Source: Catenuloplanes indicus (GTDB lineage Bacteria > Actinomycetota > Actinomycetes > Mycobacteriales > Micromonosporaceae). Taken from it: DNA of 64,000 nt. The stretch is taken from NCBI RefSeq assembly GCF_030813715.1, contig NZ_JAUSUZ010000001.1, forward strand, positions 2,480,001 to 2,544,000, written 5' to 3'. Positions 1-64,000 of this stretch are shown here, piece by piece. A program made the translations under genes and the position numbers. Each line of letters opens with the position of its first letter. Position 1 is the stretch's first letter. The notes beneath the pieces were generated by a model. That model was not told the origin of the DNA. It saw nothing but the letters and a program-made list of their open reading frames with translations, and did not search any database.

Positions 1-1
1 C

Positions 2-187
2 GGCCGGCTGCGGCCGGGCGATCCGGCCGACCTGGCGGTCCTGGACGGCGATCCGCTCGCCACCGACCCGGACGCGCTGCGCGACATCCGGGTGACCGCG
101 ACGATCGTCGGAGGTGCGGTGGTGTCCGGCGATGCGGGCGAGGCCGCGGACGGCGTACCGTGGCGGGATTTTGATCGTGATGGGTGA
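2..187 (+). CDS. C-terminal end of an amidohydrolase (5' end outside window)
   Basis: Only the last 61 codons are present, open from the window edge to the TGA at 185-187. The translation contains the series GDPADLAVLDGDPL, then DPDALRDIRV and TIVGG. This is the usual C-terminal signature of YtcJ-like and imidazolonepropionase-like amidohydrolases, where the last strands of the small composite beta domain carry ADLAVLD and the closing TxVGG. The metal-binding part lies outside the window, so the substrate cannot be guessed. The TauE-type permease starts 12 nt downstream on the same strand and is probably co-transcribed. Confidence 0.7.
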   Translation, partial: GRLRPGDPADLAVLDGDPLATDPDALRDIRVTATIVGGAVVSGDAGEAADGVPWRDFDRDG

Positions 188-199
188 GGATGGGGTGCG

Positions 200-970
200 A
201 TGGGGCTGATGGAAGCGGCGCTGCTGCTGGTGGCCGGTCTGGCGGCCGGGATCGTGAACGCGATCGCCGGTGGTGGCTCACTGATCACGTTCCCGAGCAT
301 GCTGGCGATCGGGATCCCGCCGGTGTCCGCGAACGTGAGCAACGCGCTGTCGGTCGCGCCCGGCTATGCGTCCAGCGTGGTCGGCAGCCGCGCGGACCTG
401 AGGGGGCAGGGCCGCCGGGTCCTCCGGGTGGTGCCGACCGCGCTGGCCGGTGCCGCCTGCGGGTGTGTGCTGCTGCTGAGCACGCCGCGGGACCTGTTCG
501 ACTACGTGGTGCCGTTCCTGGTGCTGGGCGCCACGATGACGCTGGCGTTCCAGGCGCGGCTGCGGGCGCTGGTCGGGCATCCGCGCGAGGTGCCGCCGCG
601 GCGGGGCGTGGTCATGCTGCACGTCGCGGTGTTCCTGTGCGCGCTGTACGGCGGCTACTTCAACGCCGCGCTGGGCGTGCTGCTGGTGGCCGGCCTGGCG
701 CTGGTGCTGGACGAGACGCTGGCCCGGGTGAGCGCGCTGAAGAACCTGCTCTCCGCCGTGGTCGGCGTGGTGACCGTGCTGGTCTACAGCATCTTCGGCC
801 CGGTCGACTGGCTAGCGGTCGCGGTGGTCGCCCCGGCCACGGTGATCGGCGGCTACCTGGGGGCGCGGGTGGCCCGCCGGCTGCCCGCGACGGTCCTCCG
901 CGTGGTGATCGTGACGTTCGGGACCGCGGTGGGTCTCTGGCTGCTGATCCGCGCGCTGTTCCTGGGCTGA
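200..970 (+). CDS. TauE/SafE family sulfite/anion exporter-type permease
   Basis: This 256-residue integral membrane protein has about eight hydrophobic segments. The N-terminal repeat has the family motif AGGGSLITFPSML followed by GIPPVSANVSNA (residues about 23-50), and a second half-repeat begins near GGYFNAALGVLL (residues about 151-162). The family (PF01925, TauE/SafE, formerly DUF81) moves sulfite, sulfoacetate or other organic anions across the cytoplasmic membrane, but the substrate varies and cannot be told here. It follows the amidohydrolase by 12 nt, so it may export or import a product of that enzyme. Its 3' end overlaps the tail of the convergent AraC gene by 159 bp. The ATG at 200 has a purine-rich GAGGATGGGG stretch just upstream. 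Confidence 0.88.
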   Translation: MGLMEAALLLVAGLAAGIVNAIAGGGSLITFPSMLAIGIPPVSANVSNALSVAPGYASSVVGSRADLRGQGRRVLRVVPTALAGAACGCVLLLSTPRDLFDYVVPFLVLGATMTLAFQARLRALVGHPREVPPRRGVVMLHVAVFLCALYGGYFNAALGVLLVAGLALVLDETLARVSALKNLLSAVVGVVTVLVYSIFGPVDWLAVAVVAPATVIGGYLGARVARRLPATVLRVVIVTFGTAVGLWLLIRALFLG

Positions 971-1891
971 GACGCGCGCGCGGCGGAACTCCTGCGGGCT
1001 GACCCGGTGCAGGCGCTTGAACGCGGCGCTGAACGCGTACGGCGTCGCGTAGCCGACCCGGCGTGCCACGGACGCGACCGTGGCACCCGGCTCGCGCAGC
1101 AGGTCGGCACCGACGGACAGCCGCCAGTTGGTCAGGAACGTCACCGGTGGCTCGCCGACCAGCTCGTGGAAGCGCCGGGCGAACGCGGCCCGGGACAGGC
1201 CGGTCTCCGCGCCGAGCCGGGCGACCGTCCACGGCGCGGCCGGGTTCTCCTGCATCAGCCGCATGGCGCGGGCGATCGCGGGGTCGGCGTAGGACCGGTA
1301 CCAGCCGTGCTCGTGCCCGTCGGCGAGCCACCGGCGCAACACCGCGATCAGGATCAGGTCCAGCAGCCGTTCCAGCATCGCGTCCTGACCGGGCAGGTCC
1401 AGCGCGATCTGCGCGGCCAGCAGGTCGACGAGCGCGGCCGGGACGTCGCCGCGGGACGCGGTGATCAGCGACGGCAGGCCGGCCAGCAGGCGCTGCCCGA
1501 CCATGGTCTGCGACTCGTACGTGCCGTTGAGCATCAGCGTGCCGCCGTCGATCGCGTTTCCCCAGGTCCGAACGCCCACGTCGCTCATCGGTGGGCCGTC
1601 CGCCAGGTTCACGCACACCTGACCCGGCCGGATCAGCACCTGCGGCGTGGTGGTGGGACCGTCCGCCACGGTGTAGCGCTGCGGCCCCTTGACCACGGCG
1701 ATGTCACCGGCCCGCAGCAGCACCGGCTCGCGCTCGTCCGGCCGCAGCAGCGCCTGACCCCGGACCGGCACGATCACGGTGAGCGGCGCCTCGTCCTCGA
1801 TTCGCATCGCCCACGGCGGGTCGAGTGAGGATCGCAGGATGAACGCGCCGCGCGCGTTCGGGCCGCGGAGCGCCAGGGAAAGCGGATCCAT
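812..1891 (-). CDS. AraC family transcriptional regulator (cupin_6 type)
   Basis: The protein has 359 residues. Residues about 1-190 match the AraC-type cupin_6 sensor domain (MDPLSLALRG, VRGQALLRPDE, LRAGDIAVV). Residues about 205-310 hold two helix-turn-helix units ending in the classical GYATPYAFSAAFKRLHRVSPQEFRR. The last 45 or so residues (from about 315) are charged and low in complexity, resemble no AraC domain, and are read antisense to the end of the permease gene; typical family members would stop near residue 315. The start codon lies 6 nt after a TACGGT box, which fits a leaderless transcript. It faces the NmrA-like reductase across an 80-nt gap and is the natural candidate to regulate it. 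Confidence 0.87.
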   Translation of the reverse strand: MDPLSLALRGPNARGAFILRSSLDPPWAMRIEDEAPLTVIVPVRGQALLRPDEREPVLLRAGDIAVVKGPQRYTVADGPTTTPQVLIRPGQVCVNLADGPPMSDVGVRTWGNAIDGGTLMLNGTYESQTMVGQRLLAGLPSLITASRGDVPAALVDLLAAQIALDLPGQDAMLERLLDLILIAVLRRWLADGHEHGWYRSYADPAIARAMRLMQENPAAPWTVARLGAETGLSRAAFARRFHELVGEPPVTFLTNWRLSVGADLLREPGATVASVARRVGYATPYAFSAAFKRLHRVSPQEFRRARVSAQEQRADQQPETHRGPERHDHHAEDRRGQPAGHPRPQVAADHRGRGDHRDR

Positions 1892-1897
1892 CTCGCC

Positions 1898-1903
1898 ACC
1901 GTA
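1898..1903 (-). promoter_or_regulatory. -10 box of leaderless araC-type gene
   Basis: The hexamer TACGGT on the minus strand is separated by 6 nt from the start codon at 1891. The same TANNNT-plus-6-to-8-nt arrangement recurs before several other genes in this window. No convincing -35 box was found. Confidence 0.5.
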
Positions 1904-1936
1904 GACGATTGCGTATGCAAAGACGACTTTGAGCGA

Positions 1937-1955
1937 TTCTCTGTCGATGAGAGAA
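1937..1955. promoter_or_regulatory. inverted repeat in araC / NmrA intergenic region
   Basis: TTCTCT and AGAGAA flank a 7-nt spacer in the 80-nt divergent promoter region. It is short but sits where an operator for the AraC regulator would be expected. Confidence 0.3.
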
Positions 1956-1971
1956 CCGGTTTGCTGGACGC

Positions 1972-2751
1972 ATGACAGTTTTCGTCACAGGTGGGACCGG
2001 CAAGACCGGTCGTCGGGTCGTGGCACGTCTCGCCGAGCGGGGCGTCGAGGTGCGGGCCGGGTCGCGCCGTTCCGCCGTCCCGTTCGACTGGGCCGACGCC
2101 AGTACGTGGGCGGCCGCGCTGGCCGGGGCGTCGCTGGCCTATGTGGCCTACGCGCCCGACCTCGCCGTGCCGCAGGCACCACGGCAGATCGCGGACTTCA
2201 CCCGGACCGCGCTGGACGCCGGCGTGCAACGGTTCGTGCTGCTCTCCGGTCGTGGCGAGCCGGAGGCGGAGGAGGCCGAGCAGGCCCTGCTCACGCTCGC
2301 GCCGGCGTCGACCGTGCTGCGGGCCGCCTGGTTGATCCAGAACTTCACCGAGGGCGCGTTCGCGGAGCCGCTGCGGGCCGGCGAGCTGGCGCTGCCGGTC
2401 GGCCCGGCGGTGGTGGAACCGTTCGTGGACGCGGCCGACGTGGCCGAGGCGGCGGTCGCGGTGCTGACCGGGACCGGCCACGAGGGGCGCGTGTACGAGC
2501 TGACCGGCCCGCGGCCGCTGACGTTCGCCGAGGCGGTCGCGGAGATCGGCGGGAGCGGCTTCCGGAGCGTGCCGATGGCCGGCTTCGAGGCGGGGCTGCG
2601 GGCGGCGGGCGAGCCGGAGGAGGCGATCGCGCTGCTGCGATACCTGTTCGGCACGCTCTTCGACGGCCGCAACGCCGCGGTCGGCGACGGCGTGCGGACG
2701 CTGCTCGGCCGCGCGCCACGCGACATCCGGGAGCGTTCATTCGTCAACTGA
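1972..2751 (+). CDS. NmrA/TMR-like NAD(P)-binding oxidoreductase
   Basis: This 259-residue atypical SDR has an N-terminal Rossmann motif TVFVTGGTGKTGRRV (residues about 2-16), the GxxGxxG form typical of NmrA-like and triphenylmethane reductase-like proteins. A conserved FVDAADVAEAAVAVL block near residue 145 matches the family. These enzymes reduce quinones or dyes, or act as NAD(P) redox sensors. The divergent AraC-type gene probably controls it. It stands alone; the next gene begins 72 nt later and encodes an unrelated secreted protein. Confidence 0.83.
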   Translation: MTVFVTGGTGKTGRRVVARLAERGVEVRAGSRRSAVPFDWADASTWAAALAGASLAYVAYAPDLAVPQAPRQIADFTRTALDAGVQRFVLLSGRGEPEAEEAEQALLTLAPASTVLRAAWLIQNFTEGAFAEPLRAGELALPVGPAVVEPFVDAADVAEAAVAVLTGTGHEGRVYELTGPRPLTFAEAVAEIGGSGFRSVPMAGFEAGLRAAGEPEEAIALLRYLFGTLFDGRNAAVGDGVRTLLGRAPRDIRERSFVN

Positions 2752-2823
2752 AATCCATCTTCCCGACATGATCGCGATGTGTGAGGATGCGTCCACTGTC
2801 GAACGCGATCATGGGGGAAACGC

Positions 2824-3750
2824 ATGCGTTTCACGCGTCTTGTGGCAGCGGCCGTCCTTGCGGCGGCCGCTGCCCTGCTACCGGCGTCCGCGGCCTCGGC
2901 CGCCGTCAACCAGACCTTCAACGTGTGGCACTGGAACGTCGCGGGTCTGAAGTTTCACGACGGCGGGACCGGGACCGGTCTGATCACGGTGCTGTCCAAC
3001 TCGATCCGCAACCGCGGGTCGCACCTGGTCTCGCTGAACGAGCTGTGCTGGAGCCAGTACAAGGCGATCCAGTCGAACCTGCGCGGCTCCGGCTGGCCGC
3101 AGGACGTGGAGAACTTCTCCCGGTTCGAGTCGACCAACGACACCGGCTGCGACGGCGAGGAGGCCGGCATCGCGCTGTTCAGCAAGGCGCCGATGGGTAC
3201 GGCGAACCGGGTGACGCTGCCGGAGGACGGTCGCACGGAGAAGCGCAAGCTGCTGTGCGCGCCGCTGGAGGCCCGGCCGCACCTGCGCTTCTGCACCACG
3301 CACATCACCACGCTGAGCACCGAGATCAACGGTTCGCCGATCAACGAGCAGCAGCTCGACGCGGTCCGCGCGCGGGTGGAGTCGTGGAACACGGCCGGCG
3401 ACACCGTGATCATCGCGGGCGACTTCAACGCGCAGCCGAACTACAAGCGGCTGGACGGGTGGTACGCGCCGAGCGTGAACACGACCGCCAACCGCGGCAA
3501 CAGCGGCGCGTACCGGGAGCTGGACGACCTGGACTCGCGCTGCCCCGGGTACGGCGAGAACACCGAGGACGACGGCACACCGGCCGGACCGTGCGGCCCG
3601 GGCAAGAAGATCGACCTGATCTTCGTGCGGGAGAGCCGGATCGCCGGCGCCTACGACGGCGACTCGCTCAGCATCTCGAACGACTGCGGCGGCCCGTGCT
3701 CCGACCACCGCATCGTGATCGGCACGGTCACCGTCTCGATCACGACCTGA
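2824..3750 (+). CDS. secreted endonuclease/exonuclease/phosphatase-fold protein
   Basis: This 308-residue protein starts with a clear Sec signal peptide (RLVAAAVLAAAAALLPASAASAA, cleavage near residue 27). The mature part has the DNase I-like fold signature: the N-terminal WHWNVAG strand, the VSLNELC motif with a metal-binding Glu, IIAGDFNAQPN with the catalytic Asp and Asn, and the closing SDHRIV with the Asp-His pair. The family includes secreted DNases, sphingomyelinases and phosphodiesterases; the substrate is not clear. A GGGGGAAA ribosome binding site precedes the ATG. The 3' end overlaps the convergent MBL gene by 11 bp. Confidence 0.87.
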   Translation: MRFTRLVAAAVLAAAAALLPASAASAAVNQTFNVWHWNVAGLKFHDGGTGTGLITVLSNSIRNRGSHLVSLNELCWSQYKAIQSNLRGSGWPQDVENFSRFESTNDTGCDGEEAGIALFSKAPMGTANRVTLPEDGRTEKRKLLCAPLEARPHLRFCTTHITTLSTEINGSPINEQQLDAVRARVESWNTAGDTVIIAGDFNAQPNYKRLDGWYAPSVNTTANRGNSGAYRELDDLDSRCPGYGENTEDDGTPAGPCGPGKKIDLIFVRESRIAGAYDGDSLSISNDCGGPCSDHRIVIGTVTVSITT

Positions 3751-4537
3751 AGCGGGCCGCCAGCTCCGCGGTGAGCGCCGGCCACGCGATCGGGTCGTGG
3801 CCGGGGACCACCGGGTAGCCGTACCGGGCCCCGATCCCCTTCAGCCGGCGGATCGGGGCCACGGTCTGCTCCGCGGTGACGCCCCGGAACGACCCGATCG
3901 CCCGCTCGTGCGCGATGTTCTCGGTCAGGTCGGCGGCGTCGCAGGCGAAGACGTACCCGCCGCCGCCGTCCAGGTGCACCAGGAAGCTCTGGTGGCCGGG
4001 CGTGTGCCCGGCGGTGAGCAGCGCGGTCACGCCGGGCACGATCTCGGTGTCGCCGTCCGCGAGCCGCCAGTCGATGCGCGGGTCGTCGTAGTCCACGCGC
4101 GCCATCGCGTACCGCTCCGGCTCCGGATGGTTGCTCAGCCCGTAGTCCAGCTCGGCGCGCTGCGCGTGCACCGGCACCCGGCCGGCGAAGTGCTTGAGCC
4201 CGCCCGCGTGGTCGACGTGCAGGTGGCTGAGCGCGACCCGGGTGACGTCGCGCAGGTCGATCCCGGCCGCGGCGAACGTCTCCTCGATCGGCTCACCCGG
4301 CCCGGGCAGCTCCGGCTGGTAGTTCGGGCTCGGGTAGAAGCGGCGGCGCAGCGCGGGGTCGCGCAGCAGCGCGGTGTTGAAGCCGGTGTCGATCAGCAGC
4401 CAGCCGTCGTCGTGCTCGAGCAGCAGGCCGGGTACGGGTTCGCGGACCCGCTCGGTCCGGGACGCGCCGTGCACGGACGCCGCGCGAGGCAGGTCCTCCC
4501 AGCCCAGCGTGAGCGCGATGATCCGCGTGACTCCCAT
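3740..4537 (-). CDS. MBL-fold hydrolase, N-acyl homoserine lactonase-like
   Basis: This 265-residue metallo-beta-lactamase-fold enzyme has the zinc motif SHLHVDHAGG (residues about 109-118), then GHTPGHQSF and FACDAADL, giving the usual His and Asp ligands of a dinuclear site. The N-terminal layout (LLEHDDGWLLIDTGFNTALLRDP) and the length are those of AttM/AiiA-like lactonases that open acyl homoserine lactones. Lactonase activity is inferred from resemblance only. The start lies 7 nt behind a TACCTT box, so the mRNA is probably leaderless, and this box overlaps the -10 box of the divergent methylase gene. Confidence 0.85.
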   Translation of the reverse strand: MGVTRIIALTLGWEDLPRAASVHGASRTERVREPVPGLLLEHDDGWLLIDTGFNTALLRDPALRRRFYPSPNYQPELPGPGEPIEETFAAAGIDLRDVTRVALSHLHVDHAGGLKHFAGRVPVHAQRAELDYGLSNHPEPERYAMARVDYDDPRIDWRLADGDTEIVPGVTALLTAGHTPGHQSFLVHLDGGGGYVFACDAADLTENIAHERAIGSFRGVTAEQTVAPIRRLKGIGARYGYPVVPGHDPIAWPALTAELAARFRS

Positions 4538-4543
4538 GGATCC

Positions 4544-4550
4544 TAAGGTA
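4544..4550. promoter_or_regulatory. shared symmetric -10 element (TAAGGTA) for two divergent genes
   Basis: On the plus strand TAAGGT (4544-4549) lies 7 nt before a GTG at 4557. On the minus strand TACCTT (4550-4545) lies 7 nt before the ATG at 4537. Both hexamers use the same base pairs of a TANNNTA sequence, as described for bidirectional bacterial promoters. Confidence 0.5.
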
Positions 4551-4556
4551 GCTCAT

Positions 4557-5384
4557 GTGGATCCAGATCCAGGCCTGGAAGAATGCCACACCGTGCAGAT
4601 CACCGATGCTGACGACGACCGGATCGCGGACTACCGCGCGCTCACCGACGTGGAGCTGCGCACCAAGTGGGAGCCGCCGAACGGGTTGTTCATCGCGGAG
4701 GGCGAGCTGGTCATCCGGCGCGCGGTCCGGGCCGGCTACCGGCTGCGCAGCGTGCTGGTCGACGAGAAGCGGGTCGAGCAGCTCGCCGGCCTGCCCGGCG
4801 ACGCGCCGTGCTACGCGGCCACGCCCGCGGTGCTGGAGTCGATCACCGGCTTCCACGTGCACCGCGGTGTGCTGGCGTCGTTCCACCGCAAGCCGCCCCG
4901 GTCGCTCGCCGAGGTGCTGGCCCCGGCCCGGCGGATCGCCGTGCTGGAGGGCCTGAACACGCACACGAACCTGGGCGCGCTGTTCCGCAGCGCGGCCGCG
5001 TTCGGGATGGACGCGGTGGTGCTGTCCCCGGACTGCGCGGACCCGCTCTACCGCCGCGCCGTGCGGGTGAGCATGGGCGAGGTGTTCGCGATCCCGTACG
5101 CGAAGGCGGAGGACTGGCCGGGCGCGCTGGACGAGATCCGCGCGGCCGGGTTCACGCTGCTGGCCATGACACCGGCGGCGGACTCCGTACCGTTGCAGGC
5201 GCTGACGGACGCGCAGCGGGCGCGACCGGCCGTGCTGCTCGGCGCGGAGGGCCCGGGACTGACCCGGCGGGCGCTGGCCGCGTCCGACGCGCGGGTGGCG
5301 ATCCCGATGCACCGCGGCGTCGACTCGCTCAACGTGGCTACGGCGGCGGCGGTGGCGTTCTGGGAGCTGTCCCGGGCGGACTGA
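4557..5384 (+). CDS. TrmH/SpoU family RNA 2'-O-methyltransferase
   Basis: This 275-residue protein has a small N-terminal substrate-binding domain (DVELRTKWEPPNGLFIAEGELVI) and the C-terminal knotted SpoU domain with its three motifs: NTHTNLGALFRSAAAFGMDAVVL, then LLGAEGPGL, then IPMHRGVDSLNVATAAAV. It methylates the 2'-hydroxyl of a nucleotide in tRNA or rRNA using S-adenosylmethionine; the target base is not clear. I chose the GTG at 4557 because a TAAGGT box lies 7 nt upstream. A GTG at 4593 is the alternative and is closer to the usual family start. The 3' end overlaps the convergent small membrane protein gene by 47 bp. Confidence 0.85.
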   Translation: MDPDPGLEECHTVQITDADDDRIADYRALTDVELRTKWEPPNGLFIAEGELVIRRAVRAGYRLRSVLVDEKRVEQLAGLPGDAPCYAATPAVLESITGFHVHRGVLASFHRKPPRSLAEVLAPARRIAVLEGLNTHTNLGALFRSAAAFGMDAVVLSPDCADPLYRRAVRVSMGEVFAIPYAKAEDWPGALDEIRAAGFTLLAMTPAADSVPLQALTDAQRARPAVLLGAEGPGLTRRALAASDARVAIPMHRGVDSLNVATAAAVAFWELSRAD

Positions 5385-5667
5385 CGCCGTTGCCGTCCGG
5401 GCGCGGCCGCAGCAGCGCGGCGGAGAAGAACAGGTAGACCGGGACGACCGCGGCCACCACGGAGATGATGGTGTCGGTCTGGTCGAGGCCGAGAATCCAC
5501 ACCATCACGCCGATCCCGGCCACGCACAGGATTCCGATGCCTGCCGTGAGCATCTGCCGCACCGACCCGGACCGCTGACGGAGCCAGCGCAGCAGGTAGA
5601 ACACGAACGTCTCGACCGCGATGATCGCGGCGGCCACGCCGATCGCCACCCAGTGCGCCGCGATCAT
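5338..5667 (-). CDS. small membrane protein coupled to a solute-binding protein
   Basis: This 109-residue protein has three hydrophobic segments (residues about 8-27, 39-57 and 69-85), a basic loop LLRWLRQRSGS, and a proline-rich tail ending in five prolines. I do not recognise a family. Its ATG overlaps the stop of the upstream solute-binding protein gene as ATGA, so the two are translationally coupled and probably act together at the membrane. The tail is read antisense to the end of the SpoU methylase gene. Confidence 0.7.
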   Translation of the reverse strand: MIAAHWVAIGVAAAIIAVETFVFYLLRWLRQRSGSVRQMLTAGIGILCVAGIGVMVWILGLDQTDTIISVVAAVVPVYLFFSAALLRPRPDGNGVSPPGTAPRTPPPPP

Positions 5668-6890
5668 GACAGCGCCCGGTGCATCGCGTCGACGAACTCC
5701 CGGTCGACCTGCTGGTTGTCCCGCAGCGCCGCCAGCGCGTACCGCTTCACCACGCCGGCGAACGTGCGGTAGCCGGGGTGGATCGGGCGTAGCCGCGAAT
5801 CCTCGACCAGGTCGCGCAGCAGGCCCAGGTGCGGGACGACCCGTACCACGCCGGCGTTGTCGTCGTAGGCACGCCGGTGCGTCGGCACGAACCCGTGCAG
5901 CGCCAGCACCTTCTGCGACTCCGGCGCGGTCAGGAACTCGATCAGCCGCCATGCCTGCTCCCGGTGCGGGCCGCCGCGTACCAGCGCCAGGTTCTGCCCG
6001 CCGAGCATGCCCTTCGGCAGCGGCAACAGGTCCAGCCGGTCGCCGGACGACGTGCTCGCCCGGCGGTTCGCCTCCAGCTGCGGCCACGCGGTCGGCCAGT
6101 TGCGCATGTAGCCGGTCGTGCCCTTGTTGAACTGGTCCGTGGCCTCCTGCTCGGAACCGGTCGTGCGCAGCCGCCCGGCCAGCACCGAGTTGCGGATCGT
6201 GTGCAGCACGGTCCGCCAGCGCAGCACCGCCTCGTCCGGTGGCAGCTGGGACAGCAGACCGTCCTCCTCCCGGATCAGGCCGGGGTCGAGCGTGGAGACC
6301 AGCTCCAGCACGTTGACCACGAACGCCTCCTCGGCCGACGAGTTCGCCGGGGCAAGCTGGGTCAGCAGCGTGCCCGGCGCCCGGTCGGTGAGGAAGTCGG
6401 CGAGCCGGGGCACCGCCTGGTCGTCGTCGCCGGGGACGCGCCGGAACATCACGCCGACGTCGGAGTTGAACGGCACCGCGTAGTCCCGGTCCTGCCACCG
6501 GCAGGTCTCCAGCGGCTTGGAGAGGTACGCGCGGTTGTGCGGGATCTCGATCGGCTCGATCAGCCCCTCCTTCGCGAACTCCGGCACGTCGACCAGGTCC
6601 AGGTTCACGATGTCGACGCTGTGCGTGCGGGCCGCGTTCTGCAACTCGATGCGCTGGTCCGAGCTGGTCGACCCGTAGGGGACGATGGCCGCCTCGGCCT
6701 CCGGATGCGCCACGTTCCACTGCCGGATCAGCGTCTCCCGGCCGCCCGAGGAGTCGGACCCGCTGCCGATGCGCAGCGTCACGTTTCGGGCAGGTGACGA
6801 CAGCAGATAGGTGAGCGAGGCGGTGATCGATCCACAGGTGAGCACGCCGATGAGAAATGACCGGCGAGAGTACGGCTGCGCCATGGACAC
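5664..6890 (-). CDS. extracellular solute-binding protein with twin-arginine signal
   Basis: The protein has 408 residues. The N-terminus YSRRSFLIGVLTCGS has a twin-arginine motif before the hydrophobic stretch, suggesting Tat export. The rest follows the type 1 ABC solute-binding fold: LRIGSGSDSSGGRETLIRQWN, VDIVNLDLVDVPEFAKEGLIEPI, YAVPFNSDVGVMFRR, and the C-terminal helix region EQAWRLIEFLTAPESQKVLA. Such proteins bind sugars or other small solutes for an importer. No permease or ATPase gene is adjacent; its only partner is the coupled small membrane protein, so it may serve a distant transporter or a sensor. A GGGGGTG ribosome binding site precedes the ATG. Confidence 0.84.
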   Translation of the reverse strand: MSMAQPYSRRSFLIGVLTCGSITASLTYLLSSPARNVTLRIGSGSDSSGGRETLIRQWNVAHPEAEAAIVPYGSTSSDQRIELQNAARTHSVDIVNLDLVDVPEFAKEGLIEPIEIPHNRAYLSKPLETCRWQDRDYAVPFNSDVGVMFRRVPGDDDQAVPRLADFLTDRAPGTLLTQLAPANSSAEEAFVVNVLELVSTLDPGLIREEDGLLSQLPPDEAVLRWRTVLHTIRNSVLAGRLRTTGSEQEATDQFNKGTTGYMRNWPTAWPQLEANRRASTSSGDRLDLLPLPKGMLGGQNLALVRGGPHREQAWRLIEFLTAPESQKVLALHGFVPTHRRAYDDNAGVVRVVPHLGLLRDLVEDSRLRPIHPGYRTFAGVVKRYALAALRDNQQVDREFVDAMHRALS

Positions 6891-6941
6891 CCCCTGGTGA
6901 CCTGCGTTAACGGCCTCCGAGCATAGAGTACGGTTACCAGC

Positions 6942-7766
6942 TCAACACCTTCGGTGGACGAATCCGAAAAGGATCTCCTGCGCCGCCGGCGGCACCTCGA
7001 TCAGCGTGTAGACCGCCGGGGCGTCACCCACAGCGAGCCAGACCGGGAACTCGTACGGCTTCTTCACCTCGCCGAGCGCGTGCGGATCGCACCGGTTCGC
7101 GTCGATCGTGAGCGGCACGTCCAGCGTGGCCGCGCCGGCCGCGAGCGTGTGCGTGCCCGGTGCCGCGGTGAGCGTGTAGAGCACGCTGCCCCTGATCTCC
7201 GTCATCCGGACCGGTTCGGTGCCGCCGGTACGGGTCAGCCGGACCGTCGCGTCCAGCGCGCCGTCCGGCCGTTCGGCCAGGCCGGTCAGGGTCGCGGTGG
7301 CGACCCGCGCCACCTCGGCCTGCTCGCAGTCGGCGCGCAGGAGCGAGGTCAACAGCTCACTCGGGTGCGGCAGGGGCAGCGCGACCTCCCGGACACCGTC
7401 GCCGTTCCGGACGCCCAGCACGGCCGTGGCCGGCTCCGCGGTCAGCGTGCGCGCCGGGCCGGTGCAGACGCCCCGGCCGTACCCGATCCGGATGTCGGTG
7501 CGCACGTCGCCGGTAAGCACCAGCGTGTCCGTGTCGATCGGCCCGGCGCCGGTGAACGACGGCGACCGCAGCTCGGCGCGGACCACCTGGACCGGCGCGT
7601 CACCGCGGTTGCTCAGCTGGATCTTGACGGTGCGCGCGACCTGATCGGTGCGGTGCTGCACCAGTTCCGCGCTCAGCGGAACCTCGGGTACGTCGCTCGG
7701 GGCGGCCGCGCACGCCGCGGCCGCCCCGAGGACGACGACACCGATCAGGACAGGTCTACGCCGCAC
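6942..7766 (-). CDS. conserved hypothetical lipoprotein
   Basis: This 274-residue protein has a lipoprotein-type signal: basic MRRRP, a hydrophobic core, then the lipobox-like AAAC with Cys near residue 19. The mature part looks all-beta (VKIQLSNRGDAPVQVVRAEL, then ATVRLTRTGGTEPVRMTEIRG), as in Ig-like cell-surface proteins, with several spaced cysteines (GVCTGPA, ADCEQA, NRCDP, HRRC). I do not recognise a named family. It lies 4 nt downstream of the SPFH gene on the same strand and could share its transcript. The start is a GTG. Confidence 0.72.
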   Translation of the reverse strand: MRRRPVLIGVVVLGAAAACAAAPSDVPEVPLSAELVQHRTDQVARTVKIQLSNRGDAPVQVVRAELRSPSFTGAGPIDTDTLVLTGDVRTDIRIGYGRGVCTGPARTLTAEPATAVLGVRNGDGVREVALPLPHPSELLTSLLRADCEQAEVARVATATLTGLAERPDGALDATVRLTRTGGTEPVRMTEIRGSVLYTLTAAPGTHTLAAGAATLDVPLTIDANRCDPHALGEVKKPYEFPVWLAVGDAPAVYTLIEVPPAAQEILFGFVHRRC

Positions 7767-7770
7767 CCGG

Positions 7771-8883
7771 TCAAGCCTGGTCCACCCGGGACGGCTGGTA
7801 AAGACCCGAGATCGGGGACGGCGGGGACGCGGGCAGGCTCTTCGGCGTGTCCGGGTCGGCCGGCGCGCTCACCTCGGCCTCCGCGGCCCTGGCGGCGTCC
7901 GCGACCTCGCGGGCGGCCGCGGCGGCCTCCTCGGCGGCACGGGCCGCTTCCTCCTCGACCTCGGTCGCGACGCCGGCCGCGGCCGGTGCTGGTGTGTCGT
8001 TCGCGGTGCCGGCCAGCCCGCCGAGCGCACCGCCGAGGCCCTCGAGCGCCTTGGTCAGCTCCGCCGGGACCACCCACACCTTGTTCGCCGAGCCCTGCGC
8101 GATCTGCGGCAGCGCCTGCAGGTACTGGTAGGCCAGCACCTTCTGGCTCGGGTTCGCGGTGTGGATCGCGTCGAAGACCGTCTTGATCGCCTTGGCCTGG
8201 CCCTCCGCCTCCAGGATCCGGGACTGACGGTCACCGTCGGCCTTGAGGATCCGGGCCTGCTTGTCACCCTCGGCGGTGAGGATCGCGGACTGCTTGTGGC
8301 CCTCCGCGTTCAGGATCGCGGCCCGCCGGTCCCGCTCCGCGCGCATCTGCTTCTCCATCGAGTCGCGGATGCTGGACGGCGGCTCGATCGCCTTGATCTC
8401 CACGCGGGTGACCTTGATGCCCCAGCGGCCGGTGGTCTCGTCCAGCACGCCGGAGAGGTGCCGGTTGATCTCCTCACGGCTGGTCAGCGCACGCTCCAGG
8501 TCGAACGAGCCGATCACGTTGCGCAGCGTGGTCACGGTCAGCTGCTCGATCGCCTGCAGGAAGTTCGCGATCTGGTACGTCGCGTCCGACGAGTTCACGA
8601 CCTTGAAGTAGAGCACCGTGTCGATCGAGACGCTCAGGTTGTCCGAGGTGATCATCCCCTGCGGCGGGAAGCTGACCACCTGCTCGCGCACGTCCACCTT
8701 GGTGCGGACCTGGTCGATGAACGGGACCAGCAGGTTCAGTCCCGGCGTCAGGGTGCGGTGGTAGCGGCCGAGCCGCTCCACGATGTACTCCCGCTGCTGC
8801 GGCACGATCTTCAGGGCCGAGGCGAGCGTGACCACCACGATCAGGGCGATGGCGCCGATCAGCACGCCGATGATTGTCTCCAC
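7771..8883 (-). CDS. SPFH/Band 7 (stomatin-like) membrane protein
   Basis: This 370-residue protein has one N-terminal membrane segment (residues about 4-22), then a full Band 7 domain: IVPQQREYIVERLGRYHRTLTPGLNLLVPFIDQV, VVSFPPQGMITSDNLSVSIDTVLYFKV, ELRNVIGSFDLE-like stretch, and KVTRVEIKAIEPPSSIRDSMEKQMRAERDRRA. A long coiled coil with EAEGQA and KADGDRQ repeats follows, and then an alanine/glutamate-rich tail. Stomatin homologues form large rings in membrane microdomains and control partner proteases or channels. The gene starts directly after the NfeD gene; the SPFH/NfeD pairing is a conserved bacterial unit. Confidence 0.93.
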   Translation of the reverse strand: METIIGVLIGAIALIVVVTLASALKIVPQQREYIVERLGRYHRTLTPGLNLLVPFIDQVRTKVDVREQVVSFPPQGMITSDNLSVSIDTVLYFKVVNSSDATYQIANFLQAIEQLTVTTLRNVIGSFDLERALTSREEINRHLSGVLDETTGRWGIKVTRVEIKAIEPPSSIRDSMEKQMRAERDRRAAILNAEGHKQSAILTAEGDKQARILKADGDRQSRILEAEGQAKAIKTVFDAIHTANPSQKVLAYQYLQALPQIAQGSANKVWVVPAELTKALEGLGGALGGLAGTANDTPAPAAAGVATEVEEEAARAAEEAAAAAREVADAARAAEAEVSAPADPDTPKSLPASPPSPISGLYQPSRVDQA

Positions 8884-9357
8884 CTATTCCTCCAGTTCCG
8901 ACCGGGCCGCCGGGCCGATCCCCTCGCGCCAGACGTAGACGGTCGCTCCCCGCACTTTGATCACTCGCACGCGCTCGCCGGCCTCGTACGACTCCGTGTC
9001 GTCGAACGGCCGCGCGGTCCACAGCTCGCCGCCGATCTTCACCTGGCCGTGCTCGCCGTCGACCCGGTCGAGCACCAGCGCGGTCTCACCCTCCAGGCCC
9101 TGCGCGTCGAAATGGTGCGGGTCGCCGCCGTCCGCGCCGCCGAGCCGGTGCCGGCGGACGAGCGGCCAGAACGCGGCGACCGTGGCGGCGGAGACGCCGG
9201 CGAACACGGCGAGCTGCACGGCCACGCCGAAACCGAGCGCGGCGGCACCGGCCGCGGCGAACGCGCCGACCGCGAACATGATCAGGAAGAGCGACACCGT
9301 GAAGATCTCGGCGACGGCCAGAACGGCGCCGAGTGCGATCCACAGAAAGGGCTCCAC
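8884..9357 (-). CDS. NfeD family membrane protein
   Basis: This 157-residue protein has two to three membrane segments in the N-terminal half (FLWIALGAVLAVAEIFTVSLFLIMFAVGAF and AVQLAVFAGVSAATVAAFW) and a C-terminal OB-fold domain with GLEGETALVLDRVDGEHGQVKIGGELWTARPFDD, the typical NfeD short form. NfeD proteins work with SPFH partners in membrane microdomain assembly and quality control. It is the first gene of the NfeD-SPFH unit and its stop is followed directly by the SPFH start. The start codon is GTG. Confidence 0.92.
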   Translation of the reverse strand: MEPFLWIALGAVLAVAEIFTVSLFLIMFAVGAFAAAGAAALGFGVAVQLAVFAGVSAATVAAFWPLVRRHRLGGADGGDPHHFDAQGLEGETALVLDRVDGEHGQVKIGGELWTARPFDDTESYEAGERVRVIKVRGATVYVWREGIGPAARSELEE

Positions 9358-9561
9358 GAACTGATCGTGTCACGCTCGCGCACGTACCGCGAACGCTGCG
9401 GATCTTGAATGATTCATGGCATCTACATACTGGGCCGCGCGGCAACATCCCGGTCGCCGGAAATGCGTTAGATTGGCGGGAATATACCGCACTGAGGGCG
9501 GTCGAATATGACGAATGCCTAACGAAAGAAATCCGACCGCCGGGCCCGAAACGGAGTTCAC

Positions 9562-10881
9562 GTGTCGCTGTTGCCGGAAACCAGTCGGCGGGTCACCGAG
9601 ATCGTCACGTCGGCGCAGTCGGCCGGCCGGGTGCCGTCACTGGTCCTCGGCGTGGTCCGGGACCGGGCGCTGGCCTGCTTCACCGGTGCCGGCGAGGCAC
9701 CCCGCCCGGACGCCAAGACGCAGTACCGGATCGGCGCGATCACCAAGACGATGACCGCCGCCATGGTCATGCAGCTGCGCGACGAGGGCGCGTTCAACCT
9801 CGACGACCTGGTCTACCGGCACCTGCCCGGCACCTCGATCGGCGGCGTCACGCTGCGGCAGCTGCTCGCGCACGTGGCCGGCCTGCAACGGGAGCCGGAC
9901 GGCGACTGGTGGGCACGCACCACCGGCGGCGACACGGACCGGCTGATCGAGGGCCTGTCGTTCGAGAAGATCTCCTGGCCGCCGTACCGGGCGTACCACT
10001 ACTCCAACCTGGCGTACGGCGTGCTCGGCGCGGTGCTCCAGCGGGTCACCGGTGAGACCTGGCCGTCGCTGCTGGCCAAGCGCGTGATCGACCCGCTCGG
10101 CATGAAGCGCACCACCTACCACCCGGTCGAGCCGTTCGCTCGCGGCCACGTGGTGCACCCGTGGCAGCACACGCTCACCGAGGAGCCACGGCTCGACGCC
10201 GGCGCGATGGCCCCCGCCGGGCAGCTCTGGTCCACCATCACCGACCTGGCCAAGTGGGCCGGTTTCCTGGCCGACCCGGTGCCCACCGTGCTGTCCCGGG
10301 ACACGGTCGCGGAGATGTGCGCGCCGGTCGCGATCAGCGACCTCGAGTCCTGGACGCACGGCCATGGGCTCGGCGTCGAACTGTTCCGGGTCGGGGAACG
10401 CGTCTTCACCGGCCACGGCGGCTCGATGCCCGGGTACGCCGCGCAGCTCACCGTGCACCGCCCGACCCGCACCGGCGTGGTCGCGTTCGCCAACGCCCAC
10501 ACCATGCCCACGCCCGGCGGCCTGCGCGCGGTCACCACGGACGCGCTCACCGCGGTCCTCGACCTGGAACCGCCGCTTCCCCGCCCGTGGCGCGGCGCCG
10601 GCACACCACCGCCGGCCGAGGCACTGCGGCTGTGCGGCCGCTGGTGGTGGATGGGCCGCGAGTACGAGATCACCTGGGCCGCGGAGGCGGCCGAGCTGCG
10701 CATGACGTGCGTGACGCTGCCGGACCGGGACGCCTGGCACTTCCGCCAGGAATCGCCGACCCGCTGGCGCGGCCACACCGGCTCCAACGCCGGCGAATTC
10801 CTTCAGCCGATCCTCGACGACTCCGGCTCGGTGACCTCATTGGACATCGCCACCGCGATCTTCACCCGCACTCCGGCCTGA
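9562..10881 (+). CDS. serine hydrolase / class C beta-lactamase-like protein lacking the nucleophile
   Basis: This 439-residue protein has the beta-lactamase/DD-peptidase fold. The YxN motif is present (YHYSNLAYG, residues about 150-158), as is the HxG-type third motif (GHGGSMPGYAAQL). In the SxxK motif, however, the sequence reads YRIGAITKTMTAA, so residue 59 is Ala (GCG at 9736-9738) where the catalytic Ser is expected. The lysine is kept. A C-terminal domain of about 100 residues follows, as in many actinobacterial esterase-like members. There is no signal peptide, so the protein is probably cytoplasmic. Without the serine it should not hydrolyse esters or lactams by the usual mechanism; a binding role is possible. 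The start is GTG. Confidence 0.86.
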   Translation: MSLLPETSRRVTEIVTSAQSAGRVPSLVLGVVRDRALACFTGAGEAPRPDAKTQYRIGAITKTMTAAMVMQLRDEGAFNLDDLVYRHLPGTSIGGVTLRQLLAHVAGLQREPDGDWWARTTGGDTDRLIEGLSFEKISWPPYRAYHYSNLAYGVLGAVLQRVTGETWPSLLAKRVIDPLGMKRTTYHPVEPFARGHVVHPWQHTLTEEPRLDAGAMAPAGQLWSTITDLAKWAGFLADPVPTVLSRDTVAEMCAPVAISDLESWTHGHGLGVELFRVGERVFTGHGGSMPGYAAQLTVHRPTRTGVVAFANAHTMPTPGGLRAVTTDALTAVLDLEPPLPRPWRGAGTPPPAEALRLCGRWWWMGREYEITWAAEAAELRMTCVTLPDRDAWHFRQESPTRWRGHTGSNAGEFLQPILDDSGSVTSLDIATAIFTRTPA

Positions 10882-11056
10882 CGGCGACCGCGACATCGCG
10901 CGCCCGATGCGCTTTCCCGCCGCGCGTGGCGCACACGGGATTCACTGGCGCCGGGGCCTCCCGGCCGATGGCATCGCGCGCGTGAGATCACCGCCGAAGG
11001 CCGGAGGATCTCCGCTCCGCCTCGCCGAACGATCACGTCGACGGCGGTCTTACTCG

Positions 11057-11074
11057 CGGGTGACGCGTCACCCG
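11057..11074. repeat. 18-bp perfect palindrome CGGGTGACGCGTCACCCG
   Basis: The two 9-bp halves are exact reverse complements with no spacer. It lies 24 bp from the 83-bp element, in the same gene-free junction. Its role is unknown; an operator or the tip of a cruciform is possible. Confidence 0.6.
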
Positions 11075-11098
11075 TCCCCAGGCGACGCCGCGCCCCCT

Positions 11099-11181
11099 CC
11101 TAAGTGATCAATCGGGTGAGCAAAAGACGGATCGAGCATCGGAGTCGACCTACTTTTCGCACACCTGATTGACCACTCAGG
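11099..11181. repeat. 83-bp inverted-repeat element, copy 1
   Basis: The left arm starts CCTAAGTGATCAATCGGG and the right arm, reversed, reads CCTGAGTGGTCAATCAGG. The arms are 28 and 29 bp with about 24 matches and one indel, around a 26-bp centre. A second element of exactly the same length and related arms lies at 48587-48669. Both end with a run of A after GAGC or GTGC in the arm. Confidence 0.75.
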
Positions 11182-11472
11182 CCTGCCGCGACGCTTTTCC
11201 CGCCTCGCAGCGGGCGACCGCGACTTCCCCGCCGCTCTGACCACGCATCCAACCGCCGGCACCCCTCGCGGCCAGGCCGCCACGGCATACCCCGCTGACC
11301 TCGTTGCCCGCTGTCGCACGACCCCCGCGCGAAGATTCGCCGCCCCGCGGCCCTGCCGCCGACGCACGCTCGGCCTGCCGCCACTCGCGTCCCGGCGGCC
11401 CCGCCGGGACGCGGGCGCGGCACCTTACGAACCCCCGACGGGAGTGGCGTGGTTTCACGCAACCACCCACGC

Positions 11473-11550
11473 AACCGGCAGGGAGGAGCGCCAGCGACGA
11501 CCGGTGCCCGCGGGAGCATGCGGAAGGAGCCCACGCCGGAAGCGGGAAAG
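11473..11550 (-). repeat. dispersed post-stop repeat, copy A
   Basis: Read on the minus strand, the copy begins CGCTTCCGGCGTGG about 7 nt after the stop codon of the hypothetical gene at 11557. It continues through GCATGCTCCCGCGGGCACC and CGGTCGTCGCTGGCGCTCC to CTCCCTGCCGG. Four other copies occur in this window (13281, 35289, 48882 and 56540). Confidence 0.8.
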
Positions 11551-11556
11551 AGGTCC

Positions 11557-12357
11557 CTACAGCGCCAGAGGCGCGTTACAGGCCGCCACGAGAGCCCGGC
11601 GGCACGCGGTGGTCAACGGCCGGAGGGCCGCGTCGCGCTGCTGGGCCTCAAAGTTGTTCACCGCGCCGCCCGGGGCGGCCGTGGACGCGAGCGCGAGCAC
11701 CCGGTCGAGCACGGACGCGCGGGCGTAGAGCCGGCGGGCGCGCGGGTCGAACCCGGCCGGGAGGTCGGTGCCGGCGTCCGGTTTGCGGAGTGCGGCCAGC
11801 GCGCCGGCCAGCTCCGGCTTCCAGGCGGCGACGTCGAGGCGGGTCAGCGCGTTCGTGGTCTCGGCCAGCGCGAGGGACAGGTCGGACTCGGCCTCGGCCG
11901 TGGACGGCTCGGTCAGCGCGGCACGCGGCGCGGTCTCCGGCAGCGGGTGGAAGCGCCACAGCACGGTGGAGAACGTCACGCCGGAGCCGGACGTGTGCGT
12001 GCGGACCTCCGGAACCAGGCCGAAGCCGCGGGCGACGATGCCCTCACCGGCCAGCAGCGCCGCGTTCGTGAACTCGCCGGGGCCGGGCAGGCCGCGCGGG
12101 TCACCGGGGACCGGCAGCACCAGCCGGATCTCGTCCGGATGGATCTTCGCGAACGCGGGGAGCGCGGCGCTGAGCGCGACCTCGGACCAGGTGCCGGGGG
12201 CGTCGGCGGCCAGGTGCTCCTCGTCGGGGGCGAAGCCGCCGATCTCCTCGGCCAGGTCGTCGAACGGGACGAGGCCGGCACGCCAGGCGCGCACCCAGGC
12301 CGTGAACCGGGTCGACCGGCGTGCCACCAGCGTCGTGGCGCCTGCGGTGGGGGACAT
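11557..12357 (-). CDS. conserved hypothetical actinobacterial protein
   Basis: This 266-residue protein has no signal or membrane segment. It begins with VARRSTRFTAWVRAWRAGLVPFDDLAEEI and has a central block TWSEVALSAALPAFAKIHPDEIRLVLPVPGDPRGL. The second half is alanine-rich and helical. I know similar proteins only as hypotheticals in streptomycetes and Micromonosporaceae. The ATG lies 7 nt behind a TACCCT box, pointing to a leaderless mRNA. It is transcribed away from DUF3097, which has its own leaderless promoter. A dispersed repeat copy starts immediately after its stop codon. Confidence 0.75.
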   Translation of the reverse strand: MSPTAGATTLVARRSTRFTAWVRAWRAGLVPFDDLAEEIGGFAPDEEHLAADAPGTWSEVALSAALPAFAKIHPDEIRLVLPVPGDPRGLPGPGEFTNAALLAGEGIVARGFGLVPEVRTHTSGSGVTFSTVLWRFHPLPETAPRAALTEPSTAEAESDLSLALAETTNALTRLDVAAWKPELAGALAALRKPDAGTDLPAGFDPRARRLYARASVLDRVLALASTAAPGGAVNNFEAQQRDAALRPLTTACRRALVAACNAPLAL

Positions 12358-12364
12358 GCAGAGA

Positions 12365-12370
12365 AGGGTA
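12365..12370 (-). promoter_or_regulatory. -10 box (TACCCT) of leaderless hypothetical gene
   Basis: TACCCT on the minus strand ends 7 nt before the ATG at 12357, with no ribosome binding site between. Confidence 0.5.
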
Positions 12371-12460
12371 CGGCGTGGGTACGACGATTGTCGCGCGTCG
12401 CACTGTCGAGAACGTCACGCGACCGCGGCGTGGGTGATGGTTCCGCAAACGTGAGCGGGT

Positions 12461-12466
12461 TACCGT
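12461..12466 (+). promoter_or_regulatory. -10 box (TACCGT) of leaderless DUF3097 gene
   Basis: TACCGT ends 7 nt before the ATG at 12474. The same hexamer and spacing occur before the PH-domain gene at 25544. Confidence 0.5.
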
Positions 12467-12473
12467 CCTGACC

Positions 12474-13277
12474 ATGTATGGGGAGGACGTACTGGCCGGG
12501 AACCGGCGCCGCCGCAGGACGATCCCGGTCGTGGAGGCCGAGCTCGACCTGGTCGTCGAGGACGTGTCGTCCGGCTTCTGCGGCGCGGTGGTCGGCTTCG
12601 AGTACGGCGCGGTCGTGCTGGAGGACCGCCACGGCCGGCGCCGCAACTTCCCGCTCGACCCGGCCGCGTTCCTGCTCGACGGCGTGCCGGTCACGCTGAC
12701 CCGCCCGGTCGCGAAGCAGGCCGCGCCGGGCCGCCGGCTGACCGCGTCCGGTTCGATCGCGGTCGCGAACGTGCCCGCGCAGGTCGCCAAGGCCAGCCGC
12801 ATCTGGGTCGAGGGCATCCACGACGCCACGCTCGTCGAACGCGTCTGGGGCGACGACCTGCGCGTCGAGGGCGTGGTGGTGGAACCGCTGGACGGCATCG
12901 ACGACCTGGCCGCGGCGGTCGCGCAGTTCCGGCCGTCCGCCGAGCGCCGCCTCGGCGTGCTGGTCGACCACCTGGTCCCGGGCTCCAAGGAGAGCCGCAT
13001 CGTCGCGTCCGTGACGTCGCCGCACGTGCTGGTGACCGGCCACCCCTACGTGGACGTCTGGCAGGCCGTGAAGCCGGACCGGGTCGGCATCCGCGCCTGG
13101 CCGGAGGTGCCGCGCGGCGTGCCGTGGAAGGAGGGCGTGTGCGCCGCGCTCGGCGTCGCCACCCCGCAGGACATGTGGCGCCGCGTGCTGACCTCGGTCA
13201 GCAGCTACCGCGACCTGGAGACGCCACTGATCAACTCCATGGAGCGCCTGATCGACTTCGTGACGATCCAGGAATAG
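12474..13277 (+). CDS. DUF3097 family protein
   Basis: This 267-residue soluble protein begins MYGEDVLAGNRRRRRTIPVVE and carries the DUF3097 blocks FCGAVVGFEYGAVVLEDRHGR, IWVEGIHDATLVERVWGDDLR, GVLVDHLVPGSKESRI and VTSPHVLVTGHPYVDVWQAVKP. Its length is normal for this actinobacterial family, which has no established function. The GIHDATLVERVWG and LVDHLVPGSKE blocks resemble a TOPRIM-like fold, so a nucleic-acid role is conceivable. It has its own leaderless promoter, and a dispersed repeat copy begins 3 nt after its stop. Confidence 0.9.
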   Translation: MYGEDVLAGNRRRRRTIPVVEAELDLVVEDVSSGFCGAVVGFEYGAVVLEDRHGRRRNFPLDPAAFLLDGVPVTLTRPVAKQAAPGRRLTASGSIAVANVPAQVAKASRIWVEGIHDATLVERVWGDDLRVEGVVVEPLDGIDDLAAAVAQFRPSAERRLGVLVDHLVPGSKESRIVASVTSPHVLVTGHPYVDVWQAVKPDRVGIRAWPEVPRGVPWKEGVCAALGVATPQDMWRRVLTSVSSYRDLETPLINSMERLIDFVTIQE

Positions 13278-13280
13278 ATC

Positions 13281-13360
13281 TTCCCGCTTCCGGCGTGGTC
13301 GCGTTCCGCACGCTCCCGCGGGCACCGGTCGTCGCCGGCGCTCCTCCCTGTCCGTTCCGG
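13281..13360 (+). repeat. dispersed post-stop repeat, copy B
   Basis: It begins TTCCCGCTTCCGGCGTGG 3 nt after the TAG of the DUF3097 gene and runs through GCTCCCGCGGGCACCGG and CGTCGCCGGCGCTCCTCCC. Its orientation relative to the upstream gene is the same as in copies A and E. It lies in a convergent junction. Confidence 0.8.
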
Positions 13361-13390
13361 CGTGTGGCCGGGAAACCCCGGGGTGCGCTG

Positions 13391-13536
13391 CTAGTCCTGT
13401 ATCGGAGCGGAGCGTCGTCTGGGTGTGCGGGGCGGAATCCCTCGTACCGGTGTTGTATGTGGGCTTTTGCGACGTGCGGCCAGGCGGCGCCTGGGCCTCG
13501 CCGCAGCCCGGCCAGCCACTTCGATACAGGACCTAG
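13391..13536. repeat. 146-bp element with terminal inverted repeats (MITE-like)
   Basis: The left end reads CTAGTCCTGTATCGGAG and the right end, reversed, reads CTAGGTCCTGTATCGAAG. They match perfectly over TCCTGTATCG, with one indel and one mismatch outside that core. The interior (about 110 bp) has no coding signal. The right end overlaps the TAG stop codon of the Lrp/AsnC gene, so the element supplies that stop. Confidence 0.5.
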
Positions 13537-13997
13537 AGCAAGGGCTCGACCGGGCGGCGGCGGGCGTGTTCGTAGACCAGGGTGGTGCGCAGGTCCGCCA
13601 CGGCCCAGTGGGCGGCGAGGCGGTCCAGGACCAGCGAGTCGAGCTCGCCGGTGCCGGGGACGGCCACGTGCACCAGGAAGTCCTCCGCGCCCGCGGTGTG
13701 GAACGCCGCGATCGTCTCCGGCAGCGCCAGGGCCAGCACGCGGAACTCGTCGACGGCCGCGCGGGTCTTCGGTTGCAGGCGCACGCCGATGATGGCCTGC
13801 ACCGGGCGGCCCAGCGCGGGCAGGTCGACCTCGCTGTGGTGGCCGGTGATGACGCCGTCCGCGTGCAGCAGGCGCACGCGTTCCAGGCAGGTGGACTCGG
13901 CCGTGCCGATGATCCGGGCCAGCTCGCGGTTCGTCTGCCGCGCGTTGCGCTGCAGCTCGGCGAGCAGGCGCCGGTTCACCGTATCGAAATTCGGCAC
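13533..13997 (-). CDS. Lrp/AsnC family transcriptional regulator
   Basis: This 154-residue protein has an N-terminal winged helix-turn-helix (VNRRLLAELQRNARQTNRELARIIGTAESTCLERVRLLHADGVI, residues about 7-50) and a C-terminal RAM/AsnC ligand domain (VQAIIGVRLQPKTRAAVDEFR, DFLVHVAVPGTGELDSLVLDRLA). Such proteins form octamers that sense amino acids and regulate metabolism or transport. It stands alone here. The start is a GTG 8 nt behind a TATAGT box. The last few residues and the stop fall inside the inverted repeat of the MITE-like element. Confidence 0.92.
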   Translation of the reverse strand: MPNFDTVNRRLLAELQRNARQTNRELARIIGTAESTCLERVRLLHADGVITGHHSEVDLPALGRPVQAIIGVRLQPKTRAAVDEFRVLALALPETIAAFHTAGAEDFLVHVAVPGTGELDSLVLDRLAAHWAVADLRTTLVYEHARRRPVEPLL

Positions 13998-14005
13998 AAA
14001 CCAGG

Positions 14006-14011
14006 ACTATA
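14006..14011 (-). promoter_or_regulatory. -10 box (TATAGT) of the Lrp/AsnC gene
   Basis: TATAGT on the minus strand lies 8 nt before the GTG start and overlaps the stop codon of the upstream Asp23 gene. Confidence 0.45.
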
Positions 14012-14396
14012 CCGACGGAGTGGCCCCGCCGACCTCGATGTCGTCGACCTTCACGTTGACGGCGGACACGGTCAGGCCGTACTTCTCGACCGCCTCGATC
14101 ACGGCCACGCGCACCGCCTCGGTCACGTCGGACACGACCGCGCCGGCCTCGATCACCAAAACGACGTTGATCTCGGCGGCGGTGCCGGTGATCTTCGCGT
14201 TGACGCCGCGGGTGGCGTCGCCGACCGTGTCCAGCCCGACCCGGTCGAACACGGTGTTGAAGAAGCGCGCCACGTCGCCGCCGAGGTCGGTCACGCCGGG
14301 CACGGTCCGGGCGGCCGCGGCCGCGATCTTCTCGACGACCTCGTCGTCCACGCTGGTCGTACCGCGCGTGGCGCCGTTGTCCGCAACGTCGGTCAT
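14007..14396 (-). CDS. Asp23/Gls24 family envelope stress response protein
   Basis: This 129-residue protein has the Asp23 core: VDDEVVEKIAAAAARTVPGVTDLGG (residues about 16-40), then an alternating strand/helix stretch with INVVLVIEAGAVVSDVTEAVRVAVIEAVEKYGLTVSAVNVKVDDIEV. Proteins of this family associate with the membrane through partners and respond to envelope or alkaline stress. The ATG follows a GGGGGAGA ribosome binding site. It sits just upstream of the Lrp/AsnC gene. Confidence 0.9.
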   Translation of the reverse strand: MTDVADNGATRGTTSVDDEVVEKIAAAAARTVPGVTDLGGDVARFFNTVFDRVGLDTVGDATRGVNAKITGTAAEINVVLVIEAGAVVSDVTEAVRVAVIEAVEKYGLTVSAVNVKVDDIEVGGATPSV

Positions 14397-14448
14397 GTCT
14401 GCATCTCCCCCACATCTATGAACTGCGGGGGCAGCCTACAAGGATCTC

Positions 14449-15231
14449 TCAGATCTCGTCGATCAGGTCCGCGACGGAGTTGACCACACGCGACGGCCGG
14501 TAGGGATAGCGGTCCGCCTCCACCTCGTCCGAGATGCCGGACAGCACCAGGATCGTGTGCAGCCCCGCCTCCAGTCCGCAGAGGACGTCGGTGTCCATCC
14601 GGTCGCCGATCATCGCGGTGGTCTCGGAGTGCGCCTCGATGGTGTTCAGCGCGGAGCGCATCATCATCGGGTTCGGCTTGCCCACGAAGTACGGGTCCAC
14701 GCCGGTCGCCTTGGAGATCATCGCGGCGACCGAACCGGCGGCCGGCAGCGCGCCCTCGACGGACGGGCCGGTCGGGTCCGGGTTCGTGCAGATGAACTTG
14801 GCGCCGTCGTTGATCAGCCGGACCGCCTTGGTGATCGCCTCGAAGCTGTACGTCCGGGTCTCGCCGAGCACCACGTAGTCCGGGTCGTAGTCGGACAGGA
14901 TGTAGCCGACCGCGTGCATCGCGGTGGTCAGCCCGGCCTCACCGATCACGTACGCGGTGCCGCCCGGCCGCTGGTCGGACAGGAACTGCGCGGTGGCGAG
15001 CGCGGCGGTCCAGATCGCCGACTCCGGCACCTCGAAACCCATCCGGGACAGCCGGGCGTGCAGGTCCCGCGGCGTGTAGATGGAGTTGTTCGTCAAGATC
15101 AGGAACGGCTTGCCGGACGACCGCAGCCGGTTGATGAACTCGGGCGCGCCCGGCACCGGCTGGCCCTCGTGCACCAGCACGCCGTCCATGTCGGTCAGCC
15201 AGCTCTCCACCGGCTTGCGCTCGGCACCCAT
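14449..15231 (-). CDS. HAD-IIA family phosphatase (NagD-like)
   Basis: This 260-residue protein has the HAD motifs in order: WLTDMDGVL with the nucleophile DxD (residues about 11-19), ILTNNSIYTPRDL (motif II), the large C2 cap between about residues 60 and 180, a lysine-containing FVGKPNPMMM (motif III), and AMIGDRMDTDVL (motif IV). NagD-type enzymes dephosphorylate nucleotides or sugar phosphates. An ATG overlapping the hemH stop (15270) would add 13 residues, but the ATG at 15231 has a strong GGGAGAGG ribosome binding site and starts at the usual family position, so I prefer it. It probably forms the end of the fabG-fabI-hemH unit. Confidence 0.9.
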   Translation of the reverse strand: MGAERKPVESWLTDMDGVLVHEGQPVPGAPEFINRLRSSGKPFLILTNNSIYTPRDLHARLSRMGFEVPESAIWTAALATAQFLSDQRPGGTAYVIGEAGLTTAMHAVGYILSDYDPDYVVLGETRTYSFEAITKAVRLINDGAKFICTNPDPTGPSVEGALPAAGSVAAMISKATGVDPYFVGKPNPMMMRSALNTIEAHSETTAMIGDRMDTDVLCGLEAGLHTILVLSGISDEVEADRYPYRPSRVVNSVADLIDEI

Positions 15232-15266
15232 CGGCCTCTCCCTCGGGAAGATCACACCACGGAAGC

Positions 15267-16346
15267 TCATCGAGCCGGACGGGCCGGCGGCTTGCAGCAG
15301 TCCACCGCACAGTAGTCCCACACCGGGATGCTGCCCAGCCGCCGCCCCGGCGTCGAGACGCAGACCGGCTCGGGCGCGGTGAACGGTGCCCGCACGCCGC
15401 CGGTGGCCGGCTCGGACAGCCGCTCCAGCACCAGCTCGCGCACCATGGTCACGTAACGCGGGTCGTGGCCGGGCGTGCCGGCCCGGGCGTAGCCGAGGCC
15501 CAGTTCCTCCGCGGTCTCCTTGGCCTCGTTGTCCAGGTCCCAGAGGACCTCGAGGTGGTCGGAGACGAAGCCGATCGGGCTGACCGCGACGTCCGTGACG
15601 CCCTTCTCGGCGAGCGCGGCCAGGTGGTCGTTGATGTCCGGCTCCAGCCACGGCACCTGCGGCGGGCCGGAGCGGCTCTGCCAGACCAGGTCCCACTCCA
15701 GGCCGGCGCCGGCCCGCTCCGCGACCAGCGCGGCGGTCTCCATCAGCTGGGCCTCGTAGCGCCCGCCGGCCGGTCCCGCGGTCGCGGCCATCGAGTTCGG
15801 GATGGAGTGCGCGGTGAACACGATCCGGGTGGTCTCCCGGCGTGCCGGGTCGAGCGTGGCCAGCGCGTCGCGGAGCGCTTCCGCGTGCGGCTCGACGAAG
15901 CCCGGGTGGTCCCAGAACTGGCGCAGCTTGTGGATCTCGGGCGCACCCTCGACCGCCGCGTGCGCCTTCTCGATGTCCTCCCAGTACTGCCGGCAGGACG
16001 AGTAGCCGCCGTACGCGCTGGTCGCGAAGCCGAGCGCGGTCTTGATGCCGTCCGCCTTCATCTGCGCGAACGTGTCCGCCATCATCGGGTGCCAGTTGCG
16101 GTTGCCCCAGTAGATCGGCAGATCCAGCCCGTTCGCGGCGAAGTCGGCCGTCAGCGCGGCGATCAGGTCGCGGCACTGCTGATTGATCGGGGACACGCCG
16201 CCGAAGTGCATGTAGTGCTCGGCGACCGCGAGCAGGCGTTCACGCGGCACCCCCCGGCCCCGGACCACGTTCTCCAGGAACGGCATCACGTCATCGGGCC
16301 CCTCGGGCCCGCCGAACGACATCACCAGCAACGCGTCGTAACCCAC
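15267..16346 (-). CDS. hemH: ferrochelatase (coproporphyrin III type, CpfC/HemH)
   Basis: This 359-residue protein has the ferrochelatase signatures MSFGGPEGPDDVMPFLENVVRGRGVP, HYMHFGGVSPIN, YWGNRNWHPMM, FTAHSIPNSM (with the catalytic His), and SPIGFVSDHLEVLWDLD. In actinobacteria this enzyme inserts iron into coproporphyrin III in the coproporphyrin-dependent haem pathway. The C-terminus carries a cysteine cluster (DYCAVDCCKP) and an internal CRQY cysteine, which could hold the [2Fe-2S] cluster known in actinobacterial members. It lies downstream of fabG and fabI, as in Mycobacterium, but a hairpin and the tandem mini-ORFs separate it from fabI. Confidence 0.94.
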   Translation of the reverse strand: MGYDALLVMSFGGPEGPDDVMPFLENVVRGRGVPRERLLAVAEHYMHFGGVSPINQQCRDLIAALTADFAANGLDLPIYWGNRNWHPMMADTFAQMKADGIKTALGFATSAYGGYSSCRQYWEDIEKAHAAVEGAPEIHKLRQFWDHPGFVEPHAEALRDALATLDPARRETTRIVFTAHSIPNSMAATAGPAGGRYEAQLMETAALVAERAGAGLEWDLVWQSRSGPPQVPWLEPDINDHLAALAEKGVTDVAVSPIGFVSDHLEVLWDLDNEAKETAEELGLGYARAGTPGHDPRYVTMVRELVLERLSEPATGGVRAPFTAPEPVCVSTPGRRLGSIPVWDYCAVDCCKPPARPAR

Positions 16347-16415
16347 GGCCCCAGTCTGCCCGCTCGACCCGGAACGCGAGGCGTCAGCCCCCTAGAAACG
16401 CGACAAACACAACAC

Positions 16416-16453
16416 CATCAGCGGGTACGGACGGAAGCCCGCACCCGCTGATG
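16416..16453 (-). terminator. hairpin between fabI and hemH
   Basis: CATCAGCGGGT and ACCCGCTGATG form an 11-bp perfect stem that extends through an A/G mismatch with further GC pairs, closing on a short loop near ACGGAAG. There is no U run, as is common in actinobacteria. It lies between the mini-ORFs and hemH and may attenuate read-through into hemH. Confidence 0.7.
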
Positions 16454-16463
16454 GCGAAGTTCT

Positions 16464-16523
16464 TCAGGCGCCGATCACCGCGCAGCTGAATCCCACGTTC
16501 CACGCGACCGGCGCGAAGATCAT
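16464..16523 (-). CDS. 19-residue mini-ORF, tandem copy 2 after fabI
   Basis: It encodes MIFAPVAWNVGFSCAVIGA. The ATG overlaps the stop of the preceding mini-ORF (ATGA). It arises from the second unit of a 56-bp tandem duplication. The two copies differ by one V-to-A change and one silent change. There is no independent ribosome binding site, so expression would rely on translational coupling. Real expression is unproven. Confidence 0.3.
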   Translation of the reverse strand: MIFAPVAWNVGFSCAVIGA

Positions 16524-16579
16524 GCGCCGATCACCGCACAGCTGAATCCCACGTTCCACACGACCGGCGCGAAGATCAT
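16468..16579. repeat. 56-bp tandem duplication downstream of fabI
   Basis: Two units, 16468-16523 and 16524-16579, are identical at 54 of 56 positions. A short third start, GCGCCGATC, continues into the end of fabI at 16580. Because 56 is not a multiple of three, each unit closes one mini-ORF and opens the next with ATGA. Confidence 0.9.
16520..16579 (-). CDS. 19-residue mini-ORF, tandem copy 1 after fabI
   Basis: It encodes MIFAPVVWNVGFSCAVIGA, a hydrophobic peptide with one Trp and one Cys. Its ATG overlaps the fabI stop codon (ATGA), so ribosomes ending fabI could restart here. Its last residues (VIGA) resemble the FabI end (HAIGA). It may be only a by-product of the duplication. Confidence 0.3.
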   Translation of the reverse strand: MIFAPVVWNVGFSCAVIGA

Positions 16580-17343
16580 GCGCCGATCGCGTGGAAGCCA
16601 CCGTCGACATGCACGATCTCGCCGGTCGTGGCCGGGAACCAGTCGGACAGCAGCGCCAGGATCGCCTTCGCGGCCGGCTCGGTGTCGTAGAGGTCCCACT
16701 TGATCGGGGCCCGCTTGGTCCACTCGTCCTCGAACTGCTCGAAGCCGGGGATCGACTTCGCGGCCATCGTGCGCAGCGGGCCGGCCGCGACCAGGTTGCT
16801 GCGGATGCCCTGCTTGCCGAGGTGCAGCGCCAGGTAGCGGTTCGCCGACTCCAGACCCGCCTTCGCGACGCCCATCCAGTCGTAGACCGGCCAGGCCACG
16901 GTCGCGTCGAAGGTGAGGCCGACGATGCCGGAGCCCGGCGCCATCAGCGGCGCGCACGCCTTGGCCAGCGCCGGGTACGAGTACGTGGAGACCTGCACGG
17001 CCGTGGCCACGTCCTCCCACGGCGCGTCCATGAACCCGCCGCCGAGGCAGCTCTGCGGCGCGAAGCCGATCGAGTGCACCACGCCGTCCAGCCCGTCGAC
17101 GTGCTCGCGCACCTTGTCGGCCAGGCCGTCCAGGTGCTCCTTGCTGGACACGTCCAGCTCGATGACCGGCACCGGCTTGGGCAGGCGCTTCGCGGTGCGC
17201 TCGACCAGCGACAGCCGGCCGAAGCCGGTCAGCACGATCTCCGCACCGGCCTCCTGCGCGAGCTTGGCCGTGGAGAACGCGATCGACTGATCGGTGAGCA
17301 CGCCGGTGATCAGCAGGCGCTTGCCCGCAAGCAATCCAGACAC
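16576..17343 (-). CDS. fabI: enoyl-[acyl-carrier-protein] reductase (InhA/FabI)
   Basis: This 255-residue SDR-fold enzyme reduces the 2-enoyl-ACP double bond with NADH in the last step of fatty acid elongation. The InhA-like features are the cofactor motif GKRLLITGVLTDQSIAFSTAK, the loop VVHSIGFAP, the catalytic pair in PVYDWMGVAKAGLES (Tyr and Lys spaced by six), the FDAT-containing strand before it, and the closing GEIVHVDGGFHAIGA. The start is a GTG. It follows fabG by 30 nt and precedes hemH, the same order as mabA-inhA-hemZ in mycobacteria. Its stop overlaps the first tandem mini-ORF. Confidence 0.95.
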   Translation of the reverse strand: MSGLLAGKRLLITGVLTDQSIAFSTAKLAQEAGAEIVLTGFGRLSLVERTAKRLPKPVPVIELDVSSKEHLDGLADKVREHVDGLDGVVHSIGFAPQSCLGGGFMDAPWEDVATAVQVSTYSYPALAKACAPLMAPGSGIVGLTFDATVAWPVYDWMGVAKAGLESANRYLALHLGKQGIRSNLVAAGPLRTMAAKSIPGFEQFEDEWTKRAPIKWDLYDTEPAAKAILALLSDWFPATTGEIVHVDGGFHAIGA

Positions 17344-17373
17344 TGTTCGTTTATCCCTTTTCAGTGAGGTGAC

Positions 17374-18129
<756 letters not shown>

Positions 18130-18137
18130 CTAGGTGC

Positions 18138-18149
18138 TACCGATTGGTA
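18138..18149. promoter_or_regulatory. palindrome TACC-N4-GGTA upstream of fabG
   Basis: It is followed by GGTAAACGGTAACC, so the GGTAA word occurs twice. It lies about 50 nt before fabG and could bind a regulator of fatty acid synthesis. Confidence 0.35.
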
Positions 18150-18179
18150 AACGGTAACCGTCGGTGCCGGTGAGCCGGG

Positions 18180-18195
18180 TCATACCACGGTATGA
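18180..18195. promoter_or_regulatory. 16-bp perfect palindrome TCATACCACGGTATGA
   Basis: Two 7-bp arms surround a 2-bp centre with no mismatch. It lies 37 bp before the -10 box of the histidine kinase gene. Its size and symmetry fit an operator for the adjacent NarL-type response regulator or for a fabG regulator. Confidence 0.45.
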
Positions 18196-18232
18196 GCACC
18201 CGGGAGGCACGACACCGTGATGTCACCCGCCG

Positions 18233-18238
18233 TAGCCT
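18233..18238 (+). promoter_or_regulatory. -10 box (TAGCCT) of the two-component operon
   Basis: TAGCCT ends 6 nt before the GTG at 18245. No ribosome binding site is present, so the kinase mRNA is likely leaderless. Confidence 0.45.
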
Positions 18239-18244
18239 GCCGGT

Positions 18245-19528
18245 GTGCCCTCCGCCTCACCGCTCCGGCGGCCCACTCCGCTGCGCGATCTCGGCCGGCT
18301 GATCGCCGGTCCCGACTACCCGTTCCCGCCGCCGCGGCCGGGCTCGCGATGGGCGCGGGCGCGGCGCTGGCTCGTACCGCTGGGGCTGCTGGTGATCGTC
18401 GCGCTGACCGCCGCGGGCGCGGCCTATCTGCAGGGGCAGCGCGACCTCTCGGTCGAGGTGGCGACGCTGCTCTCCGCGGCCGGCACGGTACCGCTGCTGT
18501 TCGTGTTCTGGCGGCCGCTGATCGCGTGGCGGTTCGCCTACGCCGGGGCGTTCGTCGGCGCGCTGTGGGCCGACCGGGAGACCGCGGACTGGCCGTGGAA
18601 CCCGGTGCAGATCCTGGTCCTGCTGCTGGTCTTCGGCGTCGTCTCGGCCCGGGCCAAGGGCGGCATGGTGCTCTGGATCGCGCTGCTGATGGCGATCCCC
18701 TGCTTCGTCTACACGCCGAACGACAACGCGTACGCGGTCTGGATGCTGTTCCTGGTCGTGATCGTGCTCGGCGACCAGGTGCGCCGGCGCACCCGCGCCC
18801 AGCAGAGCCTGGAGGCGCAGGAGGAGATCACCGACCTGGCCCGGGCGCAGCGCGCGGTGCTGGAGGAGCGGGCCCGGATCGCGCGTGAGATGCACGACGT
18901 GGTCGCTCACCACATGTCGATGATCGCGGTGCGCGCGGAGACCGCGCCGTACCGGCTGGCCGGGCTGCCCGGGCCGGCCAGCGACGAGTTCGCCGCGATC
19001 GCCGGTGCGGCCCGGGAGACGCTGGCCGACATGCGGCGGCTGCTCGGCGTGCTGCGCACCAACCGGGAGGACGATCCGCAGCTGGCGCCGCAGCCGACGC
19101 TCGCCGGCCTGCCCGCGCTGATCGGCACCGCGGCCGCCGCGGGCATGCCGGTCACGCTGGAGATGGACGAGATCGCACCGGCACCGCCGGAGCCGGTGTC
19201 GCTGGCCGCGTACCGGATCGTGCAGGAGGCGGTGGCGAACGCGGGCCGGCACGCGCCGGGCGCGGTGGTCCGGGTGCGGATCTTCGCGGACGACGGCGTC
19301 CTGCGGGTCACGGTGGCGAACGGGCCGGCACCGGCCGGCTCCACGGCGCTGTCGCCGGGCGGGTCCGGGCACGGTTTGATGGGCATGCGGGAGAGGGCGC
19401 AGGCTCTCAGCGGCACGTTCGTCGCGATGCCGTCCCGCGGCGGTTTCGAGGTGTCCGCCACGCTTCCCCTGTCACCGGAGCCCGGCATCCGCCCCGGCCG
19501 ACCGGCCGCCGACCCGACTGAAGGCTGA
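18245..19528 (+). CDS. NarL-type sensor histidine kinase
   Basis: This 427-residue protein has four to five membrane segments in residues about 35-185, with no large extracellular domain. A coiled linker leads to a HisKA_3 dimerisation domain with the phosphoacceptor in ERARIAREMHDVVAHHMSMIAVRAE (residues about 208-232). The HATPase domain shows AYRIVQEAVANAGRHAPGAVV (N box) and GSGHGLMGMRERAQAL (G box). It forms a unit with the LuxR-type response regulator 7 nt downstream. The signal is unknown, but a membrane-embedded sensor suggests envelope stress. The start is a leaderless GTG. Confidence 0.93.
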   Translation: MPSASPLRRPTPLRDLGRLIAGPDYPFPPPRPGSRWARARRWLVPLGLLVIVALTAAGAAYLQGQRDLSVEVATLLSAAGTVPLLFVFWRPLIAWRFAYAGAFVGALWADRETADWPWNPVQILVLLLVFGVVSARAKGGMVLWIALLMAIPCFVYTPNDNAYAVWMLFLVVIVLGDQVRRRTRAQQSLEAQEEITDLARAQRAVLEERARIAREMHDVVAHHMSMIAVRAETAPYRLAGLPGPASDEFAAIAGAARETLADMRRLLGVLRTNREDDPQLAPQPTLAGLPALIGTAAAAGMPVTLEMDEIAPAPPEPVSLAAYRIVQEAVANAGRHAPGAVVRVRIFADDGVLRVTVANGPAPAGSTALSPGGSGHGLMGMRERAQALSGTFVAMPSRGGFEVSATLPLSPEPGIRPGRPAADPTEG

Positions 19529-19535
19529 GAATTCA

Positions 19536-20201
19536 TTGATCAAGGTGTTGATCGCCGACGACCAGGCCATGGTGCGCGAAGGTTTCGGTGCGCTGCTGGC
19601 CGCGCAGCCCGACCTGGTGGTGGTCGGTTCCGCCGCGAACGGCGAGCAGGCCGTCACCGAGACCCGCCGCCTCGACCCGGACGTGGTGCTGATGGACGTC
19701 CGCATGCCGGTCATGGACGGCCTCGAGGCGACCCGGCGGCTGCTCGCCGACCCCGGCGCGGACCGGCCCAGGGTGCTCATCCTGACCACGTTCGACCTGG
19801 ACGACTACGTCTTCGAGGCGCTGCGCGCCGGGGCCAGCGGGTTCCTGCTCAAGGACGCACCCGGCGCCGACCTGGTGCAGGCCGTCCGGGTGGTCGCGGC
19901 CGGCGAGGCGCTGCTGGCCCCGTCCGTCACCCGCCGGCTGATCGCGGAGTTCACCGCGCGCCCGGCACCGCGGGAACGACCGCGCCCGACCGCGCTGAAC
20001 GCGCTCACCGCCCGGGAGACCGAGGTGCTGCGGCTGATCGCGCGCGGCCGCTCGAACACCGAGATCGCCGCCGACCTGGTGGTCGCGGAGCAGACCGTGA
20101 AGACCCACGTCGGCCGGATCCTCGGCAAGCTCGGCCTGCGCGACCGGGCCCAGGCGGTCGTGCTGGCCTACGAGACCGGGCTGATCTCACCCGGCGAGTA
20201 G
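19536..20201 (+). CDS. NarL/FixJ-type response regulator
   Basis: This 221-residue protein has a receiver domain with the acidic pair IADDQ, the phosphorylated Asp in VVLMDVRMP, Thr in ILTTFD and Lys in FLLKDAPG. It ends with a LuxR-type helix-turn-helix: LTARETEVLRLIARGRSNTEIAADLVVAEQTVKTHVGRILGKLGLRDRAQAV. It is the partner of the upstream kinase. The start is a TTG, 7 nt after the kinase stop; a GTG three codons later is possible. A likely target is the palindrome in front of the operon. Confidence 0.94.
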   Translation: MIKVLIADDQAMVREGFGALLAAQPDLVVVGSAANGEQAVTETRRLDPDVVLMDVRMPVMDGLEATRRLLADPGADRPRVLILTTFDLDDYVFEALRAGASGFLLKDAPGADLVQAVRVVAAGEALLAPSVTRRLIAEFTARPAPRERPRPTALNALTARETEVLRLIARGRSNTEIAADLVVAEQTVKTHVGRILGKLGLRDRAQAVVLAYETGLISPGE

Positions 20202-20339
20202 TGATACCCCGGTGGTGATGAACGGATCACGGTTCGGTCACGTACCTCCGGAAAGCCAGTCGAAAGGCGGCTCTGGAGAGGGACGAGACACCGGCGGCCG
20301 GTGCCGCACCGTGTCCTCTCCACCGACGAGAGGACCGCC

Positions 20340-21278
20340 ATGACCGGACGCATGCTGATCACCGCCCTGGTCGCCGTGGTGCTGTGGGCGTACCTGCCGA
20401 TGCTGCCCGTACACCACCCGGCCCGGGTCCGGCCGCGGCTGGCCGCCACCATCTCCGGCGCCCTGGCCGGCTGCGGCACGCCGCACGAGTGCGCGCTGCG
20501 GATCGACCAACTGTACGCGCTCAGCACCGCGTCGATGCGCGCGGCCGGGCCGCCGTACGCGTCGTGGGCCGGCCGCACGTTCCTCGGCTTCGACCCGCGC
20601 GGCGACGGGCAGGCCGTCGAGGTGGTCGGCGACCTGGCCACGGCCGAACGGATCACGATCGTCGTCCCCGGCGTCGCGACCACGCTGGACACGTTCACCC
20701 GCGGTCTCGGCGACGTCGCGCGGCGCGCGCCCGCGGTTCAGGCCAGGGCGATCCACGAGGCCGCGCTGGCGCACGACCCGCACGCCCGGGTCGCGGTCAT
20801 CGCCTGGCTCGGCTACGACCCGCCGGACGGCGTCGGTGTCTCCGCCGCGCGCGAGGAGGTCGCCCGCTCCGGCGCCCGCGCCCTCGGCGAGCTGTTGTCC
20901 GCGCTCCGCCCCGGCGTACCCGTCACGCTGGTCGGTCACAGCTACGGCGCGATCGTGGCCGGGCTGGCCGTCCGCGTCGGCGCGCCCGCGGTCACCGACC
21001 TGGTCGCGCTCGGCGCGCCCGGCATCGGCGCCGCGAAGGCCGCCGACTTGCCGGGGGTACGGGTCTGGGCCGCCCGCGCCGACGCCGACTGGATCGCGCG
21101 CGTGCCGGCCGGACGCCTGCTCGGCTTCGGTCTCGGCACGCCGCCGTCCGCACCGTCGTTCGGCGCGCTGCCGCTGCCGACCGCACCGTCCACCGTGCAC
21201 GACGCGTACCTGACCGACGGCTCCCCCACGCTCCCGGCCGTGGCCGCGCTCGCGCTGCCCACCGTGGCCGCGCACTGA
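20340..21278 (+). CDS. alpha/beta hydrolase (DUF1023 type), membrane-anchored or secreted
   Basis: This 312-residue protein begins with a hydrophobic segment (MLITALVAVVLWAYLPML) that serves as a signal or anchor. The alpha/beta hydrolase features are the strand ITIVVPGVATTLDTF, the VAVIAWLGYDPP block, the nucleophile elbow LVGHSYGAIVAGLA with Ser in GHSYG, and a C-terminal His in PSTVHDAYL. This matches the DUF1023 (PF06259) actinobacterial group of unknown substrate. I chose the ATG at 20340 because GAGAGGA lies at correct spacing. A strong hairpin follows 20 nt after its stop. Confidence 0.87.
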   Translation: MTGRMLITALVAVVLWAYLPMLPVHHPARVRPRLAATISGALAGCGTPHECALRIDQLYALSTASMRAAGPPYASWAGRTFLGFDPRGDGQAVEVVGDLATAERITIVVPGVATTLDTFTRGLGDVARRAPAVQARAIHEAALAHDPHARVAVIAWLGYDPPDGVGVSAAREEVARSGARALGELLSALRPGVPVTLVGHSYGAIVAGLAVRVGAPAVTDLVALGAPGIGAAKAADLPGVRVWAARADADWIARVPAGRLLGFGLGTPPSAPSFGALPLPTAPSTVHDAYLTDGSPTLPAVAALALPTVAAH

Positions 21279-21298
21279 CTTGTCACGATCGGGTTGCG

Positions 21299-21330
21299 GT
21301 GACCGTTGTCCATGATCGGACAACGGTCAC
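21299..21330 (+). terminator. perfect hairpin after the DUF1023 hydrolase gene
   Basis: GTGACCGTTGTCC and GGACAACGGTCAC form a perfect 13-bp stem around the 6-nt loop ATGATC. It begins 20 nt after the stop codon. No T run follows. Confidence 0.75.
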
Positions 21331-21567
21331 GCTCGGTGTTGCCCACCTTTCCTGCCGTGCAGCGGAGATCGACAGGTTTGGTGCCCGTCGATCGCGGGAA
21401 CTCTCCGCCCTGATCAGGTGTTATGCACGTCGGCTGCCGTCCGCTCGGTCCACGCCGTCCACTCGCGACACGATGCTCGTGTTCACCGGATGGTCAAACA
21501 CGGTCGTGCGTCACGGGTGTAGGGTGGCCCTCGGTTCGGTCCGGAACGACTGCGGGAGGTGATTGCT

Positions 21568-21621
21568 ATGCGAGATAGCGATCCCCCCAGTCATAGCCGG
21601 GCCACCCGTCAGTTCCGCTGA
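21568..21621 (+). CDS. 17-residue leader-peptide-like ORF
   Basis: The ORF encodes MRDSDPPSHSRATRQFR. It has an excellent GGGAGGTGA ribosome binding site 7 nt before the ATG, better than most genes in the window. It stops about 200 nt before a second small ORF at 21821. It could be a regulatory leader peptide whose translation affects the downstream gene; this is inference. Confidence 0.45.
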   Translation: MRDSDPPSHSRATRQFR

Positions 21622-22012
21622 CGCCGCTCCCGGCGTCTCCGTTCAGCGACTGACCCGGTGACCGCTTCCTGCCTCCACTCCCGCCCCCGCTTTCCCGGGG
21701 CCGGGCCTTTCGCCCGTGCGCGTGTCGCGCCGCCGCGGGCGCCGGGAGCGTGTGCGCGTTGATCTCCCCCTGCCGCCGCGGCCCGCCGCGTCGACAGGGC
21801 TCGTCACCGGAGACATCACCATGAGCCGTTACGTAGCCCCGCTCGGCCTGATGCTGGCCACCGCCTGGGTGGTCACCCTGTTCGTCCTGGCCAGCGGCAC
21901 CCCCAGCTGACCGCCCGCCGGAGTCCCGGACCGGTGCACGGTGCCGCGCACCGCTGGCGTTGCCGGAGCACCGGCGGCACCGCACCAGCCCTGGGTTCCC
22001 CGAAGGCCGGCT
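21622..22012. other. mostly non-coding region holding a small membrane-protein ORF
   Basis: This stretch holds only the 29-residue ORF at 21821-21910. The part before it (21622-21820) is pyrimidine-rich with several GC hairpins, such as around CCCCGCTTTCCCGGGG, and may be a leader region. I see nothing certain after 21911 before the convergent VWA gene. Confidence 0.5.
21821..21910 (+). CDS. 29-residue single-span membrane peptide
   Basis: The peptide begins MSRYVAPLGLMLATAWVV and ends VLASGTPS. It has a short basic start, one hydrophobic span of about 19 residues and a short polar tail, the layout of small regulatory membrane proteins. A GGAG element lies about 10 nt upstream. It follows the leader-peptide-like ORF on the same strand. 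I do not recognise a family. Confidence 0.45.
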   Translation: MSRYVAPLGLMLATAWVVTLFVLASGTPS

Positions 22013-22963
22013 CTATGGCAGGCGGGAGGACCAGAGCAGGCTGCAGACCGCCGCGACCAGGCCGAGCAGGAGCGCGAACCCGGCGTACCACTGGGTCACC
22101 TCGCGCGGCTCTATCCGGTAGCCGATCGAGCTGCCCATGTCCTCGTAGACCTGCTTCAGCTCGCTGACCGACGCCGCCTCGTAGAAGAAACCCTTGGTCG
22201 CCTCCGCCAGCTGGGCCAGCGAGTACCGGTCGACCGGGACCGGCTGGAGCTCACCGGCGATGTCGACGATGCCGCTGTCCGTGCCGAACGCGATCGTCGA
22301 CACCGGGACGTTCGCGGCCACGGCGGCGGCACCGGCCTCCTCGATCGACCGGCCGGACGTGCGGTAGCCGTCCGAGAGCAGCACGATCCGGGCCGGCGGG
22401 GCCCCCTCGGCGCCGTCGGCCGGGACGGAACGGATCGCGTCGAGCGAGGTGAAGACCGCCTCGCCGGTGGCGGTGGCCTCGGCCAGCGTGAGGCCGTCGA
22501 TGGCGGCGCGCACGGCGGACCGGTCCTTGGTCGGCGCGACCAGCACGTTCGCCGACTTCGCGAAGGAGACCAGGCCGACATTGAACGTCTCCGGCAGCTC
22601 ACCGACGAACTGCTTGGCCGCGACCTGCGCCGCCTCCAGCCGGTTCGGTGCCACGTCGTCCGCCTGCATGGACAGCGACACGTCCATGGCCAGGATGATG
22701 GTGGCGCGTTCCAGCGGCTCCTCGCGGTCGACGGACGGCCGGCCCATGCCGAGCGCCAGCGTCAGCAGCGCCAGCAGGAACGCGGTCGGGCCGATGTGCT
22801 TGCGCCAGCCGAGGCCCTTGGGGGCGAGTGTGCGCAGCAGCTCCACGTTGCTGAAGCGGACCGCGACCGTGCTCTTGCGCAGCTGCCGCCAGACGTAGGC
22901 GCCCGCGGTGGCGAGCACCGGTAGCACCAGGAGCAGCCAGAACGGTTCCAGAAAGCGAATCAT
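22013..22963 (-). CDS. VWA-domain membrane protein (BatA-like)
   Basis: This 316-residue protein has membrane segments at residues about 8-24, 58-76 and 292-310. Between them lies a von Willebrand A domain with the metal site ILAMDVSLSMQADD (DxSxS), the T in AEATATGEAV and the Asp in IVLLSDGYRTSG. The order MoxR, DUF58, VWA is the conserved MoxR AAA+ operon, in which the ATPase and VWA partners work as a chaperone for assembly of enzymes or envelope components. Its start overlaps the stop of the DUF58 gene by 4 bp. Confidence 0.93.
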   Translation of the reverse strand: MIRFLEPFWLLLVLPVLATAGAYVWRQLRKSTVAVRFSNVELLRTLAPKGLGWRKHIGPTAFLLALLTLALGMGRPSVDREEPLERATIILAMDVSLSMQADDVAPNRLEAAQVAAKQFVGELPETFNVGLVSFAKSANVLVAPTKDRSAVRAAIDGLTLAEATATGEAVFTSLDAIRSVPADGAEGAPPARIVLLSDGYRTSGRSIEEAGAAAVAANVPVSTIAFGTDSGIVDIAGELQPVPVDRYSLAQLAEATKGFFYEAASVSELKQVYEDMGSSIGYRIEPREVTQWYAGFALLLGLVAAVCSLLWSSRLP

Positions 22964-23880
22964 CGGGTCGTCCCTCGGGTCCGGGCGTGCCGCTGGGCGG
23001 CCACGAAGCGAACCATGTCGAGCAGCCAGTCGGAATCGGTGCGCAGGCGCAGGTGGGCCGCGCCGGCACCGCGCAGCGCGGACGCGATGGCCGCACGTTG
23101 CGCGGCGGCCCCCTCAGCGTACCGCCGGCGCAGTTTCGGGTCGGAGGTCTGCACCTCGTGCACGGCGCCGGTCTCCGGGTCGACGACCGCGAGCACGCCG
23201 ACGTCCGGTAGCTCCAGCTCGCGCGGGTCGACGATCTCGATGGCCAGGACGTCGTGCCGGACCGCGAGCTTCTTCACCGGCCGGGTCCAGCCCGCCGGGT
23301 CGGACATGAAGTCGGAGATCACCACGGCGACGCCGCGCCGGCGGGGTGGCTTGTTGAGCAGGTCGACGAGCTCGCCCAGGTCAGAGCGGCCGGGCGTGCT
23401 GGGCAGCGCGGCGACGTGCCGGAGCAGGCCCTGCGCCTCCTTCCGGCCGGGGCGGGCCGGGCGGCGCTGGGTGCTGCCGCCGGTGCCGATCACCGCGCCG
23501 AGCCGGTTGCCGCCGCGCACGGTGAGGTGGCCGATCGCGGCGACCGCGGCGACCGCGAGGTCTCGTTTGAGCCATCGTGCGGTGCCGAAGTCGAGGCTGG
23601 CGGAGAGGTCCAGCGCGATCCACGTCTCCAGCTCCCGGTCGGCGACCGTACGGCGCACGTGCGGGACCGTGGTGCGCGCGGTGACCGGCCAGTCCATCCG
23701 GCGCACGTCGTCGCCGGGCGAGTACTCCCGGGACTCCCCGGCCTCGGTGCCGGGGCCGGGGAGCAGGCCGGCGTAGTCGCCCTGGAGCAGGCCGTCGAGT
23801 TTCCGGGTGACGAGCAGTTGCAGCCGGGAGAGGACCGCCTCGGAGCGGGTCGACTCGGCCGGTGCGAGGCCCCGGATCAT
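22960..23880 (-). CDS. DUF58 domain protein of the MoxR operon
   Basis: This 306-residue protein shows the DUF58 block YAGLLPGPGTEAGESREYSPGDDVRRMDWPVTARTTVPHVR (residues about 41-80), followed by a VWA-like fold with WIALDLSASLDFG and VAVVISDFMSDPAGW. DUF58 proteins accompany MoxR ATPases; their exact activity is unknown. I placed the start at the ATG at 23880, 4 nt after the moxR stop, because the DUF58 homology begins soon after. The 3' end overlaps the VWA gene start as ATGA. Confidence 0.92.
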   Translation of the reverse strand: MIRGLAPAESTRSEAVLSRLQLLVTRKLDGLLQGDYAGLLPGPGTEAGESREYSPGDDVRRMDWPVTARTTVPHVRRTVADRELETWIALDLSASLDFGTARWLKRDLAVAAVAAIGHLTVRGGNRLGAVIGTGGSTQRRPARPGRKEAQGLLRHVAALPSTPGRSDLGELVDLLNKPPRRRGVAVVISDFMSDPAGWTRPVKKLAVRHDVLAIEIVDPRELELPDVGVLAVVDPETGAVHEVQTSDPKLRRRYAEGAAAQRAAIASALRGAGAAHLRLRTDSDWLLDMVRFVAAQRHARTRGTTR

Positions 23881-23884
23881 CCGA

Positions 23885-24985
<1,101 letters not shown>

Positions 24986-25255
24986 CGGTCCTCCACGAAA
25001 TGGGTGTTGTTCTTGTGATCAAAGGCTAGTCCGCGGAACCCACCAAGCGTGACACGTCCCGATTCCGGCCGCTTCAGACAACCACACTTGCCTGACACCG
25101 GGCTGGGAGTACGCCGGGAGTCTCCGGGGACTCGCCGTGGGTGGGTGGACAGGTGCCACGGTCCCGTGTGTACCATTTCAGCCGTCGCCGGGCGGCTTCC
25201 CCCGTGGCTGCCCGGCGACCCATCAGCCGCATCGAGAAACCCGGGGTTCGTGCCG

Positions 25256-25450
25256 ATGACCGAGCCCCAGGAGCCGATCTGCTCGGCGAAGGGCTGCAGA
25301 CAACCGGCATCGTGGCGGCTGCTGTGGAACAATCCCGCGCTGCACACGCCGGACCGGCGCAAGACCTGGCTGGCCTGCGACGATCATCGCGAGCACCTCT
25401 CCGGTTTCCTGGACGCCCGCCGGTTCCTGCGCGCGGTCGAGCCGTTCTGA
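25256..25450 (+). CDS. small Cys-rich protein, possible zinc ribbon
   Basis: This 64-residue protein begins MTEPQEPICSAKGCRQPASW, goes on through LLWNNPALHTPDRRKTWLACDDHREHL and ends in FLRAVEPF. Cysteines at about positions 9, 14 and 42 plus nearby His residues could hold one zinc ion. Close relatives are common next to PH-domain genes in actinobacteria and are often misnamed acetone carboxylase; I assign no function. The upstream open frame has no support, so I start at the ATG at 25256. Confidence 0.7.
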   Translation: MTEPQEPICSAKGCRQPASWRLLWNNPALHTPDRRKTWLACDDHREHLSGFLDARRFLRAVEPF

Positions 25451-25530
25451 ACGCGGCGTTCCCGGCGCACGGCAGAATCCCCCCGCACCGGCCGCACGCT
25501 TCACACACGGCGTTCCCGGCGTCCTGCGAC

Positions 25531-25536
25531 TACCGT
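25531..25536 (+). promoter_or_regulatory. -10 box (TACCGT) of leaderless PH-domain operon
   Basis: TACCGT ends 7 nt before the GTG at 25544 and is identical to the box in front of DUF3097. An upstream in-frame GTG at 25535 lies inside this box and is therefore less likely to be the start. Confidence 0.45.
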
Positions 25537-25543
25537 GGATGCC

Positions 25544-26074
25544 GTGACTGAGACGCCCGCACCCATGGACAGCGGTGAAGTGCGCATCAACGCGCTGGAG
25601 CCATGGCCGGACACGGTCGACTGGCGCCCGGTGTCGCACGACCTGATCTGGGTCGAGCTGGTGCGCCTCGCGATCTGGCTGGTGATCATGCTGGGCGCGA
25701 TGGTCACCGGCTGGGTGCTGGCCGGCCACTGGCTCTTCGGCTCCGGGCTGGGCCTGGTGCTCCTCTTCGGTCTGTGGCGGGCGATCGTGATCGGCCGGGC
25801 CGTGCGCGCCTGGGGTTACGCGGAGCGCGAGCGTGACCTGCTGGTCCGGCACGGTCTGCTGGTGCGCCGGCTGTCCATCGTGCCGTACGCGCGGATGCAG
25901 TTCGTGGACGTGACCGCCGGTCCGCTGGAGCGCTCGTTCGACCTGGCCACGGTGCAGCTGCACACGGCCGCGGCGGCCAGCGACGCGAAGGTGCCGGGTC
26001 TGCGGCCGGCCGAGGCGTCCCGGCTGCGCGACCGGCTGACCGCGCTGGGCGCGGACCGCGCCGAAGGCCTGTAG
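25544..26074 (+). CDS. bacterial PH-domain membrane protein (YdbS-like)
   Basis: This 176-residue protein has two adjacent membrane segments (VRLAIWLVIMLGAMVTGWVLAG and LFGSGLGLVLLFGLWRAIVIG), followed by one bPH_2 (DUF304) domain with YAERERDLLVRHGLLVRRLSIVPYARMQFVDVTAGPLERSFDLATVQLHT. It corresponds to YdbS of Bacillus, whose partner YdbT is the next gene, 2 nt downstream. The pair is membrane-located and of unclear function; in Bacillus it affects resistance to certain bacteriocins. The start at 25544 is chosen from the -10 box. Confidence 0.86.
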   Translation: MTETPAPMDSGEVRINALEPWPDTVDWRPVSHDLIWVELVRLAIWLVIMLGAMVTGWVLAGHWLFGSGLGLVLLFGLWRAIVIGRAVRAWGYAERERDLLVRHGLLVRRLSIVPYARMQFVDVTAGPLERSFDLATVQLHTAAAASDAKVPGLRPAEASRLRDRLTALGADRAEGL

Positions 26075-26076
26075 AG

Positions 26077-27582
26077 ATGAGGGAGACGGACCGCACGCCT
26101 CCGTGGGACCGGCCGGCGGAGGACCAGCCCGAGACGGACCGCACGTCACTCGCCGAAGACGGGTCCGCCGAAGAACCGGAACGGCCCGCGGAGGAGCCGG
26201 CGACGCCGCCGCGCAAGCGTCTGCACCCGCTGAGCCCGCTGCTGAACGGCGCCCGTACGTTCGTGGTGATCGTCGGCGCGATCTCGCTGTCCCAGGCGTC
26301 CGAGTTCGGCTGGCAGCGGTTCGGCATCATGCTGGCGGTGATCTCGGTCGGCGCCGTGGTCTTCTCGCTGATCAACTGGGCGAACACCGGCTATCACGTG
26401 GTCGGCCGCGAGCTGCGCATCCACGAGGGCCTGTTCTGGCGGCGCACCCGGGCGATCCCGCTGGAGCGGCTGCAGACCGTGGAGGTGCGGCGCCCGCTGC
26501 TGGCCCAGCTGACCGGCCTGGCCGAGCTGCGGCTGGAGGTGGTCGGCGGCGGCAAGACCGAGGCGCCGCTGGCGTTCCTCACGGTCGCGGACGCGGAGGC
26601 GCTGCGCGAACGCCTGGTGCGCCTGTCCGGCCACGCCCACGATCAAGATCTCTTCCCGGGTACGGGTACCGGCGCGGCTCTTGAGGCGGAGCACCCGGGG
26701 TCGCCGTCACCCGATGCGCCTCCCGCCGCGTACCCCCGGACGGATCTTGATTTTCCGCTGCACGCGGTGCGGAACGCGGATCTCGTGCTGAGCCAGGTGC
26801 TCACGCCACAGACGTTCTTCCTGCCGCTCGGCGTGGCGTCGGTGCTGGTCCAGTTCAGCTTCGCCGGTGACTTCAACCCGGTGGCGATCTTCTCCACGCT
26901 CGCGGCGGTCGGCGGTGTCATGCTGGCCCCGGCACGCCGGGTGCTCAACGACTGGAGCTTCCGGCTGTGGGACACCCCGCTGCACGGTGAGGGCCGCGGC
27001 CTGCGAATGGCGTACGGCCTGCTGGAGACGCGCAACCAGACCGTACCGCTGCACCGGCTTCAGGCCGTGACCGTCACCTGGCCGCTGCTCTGGCGGGCCA
27101 AGTCGTGGCTGCGCGTGCGCTTCTCGGTGGCCGGTGTCGCGGGCCCGAGCGACGGCAACGAGCAGCAGTCCGACCGGCTGCTCCCGGTCGGCGACCCGGA
27201 GACCGGGCGGCGGCTGGTCGCGCTGGCCATGCCCGGGCTCGACCTGGCCACGGTACGGGTGCAACCGCCGCCGGACCGGGTGCGCTGGCTGCACCCGTTC
27301 GCCTGGTCACGGATGGGCGTCGGGCTGAACGCGCGGGTGTTCACGGTGACCAGGGGCGTGGTCACGCGCGAGCTGGTAGCCGTGCCGTACACCCGGATCC
27401 AGAGCGTCCGGGTGGTGCAGGGCCCGGTGCAGCGGCGCCTGCGGCTGGCCACCGTGCACGTCGACACCGCGGGCGGCGCCGGTGCGGAGGCGCCGGACCG
27501 GGACATCCACGAGGCGTGGGCACTGGCCGCCGCGCTGACCGCCCGCGCACACGCGGCCCAGGCTGCGACGATGAGACCTTGA
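26077..27582 (+). CDS. bacterial PH-domain membrane protein (YdbT-like)
   Basis: This 501-residue protein starts with a charged, probably disordered stretch of about 45 residues. Paired membrane segments alternate with three bPH_2 units: GRELRIHEGLFWRRTRAIPLERLQTVEVRRPLLAQLTG, RMAYGLLETRNQTVPLHRLQAVTVTWPLLWRAKSW and VTRGVVTRELVAVPYTRIQSVRVVQGPVQRRLRLATVHVDTAGG. This is the YdbT layout, and the gene follows the YdbS homologue by 2 nt. The two likely form one membrane complex. Confidence 0.88.
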   Translation: MRETDRTPPWDRPAEDQPETDRTSLAEDGSAEEPERPAEEPATPPRKRLHPLSPLLNGARTFVVIVGAISLSQASEFGWQRFGIMLAVISVGAVVFSLINWANTGYHVVGRELRIHEGLFWRRTRAIPLERLQTVEVRRPLLAQLTGLAELRLEVVGGGKTEAPLAFLTVADAEALRERLVRLSGHAHDQDLFPGTGTGAALEAEHPGSPSPDAPPAAYPRTDLDFPLHAVRNADLVLSQVLTPQTFFLPLGVASVLVQFSFAGDFNPVAIFSTLAAVGGVMLAPARRVLNDWSFRLWDTPLHGEGRGLRMAYGLLETRNQTVPLHRLQAVTVTWPLLWRAKSWLRVRFSVAGVAGPSDGNEQQSDRLLPVGDPETGRRLVALAMPGLDLATVRVQPPPDRVRWLHPFAWSRMGVGLNARVFTVTRGVVTRELVAVPYTRIQSVRVVQGPVQRRLRLATVHVDTAGGAGAEAPDRDIHEAWALAAALTARAHAAQAATMRP

Positions 27583-27617
27583 CGGATCCTGCACGGTACA
27601 TCGGTGTGCGTTGCGCA

Positions 27618-27623
27618 TAGGCT
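27618..27623 (+). promoter_or_regulatory. -10 box (TAGGCT) of leaderless thioesterase gene
   Basis: TAGGCT ends exactly 6 nt before the ATG at 27630. This supports the ATG over an in-frame GTG two codons earlier. Confidence 0.5.
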
Positions 27624-27629
27624 GTGGCC

Positions 27630-28043
27630 ATGGAAGAGCAGCCGGCCCTCACCCCCGGCCTGACCGCGCGCGTCGAGCTGACGGTCAGTGACTCCGACAC
27701 CGCCCAGGCGGTCGGCTCCGGCGACGTGCCGGTGCTGGCCACGCCCCGGGTGCTGGCGCTGGCCGAGACCGCCACGGTGGCCGCGACCGCCCGGCAGATG
27801 CCGAGCGGCACGACCACGGTCGGCGTCCGGGTGGAGCTGACGCACCTGGCGCCCACGCCGATCGGCCGGGCGGTGGCCGCGCAGGCCACGCTGGCCTCGG
27901 TCGACGGCCGCCGGCTGATGTTCGACGTGCACGTCACCGAGGTCGCCGACGTGCCGTACGAGGAGCGCCGGGTGATCGCCGAGGGCCGCGTCGAGCGGAT
28001 GCTGGTCGACCGGCAGCGCTTCCTGTCCAGAGCGTTCGACTGA
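27630..28043 (+). CDS. hotdog-fold thioesterase (FlK-like)
   Basis: This 137-residue protein matches the fluoroacetyl-CoA thioesterase-like family: VLATPRVLALAETATVAA contains the Thr and Glu, and TTVGVRVELTHLAPTPIGR contains the His, of the FlK-type catalytic triad. RRLMFDVHVTEV completes the hotdog core. Such proteins hydrolyse acyl-CoA esters; most relatives are general housekeeping thioesterases and do not act on fluoroacetyl-CoA. It precedes an MBL hydrolase by 10 nt and is likely co-transcribed with it. Confidence 0.85.
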   Translation: MEEQPALTPGLTARVELTVSDSDTAQAVGSGDVPVLATPRVLALAETATVAATARQMPSGTTTVGVRVELTHLAPTPIGRAVAAQATLASVDGRRLMFDVHVTEVADVPYEERRVIAEGRVERMLVDRQRFLSRAFD

Positions 28044-28053
28044 AGGGTCATCC

Positions 28054-28884
28054 GTGAGGTTCGTCGAGGTCGCCGATCGTGTCTACGTGCTCCGCTACCC
28101 CGTGCTGGACGTCAACTCGACGCTGATCGTCGGGGACGGCGAGGCGCTGCTCGTCGACACGCTCGCCACCGGCCGGCAGGCCGCCGACCTGGGCGAGGCG
28201 GCGCGCGCGATCACCAGCTTCCCGTGGGCGGTGGTGAACACGCACCACCACTTCGACCACGCGTTCGGCAACGCCGCGCTGGCCGACGCGATCCGACCGG
28301 TGTGGGCGCACGAGGAGGCGAACCGGCTGCTCCTGGCGACCGCGGAGGAGCAACGCGCCACCTGGATCGCGCGCTGGTCCGAGTCCGACCCGGTGCACGC
28401 GGCGGACCTGGCCCGGGTGGAGGTGCGCGGCGCGACCGACACGTTCGCCCAGGAGATCCCGCTCGACCTCGGCGGCCGGCTGGTGCACCTCAAGCACCTC
28501 GGCCACGGGCACACCGCCGGCGACATCGTGGTGTACGTGCCGGACGCGGGCGTGGTGGTCGCGGGCGACCTGGTCGAGGAGTCGGCGCCGCCGTCCTACG
28601 GCGACGACTCCTACCCGTTGCAGTGGCCGGAGACGGTCGCGGCGCTGCTCCGGCTGGAGCCGCTGACCACGATCGTGCCCGGCCACGGCGCCCCGGTCAC
28701 GCCGGACTTCGTCAAGGCGCAGCACGAGGAGCTGGCCACGGTCGAGTGGACGCTCCGCGAGGCGTACGGCGACGGCGCCCCGGTCGAGGACGCGGCGCAC
28801 GCGGTCCTGGCGAAGACCACGCTCGGCCTTACCGAGGAGTCCGCGCTGGCGGCGGCCCGGCGGGCGTACGCGGCGCTGTCCTGA
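28054..28884 (+). CDS. MBL-fold metallo-hydrolase
   Basis: This 276-residue enzyme has the zinc-binding motif NTHHHFDHAFGN (residues about 62-73), a later His in HLGHGHTAGDIVVY, the bridging Asp in VVAGDLVEE and the last His in IVPGHGAPV. This is a full set of ligands for a dinuclear site. The layout resembles glyoxalase II-like and quinoprotein-relay-type enzymes; the substrate is unknown. The start is GTG, 10 nt after the thioesterase. It ends 3 nt before the convergent SodC-like gene. Confidence 0.88.
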   Translation: MRFVEVADRVYVLRYPVLDVNSTLIVGDGEALLVDTLATGRQAADLGEAARAITSFPWAVVNTHHHFDHAFGNAALADAIRPVWAHEEANRLLLATAEEQRATWIARWSESDPVHAADLARVEVRGATDTFAQEIPLDLGGRLVHLKHLGHGHTAGDIVVYVPDAGVVVAGDLVEESAPPSYGDDSYPLQWPETVAALLRLEPLTTIVPGHGAPVTPDFVKAQHEELATVEWTLREAYGDGAPVEDAAHAVLAKTTLGLTEESALAAARRAYAALS

Positions 28885-28887
28885 CCG

Positions 28888-29499
28888 TCACTCCGGCAGC
28901 GTGATGCAGGCCAGGCGGGTGCCGGCGGTGCCCGCCTTGCCCGGCGCGGTCTTGGTGTGCTCCGCGTGGATGACCAGCGAACGCGGCGGTTTCACCTGGT
29001 CGAAGCGCCAGGCGACGGTGGTGGAGACGGACGCGGTGCCGGCCACGTCCGTGGTGAAGTCGAGCCAGACCTCGTTGCTGGGGTTGGCGAACGACGGGTC
29101 CACGGACGGCGGCGACGCGGCGGCCTTCGGGTCCGGGTGGTGCTGGTAGTGCGGGCCGGCGTCGTCGCCCTTCGCGCCGCAGACGTCGGTGTGCAGGTGC
29201 GCGCCGTACGCGCGGGACGGCAGCAGGCCCTCCACGTCAAGCTGCACCATGGTGTCGACCACCGCGGGTGAGACCGTGACCAGCGCGCTGGCGCCGATCG
29301 GCACGAGCGCGGGGTCGTACGTGATCGCGGTCTGATCCGCCGCCCAGGCCGCGAACGTGCCACCCTCGGCGTAGGCGCGCAGCACCGACGCGGTGGACGG
29401 CGCCGACGGAAGCGCGGTGTCCCGGTCCTCCGACCCGCAGCCGGTGGCCGCCGTGAGCAGCCCCGCCAGCCCGAGCCCGGCCATCAGTGCTCGTCGCAT
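28888..29499 (-). CDS. Cu/Zn superoxide dismutase-like lipoprotein
   Basis: This 203-residue protein has a lipoprotein signal: MRRALM, a hydrophobic core, then AATGC with Cys near residue 20. The mature part follows the SodC fold: SRAYGAHLHTDVCG with the HxH copper ligands and a Cys, DDAGPHYQH with the bridging His, a WLDFTTDVAGTASVST block, SLVIHAEHT with the last copper-ligand His, and RLACITL with the second Cys. It would act outside the cell, anchored to the membrane, against superoxide. A GAGGGAG site supports the ATG at 29499 rather than one 14 codons upstream. Confidence 0.83.
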   Translation of the reverse strand: MRRALMAGLGLAGLLTAATGCGSEDRDTALPSAPSTASVLRAYAEGGTFAAWAADQTAITYDPALVPIGASALVTVSPAVVDTMVQLDVEGLLPSRAYGAHLHTDVCGAKGDDAGPHYQHHPDPKAAASPPSVDPSFANPSNEVWLDFTTDVAGTASVSTTVAWRFDQVKPPRSLVIHAEHTKTAPGKAGTAGTRLACITLPE

Positions 29500-29638
29500 C
29501 CCGCCCACTCCCTCTGAATCCGACAACCTCGAATCCGACAAATCATGATATTTCAGTGCCCATTGTTCCAGGGTTCCACTCGCCGATGGTGCGGATGGCC
29601 TGGGAGGATCGGGAGAAAATTGATCCGGGAGGCACTTG

Positions 29639-30589
29639 ATGACCTATGCGGTGGTACTGGGCGAGGCACTGATCGACCTGCTGGAGACCGAGCACGAGGG
29701 CTTGCCCGTCTACCGTCAGGTGATCGGCGGCGCACCGCTCAACGTGGCGACCGGCATCGCCCGGCTGGCCGGCCCGGGCCGGTCCGAGTTCGGCGGCGCG
29801 CTCGGCGACGACGTGCTCGCCACGCGCATCGAGGCGTTCCTCACCGGCGCGGGCGTCGGCACCCGCGCGGTCGCCCGGGTGGCCGCGCCGACCGCGCTCG
29901 CGGTGGCCACGTTCGACGGCGCCGACCCGGACTTCCGGTTCTACGGCGAGCCACCGTCGTACGCGCTCTACACGCCCGCCGACGTTCCCGCCGAGCTGAC
30001 CGCGCGCGCGGCCGTGCTCTACTGCGGCTCGATCAGCCTGCTGCGCGAGCCGTTCGCGGACGCGGCGCGCGCGGCCTGGGCCACGGACGGCCCGCTGCGG
30101 ATCTTCGACCCGAACGTACGGCCGCGGCTGCTGCCGGACGACGCCGCCTGGAACCGCCAGCGCGCGCTGGTCACCGAGTTCGCCGCGCGCGCCGGCCTGG
30201 TCAAGCTCAGCTCGGTGGACGCCGAAGGGCTCTACGGCGCCACCCCGGCCGAGGCCGCGCGCCGGCTGCACGCGCTCGGCGCACCGGTCGTGGTGGTGAC
30301 CGCGGGCGCCCGCGGCGCGCTCGTCTCCACCGGGGACGAGGAGTCGTTCGTACCCGCGCCGGCCGTCCAGGCGGTGGACGCGACCGGCGCCGGCGACTCC
30401 GTGATGGCCGCGCTCGCGTACCGGCTGCTGAACGACGGCCGGCCCACCGGCCACGCCGTCTGGCAGCAGCACGTCGAGTTCGCACTCTCGGTCGCCGCGC
30501 TGGTCTGCGAACGGGTCGGCGGCGCCGTCGCGATGCCCACGCCGGAGGACCTGCGCCGCCGCTGGGAGCCCACCACAAAGATCAATTAG
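29639..30589 (+). CDS. PfkB family carbohydrate kinase (fructokinase-like)
   Basis: This 316-residue kinase opens with VVLGEALIDLLE and has the first PfkB signature region GGAPLNVATGIARLAG (residues about 30-45), then FGGALGDDVLATRIEAFL. The second signature VDATGAGDSVMAALAYRLL (residues about 255-273) holds the catalytic Asp and anion hole. It phosphorylates a sugar such as fructose or 2-keto-3-deoxygluconate; the exact sugar is not evident. A GGGAGG ribosome binding site fits the ATG at 29639. No sugar transport genes are adjacent. Confidence 0.92.
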   Translation: MTYAVVLGEALIDLLETEHEGLPVYRQVIGGAPLNVATGIARLAGPGRSEFGGALGDDVLATRIEAFLTGAGVGTRAVARVAAPTALAVATFDGADPDFRFYGEPPSYALYTPADVPAELTARAAVLYCGSISLLREPFADAARAAWATDGPLRIFDPNVRPRLLPDDAAWNRQRALVTEFAARAGLVKLSSVDAEGLYGATPAEAARRLHALGAPVVVVTAGARGALVSTGDEESFVPAPAVQAVDATGAGDSVMAALAYRLLNDGRPTGHAVWQQHVEFALSVAALVCERVGGAVAMPTPEDLRRRWEPTTKIN

Positions 30590-30612
30590 CCCCGGGCGGT
30601 ACGCCAGGGGGC

Positions 30613-30642
30613 GTGACGACGCGGTAACGTCGGGAGGATAAT
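30613..30642 (+). promoter_or_regulatory. promoter of the M24 peptidase gene
   Basis: A good GATAAT -10 box (30637-30642) lies 18 nt after GTGACG, a partial -35 match. The -10 box is embedded in the palindrome GAGGAT-A-ATCCTC, which could be an operator. Confidence 0.5.
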
Positions 30643-30710
30643 CCTCGGCGCGGCAGAACACCCCCTCCTGCGCGCCGTCGCCGGCACTCATCCCCCGGGA
30701 GGCAGGTCCC

Positions 30711-32171
30711 ATGGCCGAGAAAGAGGCCCCGAAGACGGAGTCGCACGACCCCGACTTCCCCGAGACGCTGCTGCAGTTCATGCGCTCCGGCTGGCGGGAC
30801 GACTCGCTCACGGTCGCGACCCGGCCGGAGGCCGAGCGCTACGCGGCCCGCCGCGCCCGGCTGTCCGCCGCGTTCCCGGGCGAGACGCTGGTCATCCCGA
30901 CCGGGCCGGAGAAGGTCCGGGCGAACGACACCGACCACCCGTTCCGGCCGGGCAGCGACTTCGCGTACCTGACCGGCGACCACGACCCGGACGGCGTCCT
31001 CGTCATGACGCCGTCCGGCGACGGTCACGACGCCGTGCTCTACACCCGGCCGCGCTCGTCCCGGGAGACCGACGAGTTCTTCCGCAGCCGCGACGGCGAG
31101 CTGTGGGTCGGCCGTCGGCACACGCTCGCGGAGAAGTCCACGCTGCTCGGCATCGAGACCGCCGCGCTGCGCGACTCCGAGGCCGCGCTGGCCGGCTGCG
31201 CGCCCGCCCGCGCCCGGGTGCTGCGCCGCCTCGACCCGCGCGTGGACGCCGCGATCCGGCCGTTCGACACGGAGAAGGCAGGTGCCCGCGACCGCGAGCT
31301 CGCCTGGACGATCTCCGAGCTGAAGCTCCGCAAGGACGAGTGGGAGGTCGCGCAGCTCCAGGCCGCGATCGACGCCACCGTGCGCGGCTTCGAGGACGCG
31401 GTCCGGGTCATCCCGGCCGACCGCGGCGTCTCCGAGCGCCTGATCGAGGGCGTCTTCGGCCTGCGCGCCCGGCACGACGGCAACGACGTCGGCTACGGCT
31501 CCATCGTGGGCGCCGGCTCGCACGCCACGATCCTGCACTGGGTCCGCAACAACGGCGTCACCACGCCCGGCGAGCTGCTGCTGATGGACATGGGCGTCGA
31601 GGGCGAACACCTCTACACCGCGGACGTCACCCGCACCATCCCGGTGAACGGCACGTTCTCCCCGCTGCAGCGCCAGGTCTACGACATCGTGTACGCGTCC
31701 CAGCAGGCCGGCATCGACCTGATCAAGCCGGGCGTCAAGTTCAAGGACGTGCACGAGACCTGCATGCGCGTGCTCGCCGAGGGCCTCTCCGACCTCGGCG
31801 TGCTCCCGGTCAGCGCGGACGAGGCGATGGACCCGAAGTCCACCGTCTACCGCCGCTGGACGCTGCACGGCTTCGGCCACATGCTCGGCATCGACGTCCA
31901 CGACTGCGCCCACGCCCGCAAGGAGCACTACCGCGACGGCGAACTCGGCGAGAACTTCGTCCTCACCGTCGAGCCCGGCCTCTACTTCCAGCCCGAGGAC
32001 GACCTGGTCCCGGCCGAGCTGCGCGGCATCGGCATCCGCATCGAGGACGACGTCCTGGTCACCGCGGAGGGCGCGGTCAACCTCTCGGCCGGCCTGCCCC
32101 GCACGTCCGCCGAGGTCGAGACGTGGCTCGCCGCCCAGCGCGCGGAAGGTCCCCGCTTCCCGGGCGCCTGA
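30711..32171 (+). CDS. Xaa-Pro aminopeptidase P (M24 family)
   Basis: This 486-residue protein has an N-terminal AMP-N domain (ARRARLSAAFPGETLVIPTGPEKVRANDTDHPFRPGSDFAYLTG) and a C-terminal pita-bread catalytic domain. The metal ligands can be followed: Asp in LLLMDMGVEGEHLYTADVTRTIP (two), His in HGFGHMLGIDVHD, Glu in LTVEPGLYF and Glu in GIRIEDDVLVT. It removes N-terminal residues before proline in the cytoplasm. The ATG follows a GGGAGGCAGG ribosome binding site, and the gene is followed by a clear hairpin. Confidence 0.94.
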   Translation: MAEKEAPKTESHDPDFPETLLQFMRSGWRDDSLTVATRPEAERYAARRARLSAAFPGETLVIPTGPEKVRANDTDHPFRPGSDFAYLTGDHDPDGVLVMTPSGDGHDAVLYTRPRSSRETDEFFRSRDGELWVGRRHTLAEKSTLLGIETAALRDSEAALAGCAPARARVLRRLDPRVDAAIRPFDTEKAGARDRELAWTISELKLRKDEWEVAQLQAAIDATVRGFEDAVRVIPADRGVSERLIEGVFGLRARHDGNDVGYGSIVGAGSHATILHWVRNNGVTTPGELLLMDMGVEGEHLYTADVTRTIPVNGTFSPLQRQVYDIVYASQQAGIDLIKPGVKFKDVHETCMRVLAEGLSDLGVLPVSADEAMDPKSTVYRRWTLHGFGHMLGIDVHDCAHARKEHYRDGELGENFVLTVEPGLYFQPEDDLVPAELRGIGIRIEDDVLVTAEGAVNLSAGLPRTSAEVETWLAAQRAEGPRFPGA

Positions 32172-32177
32172 CGTCCC

Positions 32178-32215
32178 CCGGAACGGGCGGCCGGCCTCAC
32201 GGACGCCCGTTCCGG
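32178..32215 (+). terminator. hairpin after the M24 peptidase gene
   Basis: CCGGAACGGGCG and CGCCCGTTCCGG form a perfect 12-bp stem with a 14-nt loop, starting 6 nt after the stop codon. It probably also serves the convergent regulator gene. Confidence 0.75.
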
Positions 32216-32351
32216 CCCGGTCGTGTCACCGCTGCGCTGGTGCCACTCGCTCCGGTAACACGGCCATCGCGCGCCCGATATTTCAGTATTCAGCGGGCCG
32301 CGAGCTCGCGGTGGCAGCTCAAGCGGTGGCCGCGACGCGGGCGGTGGGTGC

Positions 32352-33497
32352 TCAGCGGGAAGCGGTGGCGAGCAGGGCATGGGCCAGAGGCGTCGGGGCG
32401 TGATGAGCGGCATTGCCATGGCGGGCGGTGACGAGCAGTCCGGCCGCGCGCAGGACGGACAGGTGCTGGGAGGCCGAGGGGAGACTGATGCCGACCCGGC
32501 GGGCCAGGTCGGACGTGGTACCACCGGGCAGGCCGTTGACGGCACGCAGCAGGGCGGCGCGCGAGCGTCCGAGAAGCGCGGCCAGCGGGTCCTCCAGGGC
32601 GGCCCGGGAAGCCGGCCCGGCCGGTGAGGCGCGGGCACCCGGCAACAGCGGCTCCGGCGGGAAAGCCGGAGGGGCCGGGGCCGCCGGGGACTCCGGTCCC
32701 GCCGGACAGGTCAGGGCCGCCGGGGGCCCCGATCCCGCCGGGCAAGCCGAGGACCCCGGCGCCGCCGGGAAAGCCGGGGCGGGCCGGGACGCGGCAGACG
32801 CCGGGCCGCGGGAGGGCCGGCGAGCCGCGGAGGCGGTGGGTGCGCCGGGGCGGCCGGCCGGGGTGATCGGGTAGGCGATGAAGACGGCGCGGGGGTCGGT
32901 GCCGACCCAGGGGCGGGTGGCGGCGACCGACGGGATGAAGGTGACGCCCGCGCCGTTGGGACGTAGGTCGAGGTCGTGGGCGGTGTCGACGATCAGGACC
33001 GGGTTGTGCCAGCGGACCCGGGGGTGGATGGTGGCGAACAGGCCCTCGACGCCGGTTGCGGCCAGGTCGCGTGTCTTGGCCCGGATGTCGCGGTGGATCT
33101 CGACGGCGGCGCCGGCGGTGGCCGGCGCGGTGTGCCGGTCGTGGTGGCGGCGGACGGCGTCGGCCAAGCGGTCGAACGCGGGCCGGTCGCCGGTGGCGAG
33201 GCGATGGTGCCAGGCGTTGAGTACGCCGCCGGTGAATCCGAGGAGTTCGCGGCGGACGCGCGGGCGACCGGTGCTGATCATGCGGTGCAGGGAGTCGTCC
33301 AGTGTCTCCGGTGCGGGCGTGTCCGGCAGTGGCGCGAGGAAGTCCGGGAACGCGGCCGGGTGGGCCAGGTCGCGCAGCTCCCGGCCGGGGTGGGCGGTGC
33401 GGGCCGCGACGGCGATGAAGACCTCGTGCAGCGGGAGCGGCGCCGGGAGGAGCCGGGTGCGCGCGAGGTCGTCGGGGCCGAGCCAGATGCGGATCAT
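32352..33497 (-). CDS. ArsR-type HTH regulator with low-complexity insert
   Basis: This 381-residue protein has an N-terminal domain like DUF5937 (residues about 1-225: LPLHEVFIAVAARTAHPGRELRDL, VRWHNPVLIVDTAHDLDLRPNGAGVTFIPSVA). The C-terminal winged helix (residues about 320-375) reads LLGRSRAALLRAVNGLPGGTTSDLARRVGISLPSASQHLSVLRAAGLL. Relatives join the two domains through a short linker. Here about 80 residues made almost only of Pro, Ala, Gly and Ser (residues about 230-310) are inserted, encoded by an imperfect GC-rich repeat. The protein probably still folds as two domains on a long linker. It is transcribed away from the CBM6 protein gene. Confidence 0.82.
   Translation of the reverse strand: MIRIWLGPDDLARTRLLPAPLPLHEVFIAVAARTAHPGRELRDLAHPAAFPDFLAPLPDTPAPETLDDSLHRMISTGRPRVRRELLGFTGGVLNAWHHRLATGDRPAFDRLADAVRRHHDRHTAPATAGAAVEIHRDIRAKTRDLAATGVEGLFATIHPRVRWHNPVLIVDTAHDLDLRPNGAGVTFIPSVAATRPWVGTDPRAVFIAYPITPAGRPGAPTASAARRPSRGPASAASRPAPAFPAAPGSSACPAGSGPPAALTCPAGPESPAAPAPPAFPPEPLLPGARASPAGPASRAALEDPLAALLGRSRAALLRAVNGLPGGTTSDLARRVGISLPSASQHLSVLRAAGLLVTARHGNAAHHAPTPLAHALLATASR
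32630..32830. repeat. imperfect GC-rich triplet repeat inside the regulator gene
   Basis: CCGCCGGG- and GGCCGGGG-type words recur with a 9-bp-like rhythm. The true frame gives a Pro/Ala-rich linker. The other frames on both strands read as Gly-X-Y collagen-like strings, a sign of repeat expansion and not of a second gene. Confidence 0.65.
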
Positions 33498-33682
33498 CGG
33501 CGTGCCGAGGTCGCCATGCCGACCAGACGCGGCGGCGGGCCGGAAACGTTGTCATGCCTGGCGAGCGCGCGCGACATATAGCATTCTCGATGCGCATTGC
33601 CGGGATCGTATTGCGGTCGACGCGCGGCCCGGACGGCGCAGTACGATCAGCGGCGCCGCGGGACAAGGGAGAACTCAAGCCG

Positions 33683-35260
33683 ATGCCGAGTCGCGATTCG
33701 GGCCGGGACACCGAGCCCGACATACCTGGTGGACGGCGTACGAACGGTGACGCATCCGAGCCGGTGCGCACCCCTCGTCCCCCGGCTGCGGGCCGGATCG
33801 ATCACGATTCCACGATAGTGATGCCTCTGATCAAGCCGCGCACCGCCGCACCGGAGGCCGGCACCACCGGGCAGGCCAGCACCACCGGGCAGGCCGGAGC
33901 GAACAGCGACGCCGCGCAACAGGCCGATGCATCGGGCGACGCGGCGCAGAAGGGCGACAGCGCGGCCACGCAAGCGCTCCCGGCGATCACACCGAAACCC
34001 GGTAACCCGGCGGCGAGCGGAACGGACGCGGCGACGCAGGCGCTTCCGGCGATCACATCGACACCCGGTAACCCCGCAGCGGTGGCCGCCAGCGGAAGTG
34101 AGGCGGCGACGCGGACGCTTCCGACGATCACGCGGGGACAGGGCACCGAGGCAGCCACCGCATCGGCACCGAGCGCGGCTCCGAACCCGGAGACCGGGCG
34201 AGCGCGGGAGAACCAGCCGGCGCGGGAGGCCGGCGCGGCGGCGCCGGGCAGTGATGACACCGTCATCCTGCCCGCGTTGCGGGGGCGCACCACCGAGCAG
34301 GAGCGAGAACGCCCACCCACCGGCCTCCCCCGGCCGGCCGCGGCCCGGCCCGCCGCGGACGCCGCGCCCGGTTCCCCCGCGTCCGACGAGTCACACGCGG
34401 CGAACGCGACGGACACCACGAGAGCGCCGAGAACGCCGGCGGTCGCGAGCGTGACGGAGACGCCGCGGCGGCGCGGGCCGTCGCGGGCGATGATCGGGGT
34501 CGGGCTCGCCGTGGTGCTGATCGTCGCGGCCGCCTGGTTGCTGGTCAGCCTGCCCGGCGTGCCCGGTGGCGCGGACTGGGCCGGCGGCGGTGACCGCAAC
34601 TGGCCGCCGGGCGCGCCCGGCGGTACACCGACCAGTGAGCAGCCGCTCAGCGCGCCACCGGCCAGCGCGCCGTTCGCATCCCCGGAGCCCGGCCGGCCCA
34701 CCGACAACGGCCTGGTGGCGACGCCCCGAAGCCCGGCCGCGGCCGCGGCGGCCAAGCCGGCCGGGACCACACCGGCCGCCGGTACGTCGCCGAGCGACGC
34801 GGCCCCGACCACCGGTGCGCCGGTCGCGCCGACGCCGACCGGAAGCCCGCTGAACGGCGGTAACGGCATCGCTCCCGGCCAGGTCGAGGCGGAGTCGTTC
34901 GCCTGGCAGTGGGGCGTGACCGCGGCCGCGCTGGACGGCGCCTCCGGCGGCCGCGGCGTCTCCGCGGTGAGCAACGGCGACTGGCTGCGGTTCGACGCGC
35001 TGGATCTGGGCGGAGCGCGGACCTTCAAGGTACGCATCGCGAACGGGTCGGGCAGCAGCGGGCGCATCGAGATCCGGTACGACAGCCCGTGGTCGGCGCC
35101 GATGGCGTCCGTCTCGGTGGACAACACCGGTGGTTGGTCGCAGTGGCGTACCCGGAGCGTGTCCTGCACGTCCGCCACCGGCAGCCGCACGGTGTACGTC
35201 TCGTTCGTCAGCCGCTCCCCCGGCGACTTCGTCTACCTGGACTGGATCTCGTTCTCGTAG
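33683..35260 (+). CDS. single-pass membrane protein with C-terminal CBM6-like domain
   Basis: This 525-residue protein has a long, disordered cytoplasmic half with repeats of ATQALPAIT-KPGNPAA type (residues about 92-155). One membrane span follows near residue 275 (AMIGVGLAVVLIVAAAWLLVSL). Outside lies a Pro/Ala/Ser-rich stalk (about residues 300-390) and a carbohydrate-binding CBM6-like domain (GQVEAESFAWQWGV, GRGVSAVSNGDWLRFDALDLGGARTFKVRIANGS, FVYLDWISF). It probably binds a glycan at the cell surface. A GGGAGAA site supports the ATG at 33683. Confidence 0.85.
   Translation: MPSRDSGRDTEPDIPGGRRTNGDASEPVRTPRPPAAGRIDHDSTIVMPLIKPRTAAPEAGTTGQASTTGQAGANSDAAQQADASGDAAQKGDSAATQALPAITPKPGNPAASGTDAATQALPAITSTPGNPAAVAASGSEAATRTLPTITRGQGTEAATASAPSAAPNPETGRARENQPAREAGAAAPGSDDTVILPALRGRTTEQERERPPTGLPRPAAARPAADAAPGSPASDESHAANATDTTRAPRTPAVASVTETPRRRGPSRAMIGVGLAVVLIVAAAWLLVSLPGVPGGADWAGGGDRNWPPGAPGGTPTSEQPLSAPPASAPFASPEPGRPTDNGLVATPRSPAAAAAAKPAGTTPAAGTSPSDAAPTTGAPVAPTPTGSPLNGGNGIAPGQVEAESFAWQWGVTAAALDGASGGRGVSAVSNGDWLRFDALDLGGARTFKVRIANGSGSSGRIEIRYDSPWSAPMASVSVDNTGGWSQWRTRSVSCTSATGSRTVYVSFVSRSPGDFVYLDWISFS
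33962..34135 (+). repeat. tandem repeat within the CBM6 protein gene
   Basis: Three degenerate units start at about 33962, 34028 and 34103, spaced 66 and 75 nt. Each contains GCGACGCAGGCGCTTCC or a close variant. They encode the ATQALPAIT repeat in the disordered region. Confidence 0.75.
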
Positions 35261-35288
35261 CCGGTGGACCGCTGGTGACCGGCGACGG

Positions 35289-35366
35289 AACCGGCAGGGA
35301 GGAGCGCCGGCGACGACCGGGGCCCGCGGGAGCATGCGGCACTCAGCCACGCCGGATGTGGGAATA
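35289..35366 (-). repeat. dispersed post-stop repeat, copy C
   Basis: Read on the minus strand it goes CACATCCGGCGTGG, then GCATGCTCCCGCGGGC and CGTCGCCGGCGCTCCTCCC. It is the only copy that lies between two genes of the same direction and is not preceded in its own orientation by a stop codon. Confidence 0.75.
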
Positions 35367-35428
35367 TCTAGGTCTGAAGGGTTTCGAGAAATAGGCCCCA
35401 GAAGCTCATAAACGCCCCGCACCGGCCG

Positions 35429-37507
35429 ATGGGACACCGCAGACCCATTCGAGCGGATCGGACCCAGGCGGCGGCGATGGCAGCGCGTGAGGCGAAGGAC
35501 AGGCACACGGGCACCCGGCGACGGGACGCGGCGCCGGGTGAGGGGCGCTCGGCGGGGCGGCAGCTGACGTTCTACTTCTCGGTGCTGGTGCTGCTGCTGG
35601 CGCTGACCGCGGTGGCGCGGGCCGTGGTGATGGAGTACGCGACGCGGCAGATGACCGAGGTCGCGAACCGGTGGGCGCCGGCCGGGGTGACGAATGCGCG
35701 GGTGTTGCAGTCGCTGACCGACGTGCAGTCCGGGATCCGCGGCTACCAGCTGACCGGCGACGCCGCGTTCATGGACACCTACTCGTCCGGCACGGCCGGG
35801 TTCCTCGCCGCCGTGGACGAGCTGCGCGGCCTGCGCACGTCCGACCCGGATCTCGGCACGCTGCTGGACCGGCAGGAGACGCTCGGCAAGCGGTGGTGGC
35901 AGACGTACGCGGAGCCGGTCGCGAACGGCCAGCGGGTCGACCCGGAGGAGGCGGCCACGGCGTTCGCCGCGATCCCGGCCGCGAACGGGGAGACCGGGGC
36001 GCGGATCGACATGAACATGACCGCGTCGATGGCGGCCGCGAAGGACCTGATCCAGCTGGTGAACGCGGTCTCCGCGCTGATCACGCTGGTCACCGTCGCG
36101 GTCACGGTGTACCTGGCCTATCGCGCGGTCGGCGACATCATCCGGCCGCTGCGCGCGCTCAGCATCACGCTGCGCCGGCTGGAGCGCGGCGACCATCACG
36201 AGCGCGCGCCGGTGTTCGGCCCGGCCGAGGTGCAGAACGCGGCGAACGGCGTGAACAAGCTCGCGGTCGAGAACCAGCGGCTGCGGGTACGCCAGGAGCA
36301 CGAGGGCCACATGCGCGAGGTGGCCCGGACGATCGGCGTGGCGGTCCGTGCGCACCTGGACATCGACACCGTGCTTCAGGAACTGGTCGACAAGCTCGGC
36401 CCGGTGATCGGCGCCGACCGGGTGTACGTACAGCTCAGCGGCCTGGCCGGTGGCCTGCGCCTGAAGCAGTGGCACGCGCCCGGCCTGGTGCCGCTGCCGC
36501 CGAGCCTGCTCACCCAGGCGCCGGGCCGGATCGACGCGGCCATGTCGGAGCAGGATCCGGACGCGCCGCCCGGCATCCACTTCCGCCAGGGCCGGATCCT
36601 GATGGAGATCGGCGGCGACGACGGCGCGAACGGCACGGTCACCATCGCGTTCCCGCGGGAGTACGAGGTACCGGACGGCGAACTGGGCCTGCTCGCGCTG
36701 GTCCGCGAGGACATCGACCGGGCGCTGCACCACTCGTCGGTCTACGCGGAGCAGAACCGGCTGCTGGCCGAGGTGAAGGCGCTGGACGAGCACAAGGAGC
36801 GGTTCCTGGCCGACGTGACCCGGGAGATCCGCAACCCGCTGAGCAGCATCCAGGGCTACCTGGAACTGATCGACGAGTCACCGGTGGCGCTGCCCGCACC
36901 GGCGCAGAAGATGATCGGCGTGATCGACCGCAACGCGCACCGGTTGCGTGCGCTCGTCGACGACATGGTCACGCTCTCCTCGATCCGCCCGCGGATGGCG
37001 AAGGCGAACGGCCGCCCGGTCCCGATCGCGGACGTGGTGAACGCGGTCGCGGACGAGTTCCGCCCCCGGTTCGAGTCGCAGGAGGTCACGTTCACGGTCG
37101 ACTGCCGCGCGGACGAGGCCGAGGTCGGCGGCGACGCGGAACTGCTCGCCCACGCGCTGCGCAACCTGCTCGACAACGCCGCGAAGTTCACCGCCAAGTC
37201 CGGCACCGCCACGCTCCGCTGCACGATCCCGCCCCGCAAGGTCGGCGACGCCGGCACGTCCGTACTCACGGTCAGCGACACCGGCATCGGCATCCCGCCG
37301 GAGGAGGTCGACCGCGTCTTCGGCGAGTTCTACCGCGCCTCGAACGCGGTCCGCGCGGCCGTCGAGGGCCCCGGCCTGGGCCTGAGCCTGGTCAAGGAGA
37401 TCATCGAAGCACACACCGGCCGCATCAAGATCACCTCCGACCTCAGCCGGGGCACCCAGGTCACCGCCGAACTCCCCTTGCTCAAAGCCGCGCCGATGAC
37501 TGCCTGA
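35429..37507 (+). CDS. CHASE3-HAMP-GAF histidine kinase lacking the phosphoacceptor His
   Basis: This 692-residue protein has two membrane spans (residues about 47-68 and 208-232) that flank a CHASE3 sensor (NARVLQSLTDVQSGIRGYQLTGDAAFMDTY). A HAMP domain, a GAF-like domain (residues about 295-430) and a HisKA region follow. The H box reads FLADVTREIRNPLSSIQGYLEL, with Arg at residue 465 (CGG at 36821-36823) in place of His. The ATPase domain is intact: HALRNLLDNAAKFT (N box), DTGIGIP (G1), GPGLGLSLV (G2). It could not autophosphorylate in the usual way. No response regulator is adjacent. The start codon lacks a clear ribosome binding site; a later ATG at codon 17 is possible. Confidence 0.88.
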   Translation: MGHRRPIRADRTQAAAMAAREAKDRHTGTRRRDAAPGEGRSAGRQLTFYFSVLVLLLALTAVARAVVMEYATRQMTEVANRWAPAGVTNARVLQSLTDVQSGIRGYQLTGDAAFMDTYSSGTAGFLAAVDELRGLRTSDPDLGTLLDRQETLGKRWWQTYAEPVANGQRVDPEEAATAFAAIPAANGETGARIDMNMTASMAAAKDLIQLVNAVSALITLVTVAVTVYLAYRAVGDIIRPLRALSITLRRLERGDHHERAPVFGPAEVQNAANGVNKLAVENQRLRVRQEHEGHMREVARTIGVAVRAHLDIDTVLQELVDKLGPVIGADRVYVQLSGLAGGLRLKQWHAPGLVPLPPSLLTQAPGRIDAAMSEQDPDAPPGIHFRQGRILMEIGGDDGANGTVTIAFPREYEVPDGELGLLALVREDIDRALHHSSVYAEQNRLLAEVKALDEHKERFLADVTREIRNPLSSIQGYLELIDESPVALPAPAQKMIGVIDRNAHRLRALVDDMVTLSSIRPRMAKANGRPVPIADVVNAVADEFRPRFESQEVTFTVDCRADEAEVGGDAELLAHALRNLLDNAAKFTAKSGTATLRCTIPPRKVGDAGTSVLTVSDTGIGIPPEEVDRVFGEFYRASNAVRAAVEGPGLGLSLVKEIIEAHTGRIKITSDLSRGTQVTAELPLLKAAPMTA

Positions 37508-37613
37508 GGGCAGTCGGTCATCGCTTGAGAACCAACGATTCGGTGGCGATATCGATCGGGAACGGCTCAGCGGACACTAGTGCGTGGATCGGTGACGCTC
37601 GGGCGAATGATTC

Positions 37614-37644
37614 GGCCGGCGCCGATCCGTGACCGGCGCCGGCC
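37614..37644. terminator. bidirectional hairpin between convergent genes
   Basis: GGCCGGCGCCG and CGGCGCCGGCC form a perfect 11-bp stem with a 9-nt loop. It lies between the histidine kinase and the amylase/pullulanase gene, which converge here. Confidence 0.8.
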
Positions 37645-37654
37645 CTGTCTGACA

Positions 37655-40600
37655 TCAGGATCCGACGAAGACCGTCACGCTGCGGGGTGGGACCGTGAAG
37701 GTACCGGTGGTGGTGTCGAAAGCGGCGGTGCGCACGGACTCGTCGGCGGAGTTCCGCAGCACGGGGTGCAGCGCGGTGGACGTGCCGGCCAGCGTCGCGA
37801 CCGTCTGGGTGGCCGCGGCCGGGGTGGCGTTGAAGATGACCGTGACGGACTCGCCGGCCGAGGCCAGCAGCATGGTGAGCACGCCGGGGGTCTCGGCCGG
37901 GCCGGAGAGCGGGAAGGACAGGTGTTCCTGCACCGCCTCCGCCGTGCCGAGCGAGAACAGCTCGGACGACCGGCGGATCTCCAGCAGCTCGCGGTAGCGC
38001 GCGCCGGCCAGGTCGATCGCGTCGCAGCCGGGCACCAGCGCCGGGTCGGCCAGCAACGGGCGCGCATAATCCCACTTGTCCCGGTTGTCCGGCGCGGGTG
38101 GCAGGCCGCGGCCGAAGCCGTTGCCGGCCGTGCAGTCCCAGGAGATCGCGTTGAACCAGTCGCCGGAGTTGAACGAGTTCCGGTCCAGCGACTTCGACCG
38201 CAACCGTTCCGAACCGGCGGTCACGAAGCCGGCGCCCTGGCCGAGCACCACCGTGGCCAGCCCGAGCGTCTGCATCCGGGCGCGGTCGAGCGCGGACGTG
38301 GACTGCGGCAGCTTGAACGCGAGCGCGTCGTAGAGGATCTCGTTGTCGTGCGCGTCCACGTACGTGATCGCCTCGCCCGGCGCCGCGGTATAGCCGGTCG
38401 GCGAACCGTTGTACGGGATCTCCGCGCCGGTCTGCGACGCACCGGTCGACGACGCGACGAACCGGTACGACGCCAGATTCCCGGACAGACCGACCTTGAT
38501 CTGGTCCTGGCGCAACAGCAGCGCGGCCCGCTGCTCGTCCGGCGTTCCGTTCACCGGGTCGCCGTTGGGGTCGGTGAACAGGCCGGACGCGAAGCCCTGC
38601 ACCCGCGGGTTCGCGTCGAACGGACCGCCGCCGCGCACCGCGTCGCGCAACCGGTCGTTGAACGTGCCGACCCCGGTCCCGGCCATGTTCGCCTGGGTGG
38701 CCTGCACGAACCGCGCGTCGCCGGCCACCTCGCCGAAGTTCCAGCCCTCGCCGTACAGATGGATCCCGGATCCGTCGACGCCGTCGCGCTCGAGCGTCAA
38801 CGCGTCCAGCGCCGACCGTACCGCCATGATGTTGGCCTTGGGGTGGTGGCCCATCAGGTCGAAGCGGAAACCGTCCACCTTGTACTGCCGGGCCCAGGTG
38901 ACCATGGAGTCGACGACCAGCTTGCCCATCATCGCGTGCTCCGGCGCGGTGTTCGCGCAGCAGGTCGAGTCGGCCACGGTGCCGTCCGCGTGCAGCCGGT
39001 GGTAGTAGCCGGGCACGATCTGGTCGAGCACCGAGTGCGGGTGCACACCGTACGCGGCCGTGTGGTTGTAGACCACGTCCAGCACCACGCGCAGCCCGTC
39101 CCGGTTCAGCGCGGCCACCATCGACCGGAACTCACGCGTCCGCGCCGCGCCCTCCGGCTCGACCGCGTAGCCGCCCTCCGGCACCGTGTAGTGCAGCGGG
39201 TCGTACCCCCAGTTGTAGCCATCGGTGTCCGCCACCTCCGCGACGCAGGCCTGCTGCCGGTCCGAGTCCGGCGGCAGCGACGCCAGGTCGCACGCGGGCT
39301 GCGCCTGGTCGGCACGCCGCTCCGGGATCGTGGCGAAATCAAAGGCCGGCAACAGGTGTACGTGCGTCACGCCGGCCGCGGCCAGCTCCCGCAGATGCGT
39401 CGCGCCCGCGGAGTCGCGCACGCCGAACGCCCGGTACGTCCCGCGCTCCACGGCCGGCACGGTCCGGTCCGCGATGCTGAAGTCCCGTACCGACAGCTCC
39501 TGGATCTGGATCTTCGTCGCGGGCACCGCGGCGGGTTTCGCCAGTTCCGCCCACCCTGCGGGGGCGAGCGCCGGATCGTCGAGGTCGGCGAGCTGGCTGT
39601 GCGTGGAGTCGGCCGCGAGCGCGACCGAGTACGGATCCGTCACGGACGCGGTCACCACCTTCCCCGCGGCCGGCTGCCACGCGGTCACCTCGAACCGGTA
39701 ATACTTCCCGGCCCACTCCCGGCCGGGCGACGCCGACCACACGCCGGTCGCGTCGTCCCGCCGCATGTCCACCGTGGACGCCGGTGCGCCGGACGGCGAG
39801 GAGAAGAGCTGCAGCCGCACGGTACGGGCGGTCGGCGCCCAGACCGACACGGACGGCCCGGCCGGCCCGAACACCGGGCCCAGCACGGCCTTGACCGCTT
39901 CCGGGTAGACGTCGTCGAGCACGCCCGGGATCTGCACCGCGGTGGCCGCCAGGAGCCGGCCGGTGTGGTCGCGTTCGGTGACGACGACCTGCCCGCGCAG
40001 GACGTCCGCGATCCGCGCGCCGCCCGGCACCTCCAGCGCGCCGTACGCCCACAGGTGCGGGAACCGCTGCCGCTGCGCCTCGCTGAGCCCGTTGCGCCGC
40101 GCGGTCAGCGGCACGCTGTCGTAGTCGCCGGTCAGCTCGCCGTCCGCCACGCCGATGCCGCCGTCCGGCGACCAGGCCAGCGCGTACGCCTTGCCGTCGG
40201 CCGGCCGGCCCTCGCCGGAGGCAGGTGTGGCGAGCCGCTGCCAGGCGACCGTGGACCGGTCCAGCCACTGCGCCTCGGCCGTGCTGAGGTCCACGTCCGG
40301 GCTGAGCGTGGTGGTGCCGCCGGGCAGCAGCCGGCCCGGCACACCGGCCTGGAGCCACACCTCCCGCCCGGCCGCGGCGAACTCCAGGCGCTGGTCCTCC
40401 GGCAGATCCTTCACGTCCCCACGATGCAGGATGTAGTGGAGCGCGGTGGCGTTTTCGGCCAGCGGCACCTCGAACACCACCCCGTAGGCGTCCCGCCGCA
40501 CCGGCGTCAGCGGCGCGTCCCAGGCGGTCGGCGTGGCCGCGCCGTCCCAGACGTGCAGCCCCCAGCCGTCGTAATCACCGGCCGGCCGTCGATAGTGGAT

Positions 40601-43117
40601 GATCGCGGTGCCCGGGTCCGGCACCGGGTCGGGTTCCCCGGTCGCGGCCTGCCTGGTCGGATACAGCGTGGCGTCGCCGGATCTCACCCACACCTCGCCG
40701 GTCGCGGTCACGTCCACGGTCCGGTCCACGGCCGGGTCCTTGGTCCCGGACGCGTCCACGACCAGGAATCCGGCGCTCTGCGCGCCCGGCTTGAGCTTCA
40801 CCCAGGCGAACCGGCCGTACGAGTCCTCGCCCGCGAACGGCTGCCCGGCCGGGAACGTGGTGGCCCACGCCGGATCGATGTCCCCCCAGGGGTACAGATG
40901 CCAGCCGTCGTAGTCGCCGGCCGGGCGTTGATAGTGCACGACGAGCCAGTCCCGGCCCGGCGTCTGCGGCGGTGTCTCGACGGTCGCGGTCGCGGTGGCG
41001 GAGGCGGTACGCCCGTTGCTGTCTTCCACCACTGCCTTGTATGTGATCGGTGCACCTGCGGGCAACCCCTGCGGGTCGTGATGCACCCGGTACGGCGCCC
41101 GCGTCGCGGTGCCGAGCAACTCCCACCGCCCGCCCGGCCGCTTCGCCGCGACCGTGACCGTCGCGGCCGGGTCACCGCCGGCCACGGTCGCCTCCACGAC
41201 CCGGTCGGTGGCGGTCAGGCTGATCCTGGGCTTGGCCGACGGCCCCGGCACCGCCGCCACCGCGCGCCACGCGACCGCGGACATCGGCGGCACCGTGATC
41301 GTCACCCGCCGGTCCGCGCCGGACCGGACCGCCGCTCCCCCGCCGTAGACCGGCGCGAACCGGGTGGACGGCGAGAACGTGTCGATCGTGACGGTCTGCG
41401 CGGTGGCCGCGTTGTTGACCGCGATCAGGTGCTCGACCCGCTCGTCCGCGAGCAGCCGGGACGCGGCGAACACGCCGGCCGTGCCGGGCGCGTGCCGGGT
41501 GGTCTGGGTGCCGTCGGCCAGCGCGGGGTAGCGCTCGCGCAGCGCGCCGAGCGCCGCGATGGTCCGGTAGACCGGGTGCCGGGTGTCGTAGTTGTCGGTC
41601 GCGTGCGTGCGGGGGGTGCCGATCAGGTCGTCGTCCAGGTAGTCCGGCGTGCGGCTGGCGAACATGTCCTGCCGCGCGTCCTTGTCCCCGCCCGGGCCGG
41701 TGAAGCCCTGCTCGTCCCCGGAGTAGATCACCGGCTGGCCGCGGGTGAGGAACATCAGTTCGTGCGCGAGCTGCGCCTTCCGCAGCTTCTCCTGTTCGGT
41801 ACCACCGGCCGTCGCGATGAACGACCCGATCCGGCCCATGTCGTGGTTGCCGAGGAACGTCGGCATGCGGCCCGCGTCCGTGTCCCGCGCGGTGTAGAGG
41901 TCGTCGGCCGCGTAGACGTCCGCGAGCGCGGCCGGCGTTCCGGTGCCGGTGACGAAGCCCTGCGCCGCGGCCTGGAACGGGAAGTCGAGCGCGGCCGGCA
42001 GGCCGCCGCGTCGCACGTACCCGGAGGTGATCTCCGGATCCGCGCTGTAGACCTCGCCGAACATGAAGAAGTCCGGTTTTCCGGACTTCTCGGCCGCGGC
42101 GGCGATCCCCCGGCTGAAGCGCGGCCAGAAGTCCATGTTGACGTGCTTGACCGTGTCCATCCGGTAGCCGTCGATGCCCAGCTCGCGGATCCAGTCCGCG
42201 TAGATCCTGGTCATGCCGTCGACCACCTCGGGCCGCTCGGTCCACAGGTCGTCCAGCCCGAAGAAGTCTCCGTACTCGCTGTTCTCGCCGGTGAACGTGG
42301 AGTCGCCGCGGTGGTGGTACATCGCCGGGTCGTTCAGCCAGCCCGGCACCTTCACGGTCGCGTCGGACGGCTTGCGGAACACCGGCGTGTACGGCCCGGC
42401 GTCCCTGGTGACCGTCGGGAACGGCCGCGTCCCGTCCGCGTAGTTGCGGTCCTCGAACGGCCGCCCGGCCGCATCGATGTACGGCGAGGTCTCCTTCGGG
42501 ACGTAGCCGTACCGGTTCTCCGCATACGCGATCACGTCCGCCGTATGGTTCGTGATGATGTCCAGGTAGATCTTGATGCCCCGCTTGTGCGCGGCCCTGA
42601 CCAGCCGCTTCAGGTCGTCGTTCGAGCCGAAGTGCGGGTCCAGCCGGGTGAAGTCGGTGATCCAGTAGCCGTGGTAGCCGGCGCTGACGTCCGCACCCGC
42701 ACCCTGCACCGGCTGGTTCTTGAACACCGGCGCCAGCCAGATCGCGGTCGTCCCCAGCCCTTCGATGTAGTCCAGCCGGTCGATCACGCCCTGCACGTCA
42801 CCGCCGTGGTAGAACCCCTTGTCCGCCGGGTCGTGCCCGGTGCTCAGCCGGTCCCCGCCGAGCCCGCCCCGGTCGTTGCGCCGATCCCCGTTCGCGAACC
42901 GGTCGGGCAGCACGAAGTAGAACTGCTCCGCCTCACGCTCCGGTGCCCGTTGCCCGGCCAGCACCGCGGCCGACGGCTCCGCACCCCACGTCATGGCGCC
43001 GGTGGCCGTGCGTTCCGGCGGCGGCGCGGACGGACCGGGCGCACCGGCGACCGCGCCGATCGGCAGCACCACGGTCGCGGCCAGCGCCGTGACCAGCTTT
43101 CTCCAGACGGCGTCCAT
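37655..43117 (-). CDS. pulA: secreted bifunctional alpha-amylase/pullulanase
   Basis: This 1820-residue protein has a signal peptide ([19 protein letters not shown]). Residues about 60-600 form a GH13 alpha-amylase domain with catalytic residues in [17 protein letters not shown] and [10 protein letters not shown] linker follows, then two CBM41-type domains ([21 protein letters not shown] and [21 protein letters not shown]). The rest is a GH13_14 pullulanase with [32 protein letters not shown] and YVDAHDNE. It should cut both alpha-1,4 and alpha-1,6 bonds of starch or pullulan outside the cell. The ATG follows GAGGAAGG. Palindromes of LacI-family type lie upstream. Confidence 0.95.
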
Positions 43118-43172
43118 CGACAACCTTCCTCGCCAGCGGTGTCGTCGCACGCTATCCCGTGATGAAAGTCGA

Positions 43173-43186
43173 TGCAAGGTCTTGCA
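43173..43186. promoter_or_regulatory. putative MalR-type operator TGCAAG-GT-CTTGCA
   Basis: This perfect inverted repeat with a 2-bp centre lies 56 bp before the amylase/pullulanase start. Maltose regulators of the LacI family bind closely related TTGCAA-like palindromes in actinobacteria. Confidence 0.55.
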
Positions 43187-43200
43187 AAAGATCCGCAACT

Positions 43201-43210
43201 CTTGCGCAAG
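43201..43210. promoter_or_regulatory. second TTGC/GCAA palindrome CTTGCGCAAG
   Basis: This is a perfect 10-bp palindrome with the same half-site words as the repeat at 43173. The two centres are about 26 bp apart, so a dimer of dimers could bridge them. Confidence 0.45.
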
Positions 43211-43270
43211 CCGGTACGCGGTTGCGCGCGGCTGTCACGATCGAGTCACCCTCGGCACAGGAGTTGGTGC

Positions 43271-43540
43271 ATGCCCCGGAGCACGACCGCGCGGCGGATC
43301 TCGTTGACCGCCGCGTTTCTCGGCCTCGCGGCGGGTGGCACGGCCGCCTGCGACGCCGACCCACCCCCACGCCGCCCGGCGGTCCCGTACCTCCCCGCGC
43401 CGGCCCCGACCGGTCCGCCCCTGGGCGATCCGACCGCCGCGGCGCCGCTCGGCACCAGGAACGCGACGGTGCCGGACGGCGTGGTGCGGACCGGCATCGT
43501 CGGCCAGGGCGGCAGGGACGCCGGGTCGAGTGGCGGCTGA
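43271..43540 (+). CDS. small proline-rich lipoprotein-like protein
   Basis: This 89-residue protein starts MPRSTTARRISLTAAFLGLAAGGTAACDAD, with a basic N-terminus, a hydrophobic stretch and a lipobox-like TAAC (Cys near residue 29). The remainder is Pro/Ala/Gly-rich (PPPRRPAVPYLPAPAPTGPP). An AGGAG site lies 7 nt upstream. It ends directly where the next GTG-started gene begins, so it is coupled to the ATP-grasp enzyme. No function can be assigned. Confidence 0.7.
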   Translation: MPRSTTARRISLTAAFLGLAAGGTAACDADPPPRRPAVPYLPAPAPTGPPLGDPTAAAPLGTRNATVPDGVVRTGIVGQGGRDAGSSGG

Positions 43541-44884
43541 GTGCGGCGCGAGAACATGCCGCCCCGCCCGGGCTGGCGGGCGGAGAACACGCGGCTCGGC
43601 CTGGTCTACGACGACAGCACGTACTGGCGCGAAGGTGCCCGGTACGTCTTCACCGCGGCCGAGATCGCCGAGCTGGAACACGCGGCCGCGACGCTGCACG
43701 AGATGTGCGTGGCGGCCGGCGACCACATCGTCGCCACCTGCCCGCGGCGGGACCGCACGGTGCGCTCGCGGGCCTACCTCGACCCGGTCTGCACGCCGGA
43801 CGTGTGCCTGCTGGCCCGGTTCGGCGTGCCGGAGTTCGCGCACGCGCAGGTGATCCGCACCTGGCAGGACGGCAGCGCGGAGACCTGGACGCACGCGGAC
43901 AAGGACCTGGACGGCGGGTACCCGCCGCAGGCCCCGGACTTCTCGCCCAGCGTGTACGGCCGCTTCGACCTGCGCTACGACGGGCAGAGCCCGCCCACGC
44001 TGCTGGAGTTCAACGCGCAGACGCCGACCAGCCTGCTGGAGGCCGCGGTGGTGCAGTGGCGCTGGCTCGAACAGACCGGCGGGCCGGACCAGTGGAACGG
44101 CATGCACGAGATGCTGGTCGGCGCGTGGCGGCGGAATCTCGCCGCGCTGCGCGAGGCCCGCCCGTGGCTGCCCGAGAAACTGACCGTGCATTTCGCGTAC
44201 GAGACCGGCGAGACGTCCGGCGAGGACCGGATGAACACCGCGTACCTCCAGGAGACCTGCCGGCAGGCCGGCTACGACACCGAGCTGATCGCGATGTCCC
44301 AGATCGGCTGGGACACCCGGGCGGACCGGATGGTGTTCGGCGACCGGCAGCTCGACGTGGTGTTCGCGCTCTATCCGTGGGAGTGGATGTGGCACGAGGA
44401 GGGCGGCCGGCCGATCCTGCGCGACCTGGCCGACCCGGCGAAGCGCGGCACGGTCTGGATCGAGCCGCCGTGGCGGGCCGCGCTGTGGGGCAACAAGGGA
44501 CTGCTGCCGGTGCTCTGGCGACTCTTCGGCGACGACCCGGAGCGCGGCCGGTACCTGCTGCCCGCGTGGTTCGCGGAGGAACGGCCGGCACACGTCACGT
44601 CGTACGCGCTGAAGCCGCTGTGGGGTCGCGAGGGCGCGTCCACCAGCCTGGTCCGCGACGGTGTGCCGCTGGCGGAGACCCCGGGGCCGTACGGCGCGGA
44701 GGGCTACGTGGTGCAGGCGCTCGCGCCGCTGCCCGCGTTCGGCTCGCCGGACGGCGCGATGCACCCGGTGCTGGGCGTCTGGATGGTCGACGGCGAGCCG
44801 GCCGGGATGGGCATCCGCGAGTCCGCCGGGCTGATCACCCGCAACGACGCACACTTCATCCCGCACGTGATCAACGATGGGTGA
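43541..44884 (+). CDS. glutathionylspermidine synthase-like ATP-grasp protein
   Basis: This 447-residue protein matches the GSP_synth family (PF03738). It has the N-terminal MPPRPGWRAENTRLGLVYDDSTYWREGARYVF and the glycine-poor ATP-grasp blocks YGRFDLRYDGQSPPTLLEFNAQTPTSLLEAAVVQW and EPPWRAALWGNKGLLPVLWRLF. Conserved YALKPLWGREGAS and LGVWMVDGEPAGMGIRESAGLIT close it. Family members join a carboxylate to an amine with ATP; actinobacteria lack glutathione, so the real substrate must differ. The start is a GTG directly after the lipoprotein-like gene. Confidence 0.87.
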   Translation: MRRENMPPRPGWRAENTRLGLVYDDSTYWREGARYVFTAAEIAELEHAAATLHEMCVAAGDHIVATCPRRDRTVRSRAYLDPVCTPDVCLLARFGVPEFAHAQVIRTWQDGSAETWTHADKDLDGGYPPQAPDFSPSVYGRFDLRYDGQSPPTLLEFNAQTPTSLLEAAVVQWRWLEQTGGPDQWNGMHEMLVGAWRRNLAALREARPWLPEKLTVHFAYETGETSGEDRMNTAYLQETCRQAGYDTELIAMSQIGWDTRADRMVFGDRQLDVVFALYPWEWMWHEEGGRPILRDLADPAKRGTVWIEPPWRAALWGNKGLLPVLWRLFGDDPERGRYLLPAWFAEERPAHVTSYALKPLWGREGASTSLVRDGVPLAETPGPYGAEGYVVQALAPLPAFGSPDGAMHPVLGVWMVDGEPAGMGIRESAGLITRNDAHFIPHVINDG

Positions 44885-44935
44885 TCGGTGTGTCGGCGCG
44901 GTTTGCGGACCTTGCTGGCAGGAAACTCTGCAGAG

Positions 44936-45325
44936 GTGAGCGCCACGACTGATCTGGACACGCTGAGTGACTTCTTCGACCGCTATGGCGCCGCGCTGAC
45001 CGCCGGTGACCTCACCGGGATCGCCGGATGCTACGCCCTGCCGGGCATGGTGGTCTCCGGCTCGTACAGCTTCACGTTCACCTCGCCGACCGCGGTCGCG
45101 CTGAGCTTCCTCGGCGCCGCGCCGGAGTACCTGGAGCGCGAATTGGTTGCCGCGCACGCGCAGATCCGCGACGTGCAGCGCCTCGCCGAAGGGCTGTCGA
45201 TGGTGGCGGTGGACTGGGAGTTCCTGGACAGCCACGGCGCGGCCGTGCCGGGTCAGAGTTTTCGCTATCTGCTCCGGGCGACCGCGCACGGCCCGGAGAT
45301 CTGCACCGTCATCTCGACCGGCTGA
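44936..45325 (+). CDS. NTF2-like / SnoaL-fold protein
   Basis: This 129-residue protein has the cone-shaped NTF2-like pattern: LDTLSDFFDRYGAALTAGDLTGIAGCYALPGMVVSG (residues about 7-42), then FLGAAPEYLERE and a C-terminal sheet MVAVDWEFLDSHGAAVPGQSFRYLLRATAHGPEICTVIS. Such proteins are ligand-binding or isomerase-like; no catalytic residues can be named. GGAAA lies 10 nt before the chosen GTG. A GTG 16 codons upstream is possible but would add an unrelated stretch. Confidence 0.75.
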   Translation: MSATTDLDTLSDFFDRYGAALTAGDLTGIAGCYALPGMVVSGSYSFTFTSPTAVALSFLGAAPEYLERELVAAHAQIRDVQRLAEGLSMVAVDWEFLDSHGAAVPGQSFRYLLRATAHGPEICTVISTG

Positions 45326-45371
45326 GGCCCGCCCCGCCGCTTGCGGCATCCCCCTGTATGCTTCTAGCAAG

Positions 45372-45383
45372 ACGGACGTACGG
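45372..45383. promoter_or_regulatory. putative AcnR operator upstream of aconitase
   Basis: ACGGACGTACGG matches the perfect palindrome CCGTACGTACGG in front of the AcnR-like TetR gene (55152) at 10 of 12 positions. Both are followed by a TTTG or CTTG word. It lies 166 bp before the acnA start codon. Confidence 0.45.
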
Positions 45384-45549
45384 TTTGGTGGCTAGGACTT
45401 AGGCGGGCCTAACCGACACGAACGGGTAACACGTAGGAAAGACTGTTTGAGGACTACTCACGGTCAGCCCGTTTTCCGGGAGCCAGCACGCCGAGCGGCG
45501 AGGGCCCCGGGGGCCGAGGGACCGCAGGGACAGCGGGAAGGAGTACGAC

Positions 45550-48321
<2,772 letters not shown>

Positions 48322-48586
48322 CCCTCACTTCACCGCCATCGGGCGGCCGCCCCACCCCGGGACGGCCGCCCGACGCCATTCCGAGAACCCCACAACCTCC
48401 TCCCCCGCTTGCGTCACCCATCCCTGCCGCGCCACCCATCCCTGCCGCGCCACCCGACGCAGCTGCACCACCCGACGCAGTGCGGCAACCGACGCCGCTG
48501 CGGCAACCGCGCGCTTGGCGCCCGAAATATCGCGATATCTCACCCCGCAAGCTGGCGCCGCCCGCCAGCGAACGACGCCACTCAGC

Positions 48587-48669
48587 CCTGTGTGATCAAT
48601 CAGTGGAGCAAAAGCGATATCAACTTCGCTAAATGACCTCCGTTTCGCTCCACTGATTGATCACACAGG
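48587..48669. repeat. 83-bp inverted-repeat element, copy 2
   Basis: The 27-bp arms match at 26 of 27 positions and contain TGTGATCAATCAGTGGAGC. The 29-bp centre is AT-richer than its surroundings. Length and arm sequence relate it to the element at 11099-11181. Confidence 0.85.
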
Positions 48670-48881
48670 CTTCAGACCCACGGCGGACGCGGTCACCAGG
48701 CGCAGCGACCGAGGCTTTATCCGGAAATATCGGGCGGCCAGCGCACCTGACCGTGACGCAGGCCGATCCGGCACCGGTGACGTGCGAACCACGGCCCACG
48801 CTGGCGGCCATACGCGACCAGCGCCCCGGCGGAAACGGGCAACAGAATCGGCCACGCAAGCGAAAATCAAACCCGGAAGCA

Positions 48882-48953
48882 GATTTTCCCGCTTCCGGCG
48901 TGGTGGCGTTCCCAGTGCTCCCGCGGGCACCGGTCCCGTCGTGGCCAGGACAA
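48882..48953 (+). repeat. dispersed post-stop repeat, copy D
   Basis: It starts ATTTTCCCGCTTCCGGCGTGG and continues with GCTCCCGCGGGCACCGG, then diverges. CCGGAAGC at 48873-48880 pairs with GCTTCCGG at 48891-48898 to give an 8-bp hairpin with a T-rich loop. It lies 560 bp after the acnA stop, in the same orientation as acnA. Confidence 0.75.
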
Positions 48954-49090
48954 CCCACGCGGCTCATGCCGCCGCGCCCGTGCGACGGAGACCCCGGCCT
49001 ACCGCGACCGACCAAGAGCGCACGACGCGCGGCGCTGCGGGTTCTCGGTCGCGTCCCGGCCTCATGCCGCGCTGCGCACAGCGATGCAAC

Positions 49091-49166
49091 GCGGATCCTC
49101 CGCCGCACCGCGGACCTGGCGTTGCGAACTTCGCGCTACCCCCGCGCGGATCCTCCGCCGCACCGC
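49091..49166 (+). repeat. 21-bp direct repeat, two copies
   Basis: The word GCGGATCCTCCGCCGCACCG plus C occurs at 49091-49111 and 49146-49166, with starts 55 bp apart. Related GCGATGC and CGATGCGC words flank it. Confidence 0.7.
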
Positions 49167-49346
49167 CATTTCGACTGGGGAGCAGTGTCCGCACCGCAGA
49201 CCCACCGATGCGCTGCGGAGCCTGGTCTATGGATCTCGTGTTGATCTTCTGAATTCGCGAAGCGTGAGGTCACGCGCTGCGGGCGGGCGAGGCAAATTCC
49301 GTGGATATCCGGCCGGGCATCGGTCGTCGCCGGCGATTTTCGCTGG

Positions 49347-50183
49347 TCAACCGCCCGGCTGCGCTGCCCAAGGCACGGGGGTGGTGATCCGGTGCCACCA
49401 CCAGCCGGTGCCGAACGTGGCCGGGCGGGCCCAGGCGAGGCTGGTGATCGGCGAATTCGTGAGGCGGGACCGCAGTGCCGCGCCGCCGTCGTCGACGGTC
49501 AGGGATCGGAAGCGGGCGTCCAGCGCCGCCAGCGCGTCGCGGGTCGTGGTGTCGAGCGCGGCGGGGGTGATCGTGTCGCGGGAGGCGAGGAAGGAGGCGT
49601 AGAACTCGGCCGGGTACCAGCCGTCGGGGGGCCAGCCGGATTCGATGCGGAGCAGCAGGTGGTCCCAGCTCGTCAGCTCCGGGATGTCGCAGCGGGACGG
49701 CAGCGGGTGGGCGTGGATCACCTCGGGCTGGGGCCGGACCGGTACGTGCGGCAGCGCCGGGATCGGGTGTTCGGTGGCGTCGACGGTCAGGTGCGGGGGC
49801 TCGTCGTCGGGGCGGAGGTCGTCCGGTTCGGACAGGCGGATCCGGGTGTGGCGGCCGTCCGGCAGCGCCATCCAGTATGCGTCCGGGACGTGTTCGACGG
49901 CCGAGTAGGCGACCGGGACGTTGAGTGCCCGGGCCAGCGTCGCGGCGGTGTCCGGCTCGGTGGGCAGGCGGGTGGACGCGGCGAACCAGGCCTCCACGCG
50001 CAGCCGCAGGTCGCCGGTGACCGGAGCGAGCGTGCCGAGCACGGGGGCCTGCCAGTTCCGCTCGATGACGCCGTCGTCGGCGAGGTCGACCGCGCGCGCC
50101 GGGACGCCGCCCGCATCGGCGAGCGCGGCCGCGATCCGGTCGCGCGGCGGAACGGCCGGCAGATAGAGGTAGTACGGCAGCAC
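49347..50183 (-). CDS. conserved hypothetical protein
   Basis: This soluble protein has 278 residues from the GTG at 50183. It begins VLPYYLYLPAVPPRDRIAAALADAG, carries NWQAPVLGTLAPVTGDLRLRVEAWFAAS near residue 40, and ends with WARPATFGTGWWWHRITTPVPWA. I recognise no domain. A CACAAT box 6 nt before the GTG points to a leaderless start; an ATG nine codons upstream (50210) would lie upstream of that box. It is followed by the repeat-rich junction. Confidence 0.7.
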   Translation of the reverse strand: MLPYYLYLPAVPPRDRIAAALADAGGVPARAVDLADDGVIERNWQAPVLGTLAPVTGDLRLRVEAWFAASTRLPTEPDTAATLARALNVPVAYSAVEHVPDAYWMALPDGRHTRIRLSEPDDLRPDDEPPHLTVDATEHPIPALPHVPVRPQPEVIHAHPLPSRCDIPELTSWDHLLLRIESGWPPDGWYPAEFYASFLASRDTITPAALDTTTRDALAALDARFRSLTVDDGGAALRSRLTNSPITSLAWARPATFGTGWWWHRITTPVPWAAQPGG

Positions 50184-50189
50184 GCCGTC

Positions 50190-50195
50190 ATTGTG
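50190..50195 (-). promoter_or_regulatory. -10 box (CACAAT) of leaderless hypothetical gene
   Basis: The sequence GCACAATGACGGC in front of the GTG is nearly the same as GCACAATGACCGC in front of the TIGR04222 gene at 54485, both with a 6-nt gap to the start codon. Confidence 0.45.
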
Positions 50196-50237
50196 CGGGC
50201 GGGAGGCCACCGGCGAATCGGTGGCCTCCCGGGCACG

Positions 50238-50483
50238 TCACTGCAGGTAGTTCTCGACCTCCTGCTTGGAGTGGGCCTCCTGCGAGTCCGGGTCCTGCCC
50301 GAACTCGCGGGCGGCCCGGCGGCGGCGCAGCAGGTCCCAGCACTGGTCCAGGGACTCCTCGACCGCGCGCAGGCGGTCGTGCTCCTCGCCGGCGGTGATC
50401 TCACCGGCGGCGAGCTGCTGGCGGAGCTTGTGCTCCTCGTCGACCAGGCTGTTGATCTGGCTCAGGATCGTCGTGTCTTCCAT
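50238..50483 (-). CDS. DUF2630 family protein
   Basis: This 81-residue, mostly helical, charged protein contains TILSQINSLVDEEHKLR, EEHDRLRAVEESLDQCWDLLRRRRA and a C-terminal DPDSQEAHSKQEVENYLQ. It matches the small actinobacterial DUF2630 family over its full length. The function is unknown; the sequence suggests a coiled-coil oligomer. It lies 9 nt downstream of the RIO kinase gene and is probably in its operon. Confidence 0.92.
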   Translation of the reverse strand: MEDTTILSQINSLVDEEHKLRQQLAAGEITAGEEHDRLRAVEESLDQCWDLLRRRRAAREFGQDPDSQEAHSKQEVENYLQ

Positions 50484-50492
50484 GTGTCGTTT

Positions 50493-51398
50493 CTACCGCA
50501 GGTTCGCCTCGGCGAGCAGCGTGGTGATCAACGGCTCCGGATCGGCCAGCTCGGCGGGCAGGCCGCGGGACGCGAACCAGGCCGCGACCACCCGGACGTC
50601 GCGGGCGAGGAAGTCACGGCCCTGCGGGTTCGCGATCACGTCCACGATCTGCGGCAGGTCGATCAGGACGAGCCGGCCGTCGTGCACCAGGATGTTGTAG
50701 GGCGACAGGTCGCCGTGCGCGAGCCCGCACCGGGCCAGCACGGTCAGCGCCTCGACCGCCTGCCGCCACAGGTCCAGCAGCTGGTCCGGGTCCGGGCGGG
50801 CCTGGGCCAGGCGCGGTGCGGCCCGGCCGTCGTCGTCGCCGAGGAACTCCAGCATCAGCTCGGTGCCGTACAGCTGCACCGGGTACGGCACGTGGATACC
50901 GCCCATGGTCCGGCCGATGTGCCAGAGCCGGGACAGCGCGGCGAACTCCGCGGCCGCCCACTGCCCGGCGATCACCTGCCGGCCGAACGAGGTGCGGTTC
51001 TCCATCGCGCGCATCTCGCGGGACCGGCGCACCCGGCGTCCCTCCAGGTAGCCGGCGTCGCGGTGGAACAGGCGGTGGTCGGCGTCCCGGTACCGCTTGA
51101 CGGCGAGCAGCACCGAGCGGTCCGTGCCGGGTACGCCGCGGCGGACCAGATGGACGTCGGCTTCTTTTCCGGTTTTCAGAATGCCGAGCTCGTCGTCGAC
51201 GGCCGCGTGCTCGGTGACCACCCACTCGGGGATCGGGTCGGGGCCGTGCTCGGCCGCCTCCCAGGTGGACCAGCGGTCGCCGGTGTCGGGGGTGTCGGCC
51301 TCGGCGACCGCTTTCCGGCGGGCGCCGCGGAACTTCAGATCGCGGGGCTCGTCGTCGTCGAACGTGCGACGGCCGCGCGGACGGGAACTATCGAACAC
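50493..51398 (-). CDS. RIO1-type serine/threonine protein kinase
   Basis: This 301-residue protein has an acidic N-terminal stretch and a RIO kinase core. It has the P-loop-like GILKTGKEADVHLVRR, the ATP-binding Lys in LAVKRYRD, the hinge LMLEFLGDDDG, the catalytic loop HGDLSPYNILV and the metal-binding LIDLPQIVD, which is the RIO form of the DFG motif. Bacterial RIO kinases are poorly known; eukaryotic relatives act in ribosome maturation. The start is a GTG behind GAGGAGA. A 42-codon ORF with a very strong ribosome binding site overlaps the start region. Confidence 0.93.
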   Translation of the reverse strand: MFDSSRPRGRRTFDDDEPRDLKFRGARRKAVAEADTPDTGDRWSTWEAAEHGPDPIPEWVVTEHAAVDDELGILKTGKEADVHLVRRGVPGTDRSVLLAVKRYRDADHRLFHRDAGYLEGRRVRRSREMRAMENRTSFGRQVIAGQWAAAEFAALSRLWHIGRTMGGIHVPYPVQLYGTELMLEFLGDDDGRAAPRLAQARPDPDQLLDLWRQAVEALTVLARCGLAHGDLSPYNILVHDGRLVLIDLPQIVDVIANPQGRDFLARDVRVVAAWFASRGLPAELADPEPLITTLLAEANLR

Positions 51399-51463
51399 TT
51401 CAGCGTCTCCTCGGACGAGAAAAGGAAGAAAGGCATGGCGAAGCTCGTGACCATGACAGCCAT
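51335..51463 (-). CDS. 42-residue upstream ORF overlapping the RIO kinase start
   Basis: The ORF begins MAVMVTSFAMPFFLFSSEE. A near-perfect Shine-Dalgarno run AGGAGGAGG lies 8 nt before its ATG. It reads 64 nt into the kinase gene in another frame and ends at 51335. The N-terminus is hydrophobic. Ribosomes on it would pass over the kinase start, so it may limit or couple kinase translation. This is inference from the signals. Confidence 0.5.
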   Translation of the reverse strand: MAVMVTSFAMPFFLFSSEETLKCSIVPVRAAVARSTTTSPAI

Positions 51464-51569
51464 CACTCGCACCTCCTCCTTCTCTCGCCGAGCGCTGATG
51501 TGCGCCCGCTGGACGCCATCGGCGTCCGCGCGACCACTATCGCGGAGCCGGCCGGCCCGCGCAACCTGT

Positions 51570-52232
51570 TTACGGATGCACCATCCGCCCGCCCGCGAGG
51601 ACCGCGGACAGGCCCTGGATCAATGACCCGGCCGAGGTGGTCGGCTCGAACCGCGACTCCATCCACCGCCGCCCGCGGTGCAGCCACACGCTGGGCAGGC
51701 CCATCGCCGCGGCGGCGCCGATGTCCGCCTCCGGGCTGTCGCCGACGATCCAGGCGCCGTGCAGGTGCATGCGCACCCGCTCGGCCGCGAGCGTGAAGAT
51801 CCGGGGGTTCGGCTTGCTGACCCCGGCGGCCTCGGAGATCACCCAGTCCGCCACGTAGTGGTCCAGGCCGGTGCGGCGGATGATGCTCTCCTGCCGGTAC
51901 GCCGGCCCGTTGCTCACCACCACCGGCATCCAGCCCGCGTCGTCCGCGATCCGCAGCGCGCACGCCACCAGCGGGTCAAGCCGGGTGTGTTCCACCAGTC
52001 CGAGGTCCAGCTCGTCGACCAGGTCCACGGCGGAGGCCCGCAGGTGGTAGCGCGCCTTGATCGCGTCGGCCAGGTCCCACCGGGAGGTCAGCCCGTCCGC
52101 GTCGATGGAGACCAGCCACTCCAGATCGTCCCCGGGTGCGCCGATCTCGGCGAGGAACTTCGCACCCCAGGCACGGAACGCCGCCTCCCGGTCCAGGAGG
52201 GTGTTGTCGAGCGCCAGCAACATGAGGGGCAC
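51570..52232 (-). CDS. HAD-like protein with altered motif I
   Basis: This 220-residue HAD-fold protein has a helical C1 cap. Motif II is present as VVVSNGPAY, the lysine motif as GVSKPNPRIF, and motif IV as WIVGDSPEADIGAA. Motif I reads MLLALDNTLLD, so the nucleophile Asp of DxD is replaced by Ala (residue 7), while the acid/base Asp (residue 9) remains. Phosphatase activity through an aspartyl-phosphate would therefore be lost. The SNGPAY motif and cap resemble actinobacterial relatives of haloacid dehalogenase. It lies 106 nt upstream of the RIO leader ORF. Confidence 0.85.
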   Translation of the reverse strand: MPLMLLALDNTLLDREAAFRAWGAKFLAEIGAPGDDLEWLVSIDADGLTSRWDLADAIKARYHLRASAVDLVDELDLGLVEHTRLDPLVACALRIADDAGWMPVVVSNGPAYRQESIIRRTGLDHYVADWVISEAAGVSKPNPRIFTLAAERVRMHLHGAWIVGDSPEADIGAAAAMGLPSVWLHRGRRWMESRFEPTTSAGSLIQGLSAVLAGGRMVHP

Positions 52233-52297
52233 TCGCGCACACTAGTTGAGCAGCCCGGGAACCGACCAGTCCCACCATGTAAACAAGACGTTTAAAG

Positions 52298-52732
52298 CTA
52301 CCGGCGACGGCTGAAGGTCCGCCCACCGACCTGGACGAACACCATCCCGGGGGTACGCCGGACCGTCGGGATCCGGCGCGGCCGGGGCTCGTGCACGCCG
52401 TCGTAGCGCCACGCCGCCTCACGCCGGGCCAGTTCCTCCTCGGCCGCGGCGCCGCGCACGCCGCGGTCCCGGGCGAAGTCCCAGCCGTCCCGCAGCGCGC
52501 CGGTGGTCGGCCGGCCGTCCGCCCACTCCGCGAACGCGGTGGTCCACCCGGGGCCGTAGCCGGCGGCCAGCATCGGCCACGCCCGGGCGACCACACCGGC
52601 GCGCTTGCGCAGCAGCGCCGCGCGCGCCACGCCGACCAGCCGGGCGTCGAAGCCGGCCGGGACCGGTGCGCCGGCGGTCAGCGCGGCCACCAGCGCCTCC
52701 TGGCCGGCCGCGAGGTCTGGCCGGTCGCTCAT
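52298..52732 (-). CDS. SCO6045-like partner protein of the DUF692 enzyme
   Basis: This 144-residue protein begins DLAAGQEALVAALTAGAPVPAGFDARLVGVARAALLRKRAGVVARAWPML, a helical domain like those found next to MNIO enzymes. The C-terminal part ends in VHEPRPRRIPTVRRTPGMVFVQVGGRTFSRRR, which is very basic. Its start overlaps the DUF692 stop by 4 bp. By analogy with other MNIO systems it may present the substrate to the enzyme; this is inference. Confidence 0.8.
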   Translation of the reverse strand: MSDRPDLAAGQEALVAALTAGAPVPAGFDARLVGVARAALLRKRAGVVARAWPMLAAGYGPGWTTAFAEWADGRPTTGALRDGWDFARDRGVRGAAAEEELARREAAWRYDGVHEPRPRRIPTVRRTPGMVFVQVGGRTFSRRR

Positions 52733-53547
52733 CGGGTCGGGTCCGGGTATCCGGCAGCGGCCGCGATCGCGGACAGTTCCGCGGTCAGCTCGGCCGCCGG
52801 TGGGTAGTGGCCGTCCCGTTCCAGCATCAGTGCCGGTGGGCGGCAGCGCGCGGTCAGCTCGGTGATCAGGTCCAGCACCGGCTGCGGTGTCGCGGCCGTG
52901 TGCGTGTCGTGGTAGATGCCGTCCACGTCGTCGCCGCCGGCCACGTGGCAGTACGCGATCCGCTCCAGTGGCAGCCCGTCCAGCACCGCGACCGGGTCGG
53001 TGCCGCGGTTGCGCGCGTTCGCGTAGACGTTCGCGACGTCCAGCAGCAGCATCGCGTCCGACCGCTCGACGATCTCGGTGATGAACTGCGCCTCGGTCAG
53101 CTCCTCGTCCGGCCAGTCGAAGATCGCCGCGATCGGTTCCAGCGCGATCGGCACGGCGACGGCCGCGCGCACCCGCCGCACGTTCGCCACCACAGCGTCC
53201 ACCGCCTCCCGGGTACGCGGCAGCGGCAGCAGGTGACCGGCCTCCACGCCACCGGCCCGGACGAACGCGATGTGCTCGCTGACCAGCGGCGCGTCCAGCG
53301 CCTCGGCCGCGGCCGCGAACTGCGCCACCCGCTCCGGTTCGACCGGCGTGGCACCGCCCAGCGACAGCCGCACGCCGTGCGGGATAACGGTCACGCCGCG
53401 CTCGCGCAGCGTGGCGAGGCCCGGCGGGAGCGGGCCGGTGGCCGGCACGGTCTCCGCGATCACCTCGGTGAAGCGGAGACCGGGCAGCTCACCGACGAAT
53501 CCGGAGATCTCCGGGCGCCACCCGATACCCACGCCGTAGAACGTCAT
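52729..53547 (-). CDS. DUF692 multinuclear iron-dependent oxidase (MNIO) family
   Basis: This 272-residue TIM-barrel protein has the DUF692 metal-ligand pattern: His in VIPHGVRLSLGG, Glu and His in LVSEHIAFV, Glu in IALEPIAAIF, Asp and Asn in LLLDVANVYANARN, His in AYCHVAGG, Asp and His in YHDTHTAAT and Glu in LMLERDGHYP. MNIO enzymes such as MbnB, TglH and ChrH use two or three irons to modify cysteines in peptides. The neighbours, a membrane protein ending in Cys-Gly repeats and a partner protein, fit a peptide-modifying system. I start at the ATG at 53547, which overlaps the upstream stop. Confidence 0.92.
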   Translation of the reverse strand: MTFYGVGIGWRPEISGFVGELPGLRFTEVIAETVPATGPLPPGLATLRERGVTVIPHGVRLSLGGATPVEPERVAQFAAAAEALDAPLVSEHIAFVRAGGVEAGHLLPLPRTREAVDAVVANVRRVRAAVAVPIALEPIAAIFDWPDEELTEAQFITEIVERSDAMLLLDVANVYANARNRGTDPVAVLDGLPLERIAYCHVAGGDDVDGIYHDTHTAATPQPVLDLITELTARCRPPALMLERDGHYPPAAELTAELSAIAAAAGYPDPTR

Positions 53548-54485
53548 CCGCCGCAGCCTCCGCCGCCGCAGCCGCCACCGCCGCAGGAGCTGCCGCCGCC
53601 GTCCGAGCCGCCGCCGCTGTCCGAGCCGGACCAGGACGAGCCGGAGTCGCCGGACCAGCCGCTGCTGCCGGCCCCGGAGGCGGCGGCCTGCCGCTGGATC
53701 TCCGCCTCGGCGGCGAACGCGGCGTCGTACGTGTAGAGCGACGCGGTGCCCCAGAGCGCCACACCCATCGCGAGGCCGCTCATGCCGTACGTGCCCCAGG
53801 CCGGCGACTGCGCCGGCGACAGGTACTGGTACCGCGTGCGCATCCCGGCCAGCGCGTTCTTGCCGGCCCGGCTCATCCACGGCGTGCGCGAGCGGAGCAT
53901 CAGCGTCGTGATGCCGAGCGCCAGCACGATGATCATGAGGTACCAGACCGCGGCGCCGTTGATCAGGCCGGCCACGAGGCGCACCACGCCCAGCGCGACC
54001 AGCGCGGCGAGCAGCAGCGTGGTGTTGCGGTACGCCCGGCGGTCCTCCTCGGCGAGCGCGAGCCCGTACCGTTCCAGGTCGTCGCGCAGCCGGTCCAGCT
54101 CGCTCTTGACCTCCGATTTGTTCCGCACGCCGTACACCGTCGACGGGCCGCGCTGCAGCACCCGGTGGATCGCCGCGTCGAGCGGCGGCGCACCGTCCGG
54201 GAGCGGGGCGACCGGCACGAGCGTCTTGCCCGGCGCGGTGGCGATCAGGCCACCGGCGCGCAGCGCCGCGATCGAGGAGTAGACGGCGAGGTCCGACCCC
54301 CCGGTCAGGTACGCCGCCTGCGCGGCCGTCAGGTGATCCGTGCCGGGCACCTGCTTGCCGGCCGCGATGGTGTGCCGGCGGACCAGAACTGTCACGAGGG
54401 CGACGGCGATGGCACCCAGATACAGCGCGAGGAAGGTCGGGCCGGGGATTCCCCAGGTGTAGCCCGATGCCGCAAGCGTGTCCAT
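53544..54485 (-). CDS. TIGR04222 membrane protein with C-terminal Cys-Gly tail
   Basis: This 313-residue protein has an N-terminal membrane span (residues about 12-34), a soluble helical domain (residues about 40-150, with TAAQAAYLTGGSDLAVYSSIAALRAGGLI), a second pair of spans near residues 160-200 and a fourth near 243-262. The C-terminus is Ser/Gly-rich and ends in SSCGGGGCGGGGCGG, with three evenly spaced cysteines. This tail is the defining feature of TIGR04222 proteins. It is translationally coupled (ATGA) to the DUF692 gene, so the tail is a plausible substrate. The ATG at 54485 is supported by a CACAAT box 6 nt upstream. Confidence 0.9.
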   Translation of the reverse strand: MDTLAASGYTWGIPGPTFLALYLGAIAVALVTVLVRRHTIAAGKQVPGTDHLTAAQAAYLTGGSDLAVYSSIAALRAGGLIATAPGKTLVPVAPLPDGAPPLDAAIHRVLQRGPSTVYGVRNKSEVKSELDRLRDDLERYGLALAEEDRRAYRNTTLLLAALVALGVVRLVAGLINGAAVWYLMIIVLALGITTLMLRSRTPWMSRAGKNALAGMRTRYQYLSPAQSPAWGTYGMSGLAMGVALWGTASLYTYDAAFAAEAEIQRQAAASGAGSSGWSGDSGSSWSGSDSGGGSDGGGSSCGGGGCGGGGCGG

Positions 54486-54491
54486 GCGGTC

Positions 54492-54497
54492 ATTGTG
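54492..54497 (-). promoter_or_regulatory. -10 box (CACAAT) of the TIGR04222/DUF692 operon
   Basis: CACAAT is 6 nt before the ATG at 54485. The local sequence GCACAATGACCGC almost repeats the promoter of the hypothetical gene at 50183. Confidence 0.45.
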
Positions 54498-54540
54498 CGC
54501 CACGCCCGCCAATGTCGATCTCCCCGGAACGGGCCAGGAT

Positions 54541-55113
54541 TCAGCTGCGCCGGACCGCTTCCTCCACCACGTCCAGCACGCGGCTCAGCGACCCGGCCGG
54601 GCGGCCCATCGCCAGGTGCAGCACCAGCCCGTCGTACGCCAGCTCCAGGAACTCGGCCAGCACGTCCAGCGGCACGTCGTCGCGCAGCTTGCCGGCGTCG
54701 CGCAGCCGGCCGAGCCGGGTGCGGGTGGCCTCCTCGATCGCGGCCTGCCGCTGCGCCCACCGGGACGCGAAGTCGGGGTCGGTGCGCAGCCGGCGGGAGA
54801 CCTCCAGCTGGCTGCCCAGCCAGCCGGCCGTGTCCGGCGAGCCCGCGCGGGCCAGCAGATCACGCATCACCTGGACCAGGCCGTTCTCCGCGACCGTGGT
54901 GACCATGGCGGCCGCGTCGTCCTCCGCCACCGCGAGGAACAGCGAGTCCTTGTCCCGGAAGTGGTGGAAGATCGCGCCCCGGGACAGCCCGGTGGCCTCC
55001 TCCAGGCGACGCACGGTGGCGCCCTCGTAACCGTGCCGGGCGAAGCAGGCCCGCGCGGCCGAGAGAATCTCCTGGCGGCGCGCGTCGAGCTGATCCTGGC
55101 TTACCCTTGGCAC
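54541..55113 (-). CDS. acnR: TetR family regulator, AcnR-like
   Basis: This 190-residue protein begins with the DNA-binding domain RRQEILSAARACFARHGYEGATVRRLEEATGLSRGAIFHHFRDKDSLFLAVAEDD. This closely follows AcnR, the aconitase repressor of corynebacteria and mycobacteria, including the EGATVRRLEEATG stretch. The C-terminal ligand domain is of normal length. In this window acnA is about 6 kb away, and a related palindrome occurs in front of both genes. The start is the GTG at 55113. It is transcribed away from the SDR gene. Confidence 0.75.
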   Translation of the reverse strand: MPRVSQDQLDARRQEILSAARACFARHGYEGATVRRLEEATGLSRGAIFHHFRDKDSLFLAVAEDDAAAMVTTVAENGLVQVMRDLLARAGSPDTAGWLGSQLEVSRRLRTDPDFASRWAQRQAAIEEATRTRLGRLRDAGKLRDDVPLDVLAEFLELAYDGLVLHLAMGRPAGSLSRVLDVVEEAVRRS

Positions 55114-55151
55114 GCCGTCGATCGTGTCACGCTGCGCAGTAATTCTGCAAT

Positions 55152-55163
55152 CCGTACGTACGG
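55152..55163. promoter_or_regulatory. 12-bp perfect palindrome CCGTACGTACGG, putative AcnR operator
   Basis: It lies between the TetR gene and the SDR gene and overlaps the likely -35 region of the SDR promoter. A 10-of-12 match is present upstream of acnA at 45372. Confidence 0.5.
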
Positions 55164-55182
55164 CTTGTAACTCGCCCGGGCG

Positions 55183-55188
55183 TAGGAT
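55183..55188 (+). promoter_or_regulatory. -10 box (TAGGAT) of leaderless SDR gene
   Basis: TAGGAT ends 7 nt before the ATG at 55196. The palindrome at 55152-55163 is placed to block this promoter. Confidence 0.5.
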
Positions 55189-55195
55189 CCTCCGC

Positions 55196-55951
55196 ATGGA
55201 TCTGGGTCTGGACGGACGCGTGTACGTGCTCACCGGTGCCTCCCGCGGTCTCGGCTTCGCCACCGCCGAGGCACTCGTCGCGGACGGCGCACACGTGGTG
55301 ATCTCCGCCCGTTCCGCGGACGCGGTCACGGACGCGGTGTCCCGGTTGGGCGACCGCGCGCACGGCGTGGTCGCCGACCTCGGCGACCCGGCCGCCGCGC
55401 GCCGCCTGGCCGACGCCGCGCGGGACCGGTTCGGCCGGATCGACGGGGCGCTGATCTCGGTCGGCGGCCCACCGCCCGGCTCCTCGCTCGAGGTCATGGA
55501 CGAGCAGTGGCGGTCCGCGTTCGAGACCGTGTTCCTGGGCGCGGTGCGCACGGCGCGCACGATCGCCGGTGAGCTCGGCGACGGCGGCGCGATCGCGTTC
55601 GTGGCGTCCAACTCGGCGAAGTCGCCGATCAGCGGCCTGGGCATCTCCAACGGGCTGCGGCCCGGCCTGGCCATGGTCGCCAAGGAGCTGGCCGACGAGC
55701 TGGGCCCGCGCGGCATCCGGGTGCTGAGCCTGCTGCCCGGCCGCTTCCTCACCGACCGGCTGCGCGAGCTGATGGAGGACACCGGCGACGCCGAGGCGGC
55801 CGCCGCGGGTTACCGGAAGGCCATTCCGCTGCGCCGCATCGGCGACCCGGCGGAGTTCGGGCGGGTCGCCGCGTTCGCGCTGTCGCCGGCCGCGAGCTTC
55901 CTGAGCGGCGTCGCGCTGCCGGTCGACGGCGGCGCGATCCGTACCCTCTGA
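55196..55951 (+). CDS. atypical short-chain dehydrogenase/reductase
   Basis: This 251-residue protein has the SDR cofactor motif LTGASRGLGFATAEAL (residues about 12-27), then VVADLGDPAAA and ALISVGGPPPGS. At the active site the expected YxxxK is absent: the segment reads SPISGLGISNGLRPGLAMVAK, with Ile150 and Leu154 at the Tyr and Lys positions. The closing region AASFLSGVALPVDGGAIRTL is typical. Related SDRs with LSNxLRP-type sequences are known and may be inactive or use other residues. Its stop overlaps the mug start (TGATG). A leaderless promoter precedes it. Confidence 0.85.
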   Translation: MDLGLDGRVYVLTGASRGLGFATAEALVADGAHVVISARSADAVTDAVSRLGDRAHGVVADLGDPAAARRLADAARDRFGRIDGALISVGGPPPGSSLEVMDEQWRSAFETVFLGAVRTARTIAGELGDGGAIAFVASNSAKSPISGLGISNGLRPGLAMVAKELADELGPRGIRVLSLLPGRFLTDRLRELMEDTGDAEAAAAGYRKAIPLRRIGDPAEFGRVAAFALSPAASFLSGVALPVDGGAIRTL

Positions 55952-56505
55952 TGGGCTTCACCAGGGCCGAGCTGGCGGCCGCAGCCGACCGGGTGATCCC
56001 GGACGTGATCGCGCCCGGCCTGCGCGTGCTGTTCTGCGGCATCAACCCCGGGCTGTACTCGGCCGCGACCGGCCACCATTTCGCGCGGCCCGGCAACCGT
56101 TTCTGGCCCGCGCTGCACGGCGCCGGCTTCACGCCCCGGCTGCTCGCCCCCGCGGAGCAGGACGAGCTTCCCGGGTACGGCCTGGGGATCACGAACATCG
56201 TGCCGCGCGCGTCGGCCCGCGCCGACGAGCTGTCCCCGGCCGAGCTGACCGCCGGCGGCGCGGCGCTGACCGCGAAGGTCGCCGAGTTCCGCCCCGCCTG
56301 GCTGGCCGTGCTCGGCATCGGCGCCTACCGCGCCGCGTTCGCCCGCCCCGGGGCCACCGTCGGCCCCCAGCCCGACCGCCTCGGCGGCACCGGCATCTGG
56401 ATCCTCCCCAACCCCAGCGGCCTCAACGCCTCCTACCAACTCCCCCGCCTGACCGCCGAGTTCACCCGCCTCCGCACCGAGGCGCCGCCCACGCCCGGCG
56501 CCTGA
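55951..56505 (+). CDS. mug: G/U mismatch-specific DNA glycosylase
   Basis: This 184-residue protein of the uracil-DNA glycosylase superfamily carries the Mug/TDG motif LRVLFCGINPGLYSAATGHHFARPGNRFWPALH (residues about 25-57), in which GINPG holds the catalytic Asn. The later motif ILPNPSGLNASY (residues about 150-161) matches the loop that enters the DNA. It removes uracil or ethenocytosine from mismatches in DNA repair. It is coupled to the SDR gene through an overlapping stop/start. Confidence 0.94.
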   Translation: MGFTRAELAAAADRVIPDVIAPGLRVLFCGINPGLYSAATGHHFARPGNRFWPALHGAGFTPRLLAPAEQDELPGYGLGITNIVPRASARADELSPAELTAGGAALTAKVAEFRPAWLAVLGIGAYRAAFARPGATVGPQPDRLGGTGIWILPNPSGLNASYQLPRLTAEFTRLRTEAPPTPGA

Positions 56506-56539
56506 CGTCCGGGGCGCCCCCGAGCCGCAGGCGGACCGC

Positions 56540-56609
56540 CGGCGGAGACGTGCCGGGCGGGGCCGGCCCGCGGGAGCATGCGGGCCGCACCGCGCCGGAA
56601 GCGGGGAGA
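56540..56609 (-). repeat. dispersed post-stop repeat, copy E
   Basis: Read on the minus strand it begins CCCCGCTTCCGGCGCGG about 8 nt after the stop codon of the ABC transporter gene and continues through GCATGCTCCCGCGGGCC. The far end is more diverged than in other copies. It lies in the convergent junction between mug and the ABC gene. Confidence 0.7.
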
Positions 56610-56614
56610 TGAAC

Positions 56615-58510
56615 CTATCGAGCGGTAGTGAATTGGGTCTTGTAGAGGTCCGCGTAGAGGCCGCCGGCCGCGAGCAGTGACTCGTGGGTGCCGCGTTCGG
56701 TGATACGGCCGTGGTTCATGACCAGGATCTGGTCGGCCGCGCGGATGGTGGAGAGCCGGTGCGCGATGACCAGCGCGGTGCGGCCGGTCAGCGCGGCCGT
56801 GAGCGCGGACTGCACCGCGGCCTCGCTCTCCGAGTCCAGGTGGGCGGTGGCCTCGTCCAGGATCACCACGGACGGGGCCTTGAGCAGCAAGCGGGCGATC
56901 GCGATCCGCTGCTTCTCGCCGCCGGAGAAGCGGTAGCCGCGCTCGCCGACGACCGTCTCCAGGCCGTCGGGCAGTTCCCGGACCACGTCGGCGACCTGGG
57001 CGGCGGTCAGCGCGGCCCACAGCTCGTCGTCGGTGGCGCCGGGCCGTGCGTAGCGGAGGTTCTCCGCGATCGTCTCGTGGAACAGGTGGGCGTCCTGGGT
57101 GACCACGCCGACCGTGTCGCGCAGCGAGGCCAGGCGGGCGTCGCGGACGTCGGTGCCGCCGATCGTGATCGCGCCGGACGTGACGTCGTAGACCCGGGAG
57201 AGCAGCATCGCGGTGGTGGACTTGCCGGCGCCGGACGGGCCGACCAGCGCGACCATGGTGCCCGGTTCGACGGTGAACGAGAGCCCGTGCAGGACCGGTT
57301 CGGTGGCGGCCCGGTCGAGCACCGCGACGTCCTCCAGCGAGGCCAGCGACGTCTCGGCCGCGGTCGGGTAGCGGAACGTGACGTCGTCGAAGACCACCCG
57401 GGCGCCGGTGACGTCGGCCGCGCCGGGGCGTTCCTCGATCGCCGGGCGCAGGTCGAGCACCTCGAAGACGCGTTCGAACGAGACCAGCGCGCTCATCACG
57501 TCGACGCGCACGTTGGAGAGCGCGGTCAGCGGGCCGTAGAGGCGGGTGAGCAGCAGCGCGAGCGTGACGACCGTGCCCGCGCTGACCGCGCCGGTGACCG
57601 CGAGCCAGCCGCCGAGGCCGTAGGTGAGCGCCTGGGCCAGCGACGCGACCAGCAGCATCGCGACGAAGAACGTGCGCGAGTAGATCGCCTGGCGGACGCC
57701 GATGTCGCGCACCCGGCGGGCCCGGACCTCGAACTTGCGCGCCTCCTCGGCCGGCGAGCCGAACAGCTTGACCAGCAGCGCACCGGCGACGCCGAACCGT
57801 TCGACCATGGTCGCCTGCATGGACGCGCTCAGCTCGTACGACTCCCGGGTGATCTCGGCGAGCCGGCGGCCGACCCGGCGGGCGGGCAGGATGAACAGCG
57901 GCAGCATGACCAGCGACAGCAGCGTGATCTGCCAGGAGAGCGTGAACATCACGCCCGCGGTGAGCGCGAGCTGGATCGCGTTGCTGACCACGCCGGAGAG
58001 CGTGGACGTGAACGCCTGCTGCGCGCCGATCACGTCGTTGTTGAGCCGGCTGACCAGCGCACCGGTCTGGGTGCGGGTGAAGAACGCCAGCGGCTGCCGC
58101 TGCACGTGGTCGAAGACGCGGGTGCGCAGGTCGAGGATGATGCTCTCGCCGACACGCGCGGAGTACCACCGCTGGCCGAGCGAGAGCAGCGCGTCCGCGA
58201 GCGCGATGCCGGCGATCGCCACCGCGATCCAGACGATGGTCCGGGCCGCCTCCGGACCGCCCCGGGTGATCTCGTTGACCACGTCGCCGGCCAGCACCGG
58301 CGTGGCCACGCCGAGTACCGCGGAGATCACCACGGCGACAAGAAAGATCAAGATATCCCGGCGGTACGGGTACGCGAAGCGCACCACCCGGCCGGTGATC
58401 CTCCAGTCGACCTTGCGGCCTTCGAGCTTCTTCTCGTTGTTCAGCGCCCGCAGCGTGGACCAGCCGCCCATGCTCCCGGGCCCGCCCGGCATTCCCCGCA
58501 TGTTGTTCAT
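56615..58510 (-). CDS. ABC exporter, fused permease and ATPase
   Basis: This 631-residue type IV ABC half-transporter has six membrane helices in residues about 45-330 (for example DILIFLVAVVISAVLGVATPVLAGDVVNEI) and an ATPase domain with Walker A in ALVGPSGAGKSTTAML, signature YRFSGGEKQRIAIARLLL, Walker B in VVILDEATAHLD and the switch His in VIAHRLSTIRAAD. Between them an extra loop (AETSLASLEDVAVLDRAATEP) interrupts the ATPase start. Such transporters export lipids, drugs or peptides as homo- or heterodimers. The N-terminus MNNMRGMPGGPGSMGGW is glycine-rich. A repeat copy follows its stop. Confidence 0.94.
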   Translation of the reverse strand: MNNMRGMPGGPGSMGGWSTLRALNNEKKLEGRKVDWRITGRVVRFAYPYRRDILIFLVAVVISAVLGVATPVLAGDVVNEITRGGPEAARTIVWIAVAIAGIALADALLSLGQRWYSARVGESIILDLRTRVFDHVQRQPLAFFTRTQTGALVSRLNNDVIGAQQAFTSTLSGVVSNAIQLALTAGVMFTLSWQITLLSLVMLPLFILPARRVGRRLAEITRESYELSASMQATMVERFGVAGALLVKLFGSPAEEARKFEVRARRVRDIGVRQAIYSRTFFVAMLLVASLAQALTYGLGGWLAVTGAVSAGTVVTLALLLTRLYGPLTALSNVRVDVMSALVSFERVFEVLDLRPAIEERPGAADVTGARVVFDDVTFRYPTAAETSLASLEDVAVLDRAATEPVLHGLSFTVEPGTMVALVGPSGAGKSTTAMLLSRVYDVTSGAITIGGTDVRDARLASLRDTVGVVTQDAHLFHETIAENLRYARPGATDDELWAALTAAQVADVVRELPDGLETVVGERGYRFSGGEKQRIAIARLLLKAPSVVILDEATAHLDSESEAAVQSALTAALTGRTALVIAHRLSTIRAADQILVMNHGRITERGTHESLLAAGGLYADLYKTQFTTAR

Positions 58511-58551
58511 CTCGGAGGCAAATCTAGACCGCGGGGCGGGCAACCGCTCGG

Positions 58552-59310
58552 TCAGCCGCCGGTGCCTCCGAACAGGTCCTTGGCGCGGCGGACCTGGGCC
58601 TCGCGTTCGGCACGGTCGGCGTCGGCGTCGGAACGGTCCGCGGCGGCGGAGAGCAACGCCTTGATCTCGATGACCGCGTCCCGGTTGCCCGCCAGCACGG
58701 CGGCGGTCAGATCCCGGGTGGCCCGCTCCAGCTCGGCGACCGGCACGACGAGGTTGCCGAGGCCCATCGCGGCGGCCTCGTCCGCGGCGACGCGGCGGCC
58801 GGTCACGCAGACCTCCAGCGCGCGGGCGTAACCGATCAGCTCGACCAGGCGCTTCGTGCCGCCCAGGTCGGGGACCAGGCCGAGCGTCACCTCGGCCATC
58901 GACAGCTTCGCGTCGTCGGCGAGCAGCCGGAGGTCGCAGGCGAGCGCGAGCTGGAACCCGGCGCCGATCGCGTGGCCCTGCACGGCCGCGATCGTCACCA
59001 AATCGGGCCGGCGCAGCCAGGTGAACGCCTCCTGGAACCCGGCGATCCGCTCCGCGGCCTCGTCGTCCGGCAGCGCGGCCAGCTCGGTGAAGTCGCCACC
59101 GCCGAACACCGCGCGGTCCAGGCCCGCGGAAAACGCGCGCCCCTCGCCGCGCACCACAACGACCCGGACGTCACCGGTCAGTTCTCGGGAGAAATTGCGC
59201 AGAGCGCGCCACATATCCGGCGTCTGCGCATTGAGGACGTCGGGCCGGCACAACGTCACCGTCGCGACCGGCCCGTCGCATTCAAGCCGCACGCCACTAT
59301 CTGAATTCAT
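58552..59310 (-). CDS. enoyl-CoA hydratase/isomerase family protein
   Basis: This 252-residue crotonase-fold protein has CRPDVLNAQTPDMW, the oxyanion-hole segment GEGRAFSAGLDR, then VQGHAIGAGFQLALACDLRLL and VTLGLVPDLGGTKRLVELIG. The first catalytic Glu of classical hydratases is Gln here (GAGFQLA), so isomerase or another crotonase chemistry is possible. It acts on acyl-CoA thioesters in the cytoplasm. The ABC transporter lies 41 nt downstream on the same strand. Confidence 0.9.
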   Translation of the reverse strand: MNSDSGVRLECDGPVATVTLCRPDVLNAQTPDMWRALRNFSRELTGDVRVVVVRGEGRAFSAGLDRAVFGGGDFTELAALPDDEAAERIAGFQEAFTWLRRPDLVTIAAVQGHAIGAGFQLALACDLRLLADDAKLSMAEVTLGLVPDLGGTKRLVELIGYARALEVCVTGRRVAADEAAAMGLGNLVVPVAELERATRDLTAAVLAGNRDAVIEIKALLSAAADRSDADADRAEREAQVRRAKDLFGGTGG

Positions 59311-59356
59311 CGGGGGGATCCCGGACGCGCGTACTGTTTGCCGGCGATTACCGGGC

Positions 59357-59584
59357 TCACGCCTTCTTGCGACGGCGGGCGCCGCCGCGCTGGCGCAGTT
59401 GAACGCCGCTTTCGGTCAGAACTCGGTGCACGAAACCGTAGGAACGGCCTGTCGAGGCGGCCAAGGCGCGGATACTTTCCCCAGAGGTATACCGCTTTAC
59501 GAGGTCCTTGGCGAGCGTCTGACGCTCCTGCCCGACAATTCGGCGACCTTTCTCAGTGCTGGTGGCTGTGCCAGTGGCTGCCAT
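59357..59584 (-). CDS. small helix-turn-helix protein
   Basis: This 75-residue basic protein contains KGRRIVGQERQTLAKDLVKRYTSGESIRALAASTGRSYGFVHRVLTESGVQLRQRGG and a lysine-rich end RRRKKA. The central part is a resolvase-like helix-turn-helix. It is a very conserved small DNA-binding protein in actinobacteria, of unknown targets and perhaps nucleoid-associated. GAGGATT lies before the ATG, and a TCTAAT -10 box at 59632-59637 is plausible. Confidence 0.88.
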   Translation of the reverse strand: MAATGTATSTEKGRRIVGQERQTLAKDLVKRYTSGESIRALAASTGRSYGFVHRVLTESGVQLRQRGGARRRKKA

Positions 59585-59954
59585 GTTGAATCCTCACGTC
59601 CCAGACTGTGCGGTTCGATGCGGTCCCACCTATTAGACCGCCTCGAACGATCATGCGCCAGATACCATTCGTTCGCCAACCGACACGCATGCCACTGTCG
59701 GGCCACGCGCACGGCGGCCGAGTCGCTTCGCCGGCTGGCTCGTTACCCGCCTATCGGCTCGTACCTGCGCATTCTTGGCGCCGCCCGCACGGTGCGGCAT
59801 CGTCGGCCGTACATCGGGGGCGGTACGGAGTGTGCCAAGATTTTCACACTCCCGTGTCGCCGCCGACAGGAGAAGCCGTCAATACCTACCGTCACTGAAA
59901 TTTTCGGCGCCAATTCCACTCACGGGAACTGCAAAACATGGGATTAGCTGCGGC
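59585..59954. other. 370-bp intergenic region
   Basis: It carries the promoter and leader of the HTH gene on the minus strand (TCTAAT at 59632-59637) and the 3' end of the ABC-F transcript. I see no gene, terminator hairpin or repeat in the remainder. The AT-rich piece near 59890-59945 is the end of the ABC-F downstream region. Confidence 0.5.
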
Positions 59955-61553
59955 TCAGGCGAGTTCGACGAGCTCGAGCAGGTCGTCGCTCCACGCGTCC
60001 TCGTCACCGTCCGGAAGAAGGATGGCGCGGTCCGGCTTCAGCGCCAGCACGCAGCCCGGGTCGTGGGTGACGAGCACGATCGCGCCGGGGTAGTTCGCGA
60101 TCGCGTCCAGCACCTGCTCGCGGCTGGCCGGGTCGAGGTTGTTCGTCGGCTCGTCGAGGAGCAGCACGTTCGCCCCGGAACAGACCAGCGTGGCGAGCGC
60201 GAGCCGGGTCTTCTCCCCGCCGGAGAGCACACCGGCCGGCTTGTTCACGTCGTCGCCGCTGAACAGGAACGCGCCCAGGATCTTCCGCAGGTCGGTGTCC
60301 GACTGGTCCGGCGCGGCGCTGCGCATGTGCTCCAGGATCGTGCGGTCCACGTCCAGCGTCTCGTGCTCCTGCGCGTAGTAGCCGAGGCGCAGCCCGTGCC
60401 CGGGGTTCACCGACCCGGTGTCCGACTCCAGCAGCCCGCCCAGCATGCGCAGCAGCGTGGTCTTTCCGGCGCCGTTCAGGCCCAGGATCGCCACCCGGGA
60501 GCCACGGTCCACCGCCACGCTCACGTCCGTGAAGATCTCCAGCGAGCCGTACGACTTGGAGAGGTTCGACGCGGTCAGCGGCGTCTTGCCGCACGGCGCC
60601 GGTGCGGGGAAGCGCACCTTCGCCACCCGGTCCGCGGTGCGCTCCTCCTCCAGGCCGGAGAGCAGCTTCTCGGCGCGCTTCGCCATGTTCTGCGCGGCGA
60701 CGGTCTTGGTGGCCTTGGCGCGCATCTTGTCGGCCTGCGCCATCAGCGCACCGGCCTTCTTCTCCGCGTTGGCCCGCTCGCGCCGGCGGCGGCGCTCGTC
60801 CGTCTCGCGCTGCTCGAGGTACGCCTTCCAGCCCAGGTTGTACTGGTCGACCACGGACCGGGTGGCGTCCAGGTACCACACCTTGTTGACCACGGCCTCC
60901 AGCATCGCGCCGTCGTGGGAGATCACCACGAGCCCGCCCTTGTGCGCGGCGAGAAAGCTCTTCAGCCAGTTGATCGAGTCTGCGTCCAAGTGGTTCGTGG
61001 GCTCGTCGAGCAACAGGATGCCGCTGTCACCGGCGTCCCGGAACAGGATCCGGGCCAGCTCGATCCGGCGGCGCTGACCACCGGAGAGCGTGCCGATCGT
61101 CTGCGCCAGGATGCGGTCCTCGAGACCGAGGTTCGCGCAGATCCGGGCGGCCTCGGCCTCGGCCGCGTAACCGCCGAGCGCGGCGAACCGGTCCTCCAGC
61201 GCGCCGTACTTGCGGACCAGGCGGTCGTCCGCGTCGTTCGCCAGTTTGTCCTGCAACTCGTTCATCTCGCGGAGGATCGCGTCCAGCCCGCGGGCGGAGA
61301 GCACCCGGTCGCGCGCGGTGACGCCCAGGTCGCCGGTGCGCGGGTCCTGCGGGAGATAACCGGCCTCGCCGCGGCGTTCGACCTTCCCCGCGTACGGCTG
61401 GCCCTCGCCGGCGAGCACCTTCAGCGTCGTGGTCTTGCCCGCGCCGTTGCGGCCGACCAGGCCGATCCGGTCGCCCGGCTGGATCCGCAGGTTGGCCTCG
61501 GACAGCAGGATGCGGGCTCCGGCGCGAAGCTCCAGGCCGGTGACGGTGATCAT
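59955..61553 (-). CDS. ABC-F family ATPase
   Basis: This 532-residue protein has two ABC domains and no membrane part. Domain 1 has GLVGRNGAGKTTTLKVL, LSGGQRRRIELARIL and ILLLDEPTNHLD. Domain 2 has AILGLNGAGKTTLLRML, LSGGEKTRLALATLV and VLLLDEPTNNLD. The linker between them (residues about 245-320) is highly charged (RRRRRERANAEKKAG), as in ABC-F proteins that act in the ribosomal E site for translation control or antibiotic resistance. The linker length fits housekeeping members. I use the ATG at 61553; one six codons earlier is possible. Confidence 0.94.
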   Translation of the reverse strand: MITVTGLELRAGARILLSEANLRIQPGDRIGLVGRNGAGKTTTLKVLAGEGQPYAGKVERRGEAGYLPQDPRTGDLGVTARDRVLSARGLDAILREMNELQDKLANDADDRLVRKYGALEDRFAALGGYAAEAEAARICANLGLEDRILAQTIGTLSGGQRRRIELARILFRDAGDSGILLLDEPTNHLDADSINWLKSFLAAHKGGLVVISHDGAMLEAVVNKVWYLDATRSVVDQYNLGWKAYLEQRETDERRRRRERANAEKKAGALMAQADKMRAKATKTVAAQNMAKRAEKLLSGLEEERTADRVAKVRFPAPAPCGKTPLTASNLSKSYGSLEIFTDVSVAVDRGSRVAILGLNGAGKTTLLRMLGGLLESDTGSVNPGHGLRLGYYAQEHETLDVDRTILEHMRSAAPDQSDTDLRKILGAFLFSGDDVNKPAGVLSGGEKTRLALATLVCSGANVLLLDEPTNNLDPASREQVLDAIANYPGAIVLVTHDPGCVLALKPDRAILLPDGDEDAWSDDLLELVELA

Positions 61554-61730
61554 TGGGTGACTCGCTCTCAAGAGATCCCGGGCCGGAATCGTCCCGGCAC
61601 AGAGAAGCTCCGCGCGAGGCGGAGCACCAACCTTCAGTGTACCGATGCGCCAACACGCCTTCTTCCGGATTGATTTCCAAGATCAACGGGTACGTCGGTG
61701 GCACCCTTCGTGAACGACTGGAGCCGGACG

Positions 61731-62651
61731 ATGGAGCTCAACGAGAACGCACGGATCGACACCGACCAGATCACCGACCGGCGCGGCAGCGGTGGCGGCG
61801 GCGGGCTGTCCGGCATCCCGATCCCGATCGGCGGCGGCAAGGGCGCCTGGATCGGCCTCGCGATCTTCCTGCTGGTCTCGCTGGTCGGCGGCGGCCTCGG
61901 GCTGAACGCGATGGGCGGCGACGGGTCCGGCACCGGGTCCGGCTCCGGCGAGTCGCTGGCCCAGGAGTGCGCCGCGGACGACCGGCTGCAGCAGCTGGAG
62001 TGCCGGAACGCGCTCTACGTGAACTCGATCCAGGACTACTGGAAGGACGCGCTGCCGCAGCACTTCGGCGAGCAGTACGCCGAGTCCGACACGGTCTTCT
62101 TCCAACAGGCGGTCAGCACCGGGTGCGGCAACGCGGACTCCGGCGTAGGCCCGTTCTACTGCCCGGCCGACGACCTGGTGTACATCGACCTCACGTTCTA
62201 CCGCCAGCTCGCCGACCAGCTCGGCGCGCCCGGCGAGTTCGCCCAGCCGTACGTGCTGGCCCACGAGTACGGCCACCACGTGCAGGACCTGCTCGGCACG
62301 GAGGCGGAGATGCGCCGCGCCCAGCAGCGTGACCCGAACGGCGCAAACCAGCTCTCCGTGATGCTGGAGCTGCAGGCCGACTGCTACGCCGGCGCCTGGG
62401 CGAAGAACGCGACCGGCACCGACGACGCGAGCGGCCAGAAGATCTTCAAGAGCATCACCGACCGGGACATCCAGGAGGGCCTGGACACCGCGGCCGCGAT
62501 CGGCGACGACACGCTCCAGCAGAAGTCCGGCAACCCGGTCGACGAGGAGGCGTTCACCCACGGCTCGTCCGCGGACCGGCAGAAGTGGTTCCGCACCGGC
62601 TACGACAGCGGCGACCCGAAGTCCTGCGACACGTTCGGCAGCGCGATCTAG
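61731..62651 (+). CDS. neutral zinc metallopeptidase (YpfJ family)
   Basis: This 306-residue protein has a charged, glycine-rich N-terminus and one membrane anchor (WIGLAIFLLVSLVGGGLGLNAM, residues about 43-64). The extracellular catalytic domain contains the zinc site VLAHEYGHHVQDLLG (HExxH) and the third ligand region ELQADCYAGAWAKNA. This is the PF04228 family of predicted secreted metallopeptidases. Several cysteines could form disulphides. GGAG lies 9 nt before the ATG at 61731; an upstream in-frame start would add 11 residues. Confidence 0.92.
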   Translation: MELNENARIDTDQITDRRGSGGGGGLSGIPIPIGGGKGAWIGLAIFLLVSLVGGGLGLNAMGGDGSGTGSGSGESLAQECAADDRLQQLECRNALYVNSIQDYWKDALPQHFGEQYAESDTVFFQQAVSTGCGNADSGVGPFYCPADDLVYIDLTFYRQLADQLGAPGEFAQPYVLAHEYGHHVQDLLGTEAEMRRAQQRDPNGANQLSVMLELQADCYAGAWAKNATGTDDASGQKIFKSITDRDIQEGLDTAAAIGDDTLQQKSGNPVDEEAFTHGSSADRQKWFRTGYDSGDPKSCDTFGSAI

Positions 62652-62686
62652 AACTGGTCGGGTTGCCGACAGAACGAGATCATCAA

Positions 62687-62743
62687 AGCTCGCATCACAC
62701 AGCAGGACGAACCTCCTGTGAAAGGAAGACCGTGATGCGAGCT
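62687..62743 (+). promoter_or_regulatory. start-codon-occluding inverted repeat
   Basis: AGCTCGCATCAC (62687-62698) pairs perfectly with GTGATGCGAGCT (62732-62743), which contains the ATG at 62735. The 33-nt loop holds the AAGGAAG ribosome binding site and an inner CAGGA/TCCTG stem. If formed in the mRNA, it would hide the start codon. Confidence 0.65.
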
Positions 62744-63457
62744 CTCCCTCTGGTGACCACCGCACTGACCCTCGCGCTCCTGACCGGCTGCGCCGCCTCC
62801 CCGGAGGAGGTGGCGGGTCAGGCGGCCCCGGCCGGCGCCCCCAGCGCGGTGCCGGTCACCACTGCACCGGCCACCCCGTCCCGGCCGGCCGCGTCGGTCA
62901 CTCCGCCGGCCACCGCCTCGGCCGTCCCGCCACCCGCCGCCGCGAAGCCTCCGTCGTCGATCCCCGCTCCGGCCAAGAACACCCCGGCGCCGGTGGCCAG
63001 CCCGTTCTTCCCCCAGCCGATCGAATACACCGACTGGCGGAACGCGACGATCCACGGCATGCGGGACGCCGGGGACGCGACCTTCCGCAACGGCACGGCG
63101 ACGTCCGGCTCGACCACCTGCACCATCAATCCCGGCGGGGTACAGCCCGGCTACGGTCACTTCATCGTCGAGGAGCCGGCCAGCGCCGCGGCAACCGGTG
63201 ACGCGGCCGTCCTCGTCGAGTGCGGCAGCGACCGGCGGCAGGCGATCGTCCCGGTACAGTTCGGCTACGACCAGACGACGCTGCACGCGCGGGGGTTCAT
63301 CCAGGCCGACGCGCCCGCCGGATCGAGCCGGATGACCTTCACCCGCCTGCTGATCGACGGCGTCGACATCGTGGCCACGGTCGCACTGCCCGGCGGCGGC
63401 ACGGAGGAGCGCCGGTACCACCACTGGGGCATGGGCAGCGAATGGCGGCAGGTCTAG
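62735..63457 (+). CDS. secreted lipoprotein of unknown function
   Basis: This 240-residue protein has a lipoprotein signal (MRALPLVTTALTLALLTGCAAS, lipobox LTGC, Cys at residue 19). A Pro/Ala/Ser/Thr-rich linker (residues about 25-90) leads to a beta-rich domain with IEYTDWRNATIHGMRDAGDATFRNGTAT, two cysteines (TTCTINPG and VLVECGSD) and a C-terminal RRYHHWGMGSEWRQV. I do not know the domain. The AAGGAAG site is 7 nt before the ATG but lies in the loop of a strong inverted repeat. It ends overlapping the convergent gene by 4 bp. Confidence 0.8.
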   Translation: MRALPLVTTALTLALLTGCAASPEEVAGQAAPAGAPSAVPVTTAPATPSRPAASVTPPATASAVPPPAAAKPPSSIPAPAKNTPAPVASPFFPQPIEYTDWRNATIHGMRDAGDATFRNGTATSGSTTCTINPGGVQPGYGHFIVEEPASAAATGDAAVLVECGSDRRQAIVPVQFGYDQTTLHARGFIQADAPAGSSRMTFTRLLIDGVDIVATVALPGGGTEERRYHHWGMGSEWRQV

Positions 63458-64000
63458 GCGGCGGGTGCGAGCGAGTCGCTGGTGCGTACCCCGCGCAGGA
63501 TTCTCTCGGTGTGGTCGGCGGCGTCGACCTGGCGGATCTGGACGTAGACGCCGTAGTCGCCGGCCGCCGGCGTGATCAGTGCCTCGGTGAAGGAGATCGT
63601 GGTGCCACCGCAGCCGGTCCAGCGCTTCACGGTGACGGATCCGTCGCCCAGGCGGCGGATCCGGGCCGGTTCCGCCGCGCAGCCGGAGTGGTCCGGCAGC
63701 GCCGGGCGGCCCTCGCGCAACGCCCGGCTCGCACCGGCGAACACGCCGGGGACCGCACTCGCCGGGTCGGACCACGCGGTCAGGTCCGCGCCGACGACCA
63801 GGCCGGGCGCGCGGCCGGGCGGCAGGTTGATCGTGGCCGGGTTCCAGCCGGTGGTGCGCACCTGCGTGGCCCAGGCGGCCGGCACCGTGACCGAGACGCC
63901 GCCGGAGGCGTCGGTGACCGTGACCCACCGGGGCCGCGGCGGCGACCCGGTGTCCGCGACGGCACCGGTGGCCAGCGCCGCAGCGGCCAGCACGAACCCG
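63454..64000 (-). CDS. hypothetical secreted protein (5' end outside window)
   Basis: The frame stays open to the window edge, so the N-terminus may lie outside. The visible part starts with a hydrophobic stretch LAAAALATGAVADTG, likely the end of a signal peptide. A domain with RWVTVTDASGGVSVTVPAAWATQVRTTGWNPATI follows, which resembles a PsbP/LpqN-like lipoprotein fold. Two cysteines (SGCAAEP and TGCGGT) may be bonded. It converges on the lipoprotein gene with a 4-bp overlap. The function is unknown. Confidence 0.7.
   Translation of the reverse strand, partial: GFVLAAAALATGAVADTGSPPRPRWVTVTDASGGVSVTVPAAWATQVRTTGWNPATINLPPGRAPGLVVGADLTAWSDPASAVPGVFAGASRALREGRPALPDHSGCAAEPARIRRLGDGSVTVKRWTGCGGTTISFTEALITPAAGDYGVYVQIRQVDAADHTERILRGVRTSDSLAPAA

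Follow-up and report, generated by a model that had tools for sequence, protein, structure and literature searches.

We propose that a three-gene operon of Catenuloplanes indicus encodes a protein-modification cassette, in which a DUF692 (MNIO) enzyme and its small partner would oxidise the cysteines in the C-terminal tail of a TIGR04222 membrane protein and so produce a thiooxazole-bearing, Cu(I)-binding tail, a reading to which we assign a probability of about 0.6. Its parts are not equally firm: to judge from sequence, the tail itself is likely to be modified; by analogy with known enzymes, 5-thiooxazole has about even odds as the product, and copper binding is a tentative role that falls somewhat short of this. 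The tail is taken as the MNIO target because of the association between enzyme and tail, the cysteine pattern, the presence of the partner, and the fusion of partner and MNIO. Together, these lines give the proposal good, though indirect, support, and they are opposed by the genomes of one genus with large genomes (g51, probably Streptomyces) in which the TIGR04222 protein beside the enzyme has no such tail. The DUF692 target proposed by the first-pass annotation is partly supported. Altogether, the observation is sound and its interpretation sensible; the latter is already published, its comparative support is now stronger, and its exceptions are clear.

In the window, i.e., the whole 64,000-nucleotide stretch of DNA that was analysed, the three genes lie on the minus strand in the order TIGR04222 membrane protein (53544..54485, 313 aa, the proposed substrate), DUF692/MNIO enzyme (52729..53547, 272 aa), and partner protein (52298..52732, 144 aa, PME-type 2-like). 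At both junctions, the upstream stop codon and the following start codon share an ATGA. This order and these overlaps, described by the first-pass annotation, were confirmed from the coordinates, and the identities of the first two products are backed by profile matches: NCBIfam TIGR04222 covers residues 21-250 of the membrane protein (142.1 bits against a curated cut-off of 43, E 2e-41), and PF05114 spans the entire enzyme (265 bits against a cut-off of 25, E 8.3e-79). The TIGR04222 gene starts at an ATG; an alternative TTG at 54512 would give 9 extra residues. The name "SCO6045-like" previously given to the partner is supported by no profile library searched; SCO6045, a candidate counterpart of the window enzyme, appears with values of 1.59 and 3.01 in a Streptomyces redox-signalling expression table (PMC4991794). 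The genome (9.25 Mb, two contigs) holds a single MNIO match. Judged by eye, the genes around the operon are TetR-, SDR-, and HAD-like and give no hint of a metal role; also by eye, an open reading frame at 50493-51398 on the minus strand looks like a RIO-type protein kinase.

Among NCBIfam models, BufB gave the enzyme its highest score (177 bits) and HvfB the second highest (163 bits), each short of its cut-off and ahead of ApyH (107), ChrH (60), and MbnB (22.8); the enzyme stays under all the NCBIfam equivalog cut-offs listed. We call it BufB-like and do not assign it as BufB, because its 177 bits do not reach the BufB (NF050167) equivalog cut-off of 310. The complete set of iron ligands claimed for it is borne out at the level of ligand-type residues, namely, H92, E137, D170, N173, H201, D214, H216, and E243, whose assignment as iron binders is putative. 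Across an alignment of 117 MNIOs, 96 to 99 of the 99 sequences outside g51 retain each of these residues (95 for H92), and the 18 g51 sequences retain them all. The iron- and O2-dependent oxidation of a peptide substrate that marks MNIOs is a putative activity of this enzyme.

The membrane protein ends in a disordered Ser/Gly/Cys tail (residues 274-313; 53547..53666, minus strand). Its AlphaFold2 model has a mean pLDDT of 85.9 and is disordered over residues 274-310, with pLDDT below 50. The C-terminus reads SSCGGGGCGGGGCGG, and the three evenly spaced cysteines noted at first reading are indeed present at residues 301, 306, and 311. We compared 83 homologue tails with 1000 shuffles, which preserve composition and not ancestry. 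Among the 343 tail cysteines with a next residue, 86% are followed by glycine (shuffle mean, 58.5%; maximum, 65.8%), and 56% of the cysteine-cysteine spacings are 5 or 6 residues (16% in shuffles). Cysteine stands third from the end (position -3) in 71 of the 83 tails, compared with a shuffle mean of 13 and a maximum of 23, and adjacent cysteine pairs are absent. Chance or composition as the origin of the tail is disfavoured by these shuffles and by the contrast in MNIO adjacency given below. The gene overlap is likewise excluded as the cause of the terminal CGG, since CGG survives in 12 of the 21 named loci (from the best 80 of 575, see below) that lack the 4-nt overlap. The 5-residue Cys-Gly unit of the window tail resembles the spacing of EGKCG repeats, whose cysteines are turned by MNIOs into copper-binding 5-thiooxazoles (PMC13097082, PMC13419390).

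Among 121 genomes of the window's family, 82 carry an MNIO and 85 a TIGR04222 match above the cut-off. We used 93 of the 94 listed MNIO places, omitting the second fragment of one gene, and 142 TIGR04222 places, omitting two fragments, rows below the cut-off or passing only with their neighbours, and unlisted matches. At 79 of the 93 MNIO places, a same-strand TIGR04222 gene lies no more than 4 kb away, and all 90 MNIO-adjacent TIGR04222 genes stand upstream of the MNIO; the other 52 of the 142 are non-adjacent. Tails were read for 85 of the 90 adjacent genes, five adjacent places being unread. At least two tail cysteines occur in 83/85 adjacent proteins versus 20/52 non-adjacent ones, and the tail ends in CGG in 71/85 versus 6/52; the two adjacent exceptions have one tail cysteine and none, respectively. 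With incomplete frames dropped, at least two tail cysteines are found in 83/85 versus 19/50 (Fisher, 3e-15), and in the 27 genomes with both kinds, the adjacent copy is richer in tail cysteines in 20, tied in 1, and poorer in 6 (sign test, 0.009). Because the survey rows are related species, these P values, like that of the phylum survey below, overstate independence. Most non-adjacent copies (47/52) sit in genomes with an MNIO, and 19 of these 47 have at least two tail cysteines; the five in MNIO-free genomes comprise four without tail cysteines and one with two.

Fourteen MNIO places lack an adjacent TIGR04222 gene; 12 were inspected, and the other two are at contig ends. In G058 and G112 (loci L116 and L117), the MNIO is flanked by a TetR-type gene on one side and an SDR gene on the other, and no TIGR04222 gene stands alongside; the partner is kept beside it where read. 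Genes of these two types border the window operon too, in a different order. Each of these two genomes has a second MNIO adjoined by a six-cysteine TIGR04222 protein. G058 also carries a distant TIGR04222 protein with four tail cysteines. Of the distant copies in G112, one is truncated where its contig stops and another has no tail cysteine. At two further places, small open reading frames lie directly upstream of the MNIO, one of 70 aa with 5 cysteines (L114:2673-2885) and one of 77 aa with 4 (L121:2749-2982, reverse strand); they are probably different peptide precursors belonging to other MNIO systems. Tandem TIGR04222 genes precede one MNIO at L249, L288, L312, G018, G052, G072, G100, and G109, and both copies have at least two tail cysteines, G018 excepted.

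Beyond the family, we examined named loci (the best 80 of 575 confirmed) from a scan with the MNIO alignment, which cover Micromonosporaceae, Actinomadura, Pseudonocardia, Nakamurella, Rhodococcus, and others. A same-strand TIGR04222 gene is found in 69 of these best 80. The 11 others comprise nine with almost no upstream sequence and two Rhodococcus loci. In each of these Rhodococcus genomes, three TIGR04222 matches lie ~6.7 kb from the MNIO, sharing its contig and strand, and the two read per genome have cysteine tails ending in CGG. In the 68 loci judged among the best 80, at least two tail cysteines are present in 67, an ATGA-type overlap in 47, and a CGG end in 56. Locus L260 (L260:3064-6117, Verrucosispora sioxanthis) was left out of the 68 because its TIGR04222 tail is frame-shifted, by a real change or a sequencing error.

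At the level of the phylum (396 Actinomycetota genomes, each at least 90% complete), TIGR04222 above the cut-off occurs in 26 genomes, MNIO in 30, and both in 25. The co-occurrence survey that the first-pass annotation had suggested as a check returned an association: MNIO is present in 25/26 genomes with TIGR04222 and in 5/370 without (Fisher, 1.4e-33). The tail tally first covered 26 of the 30 TIGR04222 places, and the remaining 4 were added afterwards along with another four to five weaker places; the weaker second MNIO matches in G414 and G453 were excluded from the partner and residue counts. Six genomes outside the family and g51 have the two genes side by side, and in every one of them an adjacent TIGR04222 copy carries at least three tail cysteines; one of the six, G379, carries a tail-less TIGR04222 copy as well.

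The chief evidence against a strict pairing of enzyme and tail comes from the g51 genomes (18 with MNIO). The adjacent TIGR04222 protein has a cysteine-rich tail in 5/15 genomes and none in 10/15, and two of the five have an additional tail-less copy. Thus, the expectation that the Cys-Gly tail is conserved wherever DUF692 is present agrees with 67/68 named loci and fails for these ten genomes. No decay of the MNIO was found in the tail-less genomes, the ligand-type residues being intact in 18/18. With an automatic gene caller and open reading frames of at least 50 aa, no same-strand cysteine-rich gene was found between the MNIO and the tail-less TIGR04222 gene; we discounted as spurious the small opposite-strand open reading frames with 4 to 5 cysteines in L222 and L229. 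Six of the ten tail-less genomes have no other TIGR04222 match above the cut-off, and the other four (L324, L325, L326, and L327) have a distant TIGR04222 protein with a Gly-rich tail and a single cysteine near the C-terminus, which is a possible target in trans. The ten tail-less proteins (L163, L164, L167, L170-L172, and L174-L177) have in common a CxxLC motif at the first membrane helix and at least one later cysteine.

Neither Pfam nor NCBIfam gave a match to the partner up to E 1, and a PDB sequence search with its profile was likewise empty up to that value; DUF2063 is weakly detected in 2/54 partner sequences (best E, 0.018). Its AlphaFold2 model (pLDDT 94.2) has five helices and three strands. 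Foldseek gave 58 matches, headed by MbnC of the MbnABC complex (TM 0.39, E 0.22, probability 0.57); none of the 58 was significant, and TglI and NGO1945 were absent from the 50 listed. The partner profile nevertheless matches all 80 named MNIO loci (the best 80 of 575 confirmed). At 120 MNIO survey places, the partner is downstream in 75, fused to the MNIO in 18, and not found in 24, some of which have short flanks or belong to other MNIO systems; the MNIO frame was unreadable at the other 3. In all 18 g51 genomes, MNIO and partner form one gene, a natural fusion that parallels the engineered HvfB-HvfC fusion, which is highly active (PMC13419390). As to the PME-type 2 class, for which a DUF2063/TglI-like fold is expected, the protein follows the MNIO and has no DUF2063 signature, and its fold match to MbnC is non-significant (E 0.22); taken together, the fold model, the weak DUF2063 signal, the position after the MNIO, and the fusion are consistent with a putative PME-type 2 protein.

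The fold of the membrane protein bears on where the tail would lie. A search of the PDB with its model gave no useful fold match (33 hits, best E 3.1). Over 52 homologues, three segments have estimated median insertion energies of -2.28, -1.45, and -1.95 and would insert well, and helix 4 (residues 230-245, a 16-residue helix in the model; 53751..53798, minus strand) is a marginal transmembrane segment with a median of +0.85 and 1.26 in the window protein. If helix 4 spans the membrane, an outside tail is favoured, because positive charge is concentrated after TM3 (6.25 K+R) and sparse after helix 4 (1.1 K+R versus 2.96 D+E). We found that TIGR04222 is homologous, at the level of sequence profiles, to DUF2207_C: hhalign of 52 against 4 sequences, the latter being DUF2207_C by Pfam, gave 97.4% probability and E 1.3e-11 over 207 columns. 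With an E limit of 1, Pfam DUF2207_C is also detected in 28/52 TIGR04222 homologues (best, 1.2e-4); the window protein gives E 0.038, under the cut-off. The DUF2207 helix matching helix 4 reads YAIAFGVEKEWVRRF in one member, is charged, and is unlikely to span the membrane. Therefore, the homology and this charged helix make the published extracytoplasmic assignment of the tail uncertain, with evidence for both sides of the membrane. None of the papers listed in our literature search mentions both TIGR04222 and DUF2207, and the main text of PMC12452194 has 0 occurrences of "DUF2207".

In the model that we favour, the coupled genes would allow substrate, enzyme, and partner to be made together, and MNIO and partner would act from the cytosol on cysteines in the repeated (S/G)-C-G-G units of the disordered tail. 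The product would most likely be a 5-thiooxazole, with four hydrogens lost per cysteine, a proposal made by analogy because the closest characterised enzymes are bufferin BufB and oxazolin HvfB. The modified tail could then serve as a membrane-tethered Cu(I) binder trapping excess copper or a similar soft metal. An unlikely variant keeps the tail in the cytosol: helix 4 would derive from the charged, non-membrane helix of DUF2207, the modified tail would be a membrane-anchored metal trap, and the soluble subdomain (residues 54-91; 54213..54326, minus strand), which is winged-helix-like only in its helix-helix-strand-strand order in the AlphaFold2 secondary structure and falls within the homology to DUF2207_C, would be a built-in recognition element replacing the truncated one of the short partner. 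Substrate and docking domain would then be one protein.

The tail-less g51 genomes also lend weight to the explanation that the MNIO modifies another protein, with TIGR04222 as a docking or export accessory whose tail has its own unmodified metal or redox role. An MNIO with intact ligand-type residues beside a tail-less TIGR04222 protein in 10/15 genomes is what this would predict, and the CxxLC pair that these ten proteins carry instead points the same way. However, an automatic gene caller found no same-strand cysteine-rich gene (at least 50 aa) between the two genes there, four of the ten genomes encode the one-cysteine Gly-rich TIGR04222 tail elsewhere, and in the window's family and the named loci the cysteine tail is tightly tied to MNIO adjacency; we regard another substrate as doubtful.

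A different product on the same cysteines, e.g., an oxazolone-thioamide, a TglH-like excision of the cysteine beta-carbon, or a crosslink, seems rather improbable to us. TglH acts on a C-terminal cysteine, and the window enzyme falls below every equivalog cut-off listed. MNIO chemistry is, moreover, diverse (PMC13097082). On the other side, the BufB and HvfB scores exceed those of ApyH, ChrH, and MbnB, and the Cys-Gly spacing of five matches that of the EGKCG repeats. Gly-rich tails on all four DUF2207 relatives read could even suggest that a GC-rich genome produced the Cys-Gly tail as neutral low-complexity sequence and that its gene neighbourhood is incidental; these four tails contain zero cysteines, and the non-random cysteine placement and the link to MNIO leave this scarcely credible. 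We thus retain modification of the tail cysteines by MNIO and partner as the preferred reading.

If the tail is modified, an MNIO would act on an integral membrane protein in a system frequent in the window's family (MNIO in 82/121 genomes) and also present in Actinomadura and others. If true, thiooxazole metal chelation would extend to bacteria that lack an outer membrane and from which a secreted peptide could escape. With the genomes that have no tail and the uncertainty over the side of the membrane, the published suggestion becomes directly testable.

Among known systems, methanobactin MbnB-MbnC likewise combines an MNIO with a partner, and MbnC is the top, non-significant fold match of our partner model; it differs in the low MbnB score and in the MbnB substrate, a short leader-core peptide. 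The DUF2207 membrane proteins share profile homology and, in the four members read, a Gly-rich tail, but unlike the window protein they have longer open frames (548-773 aa within the DNA read) and no tail cysteines. Bufferins and oxazolins/captophorins (BufB, HvfB, FonB) are closer, with the nearest NCBIfam MNIO models, a partner protein, and EGKCG peptides whose Cys-Gly units are 5 apart, as in the window tail. Most of their precursors, however, are small peptides exported by Sec, and their partners are of the DUF2063-RRE kind (PME-type 1). The window differs on both counts: its proposed substrate is a TIGR04222 membrane protein with several spans, and its partner is short and PME-type 2-like. 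The nearest likeness is to the clusters of Antoine et al. 2025 (PMC12452194), which have the same three gene types and the same Ser/Gly/Cys C-terminal region as proposed substrate, and to which the window adds one more locus. There, TIGR04222 accounts for 40% of more than 1,000 signal-peptide-less cysteine proteins ahead of MNIO genes; its Ser/Gly C-terminal regions with interspersed cysteines are proposed MNIO substrates, and it is linked to PME-type 2 partners, with one modelled example from Micromonospora matsumotoense. The same study reports MNIO to be absent from 490/1372 TIGR04222 genomes and more than a quarter of TIGR04222 proteins to be without C-proximal cysteines. Hence, the tail-as-substrate idea is already in print there as a hypothesis, and the "different use" of this chemistry, on a membrane protein and not a free peptide, stands as a hypothesis and is not new. 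What our study appears to add to that work is the tail-cysteine counts by adjacency, the cysteine pattern, and the homology to DUF2207.
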